Assembly: GCA_005880945.1 (NCBI GenBank)
Contig: VBIU01000066.1
Location: forward strand, 1 to 35,112
DNA length: 35,112 nt
Reading direction: 5' to 3'
Source: Chloroflexota bacterium
GTDB taxonomy: Bacteria; Chloroflexota; Dormibacteria; Dormibacterales; Dormibacteraceae
How positions within the stretch are numbered: position 1 is the first letter of the stretch; every line of letters starts with the position of its first letter. The translations under genes and the position numbers were made by a program. Below the pieces are notes generated by a model. It made no database searches. It was not told the DNA's origin and saw only the letters and a program-made list of their open reading frames with translations. Shown here in pieces: positions 1-35,112 of the stretch.

Positions 1-108
1 TTGGGGACCGCGATGCGGGCCGTGGGGGGAGTCATCGTCATCGGCCGCGAAGGTTCTCCCCAGGCCGCCTTCAACACGCCGGCCATGCCGTGGGCGATCG
101 CGGAGTGA
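1..108 (+). CDS. Isoaspartyl peptidase / type 2 L-asparaginase, C-terminal fragment
   Basis: Only the last 35 codons lie in the window, read in frame 1 and ending at TGA 106-108. The residues GGVIVIGREG followed by AAFNTPAMPWAI match the usual end of plant-type asparaginases and beta-aspartyl peptidases (GG-I-x-x-x-x-x-G then F-N-T-x-x-M). These Ntn hydrolases cleave themselves and hydrolyse isoaspartyl dipeptides or asparagine. The catalytic threonine is upstream of the window and cannot be checked. The stop is 10 nt before the next gene on the same strand, so the two may be co-transcribed. The family call rests on this short tail alone. Confidence 0.6.
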   Translation: MGTAMRAVGGVIVIGREGSPQAAFNTPAMPWAIAE

Positions 109-118
109 CCGCCTCCAT

Positions 119-1750
119 TTGGTAGCGGACTCGGTTAACACCGGCGAGCTGATCGCGCTGGCGCTGAAGCGCGCCGGGGTCCGCCACCTCTTCACCCTCA
201 ACGGCGGTCACATCTGGCCCATCCTGACCGGAGCTGCCGAGCACGGCATTCGCATCATCGACGTCCGCCACGAGCAGTCGGCGGCGTTTGCCGCCGAAGG
301 GTGGGCAAAGGTCACACGCGAGTGCGGCGTGGCGGCAGTCACCGCCGGCCCGGGTGTCACGAACGCGACCTCGGCGCTGGCCCAGGCCCAGTCAGGCGAC
401 AGCCCGATCTTCCTGATCGGCGGCCGCGCACCCGTCGCGCGCTGGGGCATGGGCTCGCTGCAGGAGATGGACCATGTCGCCGTCGTCAAGAGCTTGACCA
501 AGAAGGCGGTGACGCTCGATTCCGCGGATGAGGCCTACAGCCAGGCGGCTGAGTGCATGCGCACAGCGTTGAGCCGGCGCACCGGTCCGGTGTTCATGGA
601 CGTGCCGATCGACACCTTCTTCAGCGGCGCGGACGTGCCCGAGGCGACCGAGCACCTGACCCCCGACCTCGGTCCCTCTCCCGACCCTGACGCGATCGCG
701 CATGCGGCCCGCCTCATTCGCAATGCGGAGCGTCCCGCGGTGATCGCGGGCGGCAGCGTGTGGTGGTCTCATGCGGAGGACGAGCTCACGCGGCTGGTCG
801 AGATGGCGCATCTTCCGCTGTGCGTCAACGGCATGGCGCGAGGCATCCTGCCGCGCGGCCACCCGTTGTTCTTTCCACGCGCGCGGGGCCCGGCCCTGGG
901 CGAGGCGGACCTCATCCTGGTCATCGGAGTTCCGCTCGACTTCCGGCTCAATTTCGGGCAGCCGCCCGTCTTCGCCGAGGCGGCCAAGCTGGTGTTCATC
1001 GACGTCGACGACCATCGCAAGCACCGCAGCGCCGAAGTCTCAATTTACGGCGACCTCAGGGCAGCGCTCGCGGCACTCGCTGGGGCCGTCGCTGGATCGC
1101 CCGAGCGTGCCTCATGGCTGGAGAACCTGCGTGATGCCGAGGCGGCGTCCAGGCTGCGCGACGAGAAGATGATGAAATCCGACTCGTCGCCGGTACACCC
1201 GGCACGCCTGATCGCCGAGGTGGAGAGCTTCAGCGATCCCGACGCGATCTTCGTCGGCGACGGCGGCGACTTCGTGTCGTTCGCCGGACGCCTCCTCGAG
1301 CGTCCACGGCCGGGACTCTGGATCGACCCGGGGCCTTACGGATGTCTGGGGTCCGGGCCCGCGTACGCGATGGCCGCCAAGCTCGCCCACCCCGATCGCC
1401 AGGTGATCCTGCTTTCGGGCGACGGCGCGTTCGGCTTCTCGGCGATGGAGTTCGACACCATGGTCCGTCACGGCATCCCGGTGGTGTGCGTGATCGGCAA
1501 CAACGGGATCTGGGCGCTGGAGAAGCACCCGATGATGAGCTTGCTCGGGGTGAGCATCGCTGCCGACCTGGGCCAACGGACGCGCTACGACAAGGTTGTC
1601 GAGGCGCTGGGCGGCCATGGAGAGCTGGTCGAGCGGCCGGATCAGATCAGGCCGGCCCTGGAACGTGCGTTCCGATCGGGGTTGCCGGCGTGCATCAATA
1701 CGATCTGTGACCCCGACGCGGAATATCCGCGATCATCAGTCCTGATGTGA
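119..1750 (+). CDS. Thiamine-diphosphate enzyme, IlvG-like acetolactate synthase / 2-hydroxyacyl-CoA lyase family
   Basis: A 543-residue protein of the acetolactate synthase fold. The N-terminal Pyr domain carries the catalytic glutamate E52 in RHEQSAAFAAEG, then TAGPGVTNATSA. The C-terminal PP domain has the GDG...NN cofactor motif at about residues 434-462 (GDGAFGFSAMEF ... IGNNGIW). The sequence resembles mycobacterial IlvG (Rv1820) along its whole length, including GGRAPVARWGMGSLQE and LGSGPAYAMAAKL. That subgroup is labelled acetolactate synthase, but related enzymes are oxalyl-CoA decarboxylases or 2-hydroxyacyl-CoA lyases, so the substrate is uncertain. No small regulatory subunit gene lies nearby, which weakens a role in branched-chain amino acid synthesis. 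The start is TTG 119, the only start codon I see in frame; GGAG at 102-105 is a distant ribosome site. gdh follows 10 nt downstream. Confidence 0.85.
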   Translation: MVADSVNTGELIALALKRAGVRHLFTLNGGHIWPILTGAAEHGIRIIDVRHEQSAAFAAEGWAKVTRECGVAAVTAGPGVTNATSALAQAQSGDSPIFLIGGRAPVARWGMGSLQEMDHVAVVKSLTKKAVTLDSADEAYSQAAECMRTALSRRTGPVFMDVPIDTFFSGADVPEATEHLTPDLGPSPDPDAIAHAARLIRNAERPAVIAGGSVWWSHAEDELTRLVEMAHLPLCVNGMARGILPRGHPLFFPRARGPALGEADLILVIGVPLDFRLNFGQPPVFAEAAKLVFIDVDDHRKHRSAEVSIYGDLRAALAALAGAVAGSPERASWLENLRDAEAASRLRDEKMMKSDSSPVHPARLIAEVESFSDPDAIFVGDGGDFVSFAGRLLERPRPGLWIDPGPYGCLGSGPAYAMAAKLAHPDRQVILLSGDGAFGFSAMEFDTMVRHGIPVVCVIGNNGIWALEKHPMMSLLGVSIAADLGQRTRYDKVVEALGGHGELVERPDQIRPALERAFRSGLPACINTICDPDAEYPRSSVLM

Positions 1751-1760
1751 GGACGCCACG

Positions 1761-3032
1761 ATGAGCGCGGCCCAGGTCAAGCCCGCGATAGAAGCAGACG
1801 AGTGGCGCACCGCCCAGTCGCAGTTCGACAGGGCGGCCGAGATCATCAAGCTCGAGCCGTGGCTGCGCGATGTGCTGCGTGAGGTGCAGCGGGAGTTCAC
1901 GTGCAACTTCCCGGTGAAGATGGACGACGGGCACCTGCGGATCTTCACCGGGTACCGCGTCCAGCACAACATCAACCGCGGGCCCGCGAAGGGTGGCATC
2001 CGCTATCACCCCGACGTCTCCCTCAACGAGGTCAAAGCGCTCGCGATGTGGATGACGTGGAAGTGCGCGGTAGTCAACATCCCGTTCGGCGGCGCCAAAG
2101 GCGGCATCATCGTCAATCCCAGGGAGCTTTCTCTGAACGAGCTCGAGCACATGACGCGGCGCTTCGCGACCGAGATCTCGATCCTGATCGGCGCAGACCG
2201 CGACATCCCAGCCCCCGATGTGAACACCGATGGGCAGACGATGGCCTGGATCATGGATACGCTGTCGATGCATCTCGGCTATTCGGCGCCGGCCTCGGTA
2301 ACCGGCAAACCGATTGAGGTGGGCGGCTCGCTTGGACGCATCGAAGCCACTGGTCGCGGCGTCACGATCTGCGCGATGGCGGCGCTCGAGCACCTGGGGA
2401 GACAACCGCATCAGACCCGCGTCGCGGTGCAGGGTTTCGGCAACGTCGGCAGCATCAGCGCCAAGCTCCTCGAGGAGTCTGGCTGCACGGTGGTTGCCGT
2501 GTCGGAAGACTACGGCGGCATCTACAACCCTCTCGGGCTTTCCATCAAGCGGGTGCTCGAATACCGCGCTCGCGAGAAGACGCTGCGTGGTTTTCCCGGC
2601 TCGCAGGAGATCGGCAACCAGGAGCTGCTTGGCGTCGACTGCGACATGCTCGTACCGGCGGCGATCGGCAACCAGCTGACGTCGCGAAATGCGCGTGACG
2701 TCAAGGCCAAGCTCATCGTCGAGGGGGCCAACGGGCCAACGACCCCGGAGGCCGACGAGATATTTCGCGAGCGGGACATCTTTCTGATCCCTGACATCCT
2801 CGCCAACGCCGGTGGTGTGACAGTGTCCTACTTCGAGTGGGTGCAGGACCTCCAATCTTTCTTCTGGTCCGAGCACGAGGTGAACCAGAAGCTCAAGGCG
2901 ATACTGACACGAGCGTTCTCCGAGGTCCTCAAGACAAAGTTGGAGAAGAAGGTCGACATGAGGATGGCCGCTTACGTTCAGGCGGTCTCGCGAGTGGCCG
3001 GCGCCACGCGTGAGCGCGGGCTCTATCCCTAA
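1761..3032 (+). CDS. gdhA: Glutamate dehydrogenase (Glu/Leu/Phe/Val dehydrogenase family)
   Basis: Interconverts glutamate and 2-oxoglutarate plus ammonia with NAD(P). It has 423 residues, normal for the hexameric short form. Substrate-binding PAKGGIRYHP is at 75-84, the catalytic-lysine motif GGAKGGI at 110-116 (K113), APDVNT at 151-156, and the Rossmann motif GFGNVG at 225-230. The ATG at 1761 is preceded by GAGGAC, a usable ribosome site, and lies 10 nt after the TPP enzyme stop. Neighbouring isoaspartyl peptidase and TPP genes suggest a small amino-acid or nitrogen operon. Cofactor preference cannot be read with certainty. A strong hairpin follows in the convergent gap. Confidence 0.93.
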   Translation: MSAAQVKPAIEADEWRTAQSQFDRAAEIIKLEPWLRDVLREVQREFTCNFPVKMDDGHLRIFTGYRVQHNINRGPAKGGIRYHPDVSLNEVKALAMWMTWKCAVVNIPFGGAKGGIIVNPRELSLNELEHMTRRFATEISILIGADRDIPAPDVNTDGQTMAWIMDTLSMHLGYSAPASVTGKPIEVGGSLGRIEATGRGVTICAMAALEHLGRQPHQTRVAVQGFGNVGSISAKLLEESGCTVVAVSEDYGGIYNPLGLSIKRVLEYRAREKTLRGFPGSQEIGNQELLGVDCDMLVPAAIGNQLTSRNARDVKAKLIVEGANGPTTPEADEIFRERDIFLIPDILANAGGVTVSYFEWVQDLQSFFWSEHEVNQKLKAILTRAFSEVLKTKLEKKVDMRMAAYVQAVSRVAGATRERGLYP

Positions 3033-3121
3033 ACAATTCCGGGCGGAGCTCTAGGCCGGATCATCACAGTCACTGCTTCTCGTACTTTTGACAGCCGAAA
3101 GGCGCAGCGTCCACTGGGGCC

Positions 3122-3148
3122 CCCGCGACTCCGTCGCGGGAGCTTGTT
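3122..3148 (+). terminator. Hairpin terminator after gdhA
   Basis: A perfect 8-bp stem, CCCGCGAC (3122-3129) with GTCGCGGG (3133-3140) around a TCC loop, is followed by the T-rich AGCTTGTTCCTT. It lies about 90 nt after the gdhA stop and just before the end of the convergent permease gene, so it may stop transcription from both sides. The rest of 3033-3163 holds nothing I recognise. Confidence 0.6.
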
Positions 3149-3163
3149 CCTTACCCGCGCCGT

Positions 3164-4027
3164 CTAGAGCTCCCTCGTTCGGAAGCTCCAGACGGATAGG
3201 GCGAGCATGACGGCGAACCAGGCAGCGACCCACATCAGGAACTGAATCGGCGGCGGGTCCACCGCCGAGAACGGGTTGGCACGGCCGACGGTGCCGGCTG
3301 CCCTCAACGTTGCAAGGACCGCATCCGGCTCCATCGCAAAGACGGCGCCGCGCCACAGGCCGTCGGTCGGAAGAATCAGGTGGCTGACAGTGCCGACGTT
3401 CTCGATCGCCTGGTTTTGAAGCCCGATCCCGATATCGCCCACGACGCCCGCAATCCAGGCCATCAGCCATGCGACCAGCGCGATGACCCCGCCTGTGATG
3501 CCTGAGAGGCGGGTCGACAGAAGGAGGCCGAGCGAAAGGAGGACCAGGCCTTCGGTGCCGACGAAGAGCACGAGCTCGATTGGGTGCGGCGGCACGTACC
3601 CCGTCGCCCAGTCGACCGCCGCGATCTCGAGGAAGGCCGAGCCTGCGGCGTAAATGGCGATCAGGACGGCGAGCCCCAGCCACTTGCCGATCACGACCTC
3701 GCTGCGTCGCATCGGGCGGGCCAGCATCGAGAGGAGCAGCCCGCTCTCGACCTCGCTCGAGATGAGTGGGCCGGCGACCACTGCCGCGCTGAGCGCGAGC
3801 ACCCCGCTGTACATGAAGGTGACGACGATCAGCAGCTGTGAGGTGATCACCTTGACCTGCGCCGGCGGCAGCGGCAAGCCGTTCTCGGTGGTTACCGTCG
3901 CGATCTTGTTGAAGCCCCATGCCGAAAAGCCGACGACGAGCAGGGTCAGGATCACGAGCGCGATGAGCAGCCGCCGGCGCGAAGCTTCTTGAACCGTGAG
4001 CCTGGCGATGACCAGCACCGGAGGCAT
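3164..4027 (-). CDS. ABC-2 type transporter permease
   Basis: A 287-residue integral membrane protein with about six hydrophobic helices: one near the N-terminus (LLIALVILTLLVVGF), several in the middle, and a last one ending in SVWSFRTREL. The SSEVESGLLLSMLARPM segment is typical of ABC-2 permeases that work with a single ATPase in export or drug/lipid efflux. I place the start at ATG 4027, preceded by an excellent ribosome site (GGAGGAGAA), 2 nt after the ATPase stop; a longer reading into the ATPase gene lacks membrane-protein character. It forms a transporter with the ATPase upstream. The substrate is unknown. Confidence 0.85.
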   Translation of the reverse strand: MPPVLVIARLTVQEASRRRLLIALVILTLLVVGFSAWGFNKIATVTTENGLPLPPAQVKVITSQLLIVVTFMYSGVLALSAAVVAGPLISSEVESGLLLSMLARPMRRSEVVIGKWLGLAVLIAIYAAGSAFLEIAAVDWATGYVPPHPIELVLFVGTEGLVLLSLGLLLSTRLSGITGGVIALVAWLMAWIAGVVGDIGIGLQNQAIENVGTVSHLILPTDGLWRGAVFAMEPDAVLATLRAAGTVGRANPFSAVDPPPIQFLMWVAAWFAVMLALSVWSFRTREL

Positions 4028-4029
4028 CG

Positions 4030-4992
4030 CTACTTCTCCTCCTCGAGCAGCTGGAGGAAGCGGTCCTCGAGGGTCTGGTGCCGCGGCGCCACCTCGTAAA
4101 CCCTGCCACCCATCGCGACGATGGCGGCGACAAGCTCTGGCACGCGCTCGACGTTCAGGTTGGCGAACGTCATGTAGTCGCCTTCGTCGTCCAGCTCGCC
4201 GAATCTCACCAGCTTGGCCTTGTCCCCGGGTTCGAGGCCGCTCGCCCGAACGCGGACTGTCGTTCCGCTCAGCAGCTGGTCCATGGTTCCGGAAGCGATC
4301 ACACGGCCATGGTCGACAACCGCCACGCGGTCGCACACCTGCTCGACCTCGCTGAGCAGGTGCGAGTTGAGAAACACAGCGGTTCCGCGTGACGCGAGAC
4401 CGCGGATGATCTCGCGCACGTCGTGACGGCCGACGGGGTCCAGCGCCGAAGTCGGCTCGTCGAGGAAGACCAGCTCCGGCTCGCCTAGCAAGGCCACCGC
4501 AAGGCCAAGCCGCTGCTGCATGCCCTTAGAGAACGTGCCCACGCGGTCGCGCGCACGATCAGTCAGACCGACGGTATCGAGGGCGGTCTTGATCTCGTCC
4601 TCCCAGCTCGATCTAGGGAGCGGCGCGAGCTCGCAATGAAGGGCGAGCACCTCGTTCGCCGACAGCCATCCCTGGTAGCGGAACAGCTCGGGGAGATAGC
4701 CGATCTTCCGGCGCGTCTCGAGATCGCCGATGGGCCGTCCCAGGAGCCAGCCCTCACCGGACGACGGGGCGATGAGGCCGAGGAGCAGCTTGACCGACGT
4801 CGTCTTGCCCGCGCCGTTGGGGCCGAGGAACCCGAAGACTTCGCCGCGCGGCACTGTCATCGACAGGCCGGCCAGCGCGACAGTCTTGCCGAAACGTTTC
4901 GAGAGCTCGACTGTGTGGATGGCGGGTGAGCCGGCGGCCGCCCCATCGGGAGCGGCCGCCGTCGAGATCTTTTCAGCTACTTCCGCCACCAA
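4030..4992 (-). CDS. ABC transporter ATP-binding protein
   Basis: A 320-residue ATPase partner of the downstream permease. Walker A GPNGAGKTT is at 57-65, the signature FSKGMQQR at 154-161 and Walker B LVFLDEP at 174-180 with catalytic E179; the H-loop is in FLNSHLLSEVEQVCDR. It is of the CcmA/DrrA/NatA type, with a C-terminal extension ending in the usual LEDRFLQLLEEEK. The start is TTG 4992 or the adjacent GTG 4989; a TAGCCT box 6 nt before the GTG could be a -10, but the anti-sigma gene ends only 6 nt upstream, so read-through is likely. Placement behind sigma and anti-sigma genes suggests the exporter is part of that ECF response. Confidence 0.9.
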   Translation of the reverse strand: MVAEVAEKISTAAAPDGAAAGSPAIHTVELSKRFGKTVALAGLSMTVPRGEVFGFLGPNGAGKTTSVKLLLGLIAPSSGEGWLLGRPIGDLETRRKIGYLPELFRYQGWLSANEVLALHCELAPLPRSSWEDEIKTALDTVGLTDRARDRVGTFSKGMQQRLGLAVALLGEPELVFLDEPTSALDPVGRHDVREIIRGLASRGTAVFLNSHLLSEVEQVCDRVAVVDHGRVIASGTMDQLLSGTTVRVRASGLEPGDKAKLVRFGELDDEGDYMTFANLNVERVPELVAAIVAMGGRVYEVAPRHQTLEDRFLQLLEEEK

Positions 4993-4998
4993 TGCAGG

Positions 4999-6099
4999 CT
5001 AGTGCAAGTGGTTGGCGACGTCCAATATCTCGCTCTGCTTGACGGTGCCGGCGACGCCATAGACGGTTCCGGACTTGATCCAGATCACCGCCGCGCCGAG
5101 GCCGGTGTTGTCACCCAGGGCGAGGCCATTGACACCCTGGACCTGCACGTTCTTCGACGTCGCGAGCTCGATGGGGATGGGGATCGGCAGCGTGGTGCTG
5201 GGGTCCTTGATGGACCGGATGGCGGCAGCCAGCTTGGGCGAAACGCCTGGCTGGGACAGCAGGTAGTTCTCCAGCTCCTGGGCCGTGACACCGGTCGATG
5301 TGACCACCGGAGAAGACGAGGCGCCGACGATCAGCTGCGGCAGGTTGAGCTGGGTCGCGTTCTCGGCCGCGCCTGCATTCAGGTTGCCGAAGATCTCGAC
5401 CACCGCCGGCCCGACAGTGACCGTCAGCTTGGAGCCGTCCATACCGCTGGGCATGGTTGGGAGAGTCTTGCCGGCTTTGGCGGCGGCGGCCGCAGCCTTG
5501 GCCGCGTCAAAGGTGAACACGCCGACAGCCTCTGGCATCGCCGCGTACGTGATCGTCGAGGAGACGCCGTTGGGCAGCGGGCCGACCACAGGCACGTGGA
5601 GGCCTGACACCGTTCCGGCTTCCGCCGCACTGGTCACGACTTGAGGCGCGGGCTCCTTGGTCCAGGCGAATGTCCCGTACTCGCTGAGACCGGACAGTGA
5701 CTGCAGGTCGGCGACGCTCACCGCAACCGGCTCCACGGTCTTGGGCTGGAAGAAGACCAGCGCGTCTTGTGCGACACCCGTCACCACGAGGGCGACGATC
5801 ACGGCGGCGGCCGCCACTATTCCCATCGCCGGGCGCGAGGCCGGACGAATGATCGGCAGCCGGATGCCGAACCGAGGCTGCGCTGCCGGCGCTGAGCGGA
5901 CGTGGCTCAACGCGGAAGCGATGTCGACCTTGATATCGGGCAATGTCAGCACGCCGGCCACTGCTCGCGCGTCCTCGGCGATCGCCGCATAGCGAGCCTG
6001 GCAATCGGCGCACGCCGAGAAGTGCCTGGTGTCCGAAGCAGTGAGGGCGTCCTCGTCGTCGAACTTGCGGCGAAGGGTTCCTTCAGAGAGATGTGCCAC
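4999..6099 (-). CDS. Anti-sigma factor with zinc-finger N-terminus and single membrane helix
   Basis: A 366-residue protein. The N-terminus has the zinc anti-sigma motif H26-x3-C30-x2-C33 (HFSACADC). A hydrophobic helix (MGIVAAAAVIVALVVTGVA, near residue 100) follows, then a large, Ala/Ser/Thr-rich extracytoplasmic domain of unknown fold. It probably holds the adjacent ECF sigma factor at the membrane until an outside signal arrives. The start is GTG 6099, set by GGAGGT at 6105-6110 with a 5-nt spacer. It overlaps the end of the sigma gene by 17 nt, as expected for a translationally coupled pair. The signal is not visible; the linked ABC exporter hints at envelope or toxic-compound stress. 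Confidence 0.8.
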   Translation of the reverse strand: MAHLSEGTLRRKFDDEDALTASDTRHFSACADCQARYAAIAEDARAVAGVLTLPDIKVDIASALSHVRSAPAAQPRFGIRLPIIRPASRPAMGIVAAAAVIVALVVTGVAQDALVFFQPKTVEPVAVSVADLQSLSGLSEYGTFAWTKEPAPQVVTSAAEAGTVSGLHVPVVGPLPNGVSSTITYAAMPEAVGVFTFDAAKAAAAAAKAGKTLPTMPSGMDGSKLTVTVGPAVVEIFGNLNAGAAENATQLNLPQLIVGASSSPVVTSTGVTAQELENYLLSQPGVSPKLAAAIRSIKDPSTTLPIPIPIELATSKNVQVQGVNGLALGDNTGLGAAVIWIKSGTVYGVAGTVKQSEILDVANHLH

Positions 6100-6628
6100 G
6101 GGTGACCTCCTTGCGCAGCGCGGCTTCCGCGCGTCTTAACAATGTTCCGATCTGTCCGATACCGACACCGAGTGCTTGTGCCACCTCTGCGTAACTGAGG
6201 CCGCTGGCCCTCAGCACGAGCACAGTCGCGGGTTTGGGTGCGAGCCGGGCGAGCGCCTGGCGGACCATACGGCGGTCTTCGCTCGTCTCGAACACGTGCT
6301 GTGGGTCCATGGCGCGCCCACCTTCGTCGGCCGCCTGGGAGAGCTCACGCCGCTCGCGCCGGCGCCGGCCGCGCACCCGGTTGAGCGCCTTGTGGGCGGC
6401 GGCGCGATACAGCCACGCGGCCGCGTAAGGCGCTGCCGCCGAATGCAGCCTGTTGAAGTCGATGAAGACCTCCTGCGCCACGTCCTCGGCCTCGTGGGGA
6501 TCGGCCAGCACCCGGTTCGCGATACCGGCCACGCGCGCATACTCGGCCGCGAACAACGTTTCGAACGAATCCTCGTTCGACTTCACAGCACCATGTCGCC
6601 TGCCCGCCTCGAGGTTGACGCCCACCAA
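6083..6628 (-). CDS. ECF RNA polymerase sigma factor
   Basis: A sigma-70 family group IV factor, 181 residues if started at TTG 6628. Region 2 runs from SFETLFAAEYARVAGIANRV through DPHEAEDVAQEVFIDF and AAWLYRAAAHKALNRVR. Region 4 is at LARLAPKPATVLVLRASG followed by SYAEVAQALGVGIGQIGT, a helix-turn-helix for -35 recognition. The first dozen residues look non-conserved, so GTG 6625 or GTG 6586 (residue 15) may be the true start. It overlaps the zinc anti-sigma gene and heads an apparent sigma, anti-sigma, ATPase, permease operon. I found no convincing autoregulatory -35/-10 pair upstream. Confidence 0.87.
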   Translation of the reverse strand: MVGVNLEAGRRHGAVKSNEDSFETLFAAEYARVAGIANRVLADPHEAEDVAQEVFIDFNRLHSAAAPYAAAWLYRAAAHKALNRVRGRRRRERRELSQAADEGGRAMDPQHVFETSEDRRMVRQALARLAPKPATVLVLRASGLSYAEVAQALGVGIGQIGTLLRRAEAALRKEVTRGTSL

Positions 6629-6674
6629 TGATCAAGCACCACGACGGGGCGGTTTGTGACACGGCCGGCGTTCA

Positions 6675-7142
6675 TCAGCCGTGCCTCCGGTTGAGGATGT
6701 GCCGCCCGACGGCTCTCAGGAACGGGTAGCCCCAGACGCCAATCGACAGCAGCGAGGCGAAGATCACGACGGCGTCGATGCTTTCCCGGCCCTGCCGCTC
6801 CCAGTAGACGTCCTGGAGGTTGACCCAGAGCGCGAACTCGTCAAGCGTCAACGCAGCCCCAACGCCATAGGCGACGGCCGCAAGGTTGGCGAACCATCCG
6901 CTTCCCGGCGCGATGAGCCATGCATACCCGACGACGAGGAGTAGGAGGATCCCCCACACCAGATGGTGGATGTGAAGCGTGCCGCTTCCGATGTTGTGAA
7001 AGGGCCCGACGCCGGCGCGAATCATGTGAGTGACGCCGCGCACGATGCCGAATGCAACGAGAAAGCCGACCGAGGCCAGGAAGAGACGCTCGCGCCATTC
7101 ATCCTGGAAATGAAAGTGATACAGCCGGGAAAGGACCTTCAC
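6675..7142 (-). CDS. Conserved integral membrane protein, about four helices
   Basis: A 155-residue protein of a family I recognise only as conserved hypothetical in high-GC bacteria. It has hydrophobic segments at roughly FLASVGFLVAFGIV, LVWGILLLLVVGYAWLI, FANLAAVAYGVGAAL and AVVIFASLLSIGVW. Polar residues sit at the membrane edge: LHIHH in the first half, and LDEFALW, then DVYW, later. The start is GTG 7142, 7 nt after the stop of the EVE-domain gene; upstream sequence in this frame is only the shadow of that gene. The two genes are probably co-transcribed. Function unknown. Confidence 0.7.
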   Translation of the reverse strand: MKVLSRLYHFHFQDEWRERLFLASVGFLVAFGIVRGVTHMIRAGVGPFHNIGSGTLHIHHLVWGILLLLVVGYAWLIAPGSGWFANLAAVAYGVGAALTLDEFALWVNLQDVYWERQGRESIDAVVIFASLLSIGVWGYPFLRAVGRHILNRRHG

Positions 7143-7149
7143 GTGACGG

Positions 7150-7713
7150 TCAGCCGGCGAGGGGTCTCCTGCGGCGAGAGCTGCGCGCGATCTCGTCCTC
7201 GACGATGGCGAAATCGTTGCGTGGCAAGGCGTGGATGTGTCCCTGGAAAGCGAGGGTCCAGTGCTCGGGCGGCCACTTGCGAACGTAATCGAGCCGGTAG
7301 GCCAGCTCTTTGGCCGGAATCCAATCGGCGTCCTCGAGCACGACATCCGGGCGGATGTGCACACGCCACGGGTAGTCCTCGTCGCGGCGGGCAGATCGCC
7401 AGAGCGGAGTGTGGTCCTCGTACATCGGGGAGGCGACGGTGACTGTGGCCGCGAACGCCATGCGGCCGGTGACGTAGTACAGCACGCGGTCGCCGACCCG
7501 CATCGTCTCCACCCTTCGGCGGTGGCGGGTCTTCAGGCCCTGGATCGTGAAGCCGAGCTCGCGCGTCTTGCGGAAGTTGTCCGGCGAGCTGACGACCATC
7601 CAGTATTGCGACGATCGGCCCTCGGATCGACCGGACTTCCGCTTTCGCTTGGTGCGAGCGGGCTTAGGGGCCGGCTCGGGGACCGCCTGCGGTGCTTCGG
7701 GTTCGTCGGTCAC
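7150..7713 (-). CDS. EVE-domain protein (PUA-like fold)
   Basis: A 187-residue protein. After a low-complexity, Lys/Arg-rich N-terminal tail (about 35 residues, PAPKPARTKRKRKSGR) comes an EVE domain: YWMVVSSPDNFRKTRE, then MRVGDRVLYYVTGRMAF, WRVHIRPDVVLED and a C-terminal Arg-rich end. EVE domains bind modified bases in DNA or RNA and occur in defence or nucleic-acid modification systems; nothing around it shows a partner. The start is GTG 7713. No Shine-Dalgarno site precedes it, but GACAAT 6 nt upstream could serve as a -10 box for a leaderless message. The basic tail may help nucleic-acid binding. Confidence 0.82.
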   Translation of the reverse strand: MTDEPEAPQAVPEPAPKPARTKRKRKSGRSEGRSSQYWMVVSSPDNFRKTRELGFTIQGLKTRHRRRVETMRVGDRVLYYVTGRMAFAATVTVASPMYEDHTPLWRSARRDEDYPWRVHIRPDVVLEDADWIPAKELAYRLDYVRKWPPEHWTLAFQGHIHALPRNDFAIVEDEIARSSRRRRPLAG

Positions 7714-7728
7714 GTCGGAATTGTCGTG

Positions 7729-8247
7729 CTACACGGAGGTCGGGTGTTGCGGTCCGAGGTCCTGCGGCTCTGGTAAGAGCACGGTCAAGTTGCGGATCTG
7801 GGCGACGTGGGCCATCTCATGTCTCGTAACCAGCCGGCAGACGTCCAGCAGCGTGAGGCTGCCCCCGCGAGGATCCGAGACGGTGCGGTCCCATTCACTC
7901 CTGCCCCATCCGTGGAGAAGGTCGACGGTCCGGCGGCGGATGCGTGCGAAGTCCTCGATCGCCTCCTGGAGCGGCCGGTCAAGCTCCTGTTCGTGACCCG
8001 GGTCGATCGTCGCCCTGACATCGGCGGTGGCCAGTCCGTCGAGGTGGGCGTGGCGCAGCAGCCCGTCCACCTTGGCGCCGGAATCGAGCAGATGGAAGAT
8101 CAACCCTCCAAGGGTTGGAAACGCGGGACCGTGGCGGTATCGAAGCTGATTTTCCTCGAGCCCGAAGACGAGGTCGCTGATGCGTTCGGGCACCGAGCTC
8201 ATGAGAAGCACGGCATCCGCCGGTGACATCTCTTCCTGGAGCTCCAT
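7729..8247 (-). CDS. DinB-like four-helix metal-binding protein
   Basis: A 172-residue member of the DinB/YfiT superfamily of four-helix bundles that bind a metal through three histidines. Candidate ligands are H52 (FHLLD), H143 and H147 (TRHEMAHVAQIRNL), in the expected places. Family members include thiol-dependent transferases (mycothiol or bacillithiol linked), but many have no known role, and the substrate here is open. The ATG at 8247 has no Shine-Dalgarno site; TAGTGT lies exactly 7 nt upstream, pointing to a leaderless message from a promoter back-to-back with that of the next gene. Confidence 0.8.
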   Translation of the reverse strand: MELQEEMSPADAVLLMSSVPERISDLVFGLEENQLRYRHGPAFPTLGGLIFHLLDSGAKVDGLLRHAHLDGLATADVRATIDPGHEQELDRPLQEAIEDFARIRRRTVDLLHGWGRSEWDRTVSDPRGGSLTLLDVCRLVTRHEMAHVAQIRNLTVLLPEPQDLGPQHPTSV

Positions 8248-8254
8248 AGGCCAA

Positions 8255-8266
8255 ACACTACATACT
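8255..8266. promoter_or_regulatory. Back-to-back divergent leaderless promoters
   Basis: On the minus strand TAGTGT (8260-8255) lies 7 nt before ATG 8247 of the DinB gene. On the plus strand CATACT (8261-8266) lies 7 nt before ATG 8274 of the zinc-ribbon gene. The two -10 boxes abut with no base between them in a 26-nt intergenic region. Neither start has a Shine-Dalgarno site. Confidence 0.5.
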
Positions 8267-8273
8267 CAGATGG

Positions 8274-8471
8274 ATGCAGCAGATGCAGGTCGCGTGCGAA
8301 ACATGCGGGGCCGAGCTCGTAGCGAACGCCGCCTACTGCGAGCGCTGTGGAGCGAGGACGAGGCGTGCCCGGCGCCTGGTGAGGATCGCGATCAGGGTCG
8401 AGCTGCTCTTCTTTCTTTTGGTGGTTGGGATCGTGATCGGCTTCACCTGGATCTACTCGGTACAGAGGTAG
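8274..8471 (+). CDS. Small zinc-ribbon membrane protein
   Basis: A 65-residue protein with an N-terminal zinc ribbon, CETCG (residues 8-12) and CERCG (22-26), giving CxxC-x10-CxxC. A basic stretch (RTRRARRLVR) follows, then one membrane helix (ELLFFLLVVGIVIGFTWIY). The ribbon would face the cytoplasm by the positive-inside rule. Such mini-proteins are common and mostly uncharacterised. Codon use and four well-spaced cysteines argue that it is real. The start is ATG 8274, with a -10-like CATACT 7 nt upstream and no ribosome site. Confidence 0.72.
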   Translation: MQQMQVACETCGAELVANAAYCERCGARTRRARRLVRIAIRVELLFFLLVVGIVIGFTWIYSVQR

Positions 8472-8499
8472 TTCCAACCAACGGGCGAGAGGTCCCCTC

Positions 8500-8516
8500 A
8501 ACCGGTCATGCCGGTT
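8500..8516. repeat. Small inverted repeat
   Basis: AACCGG (8500-8505) and CCGGTT (8511-8516) form a 6-bp stem with a TCATG loop just after the zinc-ribbon gene and before the larger hairpin. It may add to termination or belong to the same repetitive element. Confidence 0.4.
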
Positions 8517-8520
8517 AACG

Positions 8521-8558
8521 CCCCTCACCCCTACCCCGCTCCCCTCAAGGGGAGCGGG
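8521..8558. terminator. Strong bidirectional hairpin with REP-like CCCCTCACCCC leader
   Basis: CCCGCTCCCC (8535-8544) pairs perfectly with GGGGAGCGGG (8549-8558) around a TCAA loop, a 10-bp GC-rich stem between two convergent genes. The upstream CCCCTCACCCCTAC gives it the look of a family of interspersed CCCTCACCCC...CTCCCC-loop-GGGGAG repeats I have seen in several phyla. It probably ends transcription from both sides. The remaining bases of 8472-8572 show nothing else. Confidence 0.65.
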
Positions 8559-8572
8559 AATGGGCCGACGTT

Positions 8573-9970
8573 CTAGCGCCGGTACACTGCTCGGCCTTCG
8601 ACCTCATCTTTGTTGAGGCGCTTGTTCAGGTGCAGGCCTTCGAGCAGGAACTCGATCACCGACGCCCTCACCTCTGGGCGATCGGGAAGGCCGAGCTTCT
8701 TCAATGCTCCGCTGAGCTCGGGCAGGTCGCCGATCGCGCGCGTGTAAATCCGTGCCGGAATGCCCTCGCCGACTTCGAGCATCGCCCCATCTTCAAATCG
8801 AGCAACGATGCCGTCGAACTGGGCGGCAGAGAAATGGCGGCTGAACACAGCGCTTACGGCGCCACGCTCCAACCGCGACAAGACCTGCTCCTCTTTGCCT
8901 TCGTCCAGCGCCTCGATCTCGACGCGCCCGGCAGTCGATGAAGCGAGAAACGCGAGGTCGGTGATACGTGGAACCGCGAGGGACTCTCCCAAGCGCGCGG
9001 CGCGGCGAACTGCGTTGCTCGCGAGGTTCTCGAAGTTCGCGATGGACATTCGGACGGACACGCCTGATGACTGCGAGATGTGCGGGCTGCGTCGCGCAAG
9101 GTGGGTGAGCTCGGCCACCATCTCTTTCATGAACGTTGGAAAGATCACCTCGAAGTCCTCGGGGACCGGATGTCGCTCAGCTTCCATGATCTGCATCTCT
9201 TCCCCGGTCGTCAGCGGATAGTGCGTGCGCACCTGCGAACCGAATCGGTCCTTGAGCGGAGTGATGATGCGACCGCGCGACGTGTAGTCCTCGGGGTTCG
9301 CGCTGGCGATCACGAAGAGGTCGAGCGGCAGCCTCACGCGGTAACCGCGGATCTGCACATCCTTCTCTTCCATGATGTTCAGCAGCCCGACCTGAATGCG
9401 CTCGGCCAGGTCGGGGAGCTCATTGATCGCAAAGATGCCGCGGTTGGTGCGTGGCAGGAGGCCGTAGTGGATCGTCAGCTCGTCGGCGAGATAGCGCCCT
9501 TCGGCAACCTTGATCGGGTCCACCTCGCCGATGAGGTCCGCGATGGAGATGTCCGGCGTGGCGAGCTTCTCGCCGTATCGAAGGTCGCGATCGACCCAAT
9601 CCACCTCTACCTTGTCCCCGAGCTCGGCGACAAGATCCAGGCAGCGCCTACAGATCGGCCCGTAGGGGTGGTCGTTGATCTCGCACCCGGCGATCGCCGG
9701 GACCTGCGGATCGAGAAAGCTGACCAGCGAGCGCATGATCCGGCTCTTGGCCTGGCCTCGCTCGCCGAGAAGGATCATGTCGTGTCCCGAGATGACGGCA
9801 TTGGCCAGTTGAGGCAGCACAGTTTCGTCGTATCCGACTATCCCGGCGAGGAGCGGCTCACCGGAACGCAAGCGCGTGAGCAGGTTGCGGCGCATCTCCT
9901 GCTTCACGCTTTCGCGCACGTGCCCGCCGGCGCGAAGCTCCTCGATGGTCCTGGCTTGGGCTGTGGTCAC
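8573..9970 (-). CDS. BchI/MoxR-like AAA+ ATPase (magnesium-chelatase subunit I family, Rv0958-like)
   Basis: An AAA+ ATPase of about 465 residues. From GTG 9970 the Walker A variant GERGQAKS is at about 69-76, followed by FAINELPDLAERIQVGLLN (Walker B region) and VIASANPEDYTSRGR (sensor 1). GQAK in place of GxGK is usual for this subgroup. It resembles Rv0958-type chelatase-like ATPases, which normally sit beside a von Willebrand A gene and act as chaperone or insertase motors; no such partner is in the window. C96, C107 and C110 with H101 form a possible metal site (numbered from GTG 9970). A start at TTG 9976 is also open, but TATAGT (9984-9979) lies 8 nt before GTG 9970, favouring a leaderless GTG start. 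Confidence 0.85.
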   Translation of the reverse strand: MTTAQARTIEELRAGGHVRESVKQEMRRNLLTRLRSGEPLLAGIVGYDETVLPQLANAVISGHDMILLGERGQAKSRIMRSLVSFLDPQVPAIAGCEINDHPYGPICRRCLDLVAELGDKVEVDWVDRDLRYGEKLATPDISIADLIGEVDPIKVAEGRYLADELTIHYGLLPRTNRGIFAINELPDLAERIQVGLLNIMEEKDVQIRGYRVRLPLDLFVIASANPEDYTSRGRIITPLKDRFGSQVRTHYPLTTGEEMQIMEAERHPVPEDFEVIFPTFMKEMVAELTHLARRSPHISQSSGVSVRMSIANFENLASNAVRRAARLGESLAVPRITDLAFLASSTAGRVEIEALDEGKEEQVLSRLERGAVSAVFSRHFSAAQFDGIVARFEDGAMLEVGEGIPARIYTRAIGDLPELSGALKKLGLPDRPEVRASVIEFLLEGLHLNKRLNKDEVEGRAVYRR

Positions 9971-9978
9971 CTCCAAGC

Positions 9979-9984
9979 ACTATA
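9979..9984 (-). promoter_or_regulatory. -10 box for BchI/MoxR-like gene
   Basis: TATAGT on the minus strand, one mismatch from TATAAT, is 8 nt before GTG 9970. No good -35 is visible. It supports the GTG over the TTG start. Confidence 0.45.
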
Positions 9985-10031
9985 GACAAGCGAGCCAGGG
10001 GCCAATCACCAGAATGACCCGCCCGCGCAGT

Positions 10032-10037
10032 TAGACT
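10032..10037 (+). promoter_or_regulatory. -10 box for glycerophosphodiesterase gene
   Basis: TAGACT lies 10 nt before TTG 10048 in a region with no Shine-Dalgarno site. The same hexamer precedes greA. Confidence 0.35.
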
Positions 10038-10047
10038 TTCCGGCGCC

Positions 10048-10794
10048 TTGACTCAATCGATCCGTGCTCGATACGAGGCCGCGCATGACGACGGCCGGCC
10101 CCTGCTGGGCGGACATCGTGGCAACCCTGCCGAACATCCCGAGAACACGATCCGATCCTTCAGGTCGGCCATCGCCGCTGGTTGCGACCTCATCGAGTGC
10201 GATGTGCACCTGTCCTCCGACGGGCGCCTCGTGGTGATCCACGACCACACTCTCGAACGGACGACCAACGGCAGCGGACTGGTACGCGATCACACGGCGG
10301 CCGAGCTGCGGAGGCTGGACGCCGGCCGCGGCGAGCACGTGCCCTTGCTGCAAGAGGTCGTCGAGCTCGCCCTCGGCAAGGTCGGGCTCGTGATCGAGAT
10401 CAAGCAGGTGCCGATCCAGTACCCCGGCCTGGAGGAAAAGTTGGTGAACATGCTGCGCCAGCTCGGCGCCGTACAGGAGTGCGCCGTAGTGTCCTTTTAT
10501 CACCCTTCCATTCGCCAGCTCAGAGAGATGGAGCCGAAGCTCCAGCTCGGCATTCTCGAGGGCGCGCGTCCGATCGATCCGGGGCGCTTGCTCCGTGAGG
10601 CCGGCGCGGACGTGTTCTCGCCGCACTGGGGAGCCATGGACCAACAGCTGGTGAAGGACGTCCATGCTGCGGGCGGAGCCGTCGGCGTTTGGACGGTGGA
10701 CGACGACCTGGGCGTGGCTTGGTGCAAGCTGTGCCACCCGGACTCGATCTTCACCAACCGTCCGGTAGAGATCGGAGCCGCCATTCGGGCCTAG
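10048..10794 (+). CDS. Glycerophosphodiester phosphodiesterase
   Basis: A 248-residue GDPD-family TIM barrel that hydrolyses glycerophosphodiesters to glycerol-3-phosphate and an alcohol. The catalytic HRG at 23-25 is followed by PENT (31-34), the metal ligands E50 and D52 in IECDVH, and the second catalytic histidine H65 in VIHDHTLERTTNG. No signal peptide is seen, so it is probably cytoplasmic and may recycle lipid head groups. The start is TTG 10048. A hairpin follows the stop. It stands alone, with the opposite-strand ATPase on one side and an ECF sigma gene on the other. Confidence 0.9.
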   Translation: MTQSIRARYEAAHDDGRPLLGGHRGNPAEHPENTIRSFRSAIAAGCDLIECDVHLSSDGRLVVIHDHTLERTTNGSGLVRDHTAAELRRLDAGRGEHVPLLQEVVELALGKVGLVIEIKQVPIQYPGLEEKLVNMLRQLGAVQECAVVSFYHPSIRQLREMEPKLQLGILEGARPIDPGRLLREAGADVFSPHWGAMDQQLVKDVHAAGGAVGVWTVDDDLGVAWCKLCHPDSIFTNRPVEIGAAIRA

Positions 10795-10805
10795 CCGCGT
10801 TACAA

Positions 10806-10821
10806 GCGCCTCACAAGGCGC
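10806..10821 (+). terminator. Short hairpin after glycerophosphodiesterase
   Basis: GCGCCT (10806-10811) and AGGCGC (10816-10821) flank a CACA loop 11 nt after the stop codon. No U-run follows, so it is a weak or I-shaped terminator candidate. Confidence 0.4.
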
Positions 10822-10860
10822 GTTGGCTCAGACAGTGCTTGCACATACCATGAGTCGGCC

Positions 10861-11367
10861 GTGCTCGCCGATCGGCCGCCCTTCGAAGACCTGTATCGCG
10901 ACTACCTCGGTCGCATATACGCCTACGTCCGCGCCCAGGTTTCGAGCTCGGCCGACGCCGAAGACATCACGGCGCAGGTTTTCATGAACGCCTACCAGGC
11001 CTACGGCCGCTTCGAAGCGCGGAATACCAGCCCGGTGGCGTGGCTTTTCCGGATCGCCCGGAACGCGACGACCGATCACTTCCGCGCGCACGGAAGGCGC
11101 GAGCGCCTCCGGCGCACCATCGAGCACCAGCCCCTCGCATTCGACGATCCCTCTCGCATGGCGGAAGAGCGGCTGCAGTACCGAGCGCTCCTCGATCACG
11201 TGGCTCGCTTGCCAGAGCGGCAGCGCGACTCGATCGCGCTGCGGCATTCCGGGCTCACCTTCGAGGAGGTCGGGGTTTTGATGAGCTGCACGGAGGACGC
11301 TGCCAAGATGCTCTACCACCGAGGGCTCAAGGCACTTCGGGATTCAGTCCACAAGGAGGGGGAGTGA
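10861..11367 (+). CDS. ECF RNA polymerase sigma factor
   Basis: A 168-residue sigma-70 group IV factor. Region 2 spans FEDLYRDYLGRIYAYVRAQV, then SADAEDITAQVFMNAYQAY and PVAWLFRIARNATTDHFR. Region 4 spans LPERQRDSIALRHSGLTFEE and VGVLMSCTEDAAKMLYHRG, the helix-turn-helix. The start is GTG 10861; TACCAT 9 nt upstream is a possible -10. The stop overlaps the start of the next gene as GTGA (11364-11367), giving translational coupling with its probable anti-sigma partner. Confidence 0.9.
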   Translation: MLADRPPFEDLYRDYLGRIYAYVRAQVSSSADAEDITAQVFMNAYQAYGRFEARNTSPVAWLFRIARNATTDHFRAHGRRERLRRTIEHQPLAFDDPSRMAEERLQYRALLDHVARLPERQRDSIALRHSGLTFEEVGVLMSCTEDAAKMLYHRGLKALRDSVHKEGE

Positions 11368-12560
11368 GCGAGGAGGAAGACCTCGAGCTGCTGGCCCTCC
11401 AGCGCCAGCTCGACGATGCTTTCCAGACGACGCGTCCGCGACCTGCTTTCGAGGACGAGCTCTGGCTGCGCATGCAAGCGCGCCGGCCGATCATGACGCG
11501 TCTCCGGGAAGGCGTCGCCGGCCTGGTTGGCGGCATATGGGAGGCGCCCGCGCTGCCTTCGGGCGCGATTGCGATTGCGCTCATCGTGCTCCTCGGCGCG
11601 GGCATCTTCACCCTGGGCCGCCTGCATCCTGGTGGCGCCGGCTCCGCCACGTCGGGACTGAGCAACCAGGACGGCGCGGGCAAGAATTTCGGGCCCAATG
11701 TCAGCCCTGAGTACGGCCCGCTGCCGGTTCCTGCATTCGGCACCGCGCCCGGTCCTCCTCAGGCGCTTGATCGGCAGGCCGTTTTTCAAGGTCCTGTCAC
11801 CCTCACCTGGACCGGCCACCTAGACGTCTCGGCCGCGAGTCTCCCCGTTTTCCGCTACCAGGAACCCGCGCAGTCCGACGCAGACCGGTTCGCCGCGTCG
11901 CTCGGGGCAAGGCCGTCGACGGAAGCGGTGCAGGGTGGCCTCGGCCTCTATGCCGGCAAGGACTTCACCCTGGTCGTGATCGGGACCGTCGCACAGCCTG
12001 CCCGCGAGCCCAGCTTCAACCTGAGCGAGTTGAAATCGATCTCATCCCCGTCGGCAGATCCGCTCGCGCTCGCCACGGCTTACCTTTCGGCGCGCCATCT
12101 CATGCCCACGTGGCCTTATCAGACTGAAGTCCAGACCACGGCCGGCACGGTTCGCGTGAGGTTCCTCCGATCGTTCGATGTGCCGTCTCAGGGCCAGGTC
12201 GCCCTTGTCGACGGCGCGGGCAACCGCTACGGGATCGAGGTGGACATCGCGACAGGCGGTCGTGGCGCTTTCGAGACCGGCCCTCTGCCGATGAGCCTCG
12301 CGTCTGCAGGCTACCCCATCATCACGCCCGACCAGGCGGTCCGCTCGGCGCTCGCTTCGTCGGCTCCTCCCACTGGCTCACCTTCATATCCGGCGGTCAG
12401 GCTGACGACAGCGGAGATCGTGTACACGCTGGTGTGGGCGGGCGACCACAGCTTCTACGAACCAGCGTTTCTCTTCTCCGGCACGTTCACCTACCAGGGC
12501 ACCGCATACGTGAAGCGGGTGCTCGTTCCGGCGGTAGATCCCTCTCTCCTCACGCACTAG
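11364..12560 (+). CDS. Probable membrane-anchored anti-sigma factor
   Basis: A 398-residue protein. A short acidic and then basic cytoplasmic part (EEEDLELLALQRQLDDAF; WLRMQARRPIMTRL) is followed by one membrane helix (AIAIALIVLLGAGIFTLG, about 68-88) and a roughly 300-residue extracytoplasmic domain without recognisable motif. There is no HxxxCxxC zinc site, so the anti-sigma call rests on position and topology. The start is GTG 11364, set by AAGGAGGGGG at 11353-11362 and by the GTGA overlap with the sigma gene. The C-terminal domain could sense an envelope signal. Upstream sequence in this frame is only the shadow of the sigma gene. Confidence 0.7.
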   Translation: MSEEEDLELLALQRQLDDAFQTTRPRPAFEDELWLRMQARRPIMTRLREGVAGLVGGIWEAPALPSGAIAIALIVLLGAGIFTLGRLHPGGAGSATSGLSNQDGAGKNFGPNVSPEYGPLPVPAFGTAPGPPQALDRQAVFQGPVTLTWTGHLDVSAASLPVFRYQEPAQSDADRFAASLGARPSTEAVQGGLGLYAGKDFTLVVIGTVAQPAREPSFNLSELKSISSPSADPLALATAYLSARHLMPTWPYQTEVQTTAGTVRVRFLRSFDVPSQGQVALVDGAGNRYGIEVDIATGGRGAFETGPLPMSLASAGYPIITPDQAVRSALASSAPPTGSPSYPAVRLTTAEIVYTLVWAGDHSFYEPAFLFSGTFTYQGTAYVKRVLVPAVDPSLLTH

Positions 12561-12623
12561 ACCCTCGATCTGCCGGGTCGTGACCACTCCAACGCATACT
12601 TGTTTGTCGTGGGGAAGAGGCGG

Positions 12624-13430
12624 ATGCAGGTCCGGCAGCAGGTGCGCAAGGTCCAACCGAAAGCAGCGGCGGCGCCAACCAAAGGACAGACGAAGCGCCA
12701 GCGCGAGCGGTTCGTCCAGGGCGGCGGGATGCTGCAGGGCTACGCGCCGGACTTCGTGCTGCGCGTCGGCTACGTCTCGATTGGGATCGCGGTCGTGTGT
12801 CTGGCTGTGATTGCGGCGCTGCTCATCTTCCTGCCGCCCGTGTACGGCTTTCCGGTCGCGATCGCCGCGGCGGTGGCGTGGGTGCTGCCGATCGCGCTGC
12901 TGGCAAGCTTCGTCGGTCCAGGCTTTCGTCTGGCTCTCAAGGACAGGAAGGCCGAGGCCCGGCTCGTCCAGGGCCAGCTGATGGGCGCCGCCTCGGTCAG
13001 CACATCCGTCGGGCTGGGCATGCTGATGGTGCAGACCCGAGGCGGAGTCGAGCAGTACCTTGTTCCGCCGGCGCGGTTGAAGCAGGTACCGGGCAATCAG
13101 GTCAGCGTCGTCCTGACGGTCACGCCCAACCTGCGCCACGTGCGCTCCGTCGGGATCATGGGTCAGCGGATGGTCGGGCGTGTCGAACCTCCGGTGCCGG
13201 CGGTAATGAAGCGCGTCCAGCTCCTGCCGCTTCTGACCCCGATCGCGCTCTCGCTCGCGGCTGTCATCGGCGACGATGCCGTGGCTCTGGCCCCGATCTC
13301 TCCGATGCCGCTGCATGCGGTGCTCGCGGTGCTCGCGGGCGCGGCGCTGGCCGGGGCCGTCTACGGAGCCTCGTTCCTGCTTCAGCGCAGGATGATGGCC
13401 GAGGTCCAGTCCCTGGTCCCTAAGAGCTAA
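12624..13430 (+). CDS. Putative membrane protein with basic N-terminus and four helices
   Basis: A protein of about 268 residues that I do not recognise by name. A Lys/Arg/Gln-rich N-terminus (MQVRQQVRKVQPKAAAAPTK) leads to paired helices (YVSIGIAVVCLAVIAALLIF; FPVAIAAAVAWVLPIALLAS). A soluble middle of about 100 residues (ARLVQGQLMGAASVSTSVGL ... RVEPPVPAVMKR) follows, then two helices near the end. I chose ATG 12624 because AAGAGG precedes it; TTG 12600 and GTG 12609 are alternatives, the latter with CATACT 11 nt upstream. The stop shares four bases (CTAA) with the stop of the convergent next gene. Confidence 0.6.
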   Translation: MQVRQQVRKVQPKAAAAPTKGQTKRQRERFVQGGGMLQGYAPDFVLRVGYVSIGIAVVCLAVIAALLIFLPPVYGFPVAIAAAVAWVLPIALLASFVGPGFRLALKDRKAEARLVQGQLMGAASVSTSVGLGMLMVQTRGGVEQYLVPPARLKQVPGNQVSVVLTVTPNLRHVRSVGIMGQRMVGRVEPPVPAVMKRVQLLPLLTPIALSLAAVIGDDAVALAPISPMPLHAVLAVLAGAALAGAVYGASFLLQRRMMAEVQSLVPKS

Positions 13431-13876
13431 GCCTTCTCATCCGCGGCCGCGGCGGCCGCCGGTGTTGCGATCGCCGCCGCCTTCACGGTCTGCCTGTACG
13501 CGGTCGGAGGGTCGGAGATCGGAGGCACCAGCTTGGCCGGTTGGGGATAGAGTGCGATCAGGAGCAGGCTGCAAGAGATCCCGAAGATCACCGGCCCGAT
13601 GAAGAACTCGGCTCCGATGAGGTAGTGGGCGCCTAGCTCATACAGGATGGTGACCAGGCCGTACAGGATGCCCGCGCGAACCCAGGCGATGTTCTGAGCT
13701 GGGTGAATCGCTGCGGCCATGAGGCCAATGCCCAGGATCGCCGCCGCCGCCGAAGCGTGAGTCCCGAGCTCCTGGTCGAGCGGCAGCAGCCGTTCTCCGA
13801 AGAGCGCCCGGGCCGAGCCTCCGACGAGAGCGGCGCCCATCAGGACCATCACGACGGTCAACATCAGCCGCCTCAT
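13427..13876 (-). CDS. Small integral membrane protein, unknown function
   Basis: A 149-residue protein with about four hydrophobic segments: MLTVVMVLMGAALVGGSA, AAAILGIGLMAAAIH, GILYGLVTILYELGA and FFIGPVIFGISCSLLLIALY. An Ala-rich tail ends AAADEKA. I do not recognise the family. The ATG at 13876 has no Shine-Dalgarno site but TATAGA lies 7 nt upstream on the minus strand, so it is probably translated from a leaderless message. It diverges from greA, and its 3' end overlaps the preceding convergent gene by four bases. Confidence 0.65.
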   Translation of the reverse strand: MRRLMLTVVMVLMGAALVGGSARALFGERLLPLDQELGTHASAAAAILGIGLMAAAIHPAQNIAWVRAGILYGLVTILYELGAHYLIGAEFFIGPVIFGISCSLLLIALYPQPAKLVPPISDPPTAYRQTVKAAAIATPAAAAAADEKA

Positions 13877-13881
13877 GTGGG

Positions 13882-13889
13882 GACTCTAT
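13882..13889 (-). promoter_or_regulatory. -10 box for membrane protein gene
   Basis: TATAGAGT on the minus strand contains TATAGA 7 nt before, and TAGAGT 5 nt before, ATG 13876. Confidence 0.45.
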
Positions 13890-13948
13890 ACGGACGCGGG
13901 CCCAGGCGCCACACATTAAGGACAGGTCTTCGAGGCAGGCGCGCCGTC

Positions 13949-13954
13949 TAGACT
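13949..13954 (+). promoter_or_regulatory. -10 box for greA
   Basis: TAGACT ends exactly 7 nt before GTG 13962, and there is no Shine-Dalgarno site. A leaderless greA message is the simplest reading. Confidence 0.5.
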
Positions 13955-13961
13955 CGACCTG

Positions 13962-14426
13962 GTGACAAACGACGTCCACATAACCCCCGAAGGGCTCGAG
14001 AGCGTGCGGCGGGAGCTCGACCAGCTGGTGACCGTCCGCCGCCCGGCCATCGTCGCCAAGATCAAGGCTGCCCGCGAGTTCGGCGACCTCTCGGAGAACT
14101 TCGAGTACCACGCCGCCAAAAACGAGCAGGGCTTCATGGAGGCTCGTGTCAAGGAGCTCGAGCAGATCGTCAAAAACCATGTGCTCATCGAGACCGCGAA
14201 GACCCCGGGCGTCGTGAGCATGGGGAGCACAGTGCGTTTCGAGGAGGACGGGGAGGCGGCCGAGTCGTACCGCATCGTCGGCCCGTCCGAAGCCGATCCG
14301 AAAGCCGGGACGGTCAGCTACGAGTCCGCTCTCGGCAAGGCCCTCCTCGGCCACCGCGTTGGCGAGCACGTCGAGGTAGCGACGCCGAATGGTTCGTACC
14401 GTGTTCGCATCGTCGGCATTGAGTAG
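13962..14426 (+). CDS. greA: Transcription elongation factor GreA
   Basis: Rescues backtracked RNA polymerase by stimulating transcript cleavage. It has 154 residues, normal length. The N-terminal coiled coil (GLESVRRELDQLV ... KAAREFGDLSENFEYHAAKN) includes the acidic tip GDLSEN. The C-terminal FKBP-like domain runs from MGSTVRFEEDG to GKALLGHRVGEHVEVATPNG. GTG 13962 begins MTNDVHITPEG, as in many GreA proteins. The M24 peptidase gene overlaps its end, and a Fur-like and a VOC gene follow, so greA heads a four-gene run. Confidence 0.95.
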   Translation: MTNDVHITPEGLESVRRELDQLVTVRRPAIVAKIKAAREFGDLSENFEYHAAKNEQGFMEARVKELEQIVKNHVLIETAKTPGVVSMGSTVRFEEDGEAAESYRIVGPSEADPKAGTVSYESALGKALLGHRVGEHVEVATPNGSYRVRIVGIE

Positions 14427-15522
14427 CACCGCCGCCGCCCCGCCCAGGCTGTCCGAGCTGCGTGGCTGGATGGCGCGGCAGGGCCTCGAGGCCGCGTACG
14501 TGACGCGGCCGGTCTCCATCGCGTACCTCACCGGCTTCCGGGCCGATCCGCATGAGCGCCTGATGGCGCTCGCCGTCAGGCCGGACAGCGCGACGCTGAT
14601 CGTGCCGGCGCTGGAGCGGGAGAATGCGGCCGCGACGTCCGCCCATGCCGACGTGGTCGCATGGCGTGATGGCGAGGATCCCTATGGCCTTGTTCGCGAA
14701 GCGCTCGAGGGTTGCGCCCGGTTGGGAGTCGAGAAGGAACATTTGAGCGTGCTTGCCGCTGAGGCCCTGCAGGCGAGAGTCGGCGCCCGTGAGCTCGTCG
14801 ACGTGGCACCCGAGGTGCGCCGCCTGCGCCGCACCAAGAGCTCGGCCGAGCTCGAACGTCTCGCGCGTGCGTGCGCCATCACCGACTCGGTTGCCGGACA
14901 GATCGTGCAAGACCTTCGTCGAGGCCAATCAGAGCTGGAGGTTGCGGTGGCCATCGACGCGGCGATCGCCTCCCACGATGCAAGCCTTTCCTTCGACACC
15001 CTGGTCCAGTCGGGTCCCAACTCCGCGGTACCTCATCACCGGCCGTCGGCGCGAAAGCTGGAAGCCCGTGACTATGTGCTCCTCGACTTCGGTGCGGCTG
15101 TTGAGGGTTACCGCGCAGACATCACCCGCATGGCGGTCGTCGGCGCACCGAGCGCGCGCCAGCTCGAGATCCACAACCTTGTGCTCAAGGCCCACGATGC
15201 TGCAGTCGCTGCAGTGCGGCCCGGGGTCACCACCGGGGACGTGGATGCGGCCGCGCGAAAGGTGATCACGGCGGCGGGCCTTGGCGATCGGTTCTTTCAC
15301 CGCGTCGGCCACGGTCTGGGGCTCGAGTCTCACGAGGATCCCAGCCTGGATCCCGGTTCGGACACCGTCCTGGAGCCTGGAATGGTGTTCACGGTGGAAC
15401 CGGGCGTCTACATCCCGGGTTGGGGCGGCGTGCGTATCGAGGACGACGTCGTGGTCGAGACGTCCGGCTGTCGCCTGCTCACCAAGGCGGACCGAAAACT
15501 GCGGCTCGTGGAGCGCGGCTGA
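14389..15522 (+). CDS. M24 family aminopeptidase (Xaa-Pro dipeptidase/aminopeptidase)
   Basis: A two-domain pita-bread metallopeptidase that removes N-terminal residues next to proline. Counting from ATG 14389 all five dinuclear-metal ligands are present: D233 (LLDFG), D244 (YRADITR), H308 (RVGHGLGLESHE), E337 (VFTVEPGVYIPG) and E351 (GVRIEDDV). The N-terminal creatinase-like domain occupies about residues 20-145. The start is uncertain: ATG 14389 overlaps greA by 38 nt, while GTG 14401 and TTG 14419 give shorter proteins; conserved sequence begins near residue 20, so any is possible. The stop overlaps the next start by one base (TGATG). Confidence 0.9.
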   Translation: MVRTVFASSALSSTAAAPPRLSELRGWMARQGLEAAYVTRPVSIAYLTGFRADPHERLMALAVRPDSATLIVPALERENAAATSAHADVVAWRDGEDPYGLVREALEGCARLGVEKEHLSVLAAEALQARVGARELVDVAPEVRRLRRTKSSAELERLARACAITDSVAGQIVQDLRRGQSELEVAVAIDAAIASHDASLSFDTLVQSGPNSAVPHHRPSARKLEARDYVLLDFGAAVEGYRADITRMAVVGAPSARQLEIHNLVLKAHDAAVAAVRPGVTTGDVDAAARKVITAAGLGDRFFHRVGHGLGLESHEDPSLDPGSDTVLEPGMVFTVEPGVYIPGWGGVRIEDDVVVETSGCRLLTKADRKLRLVERG

Positions 15523-15983
15523 TGCTCGCACCCGGCATGAGGCGCACCGCGCAACGGACGATGGTCTACAACGCCATCGTGCGGTTGGGTGGCCACTGCA
15601 CGGCAGACGAGATCACCATCGAGCTGCATCGGACCAAGCCCGGTTTTCCGCGGAGCACCGTGTACCGGGCCCTCGAAGCGCTGACGGCTTCGGGCTCCGT
15701 ATACGCGGCGCATCTGGGCGAGGGACCGACTCATTACGAGCTCGCAAGCGGAGATCACCACCATGCCGTCTGCCAGGTTTGCGGAGGCGTGCTTCACATC
15801 CAGGAGGAGCTCGTCAACTCGCTCGAGACCCACCTGCAGGACCTGCACCGTTTCAGGCCAGTGCGGACGGAGGTGCTCGTCGTCGGCGTTTGCGAAACCT
15901 GCTCACGCGCTCCAGGTCCGAAAGCTGCGCGCCGCCATACGCTCGAACACATTCACCACTCGGAAGCTGGACCAAGCTCTTAG
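15522..15983 (+). CDS. Fur-family metal-responsive transcription regulator
   Basis: A 153-residue repressor of the Fur/Zur/PerR family. The N-terminal winged helix includes CTADEITIELHR and GFPRSTVYRALEALTASG (recognition helix). The regulatory HHH at 79-81 is followed by the structural zinc cysteines C84-x2-C87 (AVCQVCGG) and C124-x2-C127 (VCETC), so both Cys pairs are intact. Which metal it senses cannot be told. The ATG at 15522 overlaps the M24 stop by one base. No transporter or iron gene adjoins it; targets are probably elsewhere, and I saw no obvious Fur box upstream. Confidence 0.88.
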   Translation: MLAPGMRRTAQRTMVYNAIVRLGGHCTADEITIELHRTKPGFPRSTVYRALEALTASGSVYAAHLGEGPTHYELASGDHHHAVCQVCGGVLHIQEELVNSLETHLQDLHRFRPVRTEVLVVGVCETCSRAPGPKAARRHTLEHIHHSEAGPSS

Positions 15984-15985
15984 AG

Positions 15986-16339
15986 ATGATTCGCGTCGGC
16001 TCGATCGTTGTGCGCGTCGACGATCTGCAGCGCCAGGCTGAGTTCTGGACTGCCGCTCTCGACTACGAGCGGCGTGAGGGCGACAGCGACGATTTCCTGC
16101 TGCTGCGCCCGAAGGACGGCGTTGGTCCGAACCTTTCTCTCGACCGGGTTCACTCGAAGGTTCAGGTGCCGCCGCGCATCCATCTTGATCTGTACACGGA
16201 GGATCAGCCGGGTGAGGTCAAGCGCTTGATTGCGCTAGGTGCCACCGAGGTCCACTGGGACAAGCGACCGCCGGACGCGGACTACATAATCCTCGCCGAT
16301 CCAGAGGGCAACCGCTTCTGCGTCGTGGACATCAGCTAG
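15986..16339 (+). CDS. VOC (glyoxalase/bleomycin-resistance) family protein
   Basis: A 117-residue protein with the paired beta-alpha-beta-beta-beta units of the VOC fold: IRVGSIVVRVDDLQRQAEFW at the start, then RIHLDLYTED and ILADPEGNRFCVVDIS at the end, the usual DPxGNxFC close. Metal-ligand candidates include H in RIHLDL and E in DPEGN. The substrate is unknown; relatives include dioxygenases, isomerases and resistance proteins. The ATG at 15986 is 2 nt after the Fur-family stop, with AGAG just before it, so it is probably the last gene of the greA run. The same frame is open upstream, but that is a shadow of the peptidase gene. Confidence 0.85.
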   Translation: MIRVGSIVVRVDDLQRQAEFWTAALDYERREGDSDDFLLLRPKDGVGPNLSLDRVHSKVQVPPRIHLDLYTEDQPGEVKRLIALGATEVHWDKRPPDADYIILADPEGNRFCVVDIS

Positions 16340-16461
16340 CACCTGTTCGCGCGGTGAAGCGGATCAGCGCCGCGATTGGTCTGATGTAGAGTGGTCGCGG
16401 CGAGCGACCGCCGTCTCACGCGGGCTCCAGGTTCGGCAATCGTCTGAGTGGGGGCTGAGGA
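16340..16461 (+). promoter_or_regulatory. Intergenic region before AIM24 gene
   Basis: Holds a TAGAGT hexamer at 16387-16392 that could be a -10, and a hairpin GGTCGC/GCGACC (16393-16398 and 16404-16409) around GGCGA just after it. The ribosome site before ATG 16462 is poor (GAGG one base away, a G-run further up). Nothing else is evident. Confidence 0.3.
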
Positions 16462-17157
16462 ATGGAATCCAAAATCGTCGGCACCGTGATGCCCGTGCTC
16501 GAGCTCAGCATGCAGCCCAACGACAAGGTCTTCGCCGAATCGGGCCAGCTCTCATGGATGTCCATGGCGATCCAGATGCAAACGTCGACTTCGGCTGGCG
16601 GCCAGCAGGGCGGCTTCATGGGTGCGCTGGGGCGGGCCGTCGCCGGCGGGACCCTCTTCATGACGGAGTACACGGCCGCCGGCGGCCCGGGCTTGCTGGC
16701 CTTTGCCGCCAAGCTGCCCGGCCAGATCCTGCCCATGGAAATCGCCCCGGGCCAGGGCTACATGGTCCACCGGCACGGCTTCATGTGCGCGACCATCGGC
16801 GTTCAGTTCTCGATCGGATTCCAGCAGAGGCTGGGCGCGGGAGTGTTCGGAGGGACCGGATTCCGCATGCAGCGCCTGCAGGGACAGGGCCAGGCGTGGG
16901 TCGAGCTGCACGGCGAGGTGGTGACGTACGACCTGCAGGCGGGCAACACGCTGCGAGTGCACCCGGGGCACGTCGGTATGTACCAGGACTCGGTGCAGTT
17001 CAACGTGACCACCGTTCCCGGCATCAAGAACGCGTTCTTCGGGGGTGACGGCATCTTTCTTGCCGCGCTCACCGGGCCGGGACGTGTGTGGCTGCAGTCG
17101 ATGACCATGCAGCACCTGGCGCATGCGATCCAGGAATACTTGCCGAAGGCAGGGTGA
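16462..17157 (+). CDS. AIM24 / TIGR00266 family protein
   Basis: A 231-residue protein of the beta-rich AIM24 family, named after a mitochondrial biogenesis protein; bacterial members have no firm function. Typical features are LSMQPNDKVFAESGQLSWMS near the start, a Gly-rich stretch with FMTEYTAAGGPGLLAFAAK, PGQILPMEI, and a C-terminal HPGHVGMYQDSVQFN ... GPGRVWLQSM. No signal peptide or membrane helix is obvious. The start is ATG 16462. A GYD-domain gene follows 43 nt later with its own strong ribosome site, so they may share a message. Confidence 0.85.
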   Translation: MESKIVGTVMPVLELSMQPNDKVFAESGQLSWMSMAIQMQTSTSAGGQQGGFMGALGRAVAGGTLFMTEYTAAGGPGLLAFAAKLPGQILPMEIAPGQGYMVHRHGFMCATIGVQFSIGFQQRLGAGVFGGTGFRMQRLQGQGQAWVELHGEVVTYDLQAGNTLRVHPGHVGMYQDSVQFNVTTVPGIKNAFFGGDGIFLAALTGPGRVWLQSMTMQHLAHAIQEYLPKAG

Positions 17158-17200
17158 GGTTCCGCTGGTGGCAACAGTCAGTTCAAGGAGGAGTTGACAG

Positions 17201-17530
17201 ATGGCCAAGTACCTGATCGAGGCTTCGTACTCGCATGAAGGCCTGAAGGGCTTGATCAAGGATGGCGGCACCGGCCGTCGGGCGGCTGTCGAGGCCGCGA
17301 CCAAGGCATTAGGCGGGCATGTCGAGTCGATGTATTTCGCGTTCGGCACGAGTGACGTGTACATCACAGTTGAGGCCCCTGACAACGTCACGGCTGCAGC
17401 ATTTGCGCTGGCGGTAGGCGCAACCGGAGCGGCTTCGCACCTGAGGACGATCGTGCTCCTGTCGCCAGAAGAGGTGGACCAGGCGGCTAAAAAGTCCCCC
17501 GGAGCTTCGTATCGGGCGCCAGGACATTGA
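17201..17530 (+). CDS. GYD-domain protein
   Basis: A 109-residue ferredoxin-like alpha-beta protein of the GYD family: MAKYLIEASYSHEGLKGL at the start, RRAAVEAATKALGG, then FGTSDVYITVEAPD where the usual motif is FG-x-YD. Family function is unknown; members occur singly in soil bacteria and are thought to bind small molecules. ATG 17201 has a near-perfect ribosome site, AAGGAGGAG. It is followed by a convergent NTF2-like gene 6 nt away. Confidence 0.82.
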   Translation: MAKYLIEASYSHEGLKGLIKDGGTGRRAAVEAATKALGGHVESMYFAFGTSDVYITVEAPDNVTAAAFALAVGATGAASHLRTIVLLSPEEVDQAAKKSPGASYRAPGH

Positions 17531-17536
17531 TCGCCG

Positions 17537-17923
17537 TCATTCGGCCTGGCCCCGTGGCGCCACCCACCACTCGCGAAAGGAGCGGCATCGGCCATGTTCG
17601 TCGAATTCGATGACGAAGATGTTGTCCCACTGATTGGTCAGCTCGGTGCGGGAGGAGTCCTTGAAGTAGCGGCTCCTCCCGTGGACCACGGCGACATCGC
17701 CATCAACGGCGACAGGCTTGTAATCCGCTTCGTAGGTGCCTCGCGCGTCGGGATCCTTCAACCACGATGCGACGATTGCTGGCCGGCCGGCCACTGGCTC
17801 GTCGAACGGGTGGTACGAGTAAACCGCGTCGTCGCTGAAGAGGGCTCCGATGGCCTCGGGCGAATAACTTTCCCAGGCTTGCACGTAAGCCTCGAGCCAA
17901 TCGACCACGGCCGCTCTATCCAC
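17537..17923 (-). CDS. NTF2-like / SnoaL-like protein
   Basis: A 128-residue cone-shaped alpha-plus-beta protein: an N-terminal helix (DRAAVVDWLEAYVQAWES), then ALFSDDAVYSYHPFDEPVAG with W89-type strands (VAVVHGRSRYFK; NIFVIEFDEHGRCRSFREWW). This fold is used by isomerases, cyclases and ligand-binding proteins; catalysis here cannot be inferred. The start is GTG 17923, only 2 nt from the possible GTG start of the divergent HAD gene. GAGAAT 7 nt upstream on the minus strand is a weak -10 candidate. Confidence 0.78.
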   Translation of the reverse strand: MDRAAVVDWLEAYVQAWESYSPEAIGALFSDDAVYSYHPFDEPVAGRPAIVASWLKDPDARGTYEADYKPVAVDGDVAVVHGRSRYFKDSSRTELTNQWDNIFVIEFDEHGRCRSFREWWVAPRGQAE

Positions 17924-17925
17924 GA

Positions 17926-18621
17926 GTGCAATTCTCCGACATGGGGTTCGGCGTGCCAGATCGCTGGCTGACGTTCGACTGCTTCGGGACGCTGATCGAT
18001 TGGCGTCACGGGATCAGGACTACCGGCGAGCTGCTGTTTCCCGGGCGCGGTGCCGAGTTCCTGGACGCTTACGTCACCGTCGAGGCCGAGGTCGAGACGG
18101 AAGGGTCATTCCGACGCTATCGGGCGGTCCTCACGGAAACCGTGCGGCGCGTGGCCCAACGGATGTCGCTGGACTTGAAACCTGACGATGCGACCGCCCT
18201 CGTCTCGACCATTCCTTACTGGCCGCCGTTCGCCGACGTCGGACCTGCGTTGAGCGAGCTGCGCAGAGAAGGCTGGAAGTTCGCGCTGCTCACGAACTGC
18301 GACCGCGACATCATCGCGCTCACCCAGCGCCGTCTGCCCGTTTCGTTCGATGCCGTGGTCACAGCCGAAGACGTCGCCGCCTACAAGCCGAGCCCCGCGC
18401 ACTTCCTCTTGTTCAAGTCGACATTCGGCACGTCGGCTGATGAATGGATCCATGTCGCGCAGAGCTACTACCACGACATCCGCCCGACCAGCGAGCTGGG
18501 CATCAGCCGAATCTGGGTCAACCGCCAGGGCGAATCAGACGATCCGACCCTTGCCGACGCGATGATCACTGGGCTCGCCGAGCTCCCCGAGGCAGTCCGC
18601 GAGGTATCGCAGGCTCGTTAG
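17926..18621 (+). CDS. HAD-superfamily hydrolase, haloacid dehalogenase type II-like
   Basis: A 231-residue HAD protein. Motif I is FDCFGTLID with nucleophile D18; the second Asp of phosphatases (DxDGT) is replaced by Phe, as in L-2-haloacid dehalogenases, which argues against a phosphatase. Motif II is LLTNCDRD, motif III lysine is in AAYKPSPAHF, and HVAQSYYHDIRPTSELG is typical of the dehalogenase group. The start may be GTG 17926 or ATG 17941; the latter has TGCAAT 8 nt upstream and leaves space for the divergent NTF2-like promoter. It ends 3 nt from the convergent dapF-like gene. Substrate unproven. Confidence 0.85.
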   Translation: MQFSDMGFGVPDRWLTFDCFGTLIDWRHGIRTTGELLFPGRGAEFLDAYVTVEAEVETEGSFRRYRAVLTETVRRVAQRMSLDLKPDDATALVSTIPYWPPFADVGPALSELRREGWKFALLTNCDRDIIALTQRRLPVSFDAVVTAEDVAAYKPSPAHFLLFKSTFGTSADEWIHVAQSYYHDIRPTSELGISRIWVNRQGESDDPTLADAMITGLAELPEAVREVSQAR

Positions 18622-18624
18622 GCC

Positions 18625-19467
18625 TCAGCTCTGTTCCTGTTCAAAGTCCGCCAGATCGATCTGAGCGCGGTACACCCGCCGTGCGGGGCCAGATTGGATC
18701 AAGTTTCCGGAGGTCGTGCGGTGGATCTCGAGGGCGCCGCCCGGCATCTGGATGACGACGCGATCGTCCACGAGGCCCGCTCGCATGCAAGCCGCGGCGA
18801 CGGCGCTGGCGCTGGTTCCGGACGCGAGCGTGTAGCCGGCACCTCGCTCCCAGATCTCGACCCGCGCACGCGCCCGGTCGACGACCTCGAACAGCTGGAC
18901 GTTCGTCCTCTCTGGGAACGCGGGGTGGTTCTCGATCTGGGGGCCCAGCTCGAGGCACCGCTCCTTGGTCACAGGCTCGCCGAACACGACGCAGTGCGGG
19001 TTGCCGACCGACACGAGCATCGCCTCGATGCGACCGGCCGGAACGTCAAGCGTGACGCGATCGGGCTCCCCATCGAAGCGGGCCGGGAGGTCGGCGGCAC
19101 GAAAGGAGGGACGGCCGATGTCGAGCTCGCTGACGATCTCCGCGCCGTTCCTGGCCAGCACCCGCACGGCGTTGGCCCGGTCGACCGTCAGTAGCTGGAA
19201 CTCGTCGCCGGCCCCATGCTCCAGCACCGCGTGTGCTGCCGTGATGCGCAACCCGTTGCCGCTCTTCTGGGCCTCTGAGCCGTCGGGGTTGAAGATCCGA
19301 ACGGTCATGGCGTTCGGTTCGAAGGCCAGAAGTCCGTCCGAGCCGAGACCACGGAAGCGGTCGCAAAGCCTGGGCAGCAAGGGGACGAGCTGGTCCAGAG
19401 GTCCGGGGAGGTCGAGCACCAGGTAGTCGTTGCCCAGGGCCTGGTATTTAATGAGATCGATTCGCAT
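18625..19467 (-). CDS. Diaminopimelate-epimerase-like protein lacking both catalytic cysteines
   Basis: A 280-residue protein aligning over its full length with DapF, which epimerises LL- to meso-diaminopimelate using two cysteines. Here the first is Ser69 (EAQKSGNGLR; DapF has MCGNG) and the second is Ser216 (TLASGTSAS; DapF has LACGTG). Other active-site residues remain: N13 in LGND, N60, N156 in GNPH, N189, E207 and R208 in WERGAG. The gene is intact, so it is a folded enzyme under selection, but classical two-base thiol chemistry is impossible. It may be a different racemase, dehydratase or isomerase, or an atypical DapF subgroup. No lysine-pathway genes adjoin it. ATG 19467 has GGAG 7 nt upstream. 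Confidence 0.8.
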   Translation of the reverse strand: MRIDLIKYQALGNDYLVLDLPGPLDQLVPLLPRLCDRFRGLGSDGLLAFEPNAMTVRIFNPDGSEAQKSGNGLRITAAHAVLEHGAGDEFQLLTVDRANAVRVLARNGAEIVSELDIGRPSFRAADLPARFDGEPDRVTLDVPAGRIEAMLVSVGNPHCVVFGEPVTKERCLELGPQIENHPAFPERTNVQLFEVVDRARARVEIWERGAGYTLASGTSASAVAAACMRAGLVDDRVVIQMPGGALEIHRTTSGNLIQSGPARRVYRAQIDLADFEQEQS

Positions 19468-19515
19468 TAGCGAACTCCATCATCGGGAATCATCGTCGCC
19501 GATCGCCGATTGTCT

Positions 19516-19521
19516 TAAAAT
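19516..19521 (+). promoter_or_regulatory. -10 box of the sulfurtransferase leader
   Basis: TAAAAT, one mismatch from consensus, is 9 nt before ATG 19531 of the leader ORF. This places the transcript start at or within a base or two of that ATG. No clear -35 is seen. Confidence 0.5.
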
Positions 19522-19530
19522 GTCGTGTCA

Positions 19531-19593
19531 ATGCGGGACCTCATCTGGCCTGCTCAGCGTCTGGTTCACAACCCGGCCTGCTTCTGTAGCTAG
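19531..19593 (+). CDS. Short leader peptide ending Cys-Phe-Cys-Ser
   Basis: A 20-codon ORF beginning MRDLIWPAQRL and ending HNPACFCS before TAG 19591-19593. Two of the last four residues are cysteine (codons TGC 19579-19581 and TGT 19585-19587). It follows a -10 box by 9 nt with no ribosome site, so it would be leaderless; GTG 19525 is an in-frame alternative start. It precedes a rhodanese/thioredoxin operon by about 100 nt. In mycobacteria, leaderless short ORFs with cysteine codon runs upstream of sulfur-metabolism genes act as cysteine-responsive attenuators. By analogy, scarce Cys-tRNA would stall the ribosome here. The Cys codons are not consecutive, so this is a hypothesis. Confidence 0.5.
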   Translation: MRDLIWPAQRLVHNPACFCS

Positions 19594-19627
19594 GCCGCCG
19601 GTCGTTTGCTCGCGCCCCTAGGGCGCG
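19571..19627 (+). promoter_or_regulatory. Candidate cysteine attenuator: two hairpins
   Basis: Hairpin 1 pairs CGGCCTGCT (19574-19582) with AGC plus AGGCCG (19588-19597, one bulged T) around loop TCTGT; ACC/GGT can extend it to 19571-19602. It covers the leader's Cys codons and stop. Hairpin 2, CGCGCCC (19611-19617) with GGGCGCG (19621-19627) and a CTA loop, is a perfect 7-bp stem without U-tail, terminator-like for high-GC bacteria. A ribosome stalled on the Cys codons would prevent hairpin 1. How that alters hairpin 2, or the ribosome site at 19683-19687, is not clear from pairing alone. Confidence 0.45.
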
Positions 19628-19695
19628 CCCATTCGATCGATCTCATCTCTCAATGGATATCAACACGTCATTTGCATTTTTTGGAGGTTTGGAAA

Positions 19696-20538
19696 TTGAG
19701 CTCATCGACGACAACCAAAGCTTTGGTCTCCACCGAGTGGGCGGCCGAGCACGGCAAGGACACGGGCCTTCGCGTGGTCGAGGTCGACGTCGACCCGACC
19801 GCCTATGAGAAGGGCCACATCGAGGGCGCGGTCGGCTGGAACTGGAAGAAGGACCTCCAGGACCAGGTGCTGCGGGACGTGGCCGGCAAAGAGGCTCTGG
19901 CCGAGCTCCTCGGCAAGAGCGGCATCACTCCCGAGACGACGATCCTTCTCTACGGAGACAACAACAACTGGTTCGCGGCGTACGCCTACTGGGCGCTGAA
20001 GTACTACGGGCACGACAAGGTCCAGCTGATCGACGGCGGGCGCGTGAAGTGGGAGAAGGAAGGCCGCGCGTGGAGCACGGACGTCCCCAGCCATCCCGCC
20101 ACCAGTTATCACTTCCACAGCTCTCCGAAAGAGGACATCAGGGCCTACCGCGACCACGTTCTTTCGAAGATCGGCAAGGCCGGACTGGTCGACGTACGGT
20201 CGCCCAAAGAGTTCTCGGGCGAGCTCCTGGCCCCCGAGAACCTTCCGCAGGAAGGCGCCCAGCGAGGCGGTCACATCCCGACGGCCGTCAGCATCCCCTG
20301 GGGCACTGCGGTCAACGCCGAGGACGGCACCTTCAAGAGCACCGAAGAGCTGAAGGAGATCTACGGTGGCAAGGGCATCACCCCCAACAAAGAGGTGATC
20401 GCCTACTGCCGAATCGGCGAGCGCTCGGCCCACACGTGGTTCGTGTTGAAGGAGCTGCTCGGCTACCCCGACGTTCGCAACTACGACGGCTCCTGGACCG
20501 AGTGGGGGAGCTCAATCAAGGCTCCCATCGAGAAATAG
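19696..20538 (+). CDS. Thiosulfate sulfurtransferase (tandem rhodanese)
   Basis: A 280-residue two-domain rhodanese that moves sulfane sulfur from thiosulfate or a similar donor to a thiol acceptor. The C-terminal domain holds the active loop CRIGERS at 238-244 (C238), the form usual in actinobacterial CysA/SseA proteins. The N-terminal domain has YGDNNNWFA where a cysteine loop would be, so it is inactive, as expected. The start is TTG 19696: GGAGG at 19683-19687 lies 8 nt upstream, and sequence further up in frame is non-coding. It is followed by DUF4395 and thioredoxin genes with 2-nt spacing and a GTGA overlap, a sulfur-handling operon probably controlled by the cysteine leader. Confidence 0.92.
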   Translation: MSSSTTTKALVSTEWAAEHGKDTGLRVVEVDVDPTAYEKGHIEGAVGWNWKKDLQDQVLRDVAGKEALAELLGKSGITPETTILLYGDNNNWFAAYAYWALKYYGHDKVQLIDGGRVKWEKEGRAWSTDVPSHPATSYHFHSSPKEDIRAYRDHVLSKIGKAGLVDVRSPKEFSGELLAPENLPQEGAQRGGHIPTAVSIPWGTAVNAEDGTFKSTEELKEIYGGKGITPNKEVIAYCRIGERSAHTWFVLKELLGYPDVRNYDGSWTEWGSSIKAPIEK

Positions 20539-20540
20539 GG

Positions 20541-20990
20541 ATGACAGCCTCCTTGTCCAGCGTCGTCGACCACTCGGCGCTCAAGGTCAACCAGACCGGG
20601 ATCATTGCGACTGTCCTCGTCGCATTCATCGGCAGCGCGTTCTACAGGCCGCTCCTGGTCCTGATTCCGCTGCTCGCTGTGGTCCTGCTCGTGGGCACTT
20701 TCGCACCGCAGCTAGCACTGTTCAAGCAGATCTACTTCAAAGTTCTCAAGCCGCGCGGCATCGTCAAGCCGCGAGTGGTCCCGGACCGGCCGGAACCTCA
20801 CAACTTCGCCCAGGGACTGGGCGGAGTGTTCCTCGCCATATCGTCGGTGTTCCTGCTGCCGCTTCCGGTGGTGGGATTGGCGCTCGCGCTGCTGGTGGCG
20901 GTGCTGGCGTTCATCAACGTGGCATTCGGCTACTGCGTCGGCTGCCAGATCTATTTCCAGCTCGGCCGCGCGGGATTGATCAAGGCGTGA
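20541..20990 (+). CDS. DUF4395 membrane protein with CxxC
   Basis: A 149-residue protein with about four membrane helices (IIATVLVAFIGSAF; LLVLIPLLAVVLLVGTFAP; GVFLAISSVFLLPLPVVGLA; ALLVAVLAFINVAFGYC). The conserved FGYCVGCQIYF near the C-terminus carries a membrane-edge CxxC. DUF4395 proteins repeatedly sit beside rhodanese and thioredoxin genes and are presumed to take part in thiol/sulfane transfer across the membrane. The ATG at 20541 is 2 nt after the sulfurtransferase stop, preceded by AGGG, and the frame upstream is a shadow. It overlaps the next gene by four bases. Confidence 0.85.
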   Translation: MTASLSSVVDHSALKVNQTGIIATVLVAFIGSAFYRPLLVLIPLLAVVLLVGTFAPQLALFKQIYFKVLKPRGIVKPRVVPDRPEPHNFAQGLGGVFLAISSVFLLPLPVVGLALALLVAVLAFINVAFGYCVGCQIYFQLGRAGLIKA

Positions 20991-21397
20991 CAACGCAACT
21001 CTGGGCGCTGGCGGTGGCGGGATTGGTAGTGCTCGCCGCCGCCTGCCTGGAGGCCGTCCGGTCGCGCCGGGCGCGATCGCGGTCCGTTGGAGCGGCTGCA
21101 GCCACGGCACCCGAGCCTTACATCCTCTATTTCACCGGGGAGAACTGCTCGGTGTGCCGGACGCACCAGGAGCCTGCCCTGGCCAAGCTCGACGGCGTTA
21201 GAGTCGACAAGGTCGACGCGATCGCGCAGCGCGAGCTGGCGGACCGTTTCCACGTTTACACGCTGCCGACGACCGTCGTCATGTCGTCGGAGGGGCGCTC
21301 TCTGCACGTGAACTACGGATACGCTCCGAGCACCAAGCTGGCGCGCCAGCTGTCCGACGCCCGCGGCGGCGAACTGAGGGCGATCGCAACCGCCTAG
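20987..21397 (+). CDS. Membrane-anchored thioredoxin-like protein
   Basis: A 136-residue protein: one N-terminal helix (LWALAVAGLVVLAAACLEAV), a basic linker, then a thioredoxin fold with active site C54-S-V-C57 (GENCSVCRTH) and the cis-proline loop TLPTTVV. The Arg-rich segment after the helix suggests the domain is cytoplasmic. It probably reduces or exchanges persulfides made by the rhodanese. Start GTG 20987 overlaps the DUF4395 stop (GTGA). It is the last gene of the operon; the next gene has its own promoter-like box. Confidence 0.87.
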   Translation: MTTQLWALAVAGLVVLAAACLEAVRSRRARSRSVGAAAATAPEPYILYFTGENCSVCRTHQEPALAKLDGVRVDKVDAIAQRELADRFHVYTLPTTVVMSSEGRSLHVNYGYAPSTKLARQLSDARGGELRAIATA

Positions 21398-21418
21398 CCC
21401 TCACTCTCGAGAGGTCGA

Positions 21419-21424
21419 TATCCT
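21419..21424 (+). promoter_or_regulatory. -10 box for binding-lipoprotein gene
   Basis: TATCCT ends 7 nt before ATG 21432, with no ribosome site in between; a leaderless start is likely. Confidence 0.45.
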
Positions 21425-21431
21425 GACCTCG

Positions 21432-22685
21432 ATGCGCCGGCTTCTTCCACTCTTGACACTCGGTCTGCTGATGGCCGCGGCTTGCGCGCAGTCTCAGCCG
21501 GATCAGAGCCACGGCCTCGTGCTGGGGGCCATCTACCCGCTCACCGGGCCGCAAGCCCAGGGTGGACAAGAGGAGCTGGCCGGCGTGATGGCGGCCCTAC
21601 GGCTGGCGCAGTCCACCGGCGTGCTCAAGCAGCAGATCCGCCTCCAGGTGGTCGACGCGACCAGTCCCCAGGCGGCGAGCTCGGCCGTCGACGAGCTGGT
21701 GCGCGATCATCACGTGCCCGCGATCCTTGGCACTTACGGCAGCACCCTCTCGGCGGCCGCATCGGCGCGTGCGGAAGAGCTCAAGACCGTGTACTGGGAG
21801 ACGGGCGCGGTCGCCGATCCCATCACCGCGCAGCGCCAGTACGTGTTCCGGACCGTCGCCACGGGAAGCTCGCTCGGGCGGATGGCGGTCACCTTCACGC
21901 ATGACGTGCTGCTCCCGAAGATGAAACCGGTAGCGCCGCGCGTCGTCGTCCTCCGCGTGAACGACATCTACGGTCGATCGGTCGGTGGAGGTGAGGAGTC
22001 GCTCGCGCGCGAGCTGGGCATTCCTGTGGTCGACGTCATCGAATACGACCCTCGCGTGTATGACGCGGAATCAATCGCGGCGCGGATTGCGGCGGATCGG
22101 CCCGACGTGCTCTGGGATGTCAGCTATCTCGACGATGGCGTTGCCATCTGGAAAGCGCTGCTCCGTCAGGGCGTATCTCTGAAGGCGGCGATCGGGACGA
22201 GCTCCGCGTTCTGCATGCCCGCCTTCAGCCAGCGTTTGGGTGCGGGCTCGGTGGGCGTTTACGCAGCCGACAAACCCGACGCCGGCGTCAGCCCGGCGGC
22301 GCTTTCGCAAAGCGGAATGGCGCTGCTCGCGCAAGCTCGCTCGCAGTACGCGGCAAGCAATGGCGGGGCTCAGATGACGATTCCCGCGGTGGCCGGCTTC
22401 GTCGGGGGGTGGACGCTATTCAACAGCGTCCTCGGCGGGGCATCAGGCGCTGTCACGCCAGACTGGATTCGCGCCGCGGCCCTCACGGTGGACGTCCCGC
22501 AGGGAGACAGCATCAACGGTGGAGGAGTTCGCTTTGGCGGCGCAGGAGCCCTGGACGAGGGTCAGAACACGAGGTCGGCAGCGGTCGTCGGCCAGTGGCA
22601 GGCGGTCGGCGTGATGAAGATCGTCTATCCGGCCGCCTACGCGACAGGCTCTCCGATGGCAACGCCCGGGACGCAGTCGGGCTAG
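21432..22685 (+). CDS. Branched-chain amino-acid-type ABC substrate-binding lipoprotein
   Basis: A 417-residue periplasmic-binding-fold I protein. The N-terminal lipoprotein signal MRRLLPLLTLGLLMAAAC has its lipid cysteine at 18. Family features are VLGAIYPLTGPQAQGGQEEL at the start of the mature domain, then VPAILGTYGSTLSAAASARA, PRVVVLRVNDIYGRSVGG and PDVLWDVSYLDDG. Relatives deliver amino acids, amides or urea to LivHMGF-type transporters, but no permease or ATPase lies in the window, so the ligand is unknown and it may work with a distant transporter or as a sensor. Its stop overlaps the convergent hydrolase stop in CTAG (22682-22685). Confidence 0.87.
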   Translation: MRRLLPLLTLGLLMAAACAQSQPDQSHGLVLGAIYPLTGPQAQGGQEELAGVMAALRLAQSTGVLKQQIRLQVVDATSPQAASSAVDELVRDHHVPAILGTYGSTLSAAASARAEELKTVYWETGAVADPITAQRQYVFRTVATGSSLGRMAVTFTHDVLLPKMKPVAPRVVVLRVNDIYGRSVGGGEESLARELGIPVVDVIEYDPRVYDAESIAARIAADRPDVLWDVSYLDDGVAIWKALLRQGVSLKAAIGTSSAFCMPAFSQRLGAGSVGVYAADKPDAGVSPAALSQSGMALLAQARSQYAASNGGAQMTIPAVAGFVGGWTLFNSVLGGASGAVTPDWIRAAALTVDVPQGDSINGGGVRFGGAGALDEGQNTRSAAVVGQWQAVGVMKIVYPAAYATGSPMATPGTQSG

Positions 22686-23485
22686 AGGACGCGGCTCCCG
22701 GCGAGGACGCCGAGGAAGTCTTGCACCGCCCGATTCACCGCCTCGGGGTGAGTCAGGTTGCAGGCGTGGCCGCCGCCCTCGATGGCGATTAGCTGCTCGC
22801 AGTTGGCCAGCTCGGAACAGAGCCGCTGGGCGAGCTCCATGTCGATGGCGGCGTCGGCTGTTCCGTGGATGACCAGCGCCGGCGCCTTGATGTCGCCCAG
22901 GCGGTCATGGATGTCTTCGCGGTTGACCAGCGTATGGAACGCCTGGCGCAAAAGAGAACGTGGCATCTGCCTCCACTTGGCGATCCACGGCTCGCGTCCC
23001 TCCCATTCGTTGCCGAGGACGATCGCGGCGATCATTTCCGCGAGCTGATCGTTCAGCCCCTCCGCCTCCCAGACGTCCAGCATCATCCGGTAGGTCGCGA
23101 CCTTGTCCGGGTCCTCGACTCCGGCCTGGGTGCTGAGGAGGAGCAGAGCCGACACCCGCTCCGGGTATCGCAGCGCGAAGCGGAGTGCCGTGAAGCCACC
23201 CTGGCTCATGCCTCCGATGACCGCGCGTCTGATCTCCAGGTGGTCGAGCAGCCCCTTCAGGTCGTCGGCCAGGTCCCAGTAGGTGAAGAGGTCGTCGGTG
23301 TTCTCGGTCTGGCCGTGACAGCGTGCGTCCCAGGTGATGATCCGGCAACCGTCGCCGCGGTTCTCGACCTGCGGGGCGAACATCTCGTGGTCCATGAGGA
23401 CGCCGTGGGCCAGGACGACAGGTCCCTTATCGCCGCCCGTGTCCTCGAAGTTGATCCACTGGCCGTTGATCTTCTCGAGCGGCAT
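22682..23485 (-). CDS. Alpha/beta hydrolase
   Basis: A 267-residue alpha/beta-hydrolase with a complete triad: S94 in GGMSQGG, D211 in HGTADAAID and H240 in GGGHACNL; the oxyanion segment is VVLAHGVLMD. It most resembles the PcaD/haloperoxidase-like esterase group, but substrate cannot be read. No signal peptide is present. The ATG at 23485 has GAGGGGAG immediately before it and follows the GNAT gene by 6 nt, so the two form a pair. Hydrolase plus acetyltransferase could act on the same xenobiotic or metabolite, which is only an inference from position. Confidence 0.88.
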   Translation of the reverse strand: MPLEKINGQWINFEDTGGDKGPVVLAHGVLMDHEMFAPQVENRGDGCRIITWDARCHGQTENTDDLFTYWDLADDLKGLLDHLEIRRAVIGGMSQGGFTALRFALRYPERVSALLLLSTQAGVEDPDKVATYRMMLDVWEAEGLNDQLAEMIAAIVLGNEWEGREPWIAKWRQMPRSLLRQAFHTLVNREDIHDRLGDIKAPALVIHGTADAAIDMELAQRLCSELANCEQLIAIEGGGHACNLTHPEAVNRAVQDFLGVLAGSRVL

Positions 23486-23491
23486 CTCCCC

Positions 23492-24004
23492 TCAGCTTCG
23501 CTCTTCGAGAGCGAGCTGGACGAGCGTGATGTCCATCCAACGATCGAACTTATGCGCCGCGTCGCGAATCGTGCCCACCACCTCGAAGCCTAGCTTGGAG
23601 TGGAGCTGAAGACCGGCGCGGTTGTCGGTGGCGATCGTGGCGACGATCGTGCGATAGCCGAGGCCGCGGGCCTCTTTGATCAGCTCGGCGAGCAGCGCTC
23701 GCCCGATGCCGCGTCCCTGGTGGACAGGATCGACGTACACGAGATCCTCCACTATGTCGAAGCCGCGCTGGTTCCAAGGAAACAGGCGCGCCCATCCGAT
23801 CACCCCTCCGTCGTCGGTCGACACTATCAGCTTTGACCGCTTTCCGTGTGCCTCCCACCAGGCGGCCGCTTCCTCGGTGCCGAGAGGCTCGGAATCGATG
23901 GTGGCGAACGTTTGATTCACCGCCCAGTTGTAGATGCCGACTATCGCCTTCAGGTCCTCATGAGTCGCCGACCTGATGGCGAAGGTCCTCGTCCCCCTTG
24001 CCAA
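23492..24004 (-). CDS. GNAT N-acetyltransferase, phosphinothricin-acetyltransferase-like
   Basis: A 170-residue GNAT enzyme with the acetyl-CoA motif VDPVHQGRGIGRALLAELI (Q/R-x-x-G-x-G), an N-terminal IRSATHEDLKAIVGIYNWAV and the C-terminal KLGFEVVGTIRDAAHKFDRW typical of the Pat/Bar and MddA group that acetylate small amino compounds such as methionine derivatives. The start is TTG 24004 in AT-rich sequence without a ribosome site. It is transcribed with the hydrolase and diverges from the aminotransferase leader ORF. Confidence 0.85.
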   Translation of the reverse strand: MARGTRTFAIRSATHEDLKAIVGIYNWAVNQTFATIDSEPLGTEEAAAWWEAHGKRSKLIVSTDDGGVIGWARLFPWNQRGFDIVEDLVYVDPVHQGRGIGRALLAELIKEARGLGYRTIVATIATDNRAGLQLHSKLGFEVVGTIRDAAHKFDRWMDITLVQLALEERS

Positions 24005-24043
24005 GTAATAAATTGGAACACGAAACCAGCGCTCCCCGTCTGA

Positions 24044-24089
24044 TACCGTCGCCGGGATGGATCATGCGGCAGCGGGCCCGGCTCGATGA
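24044..24089 (+). promoter_or_regulatory. Possible promoter and 10-codon leader ORF before aminotransferase
   Basis: TACCGT (24044-24049) lies 7 nt before ATG 24057, which opens a 10-codon ORF (MDHAAAGPAR) ending at TGA 24087-24089. That stop overlaps the aminotransferase ATG 24086 as ATGA. The aminotransferase has no ribosome site of its own, so it could be reached by coupled re-initiation. Confidence 0.3.
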
Positions 24090-25338
24090 AGACCGCCCGC
24101 CGGCCGCAGCTGAAGACCGCCCTGCCGGGTCCTCGGGCGGCGGAGCTGATTGCGCGCGACGCCAAGGCGATGTCGCCCAGCTTCACGCGGGCGTACCCGT
24201 TCGTGATGGAGCGCGGTGAGGGCTGCTGGGTCACCGATGTCGACGGCAACACCTTCCTCGACTTCACAGCGGGGATTGCCGTCTCGACCACCGGTCACTC
24301 CCACCCGAGGGTTGTGGCGGCGATCGTGGAGCAGGCGAATCGATTCCTCCACATGTCCGGAACCGACTTCTATTACCGGTCCGAGATCGAGCTCGCGGAG
24401 CGCCTCGAGGCGAAGATCCTTCCCGGAACGCCGGCCAAGGTGTTCTTCACCAACTCCGGGGCAGAGGCGATCGAAGGCGCCATGAAGCTGGCCCGATACG
24501 CCACCGGCAGGCCGAGCTACATCGCTTTCATCGGTGGATTCCACGGCCGTACGTTCGGCGCGCTCTCGCTGACAGCATCGAAGGCCAGTCAGCGCCGCCG
24601 GTTTGCGCCGCTGCTCTCATCCGTCTTTCACGCTCCATTTCCGTCCGCTTCGAGAGGCGTGACGACCGACGAGACCATCGCGCGACTGGAGGAGCTGTTC
24701 AACACCGTCGCGCCGCCCGAAAGCGTGGCCGCAGTTTTCGTCGAGCCGATCCAGGGTGAGGGCGGGTACCTGGTTCCGCCGGACGACTTCCTGCCCCGAT
24801 TGCGCGAGCTCACACTCAAGCACGGGTGCAATCCGGCATGGGCCGGACCGGCAATCTGCTCGCGGTCGAGCACTGGAACGTGGAGCCCGACATCGTATGC
24901 CTTGCCAAGGGCATCGCGTCCGGGCTGCCGCTGGGCGCCTTCATCGCGCGAGCAGAGCAGATGAGCTGGCCGCCAGGCTCTCACGGCAGCACGTTCGGCG
25001 GCAACCCGCTCGCTTGCGCCGCCGGCCTCGTCACTCTCGATCTGCTGGAAGAGGGACTGATGGAGAACGCGTCGAGGGTCGGCGGTCAGATGCAGGACGG
25101 CCTGCGAGAGATCGCGCAGAACCATCCCCAGGTCACCGATGTGCGCGGCCTCGGCCTGATGGTCGCGTTGGAGTTGAAGACCCCCGATCTCGCGGCACAG
25201 CTGGTTCAGCGCGCTTTCGAACGCGGCCTGCTGCTGCTCACCGCCGGTGCGCGTGCGGTCCGTATCTGCCCTCCACTGGTCCTCGACCACGAAGAGGCGG
25301 CCACCGGCCTGGAGATAATCGCCGCGGCGCTCGACTAG
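24086..25338 (+). pseudogene. Class III aminotransferase (GABA/acetylornithine type), frameshifted
   Basis: PLP-dependent transaminase split between two frames. The first part, 24086 to about 24826, has AGIAVSTTGHSHPRVVAAI, FTNSGAEAIEGAMKLAR, GGFHGRTFGALSLTASK and FVEPIQGEGG, ending LTLKHG. The second, from about 24826 to 25338, begins VQSGMGRTGN and has CLAKGIASGLPLGAF with the PLP lysine, then GSTFGGNPLACAA. Relatives have about seven residues, including the PLP-nitrogen Asp of DEVQSG, between KHG and VQSG. They are missing, and the frame shifts, consistent with a 22-nt deletion at 24824-24828. Without that Asp a forced fusion would still be inactive. Both halves look otherwise uneroded, so a recent mutation or an assembly error are both possible. 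Confidence 0.85.
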
Positions 25339-25365
25339 CGCCGCTTGATCGACCCAAACGCGGCC

Positions 25366-26571
25366 CTAGGACCCAAACCTCGACCGCAGCTTGGTGACGG
25401 CCGCGCTCGCGATGATGTCGGCGACAGCGCCGCTCGATGCACCCGCCGACCGGTCATCCGCACCTAGCGTGGTCGCCGACTTCGCGCGCTGATCGTCGAT
25501 CACGGCCAGGGTGGCCTGGACCTGCGTCGCAATCGCCGGGCGGAGGTTGCCGGATGCCACGCCTGTCACGTCCTGGATGAGACTTGAAAACTGGGTGACG
25601 AAATCGCCGCTGAGCCGGCCGAGCGCGCTCTGCTTCGCCGACTCGGTGGCGGCCGCCGCGTATGCGAGAGTGGCCGCATCCTTCGCCGCCCAGATCTCGT
25701 CAAACCGAGTCCCGACCGGCTGGCCGAATAGATCGGCGAACAACGTGCCGAGCGCATCGGAGCTCTCGGCCAGCGAGCCTGAGGCGGCGGCCTGCTCCGC
25801 TGAGCGCCCTCCGGCCGCAGCGCCGGTCATCATGGTTGCGATGTAGAGGTGCTCCTGGAGCAGGTTGTTCATCGACACCCGCAGGTCGACGGCTTTGCTG
25901 GAGGGGTCGCCAGGAAACTTGTCGGGGAACTTCTGCGCCATCTGGTTGGCGACGGCGTCGCCGATTCGTGAGGCCTGCCCGTAAACAAGATGCAGGTCGG
26001 CATACAGCCTCGGATAGTTCTTGGTGAACTGATCGTCGATCATCGCTTTTGTTTCCAGGACGTGCTGCGTCGTCAGCTGCGTGATGGGATCAAGCGGGAG
26101 CTGAGTTGTCGCCGTCAGAAACTGCGAGAACTGCGGGACGAAGGTTGAGGCAAGGCTGGACATTGCGCTGTTGGACTTGCTCGTGTTGTGGGTGACCAAC
26201 CCGATCGCATAGTTGACGTAATTGTCGTTCTGGGTGCTCCAGATCTTGTCGAAGCTCGCCGCCGCGCTGTCGCCGAGGGCGGAACGGATCAGGTCGGTGA
26301 GGTCATTGCCGTTCGAGGTGACCACGCGCAGATAGCTGGTGTACTCGTCGGGCCTGCCCGTGGCTGACGATTCCTTGGCGATGGCGATGACGTGCTCACC
26401 GAGAAGCAGGTCCAGCCGCGTGCGAAAATCCGCCGCCTTTGACTCCGCCGGGTTTAGAGCGAGACCGGGCGAGGCAGTGCGTGCCGACGAGGCGGCCGGG
26501 CCGTTGGAGGTGCTGCAGCTGAGCACCGCCACCGTCATGACTGACGCCGCGAAGAGAGCGACGGGCCTCAA
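25366..26571 (-). CDS. Lipoprotein with two tandem helical domains
   Basis: A 401-residue secreted lipoprotein: signal MRPVALFAASVMTVAVLSC with lipid Cys19, a Ser/Ala-rich linker, then two copies of an all-helical unit with a period near 180 residues. Copy 1 (about 46-183) has LLLGEHVIAIAKES, FDKIWSTQNDNYVNYA and VLETKAMIDDQ. Copy 2 (about 226-363) has LLQEHLYIATMMTG, FDEIWAAKDAATLAYA and VQATLAVIDDQ. I know similar LxEH...FxxIW units only from unnamed secreted proteins, so function is unknown; the conserved EH pairs could bind metal. TTG 26571 has TAGGAT 9 nt upstream. It diverges from the exonuclease gene. Confidence 0.75.
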   Translation of the reverse strand: MRPVALFAASVMTVAVLSCSTSNGPAASSARTASPGLALNPAESKAADFRTRLDLLLGEHVIAIAKESSATGRPDEYTSYLRVVTSNGNDLTDLIRSALGDSAAASFDKIWSTQNDNYVNYAIGLVTHNTSKSNSAMSSLASTFVPQFSQFLTATTQLPLDPITQLTTQHVLETKAMIDDQFTKNYPRLYADLHLVYGQASRIGDAVANQMAQKFPDKFPGDPSSKAVDLRVSMNNLLQEHLYIATMMTGAAAGGRSAEQAAASGSLAESSDALGTLFADLFGQPVGTRFDEIWAAKDAATLAYAAAATESAKQSALGRLSGDFVTQFSSLIQDVTGVASGNLRPAIATQVQATLAVIDDQRAKSATTLGADDRSAGASSGAVADIIASAAVTKLRSRFGS

Positions 26572-26580
26572 AGCACGGCC

Positions 26581-26611
26581 ATCCTAATGGGAAGCCGGTT
26601 CAGGCTAGGAT
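26581..26611. promoter_or_regulatory. Symmetric divergent promoter pair, TAGGAT both ways
   Basis: On the minus strand TAGGAT (26586-26581) is 9 nt before TTG 26571; on the plus strand TAGGAT (26606-26611) is 9 nt before TTG 26621. Identical hexamer, spacing and start codon on both sides, with 19 nt between the boxes. Confidence 0.45.
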
Positions 26612-26620
26612 CAGGCAGCT

Positions 26621-27469
26621 TTGCCTGAGTGGTTGCTGGTCGACGGATCGAGCCTCATCTTTCGTGCGTTTTACGGCGTCCCGCAGACCACCCGGGCGCC
26701 CGATGGAACGCTCGTCAACGCGGTCCGGGGAACCCTGGACACCCTCGCCCGTCTGATTACTGAGCGCAAGCCAAAGCGGCTGATGCTCGCGACTGACGAG
26801 GACTGGCGGCCCGACTGGCGCGTTGAGCTCCTTCCAAGCTACAAAGTGCACCGCACGGGCGAGCCGGTGCCGCACGCTCTGGAGCCGCAGATGCCGGTCG
26901 TCATGGACTGCCTCAGCGCTGTCGGCATCGACGCTGTGGGCCTTGCCGACTACGAGGCCGAAGATGTCATCGCGTCCCTGGCCTCGCGCGTCGATCCGCC
27001 GATCGAGATCTACAGCGGGGACCGCGACCTCTTCAGTCTCATCCGCGATCGAGAGATCGTGGTCCTGTACCCGGAGAAGGCCGGTCTCGCCGTGGTGGAC
27101 GAGGCGGACGTCGCGAGGCGATATTCGATCCCCGGACGTGCTTACGTCGATTTCGCGATCCTTCGGGGAGATCCGTCGGACGGGCTGCCGGGGGTGGCCG
27201 GCATCGGCGCCAAGAAGGCGGCCGACCTCGTGCGACGGTATGGCTCAGTGGGCGCGATGCTCGAAGCGGGGATATTCCGATCGGCCGATGCCGAGTATCT
27301 CGAGAAGGCCCGCCGCATAGTGCCCCCCGTCACCGACCTGAAGATCGACATTCCAAGCGGCCGGCGAGACCGATGGCCCGACGACCCCGCAAAGGTCGAG
27401 GAGCTCGGCCACCGCTACGGTGTCGCGAGCTCCTTCCAGCGGCTCCTCAAAGCTCTTTCGATGATCTGA
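26621..27469 (+). CDS. Stand-alone 5'-3' exonuclease (PolA N-terminal domain-like)
   Basis: A 282-residue FEN-family nuclease without a polymerase domain, removing 5' flaps or RNA primers. The acidic metal-binding residues are in place: D8 (LLVDGSS), E112, E114 and D115 (YEAEDVIASL), D134 and D136 (YSGDRDL), and D184 and D187 (RGDPSDGLPG). A helix-hairpin-helix follows (GVAGIGAKKAADLV, 191-204). High-GC actinobacteria and relatives often carry such a free-standing copy besides PolA. The start is TTG 26621 and the product begins PEWLLVDGSSLIFRAFYG. It stands alone, with a leaderless-type promoter. Confidence 0.92.
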   Translation: MPEWLLVDGSSLIFRAFYGVPQTTRAPDGTLVNAVRGTLDTLARLITERKPKRLMLATDEDWRPDWRVELLPSYKVHRTGEPVPHALEPQMPVVMDCLSAVGIDAVGLADYEAEDVIASLASRVDPPIEIYSGDRDLFSLIRDREIVVLYPEKAGLAVVDEADVARRYSIPGRAYVDFAILRGDPSDGLPGVAGIGAKKAADLVRRYGSVGAMLEAGIFRSADAEYLEKARRIVPPVTDLKIDIPSGRRDRWPDDPAKVEELGHRYGVASSFQRLLKALSMI

Positions 27470-27554
27470 GCCGCTGCCCTCCCCGTATCAATGAGCATGG
27501 TGCTCAACTGGATGCTGTTGAAGCAGCGCCCGCCGCGCCGAGACATGATGTGGA

Positions 27555-27743
27555 ATGGTGGAACCCGGGCTCTGCGCATCCTGCAAGCACTCTCGGACGG
27601 TCATCGCGACTCGCAGCACGTTCTGGATGTGCGAACGGTCGCGGACCGATCCCTCGTTTCCGCGCTACCCGCGCCTGCCCGTCCTGAGCTGTCGGGGCTA
27701 CGAGCAGACTCCTAAGGGCTCGCTGAAACAGCCTCCACTCTGA
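27555..27743 (+). CDS. Four-cysteine mini-protein, probable zinc binder
   Basis: A 62-residue ORF with C7-x2-C10 (LCASCKH), C26 (FWMCERS) and C46 (LSCRGYE), plus TDPSFPRYPRLPVL before the last cysteine. From memory this matches a conserved small protein of high-GC bacteria of the form CASC...F-x-x-C-x-x-S...DPRFPxYPxLPVxxCxGYE, so I believe it is a real gene. Four cysteines would hold one zinc. CATGAT lies 5 nt before ATG 27555 and 8 nt before GTG 27558, compatible with a leaderless start. Its last 32 nt overlap the 3' end of the convergent lipoprotein gene. Function unknown. Confidence 0.6.
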   Translation: MVEPGLCASCKHSRTVIATRSTFWMCERSRTDPSFPRYPRLPVLSCRGYEQTPKGSLKQPPL

Positions 27744-28977
27744 TCAGCGCCAGGGGCTGACCGGGCGCGCCGGTAAACCTCGTGCCGGCTCCTCCCGCCA
27801 TCGGCAGCTCGGCGATCATGCCGGCGTCGTTGACTGCGTAGAGCACTTTGCCGTCAGGGCTCAGCGCGAGGCCCCAGACCCGCCAGTTGTCCAGTTCGTG
27901 CCTGGCGCTCCGCATCGACGCGGTGTCGACCCAGACAACGCCGCTGCTCCCGGTGACGACCAGGGTTTTGCCGTCAGGGGTCAACACCGCCCCGCCGAGT
28001 CCCATCTCCTTTGCCTCGACGTCCTGGATGAGCCCGCCTGCCGATGCGCTGGCCTTGCCGAGCTGATACGTGTGGACGATCGAAGGGATGGCGTCGGGAA
28101 GGTTGGAGATCTCAGTGATCACACCTAGAGCTCCGTTGGCGGCATAGAGCCGTGTTCCGTTTGCGCTGAGCGCGAGCGACCATCGGAGTGGGTCGTCACC
28201 GCTTCCGCTGTAGCCAGACCCGGGGAGGTCGATGCAGAACGCCACTGCAGAATCGAGATCCAGCGCGTGGACGAAAGGACTGGCGTTCTCGCGAGCGTAA
28301 ACGCTGAACAGCCACCGGCCGTCCGGCGACGCGACGCCGGATAGTCGAACTCCGGTCATGGCGTCCGTGCCGTCGGACTTGTCGAAGACGATGTTCGGGT
28401 CGAGGCGCCTGCGGCCGACGTCGTAGAACCGCACGTGGTAGATCGAGCCGGAAACGTACTGGATCAGGAAGACCCGCATGCCATCGTTGCTGACGGCGTC
28501 AAACTCGAAGAAGCCAGGCAGCTCAATTGGCACCGGCGCTTTCGCGTACGTGGTGTCGACCAGCAGCAGGTGAGTGACAGTGGGCGGACCGTCGGGAATA
28601 TCGTTGAATCCCTGCAGCACAAGCCAGCGGCCGTTCCGAGACAGGCCGCCAGGCATGCCGCTGCTCGTAGCGGGAGGCAGTAGAAGGCTGCTCGGCAATC
28701 GCAGCGAGTGAAGCGTGGCGCCGGTCTGCGGATCCACGTCGACCAAGGTTCTGTACGAGACCGAGTAGATGTGCTTCCAGTCGAGGCTGGGGGCGCCCAG
28801 CGGAAGCTTGCGATCGACGCTGTGCGAGCGTGAGTCGATGACGGCCACAATCGACTCGCTCCTCGTCGAAGCTGCTTCGTAGAGCTTGTAGCCGTCGGAT
28901 GGGTTTGGCCCCTCCACCGGTTTGCCGCATCCAGCCAAGACCAGCAGGCCGCACACGGCTATCAAGATTCCTCGCAT
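27712..28977 (-). CDS. Beta-propeller-like lipoprotein
   Basis: A 421-residue exported lipoprotein: signal MRGILIAVCGLLVLAGC with lipid Cys17. The rest is built from repeated short strands typical of WD40/YVTN propellers: GLSRNGRWLVLQG, DAVSNDGMRVFLI, GVASPDGRWLFSV, LALSANGTRLYAANG, AVLTPDGKTLVVTG and LALSPDGKVLYAVND. Each carries an SPDG/SxNG turn, about six blades. Such proteins bind ligands or partners outside the membrane; no enzyme motif is seen. I chose ATG 28977 because GAGGTG lies 6 nt upstream and the signal peptide begins there; ATG 28998 adds seven residues. The 3' end overlaps the four-cysteine ORF. Confidence 0.8.
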   Translation of the reverse strand: MRGILIAVCGLLVLAGCGKPVEGPNPSDGYKLYEAASTRSESIVAVIDSRSHSVDRKLPLGAPSLDWKHIYSVSYRTLVDVDPQTGATLHSLRLPSSLLLPPATSSGMPGGLSRNGRWLVLQGFNDIPDGPPTVTHLLLVDTTYAKAPVPIELPGFFEFDAVSNDGMRVFLIQYVSGSIYHVRFYDVGRRRLDPNIVFDKSDGTDAMTGVRLSGVASPDGRWLFSVYARENASPFVHALDLDSAVAFCIDLPGSGYSGSGDDPLRWSLALSANGTRLYAANGALGVITEISNLPDAIPSIVHTYQLGKASASAGGLIQDVEAKEMGLGGAVLTPDGKTLVVTGSSGVVWVDTASMRSARHELDNWRVWGLALSPDGKVLYAVNDAGMIAELPMAGGAGTRFTGAPGQPLALIRVEAVSASP

Positions 28978-29029
28978 CTTTGCCACCTCGACTCCCATAC
29001 ACCGGCCGGACGATTTGGGTTCCAGGTTT

Positions 29030-29803
29030 CTACAGAGACTGTGCGACCTGGAAAGCCTGCTCCTTGGTCAGGTCGCCCTCGATGCGCACTATCACGCCCC
29101 CTTCGTCGATCAGCAGCGTGTTGGTGGCCAACCTCAGGGTCTCATTGCGAACGTTCCCGCCCGAGTCGATGAAAAAGAAGACGTGAGGGGTGCCGGCGAT
29201 CCAGTAGCCGGGGTGCCCGGAAACCGACACCTCTTCGATGGTGGTACCTGGACCGGTGATCTTGCCGAAGAACTCGCTGTTGACCCTTCCGCGAGCCTCG
29301 GTGATCAAGACTGCGACGCCTGTCTCGCCCGAGGTCGGAATGCCCGGCCGGATTCCGTAGACCAGCGTGACCTCACCTTCGGGGGGTCCTGAGGGCGGCC
29401 GCTGGACGTAGATCTCGTCGGGCTCGCCGAGCGACGAAGGCAAGAGAAGCTTCCAGGTGACGGCCGCACGGGCGCCGGGCACGGTGCTTCGGTCGCCGAG
29501 ACCGAGGCGCTCGCCGAGCGGGCCGGGGGGAAGGGGCGACGGGCTCGGCAGGACCGGCACCTGCTGCAGTCGCAGGTGAAGGTTGAGCCAGTTCGCTATC
29601 GCATCTCGGCTCGGCGAGTAAGCGAGGAGGGCAGCCAGGGCGACGACCGCCACGGCGGCAGCCATCGCCCACCGGCTCTCGAACCACGGGCGCCTCACCA
29701 CGATCCGGGGGCGGATCGCGGCTCGGAGGTAGGGCGTGGCCGGCCATGCCAGGCCGGCGCCCAATGCCCTCAAATCGCGCTCCAGCGCTTCGAGCTCAGC
29801 CAC
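29030..29803 (-). CDS. Probable membrane anti-sigma factor
   Basis: A 257-residue protein: an N-terminal cytoplasmic part (ELEALERDLRALGAGL ...), one membrane helix (AMAAAVAVVALAALLAY, about 46-62), a Pro-rich linker (LPSPSPLPPGP) and an extracytoplasmic domain. The domain ends with SGHPGYWIAGTPHVFFFID and RLATNTLLIDEGGVIVRIEG, resembling DUF4367-type domains of sigma-linked proteins. No zinc motif. The start is GTG 29803, overlapping the sigma stop by 8 nt; the frame is open further up only as a shadow of the sigma gene. Coupling to the sigma gene and topology support the anti-sigma role. Confidence 0.75.
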   Translation of the reverse strand: MAELEALERDLRALGAGLAWPATPYLRAAIRPRIVVRRPWFESRWAMAAAVAVVALAALLAYSPSRDAIANWLNLHLRLQQVPVLPSPSPLPPGPLGERLGLGDRSTVPGARAAVTWKLLLPSSLGEPDEIYVQRPPSGPPEGEVTLVYGIRPGIPTSGETGVAVLITEARGRVNSEFFGKITGPGTTIEEVSVSGHPGYWIAGTPHVFFFIDSGGNVRNETLRLATNTLLIDEGGVIVRIEGDLTKEQAFQVAQSL

Positions 29804-30359
29804 CGGCCACCCCCTCGACGCTGGTGCGCAGGCGCGCCAGCGCGCGTGAGAGCCGCGATTTGACTGTGCCCTCGGGGATCCCGAGCGCGGCTGCCGTCTC
29901 CTCGCCGCTGAGCTCGAGGAAGTAGCGGCTGGCAATCACCAGGCGGTCCTCGTCGCTGAGCGCGTTGACCAGTCTGAGCAGGCGCCTCCGGTCGTCAGCC
30001 GCGACGGCTGCCGCCTCGGGGGATGGGGCCGCACCCCCCGGGCGGGAGACGTCGGCCAAGCGAAGCTCCAGGTGATGGCGCCGCCCCGCCGAGCGGACGC
30101 GGTTGCGGGCTTCGTTGGCGACGATCCGAAGGAGCCATGGGCGTGGCTCAGCGCCAGGGCGGAAGCTCGCCAGCGCTCTGTAAGCCTTGACGAAACCGTC
30201 CTGGGCCGCATCCTCGGCGTCCGCGGCGGAGCCGGTGATCACATATGCGGTTCGAAACGCGACCTGCTGATATCGCTGCACGATCTCCTCGTAGGCGGCA
30301 GTGTCCCCGCGCTGAGCGCGCGCAAACAGCTCGCCATCGTCCGTTGGTCGGCCCTCCAT
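29796..30359 (-). CDS. ECF RNA polymerase sigma factor
   Basis: A 187-residue sigma-70 group IV factor. Region 2 covers ELFARAQRGDTAAYEEIVQR, then SAADAEDAAQDGFVKAYRAL and RPWLLRIVANEARNRVR. Region 4 covers LSDEDRLVIASRYFLELSGE and ETAAALGIPEGTVKSRLSRA. The start is ATG 30359; a longer reading upstream has no sigma character. A GGAACC-N17-GTAATA arrangement upstream looks like an ECF-type self-promoter. It diverges from another ECF gene, with 88 nt between the starts. Confidence 0.9.
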   Translation of the reverse strand: MEGRPTDDGELFARAQRGDTAAYEEIVQRYQQVAFRTAYVITGSAADAEDAAQDGFVKAYRALASFRPGAEPRPWLLRIVANEARNRVRSAGRRHHLELRLADVSRPGGAAPSPEAAAVAADDRRRLLRLVNALSDEDRLVIASRYFLELSGEETAAALGIPEGTVKSRLSRALARLRTSVEGVAGG

Positions 30360-30369
30360 CGGATCGCAT

Positions 30370-30399
30370 GTATTACACCTGCCGCCGCATGATGGTTCC
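30370..30399 (-). promoter_or_regulatory. Candidate ECF-type promoter
   Basis: GGAACC (30399-30394, minus strand) followed by 17 nt and GTAATAC (30376-30370). GGAAC-type -35 elements are the hallmark of many ECF promoters. The distance to ATG 30359 allows a very short leader, fitting autoregulation. Confidence 0.4.
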
Positions 30400-30447
30400 C
30401 TGGCCGAATTTGCAACCGGCGGGCGACACGATGTGTTTGGGGGAGTG

Positions 30448-30963
30448 ATGGAAGGCGTCGAGCGGTTGTTCGAGCGGATGGTGCGTGAGCACCAGCACAG
30501 AGTTTTCGCAGTCGGGTTCGCGCTGACGGGCAACCGGCACGATGCGGAGGAGGTCGCGCAGGACACGTTTCTACGCGCGTACCGGGCACTGGCCACGTAT
30601 CCGCCGGAGAGGATTCGCGACCTCAAGCAGAGGCCGTGGCTTCATCGGATCGCTGTCAATGTGGTCAGGAATCGGGCGCGGGGCGCCAAACCACGAACGG
30701 CGGAGCTGAATGGCAGCGAGTCCGACAACGCTCTGGGGCCCGAGTCTCGCGCGCTGCAGCGCGCTGAGATGGACGAGCTGGCCTGCCGCCTTGCCGGCCT
30801 GCCGCCCCGCTACCGCGAAGCGGTAGTGCTTCGGCACGTGCACGAGATGTCATACGAAGAGGTGGCGGAGGCGTTGGACCAGCCGGTCGGCACCGTCAAG
30901 TCGAACGTTCACCGCGGCTTGAAACTGCTTAGGGGAGGCGACCATGACCGCGTTGATGACTGA
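30448..30963 (+). CDS. ECF RNA polymerase sigma factor linked to alkylation-repair gene
   Basis: A sigma-70 group IV factor of about 171 residues. Region 2: VERLFERMVREHQHRVFAVG, then NRHDAEEVAQDTFLRAYRAL and RPWLHRIAVNVVRNRAR. Region 4: LAGLPPRYREAVVLRHVHEM, SYEEVAEALDQPVGTVKSNV. Possible starts are GTG 30433, GTG 30445 and ATG 30448; I give the ATG because conserved sequence starts just after it. Its last 20 nt overlap the next gene, which combines an anti-sigma-like N-terminus with alkyltransferase and Ada zinc domains, so it may drive a DNA-alkylation response. Confidence 0.88.
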   Translation: MEGVERLFERMVREHQHRVFAVGFALTGNRHDAEEVAQDTFLRAYRALATYPPERIRDLKQRPWLHRIAVNVVRNRARGAKPRTAELNGSESDNALGPESRALQRAEMDELACRLAGLPPRYREAVVLRHVHEMSYEEVAEALDQPVGTVKSNVHRGLKLLRGGDHDRVDD

Positions 30964-31714
30964 CCTGAAGAGGCTGAGCTCCATGAGGGCACCTGATGGA
31001 TTCGCAGAGCGCGTGCTGATCGAGGTCGGCATGGCGGACTCGTACGCTCGTTTTGGCACGGTGCTCGGCAACGTGTATGTCGCCTGGAACCGGTTTGGCG
31101 TTTCGGCCGCCGCGCGCTCCGCGTCGGCTGCGGAGTTCGAGGACTGGTTTGGTCAAGACGTCGGCAGGCCCCTGGTGGCTGCGGAGCCCCCGGCCGACCT
31201 CGCCGAAAAGATCGCGGACGAGCTCAACGGCAAGCGCACCATGAGGTTCGACCTGCGCGGGCTCACCGAGTTCGAGCAGGCAGTTCTTCGTAAGACGTAC
31301 CAGATCCCTCGCGGCGAGGTGCGGCCCTACGGCTGGGTCGCCCGCGAGATCCGGCGCCCGGCCGCCGTCAGAGCGGTCGGCACCGCGCTTGCCAATAACC
31401 CGATCCCGTACTTCATCCCTTGCCACCGTGTCGTCCGCACTGATGGCGAGATCGGCAACTACGGGGGCGGCGGTCCGGAGGCCAAGAAGGCGATCCTCAC
31501 GATGGAGGGCGTGCGCGTGAATCGCCTGCAGGAGCTCGCGCGCGCGGGCGTCCGCTACCAGGGCGTCAAGACGACCAAGATCTTTTGCTACCCGACCTGC
31601 CACACGGGTCGCCACGCCCTGGAGAAGAACATCGTGTGGCTGCACGACGAGGCAAGCGCCAGGGCAGCCGGTTTCCGGCCGTGCAAGGTCTGCCGACCGG
31701 CGGCAGTCGCTTAG
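30944..31714 (+). CDS. O6-alkylguanine-DNA alkyltransferase fused to C-terminal Ada zinc domain
   Basis: A 256-residue fusion. Residues 1-95 (MTDLKRLSSMRAPDGFAERV ...) resemble the start of an anti-sigma protein plus an Ogt N-lobe. Residues 100-190 are the alkyltransferase with TEFEQAVLRKTYQIPRGEV and catalytic C160 in IPCHRVVR. Residues 211-252 are an Ada metal-binding domain with C215-x3-C219 (FCYPTC) and C247-x2-C250 (RPCKVC), the same spacing as E. coli Ada, where the first cysteine accepts methyl from phosphotriesters. Compared with Ada the order is reversed and the AraC helix-turn-helix is missing. ATG 30944 has AGGGGAGG 5 nt upstream and overlaps the sigma gene by 20 nt. Confidence 0.85.
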   Translation: MTALMTDLKRLSSMRAPDGFAERVLIEVGMADSYARFGTVLGNVYVAWNRFGVSAAARSASAAEFEDWFGQDVGRPLVAAEPPADLAEKIADELNGKRTMRFDLRGLTEFEQAVLRKTYQIPRGEVRPYGWVAREIRRPAAVRAVGTALANNPIPYFIPCHRVVRTDGEIGNYGGGGPEAKKAILTMEGVRVNRLQELARAGVRYQGVKTTKIFCYPTCHTGRHALEKNIVWLHDEASARAAGFRPCKVCRPAAVA

Positions 31715-32268
31715 CCCAGGGAGTAGATGCCCGGCAGCTCTCGGTAGAGGCCCGCGTAGTCCAGGCCGTAGCCGATCACGAAGCGATCGGGGATGACGAA
31801 GCCTTTGAAGTCGATGGTCACCGGGACTGCGCGGCGCGCAGGGCGGTCGAGGAGTGCAGCGAGCCGCAGCGAAGCCGGTCTCAGGCGGCGCATGCGGCGG
31901 GTGATCGCTGCGACTGTGTGGCCTGAGTCGACGATGTCTTCGACCAGCAGGACGTGGCGGTCGACGAGCGGGCCGTCGATCATGTGCGCGAGCCTGAGCT
32001 CGCCCCGCGTCGTGCCGGAGCCGTAGCTGGCGGCGCGGACGAACTCGAGCTCGGCCGGGATGCTGAGGCTGCGCAGCAGGTCCGCCGCGAAAACGGTGGC
32101 GCCCTTGAGGATCACGACGAGCACCAGCGGCGTGTCGATTCCCGAATAGTCGTGAGAGATCTGTCGACCCAGCGCGTGCACCCTGCGGGCGATCCGCGCC
32201 GACGTGATCATGGCCTTGCCCGTGCTTTCCACTCGCGCCGGCGCGGTCTGGGTCAGGACCTCAGGCAT
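31711..32268 (-). CDS. hpt: Hypoxanthine phosphoribosyltransferase
   Basis: A 185-residue type I phosphoribosyltransferase that makes IMP/GMP from hypoxanthine/guanine and PRPP. Landmarks: ITSARIARRVHALGRQISHD at the start, LVLVVILKGATVFAADLLR, the flexible-loop region RAASYGSGTTRGEL, the PRPP motif HVLLVEDIVDSGHT, and the base-binding KGFVIPDRFVIGYGLDY. All are as in HPRT. The start is ATG 32268, with TAAGCT 8 nt upstream and no ribosome site; it lies 11 nt after the metallophosphatase stop. Convergent overlap of four bases with the alkyltransferase stop. With adenine deaminase at the window end it points to purine salvage. Confidence 0.93.
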   Translation of the reverse strand: MPEVLTQTAPARVESTGKAMITSARIARRVHALGRQISHDYSGIDTPLVLVVILKGATVFAADLLRSLSIPAELEFVRAASYGSGTTRGELRLAHMIDGPLVDRHVLLVEDIVDSGHTVAAITRRMRRLRPASLRLAALLDRPARRAVPVTIDFKGFVIPDRFVIGYGLDYAGLYRELPGIYSLG

Positions 32269-32276
32269 GTGCGTAA

Positions 32277-32282
32277 AGCTTA
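32277..32282 (-). promoter_or_regulatory. -10-like box before hpt
   Basis: TAAGCT on the minus strand is 8 nt before ATG 32268; its first three bases are the stop codon of the upstream metallophosphatase gene. It could give hpt its own leaderless message inside the operon. Confidence 0.35.
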
Positions 32283-32996
32283 GTCGCCAAGGGGAGCGAC
32301 GGTGGCCCCGCTTGGAGAGACGCGATACCGTCGATGGGACCGGCTCAGGGCACCGTCGAAGTTGATCGCCCTGCCGTCGTGGTAGCTCTGCGGTGCGCGG
32401 CCTCCATGCGGTGTGTGACCGAAGACGACGCGACGGCTCGCGGTCACCTCGAGCCATCGATCGAGACGTTCGCGCTGATCCGGAAAGATGTTCCGCCCAC
32501 TCATCGCGTCCCATAGGTCTGACTCGCATTGATTGGCGAGGAGATCACGCACGCGAGAGTTGATGGCGGCGACCGGGTCAGGGTCTGTCGCTTCCATGAA
32601 CGCCGCATAGCCATCGTTGCCGCAATGCTGGATGAGCGTCCTGTCTGGAAGACGCACGAGCGCGGGGAGCTCGCGCATCCATTGTTGAAGCGGCTCGTCG
32701 CGCGCCAGCTCATCGAGGTCGTGGCGCTGGCCTCCGACGCTCATCCACCACCCGATGCGGGATGTATCGCGCAGCGCCCACAGCATCGCGACCTCGTGAT
32801 TTCCGAGCAGGACTGTGGAATTCGGCCGGTCGTGTGCGTAGCGCAGCGCGCCGACACCGAACATTCCGTAGTCGACCAGGTCGCCTAGAAATATCGTGTG
32901 CCATTGGGCTGCGGGGTAGGGCTTCAGAGCTTCGAATAGCCGCTCGAGATCCCCGTGCACGTCGCCGACGATCAGTATCGGGAGGTGGTCCACCAC
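32280..32996 (-). CDS. Metallophosphoesterase (calcineurin-like)
   Basis: A 238-residue dinuclear-metal phosphatase with the complete motif set: GDVHGD near residue 11, GDLVDYG, GNHE and the C-terminal GHTPHGG. The arrangement is that of bacterial Ser/Thr or diadenosine-tetraphosphate phosphatases (PrpA/ApaH-like), but the substrate is open. Start candidates are GTG 32996 and GTG 32993; TAGCAT lies 5 and 8 nt upstream respectively. It precedes hpt on the same strand and diverges from tRNA-Trp. Confidence 0.88.
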   Translation of the reverse strand: MVDHLPILIVGDVHGDLERLFEALKPYPAAQWHTIFLGDLVDYGMFGVGALRYAHDRPNSTVLLGNHEVAMLWALRDTSRIGWWMSVGGQRHDLDELARDEPLQQWMRELPALVRLPDRTLIQHCGNDGYAAFMEATDPDPVAAINSRVRDLLANQCESDLWDAMSGRNIFPDQRERLDRWLEVTASRRVVFGHTPHGGRAPQSYHDGRAINFDGALSRSHRRYRVSPSGATVAPLGD

Positions 32997-33001
32997 GCCC
33001 G

Positions 33002-33026
33002 ATGCTAAATGGGCCTACGGTAGAAT
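33002..33026. promoter_or_regulatory. Divergent -10 boxes between phosphatase and tRNA-Trp
   Basis: TAGCAT (33007-33002, minus) serves the metallophosphatase; TAGAAT (33021-33026, plus) lies 15 nt before the tRNA. No -35 of standard form is visible for either. Confidence 0.45.
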
Positions 33027-33041
33027 TTGCGCTCGGCCACT

Positions 33042-33119
33042 AGGGGCGTAGCTCAGCCTGGTCAGAGCATCGGTCTCCAAAACCGAGGGCCGAGGGTTCG
33101 AATCCTTCCGCCCCTGCCA
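33042..33119 (+). tRNA. tRNA-Trp (anticodon CCA)
   Basis: A full cloverleaf: acceptor AGGGGCG (33042-33048) pairs with CGCCCCT (33109-33115), discriminator G116, and CCA encoded at 33117-33119. The D-loop is GCTCAGCCTGGTCAGAGC, the anticodon stem TCGGT/ACCGA encloses CTCCAAA with anticodon CCA at 33077-33079, and the T arm contains GGTTCGAATCC. No intron. A TAGAAT box lies just upstream. Confidence 0.96.
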
Positions 33120-33217
33120 CCTCCCCAACGGCCGCTACGCTCACAAGCCCCTATACACAGATAGGTATCCGTGCATGCTTTTAGGGTGCCGCGAATGTCC
33201 CCCAGGTGGGAGCCGGC

Positions 33218-33637
33218 TTGAGCGGATCACGGTCCGGCGACGGCTACCTCGACGAGCCCTGGTTGCTCATACGCTGGGACAGCGACCACCAGTGCATTTA
33301 CGCGCAGTTCAAAGCGTTCGCCAACAGCGCTGAGTTCCGCGCCGGCTGCTTGAAGATCCTGGAGGCGATCCGGGACAGGCACGCAACCTCGCTCGTCAGC
33401 GATAACCGCAAGCTTGAGGGTGTGGTGAACGAGGACCAGCTGTGGATTCGCGATACCTGGTTCCCGCTGGCCGTGGAAACTGGCCTGACGCGCATAGCGA
33501 CCGTTCTGGCCCGCACCGGCCTTGGGAGGATCGCGAGCGAGGACATAATCCGCCGAGCGGGCGAAGAGGTGTTCATCCGCACTTTCGACTCCCTGCCTGA
33601 GGCGCTGAGTTGGGTCGGCAGCGGCGCCAAGCGATGA
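33218..33637 (+). CDS. Small STAS/SpoIIAA-like protein
   Basis: A 139-residue alpha/beta protein. The pattern LLIRWDSDHQCIYAQFKAF, then SAEFRAGCLKILEAIRDRHA, SLVSDNRKLEGVVNEDQLW and a C-terminal RTFDSLPEALSWV is that of SpoIIAA-like or STAS-related proteins that occur near signal-transduction genes. Function unknown. I prefer TTG 33218 because GGGAG lies 5 nt upstream; GTG 33206 would add four residues. Upstream (33120-33217) a small CCTAT/ATAGG inverted repeat is seen, and TAGGGT at 33182-33187 may be a -10. Confidence 0.65.
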   Translation: MSGSRSGDGYLDEPWLLIRWDSDHQCIYAQFKAFANSAEFRAGCLKILEAIRDRHATSLVSDNRKLEGVVNEDQLWIRDTWFPLAVETGLTRIATVLARTGLGRIASEDIIRRAGEEVFIRTFDSLPEALSWVGSGAKR

Positions 33638-33659
33638 CCAGCTGAGGCGCGGGCTGCCC

Positions 33660-33665
33660 TATTCT
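33660..33665 (+). promoter_or_regulatory. -10 box for adenine deaminase
   Basis: TATTCT is 7 nt before an in-frame ATC at 33673 and 22 nt before ATG 33688. See the separate observation on the start codon. Confidence 0.35.
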
Positions 33666-33687
33666 TGCCGTCATCGACGCGAAGTGG

Positions 33688-35112
33688 ATGGCGGTCGCGA
33701 GGGGTGACGAGCCGGCCGACCTAGTGCTGGCGGGTGGTCGGGTCCTCTCTGTGTTCACCAAGGAGTGGCTCGAGGTCGATGTCGCCATCCAGGACGGCCA
33801 TGTCGTCGGCCTCGGCCGGTACGAGGGCCGCGAGCGGATGGACGTCGAAGGCGCCTACCTCACGCCGGGGTTCATCGATGCTCATATGCACATCGAGTCC
33901 TCGAAGCTCACGGTGGACGAGTTCGCGCGCGCCGTCCTGGCCCACGGCACGACAGCTGTCATCGCGGATCCGCACGAGATCGCCAACGTGCTCGGCGCCG
34001 ACGGCATCCACTGGCTCCTCGATTGTTGTGCCGACCTACCCCTCGACGTCTACGTGATGGCGTCGTCCTGTGTGCCCGCTTCTCGATTCGAATCGCCCCG
34101 GCGCCCCTTCAGCACCGGCGACATCGAAAGCCTCCTGCGCCGCCATCGAACGATCGGCGTGGCCGAGATGATGAATTTTCCTGGCGTCATCGCGGGCGAT
34201 CCTGCCGAGGTGGCAAAGCTCACGACCGGCCTCACGAGCCACGTCGACGGCCACGCGCCGGGCGTGCGAGGTGCCGCACTGAATGCCTATATCGCCGCCG
34301 GGATCGGCTCCGACCACGAGGCCACAACGTACGAAGAGGCCCTCGAGAAGAGGCGGCTCGGAATGTGGGTGATGCTGCGGGAGGCGTCCATCGCGCGCAA
34401 CCTGCGCGACCTGCTGCCGCTGGTCAAGCGATACGGCACCGAGCGTTGCATGTTCTGCACCGACGACCGCGAACCGAGCTTCATCGTCGAGGAAGGGCAC
34501 ATCAACCAGATGGTGCGCGTGGCGGTTGAGGATGGCATCAGCCCGGAGGACGCCGTGGTCATGGCCACCATCAATCCTGCGAGCTACCACCGGCTGTGGC
34601 ATCTCGGAGCGATCGCTCCCGGATACCAGGCGGACATCCTGGTGCTGGATGACCTCTCCTCCTTCATTCCAAGGCACGTGTTGAAGCGTGGAGCCGAGCC
34701 GCGCTTCACCAAGCTCGAGGTTCCGGAATGGGTGCGGCAGACGATGCACCTCGCGCCGGTCACTGCAGAGTCCTTCCGGATTCCGGCCGGTCCTCGGAGA
34801 ATTCGCGTCATACGCGTCATCCCGTCGCAGCTGCTGACCGGCGCGGACCTGGTCGAGCCGGCGGTGCGCGAGGGCGCACTGGTCGCGGACCGGGGTCGCG
34901 ATCTCGTCAAGATCGCCGTCCTGGAGCGCCATCACGCCACCGGCCGGGTCGGCCTTGGCTTCGCGACCAACGTCGGCTTGAAGCGCGGGGCATTCGCCTC
35001 CACCGTCGCGCACGACGCCCACAACGTTGTCGTGCTCGGAGTCGAAGACGCCGACATGGCAGCGTGCGCCTGCCGCCTGGCCGAGATCGGAGGCGGCATC
35101 GTGGTCGCCGAG
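33688..35112 (+). CDS. ade: Adenine deaminase, 3'-truncated by window end
   Basis: An amidohydrolase converting adenine to hypoxanthine and ammonia. It runs 475 codons from ATG 33688 to the window edge without a stop; the family is near 570-600 residues, so about one fifth is missing. Seen: VARGDEPADLVLAGGRV, the metal-binding FIDAHMHIESS, VIADPHEIANVLG, GVAEMMNFPGVIAGD, DGHAPGVRGAALNAYIAAG, MFCTDDREPS with the catalytic Asp region, and HLGAIAPGYQADILVL. It is very close to the E. coli Ade layout. ATG 33688 lacks a ribosome site; an ATC at 33673 is an unusual alternative. Its product, hypoxanthine, is the substrate of Hpt encoded nearby. Confidence 0.92.
   Translation, partial: MAVARGDEPADLVLAGGRVLSVFTKEWLEVDVAIQDGHVVGLGRYEGRERMDVEGAYLTPGFIDAHMHIESSKLTVDEFARAVLAHGTTAVIADPHEIANVLGADGIHWLLDCCADLPLDVYVMASSCVPASRFESPRRPFSTGDIESLLRRHRTIGVAEMMNFPGVIAGDPAEVAKLTTGLTSHVDGHAPGVRGAALNAYIAAGIGSDHEATTYEEALEKRRLGMWVMLREASIARNLRDLLPLVKRYGTERCMFCTDDREPSFIVEEGHINQMVRVAVEDGISPEDAVVMATINPASYHRLWHLGAIAPGYQADILVLDDLSSFIPRHVLKRGAEPRFTKLEVPEWVRQTMHLAPVTAESFRIPAGPRRIRVIRVIPSQLLTGADLVEPAVREGALVADRGRDLVKIAVLERHHATGRVGLGFATNVGLKRGAFASTVAHDAHNVVVLGVEDADMAACACRLAEIGGGIVVAE

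Follow-up and report, generated by a model that had tools for sequence, protein, structure and literature searches.

The window analysed here, a stretch of 35,112 nucleotides from a Chloroflexota bacterium, makes up one of the 259 contigs in an assembly of 3.3 Mb, and the features given below with coordinates all lie on its forward strand. It carries an operon whose first structural gene encodes a sulfurtransferase of the rhodanese type (19696-20538, TTG start; PF00581, 114.9 bits), followed by a DUF4395 membrane protein (20541-20990; PF14340, 92.1 bits) and a thioredoxin-like protein (20987-21397; PF13098/PF00085, just under the curated cut-offs). A periplasmic binding protein gene comes after the thioredoxin-like gene, and dapF (PF01678) is divergent from the operon. 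The rhodanese gene has a GGAGG Shine-Dalgarno sequence (SD, 19683-19687), and a GGAG-type SD is also found in relatives. Upstream, a -10 box TAAAAT (19516-19521) ends 9 nt before the ATG at 19531 of a 20-codon ORF (MRDLIWPAQRLVHNPACFCS-stop, 19531-19593), which terminates in Cys-Phe-Cys-Ser-TAG. The box, the spacing, the short ORF and the SD-led sulfurtransferase were thus all located where the initial annotation had placed them.

To judge how rare this arrangement is, we screened for TAnnnT followed, after a gap of 5-11 nt, by an ORF of 8-40 aa with at least two Cys among its last five codons. The pattern occurred once in the window, both strands included, and 19 times in 284 kb of relatives' DNA, where all 19 matches belonged to this leader family, indicating that a chance origin of the leader ORF is unlikely. 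A family-wide DNA search gave matches in 39 of 42 genomes, and the relatives carrying names are 'Chloroflexi bacterium' MAGs; the family comprises uncultured Chloroflexi from soil. All 28 full-length leaders of the core family have exactly 20 codons, and M1, D3, W6, P7, A8, Q9, R10, L11 and C17-F18-C19-S20 are invariant among them; conservation of the ORF and its terminal cysteines, proposed earlier as a check on the leader peptide, was borne out in this set. The codons for A, R and L differ in their third bases, and the median dN and dS are 0.09 and 0.39 (dN/dS ~0.23). Moreover, a TA[ACG][AG]AT box lies 8-10 nt 5' of the ATG in 27 of the 27 core relatives inspected.

A peptide profile search identified related, paralogous leaders elsewhere in the same genomes, before genes for SBP56 (PF05694; a short piece scores weakly to this family, full-length genes strongly). 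These leaders, like those of deeper genera, have a similar -10-like box at a similar distance from the start codon. Rhodaneses handle sulfane sulfur. The SBP56 family includes a Cu-dependent bacterial methanethiol oxidase (PMC5739008), and the products of Rhodobacteraceae methanethiol oxidases include sulfane sulfur (PMC10936201). The proposed coupling of the leader to sulfane-sulfur genes gains support from this second target: within one lineage, the same peptide core stands before two enzymes, of the methanethiol oxidase and rhodanese families, that may form one route. Several deeper genera have the rhodanese after the leader without DUF4395 and thioredoxin, indicating that the leader goes with the rhodanese gene.

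We then compared 51 leaders, 37 before rhodanese and 14 before SBP56. They share the core [WF]PA[QHM]R[LV]xxxPx[CV]FC (W-P-A-Q-R-L-x-x-x-P-x-C-F-C at 19546-19587 in the window), with rare substitutions and no indel over 14 residues in the 51 sequences, a set collected by a profile search that favours look-alike members, so that the indel-free core may partly reflect detection. The core P, R, F and last Cys are invariant in 51 of 51 and the remaining core positions nearly so, while the third bases of the invariant core codons mostly drift. When rhodanese leaders were paired with the SBP56 leader of their own genome (13 pairs, 11 positions before CFC), 29 of the 143 codons were identical, 49 synonymous and 65 non-synonymous. 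This combination of a fixed core and drifting codons fits selection on the nascent peptide, as in a candidate arrest peptide, better than a plain counter of Cys codons. Length varies on both sides of the core, in the N-terminal part preceding the Trp and in the tail, which has 0-4 residues after FC. One SBP56 leader (L151, genome G023) has its start two residues ahead of the conserved Pro and Met-Val immediately preceding the Trp (MVWPAQRLVFLPTCFCS), which suggests that the residues before the Trp are largely dispensable. The end of the ORF behaves differently at the nucleotide level: the bases TGC TTC TGT AGC are unvarying in the 28 core leaders, indicating a codon- or RNA-level constraint, and TGCTTCTGT is invariant in the 47 two-Cys leaders. 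In the other four (L149, L154, L156 and L157), Val replaces the first Cys to give VFC with a single Cys.

From these comparisons, it is strongly supported that the ORF is a conserved, apparently leaderless leader peptide regulating a sulfur operon, and we estimate a probability of about 0.9 that the region is a cis-regulatory leader peptide. It probably acts as a switch through which a translating ribosome responds to a sulfur signal. A class-wide profile search found the leader in the same family and in one genome of another family (G080), and the peptide profile run against 400 genomes of the phylum returned family members and chance-level matches, with no further convincing one. Related rhodanese loci outside the family (L033-L110) had no comparable uORF within 320 nt. 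The leader peptide had no match in NCBIfam 20, and Rfam 15 gave chance-level matches only. The leader probably forms a new class of leader peptide, within a kind of regulation already known.

At its 3' side, the ORF is followed by a rod-shaped hairpin, P2 (19599-19639), with an outer stem (19599-19604/19634-19639), a middle stem (19607-19608/19630-19631) and an inner stem (19611-19616/19622-19627), giving the layout 6 bp, 2x2 loop, 2 bp, 2x2 loop, 6 bp. In the alignment, 93.9% of the cells are paired and five pairs are changed on both sides; slid positions gave 21-45% pairing, and the covariation score exceeded that of every one of 500 shuffles. In 13 of 27 relatives, one pair of the outer stem (column pair 72-111) is mismatched, a weak point that counts against the model. 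Mean folding z-scores were -1.8 for rhodanese leaders and -1.4 for SBP56 leaders, and P2 is similarly placed across leaders, starting at or just after the stop codon. The 'perfect 7-bp hairpin' of the initial annotation (19611-19627) is the tip of this longer, covarying rod. A 9-bp stem over the Cys codons (19574-19597), reported at the same time, is present in the window; however, its outer pairs fail in most relatives and it has zero covariation, and we rejected it as a regulatory element. An alternative 1:2 pairing of CGGCC 44-48 with GGYCG 70-74 (alignment A3), 90% paired with no covariation, was also rejected. As for the suggested pairing of ACCTC in the ORF with GAGGT at the SD, about 8 of 27 relatives have the two halves (alignment A3, by reading), and the pairing is not general.

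In leaders L160-L162, from two genera, a G+C-rich hairpin with a 9-bp outer stem begins at the stop codon and is followed by a TTTTTTCTTT-type tract, so that the rod looks like an intrinsic terminator. We apply this putative terminator form to L160-L162; the rod in the window and in most relatives has no U-tract (U after the stem averages 33% in rhodanese leaders) and does not carry that claim. Scans of consensus promoters and of consensus terminators, the latter admitting loops of 3-8 nt only, gave no match. Two SBP56 leaders, L164 and L211 (from the window's own genome G000, and from G005), have lost the 5' arm of the rod along with the core of the uORF, with the promoter and SD region retained. 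These losses are natural deletions of the putative switch.

Among the mechanisms that could underlie such a switch, the better of the live options is that the nascent peptide itself is the sensor, in an arrest-type attenuator, for which we would give even odds. We infer the pausing, its signal and the direction of the response from sequence. Transcription would begin at or just before the ATG, and the ribosome would translate the 20 codons. With the nascent WPAQRLxxxPACFC in the exit tunnel, a signal related to sulfur, which may be cysteine or Cys-tRNA, or a reactive sulfur species, would decide whether the ribosome pauses, either at the stop or while the last Cys codon occupies its P site. 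The paused ribosome would cover the 5' arm of P2, the rod could not close and the rhodanese operon would be on; without a pause, the rod would form and expression would be attenuated. A ribosome covers ~15-16 nt counted from the first base of the P-site codon. Measured from the start of the last Cys codon, stable pairing in most leaders sets in at ~6-15 nt; with the first base of that codon counted as 1, the 5' arm of the rod begins at ~10-15 where it is clear. A ribosome that stands at the stop, or has Cys19 in its P site, would keep the outer stem from forming, whereas one starved at Cys19 would barely touch the rod and one starved at Cys17 would leave it intact. Given this placement of the rod, an end-of-ORF ribosome that keeps the genes on, as in tna, fits better than release by cysteine starvation. 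The joint loss of uORF core and rod arm in G000 and G005 speaks for this model; the missing U-tract in the window and most relatives, the invariance of TGCTTCTGT and a modelled SD exposure that stays unchanged wherever the simulated ribosome stands speak against it.

TnaC resembles the present leader in being short, in having residues conserved up to the pause site with a Trp upstream (here 13 before the final Cys), and in controlling transcription that continues into downstream genes. The TnaC-type feature of conserved nascent-chain residues at fixed spacing is found here in the 14-residue core of the 51 leaders, up to a predicted pause site. TnaC ends in Pro-stop, binds free Trp and acts on Rho-dependent termination, whereas here Phe-Cys and a variable tail come without a Pro before the stop, and some relatives have a putative intrinsic terminator. 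In TnaC, W12 lies 12 residues before the arrest-site P24 (PMC10941005). A tentative and rather doubtful extension is that WPAQRLxxxPxxFC represents a new arrest-peptide class, which would sense cysteine or reactive sulfur species in the tunnel, mask a terminator at its own stop and turn on two sulfur-handling operons. Arrest peptides that sense a metabolite and have a conserved sequence in the tunnel are rare, and to our knowledge none of them responds to cysteine or sulfane sulfur. The peptide is short, and its natural variants are many.

Second to the nascent-peptide sensor ranks a plain cysteine-starvation attenuator, which we consider unlikely. Here a stall at Cys17 or Cys19 on uncharged Cys-tRNA would refold the leader RNA and raise expression as in mycobacteria, and conservation of the peptide would be incidental. 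This explanation would account for the cysteine codons, both of which are invariant across the 37 rhodanese leaders, for the third Cys (CFCTC) of many SBP56 leaders, and for Cys19, which is TGT in 47 of 47 two-Cys leaders although TGC is about 5 times commoner in the longer ORFs of the window (66 against 13). It does not account for W, P, A, R, L and P being kept while their codons drift, or for the four single-Cys leaders; moreover, no covarying competing stem covers the Cys codons, and P2 would be fully exposed by a ribosome starved at Cys17. The initial annotation had Cys-tRNA charging as the sensor, and in this plain form the proposal fares poorly against the conserved Trp6-Cys19 peptide, the single-Cys leaders, the unconserved stem and the hairpin placement. 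Classical attenuators (his, trp, ilv) likewise combine a leader peptide carrying the relevant amino-acid codons with a hairpin; what counts in these is the regulatory codons and not the remaining peptide sequence, whereas the present family conserves its peptide and has a hairpin that starts at the stop codon or shortly beyond it.

The mycobacterial precedent also speaks for starvation sensing, since the related gene cysA2 is preceded there by a leaderless uORF that is conserved and ends in Cys codons (PMC4633059). According to the passages of PMC9031893 and PMC13236596 that report Canestrari 2020 (PMC8764745), polycysteine uORFs before cysA2/MSMEG_5788 and nirA/MSMEG_4527 are cysteine-responsive attenuators. 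The likeness lies in a short ORF, here apparently leaderless, with terminal Cys codons before a sulfurtransferase or other sulfur genes, a placement that the present family shows before both rhodanese and SBP56. However, the mycobacterial Cys codons are contiguous, whereas here they form Cys-Phe-Cys or are reduced to one, and the family has a conserved WPAQRL..P..FC peptide. Among plasmid-borne actinobacterial sulfurtransferases, a leaderless Cys-rich uORF was found only at a Tsukamurella locus, and its peptide is unrelated. At this locus (L185), the apparently leaderless uORF MRNRCELLLTRRLAVDLCRMAGCRCLG stands before sulfurtransferase-DUF1416, and its alignment score with the family leader is no better than that of shuffles (P ~0.5). 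In function the two are alike in broad terms, but membership in the mycobacterial class is unsupported, because the Cys codons are non-contiguous, some leaders have just one, and the single actinobacterial leader used for comparison has an unrelated sequence. The leader had been described as an independent or ancestral version with two Cys codons; it does look independent, judged by that one actinobacterial comparison.

More doubtful still is translational attenuation, in which P2 and downstream pairing would govern access to the SD rather than transcription, and which could be combined with either sensor model. By inspection, a CCUUUC(AU/AA) segment downstream of the rod in SBP56 leaders (L141, L145, L147 and others) can pair with the (AU/UU)GAAAGG of the SD site, which suggests SD sequestration in this second leader. 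However, rhodanese leaders have no conserved SD-pairing partner, SD exposure modelled by equilibrium folding was unchanged as a function of simulated ribosome position, and the rods of L160-L162 resemble transcription terminators.

It is very unlikely that chelation of a metal such as copper, or a thiol, by the CxC end of the nascent chain sets the pause, as in the copper-responsive leader proteins CutF and CruR. Those also control downstream genes through a Cys-containing nascent chain, but they are much longer, CutF is exported, and they have another motif and a proline-rich end. CFC is present in most leaders, SBP56 is Cu-dependent (PMC5739008) and Cu-sensing nascent proteins provide a precedent (PMC9973294); however, four leaders have VFC, the CxC lies 0-4 codons from the stop, inside the tunnel, and the CutF-like CxxxC motif, signal sequence and proline-rich end are absent. 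Least probable of all is a small protein acting in trans, which the peptide-level conservation would allow but which sits poorly with a length of only ~20 codons, with a uORF that in every case immediately precedes a rhodanese or SBP56 gene and has a hairpin at its stop, and with its loss together with the hairpin arm in the SBP56 leaders of G000 and G005.

Nearly all leaders have the -10-like box just 5' of their start codon, but transcription could begin further upstream, from an ECF-like element. This possible second promoter, GGAAT-N18-ATT (19486-19511), which we take to resemble the ECF SigR/SigH-type promoters of thiol stress, is kept as GGAAT-N18/19-[GA]TT in 26 of 27 core relatives, with a spacing of 18 in 25 of these and a variable spacer sequence; by inspection, it was not seen in SBP56 leaders. 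A whole-genome count gave 13 matches to the GGAAT-type pattern and 2 to a reversed control, which is not decisive for promoter use. If used, this ECF-like promoter would place the transcription start about 10 nt before the ATG.
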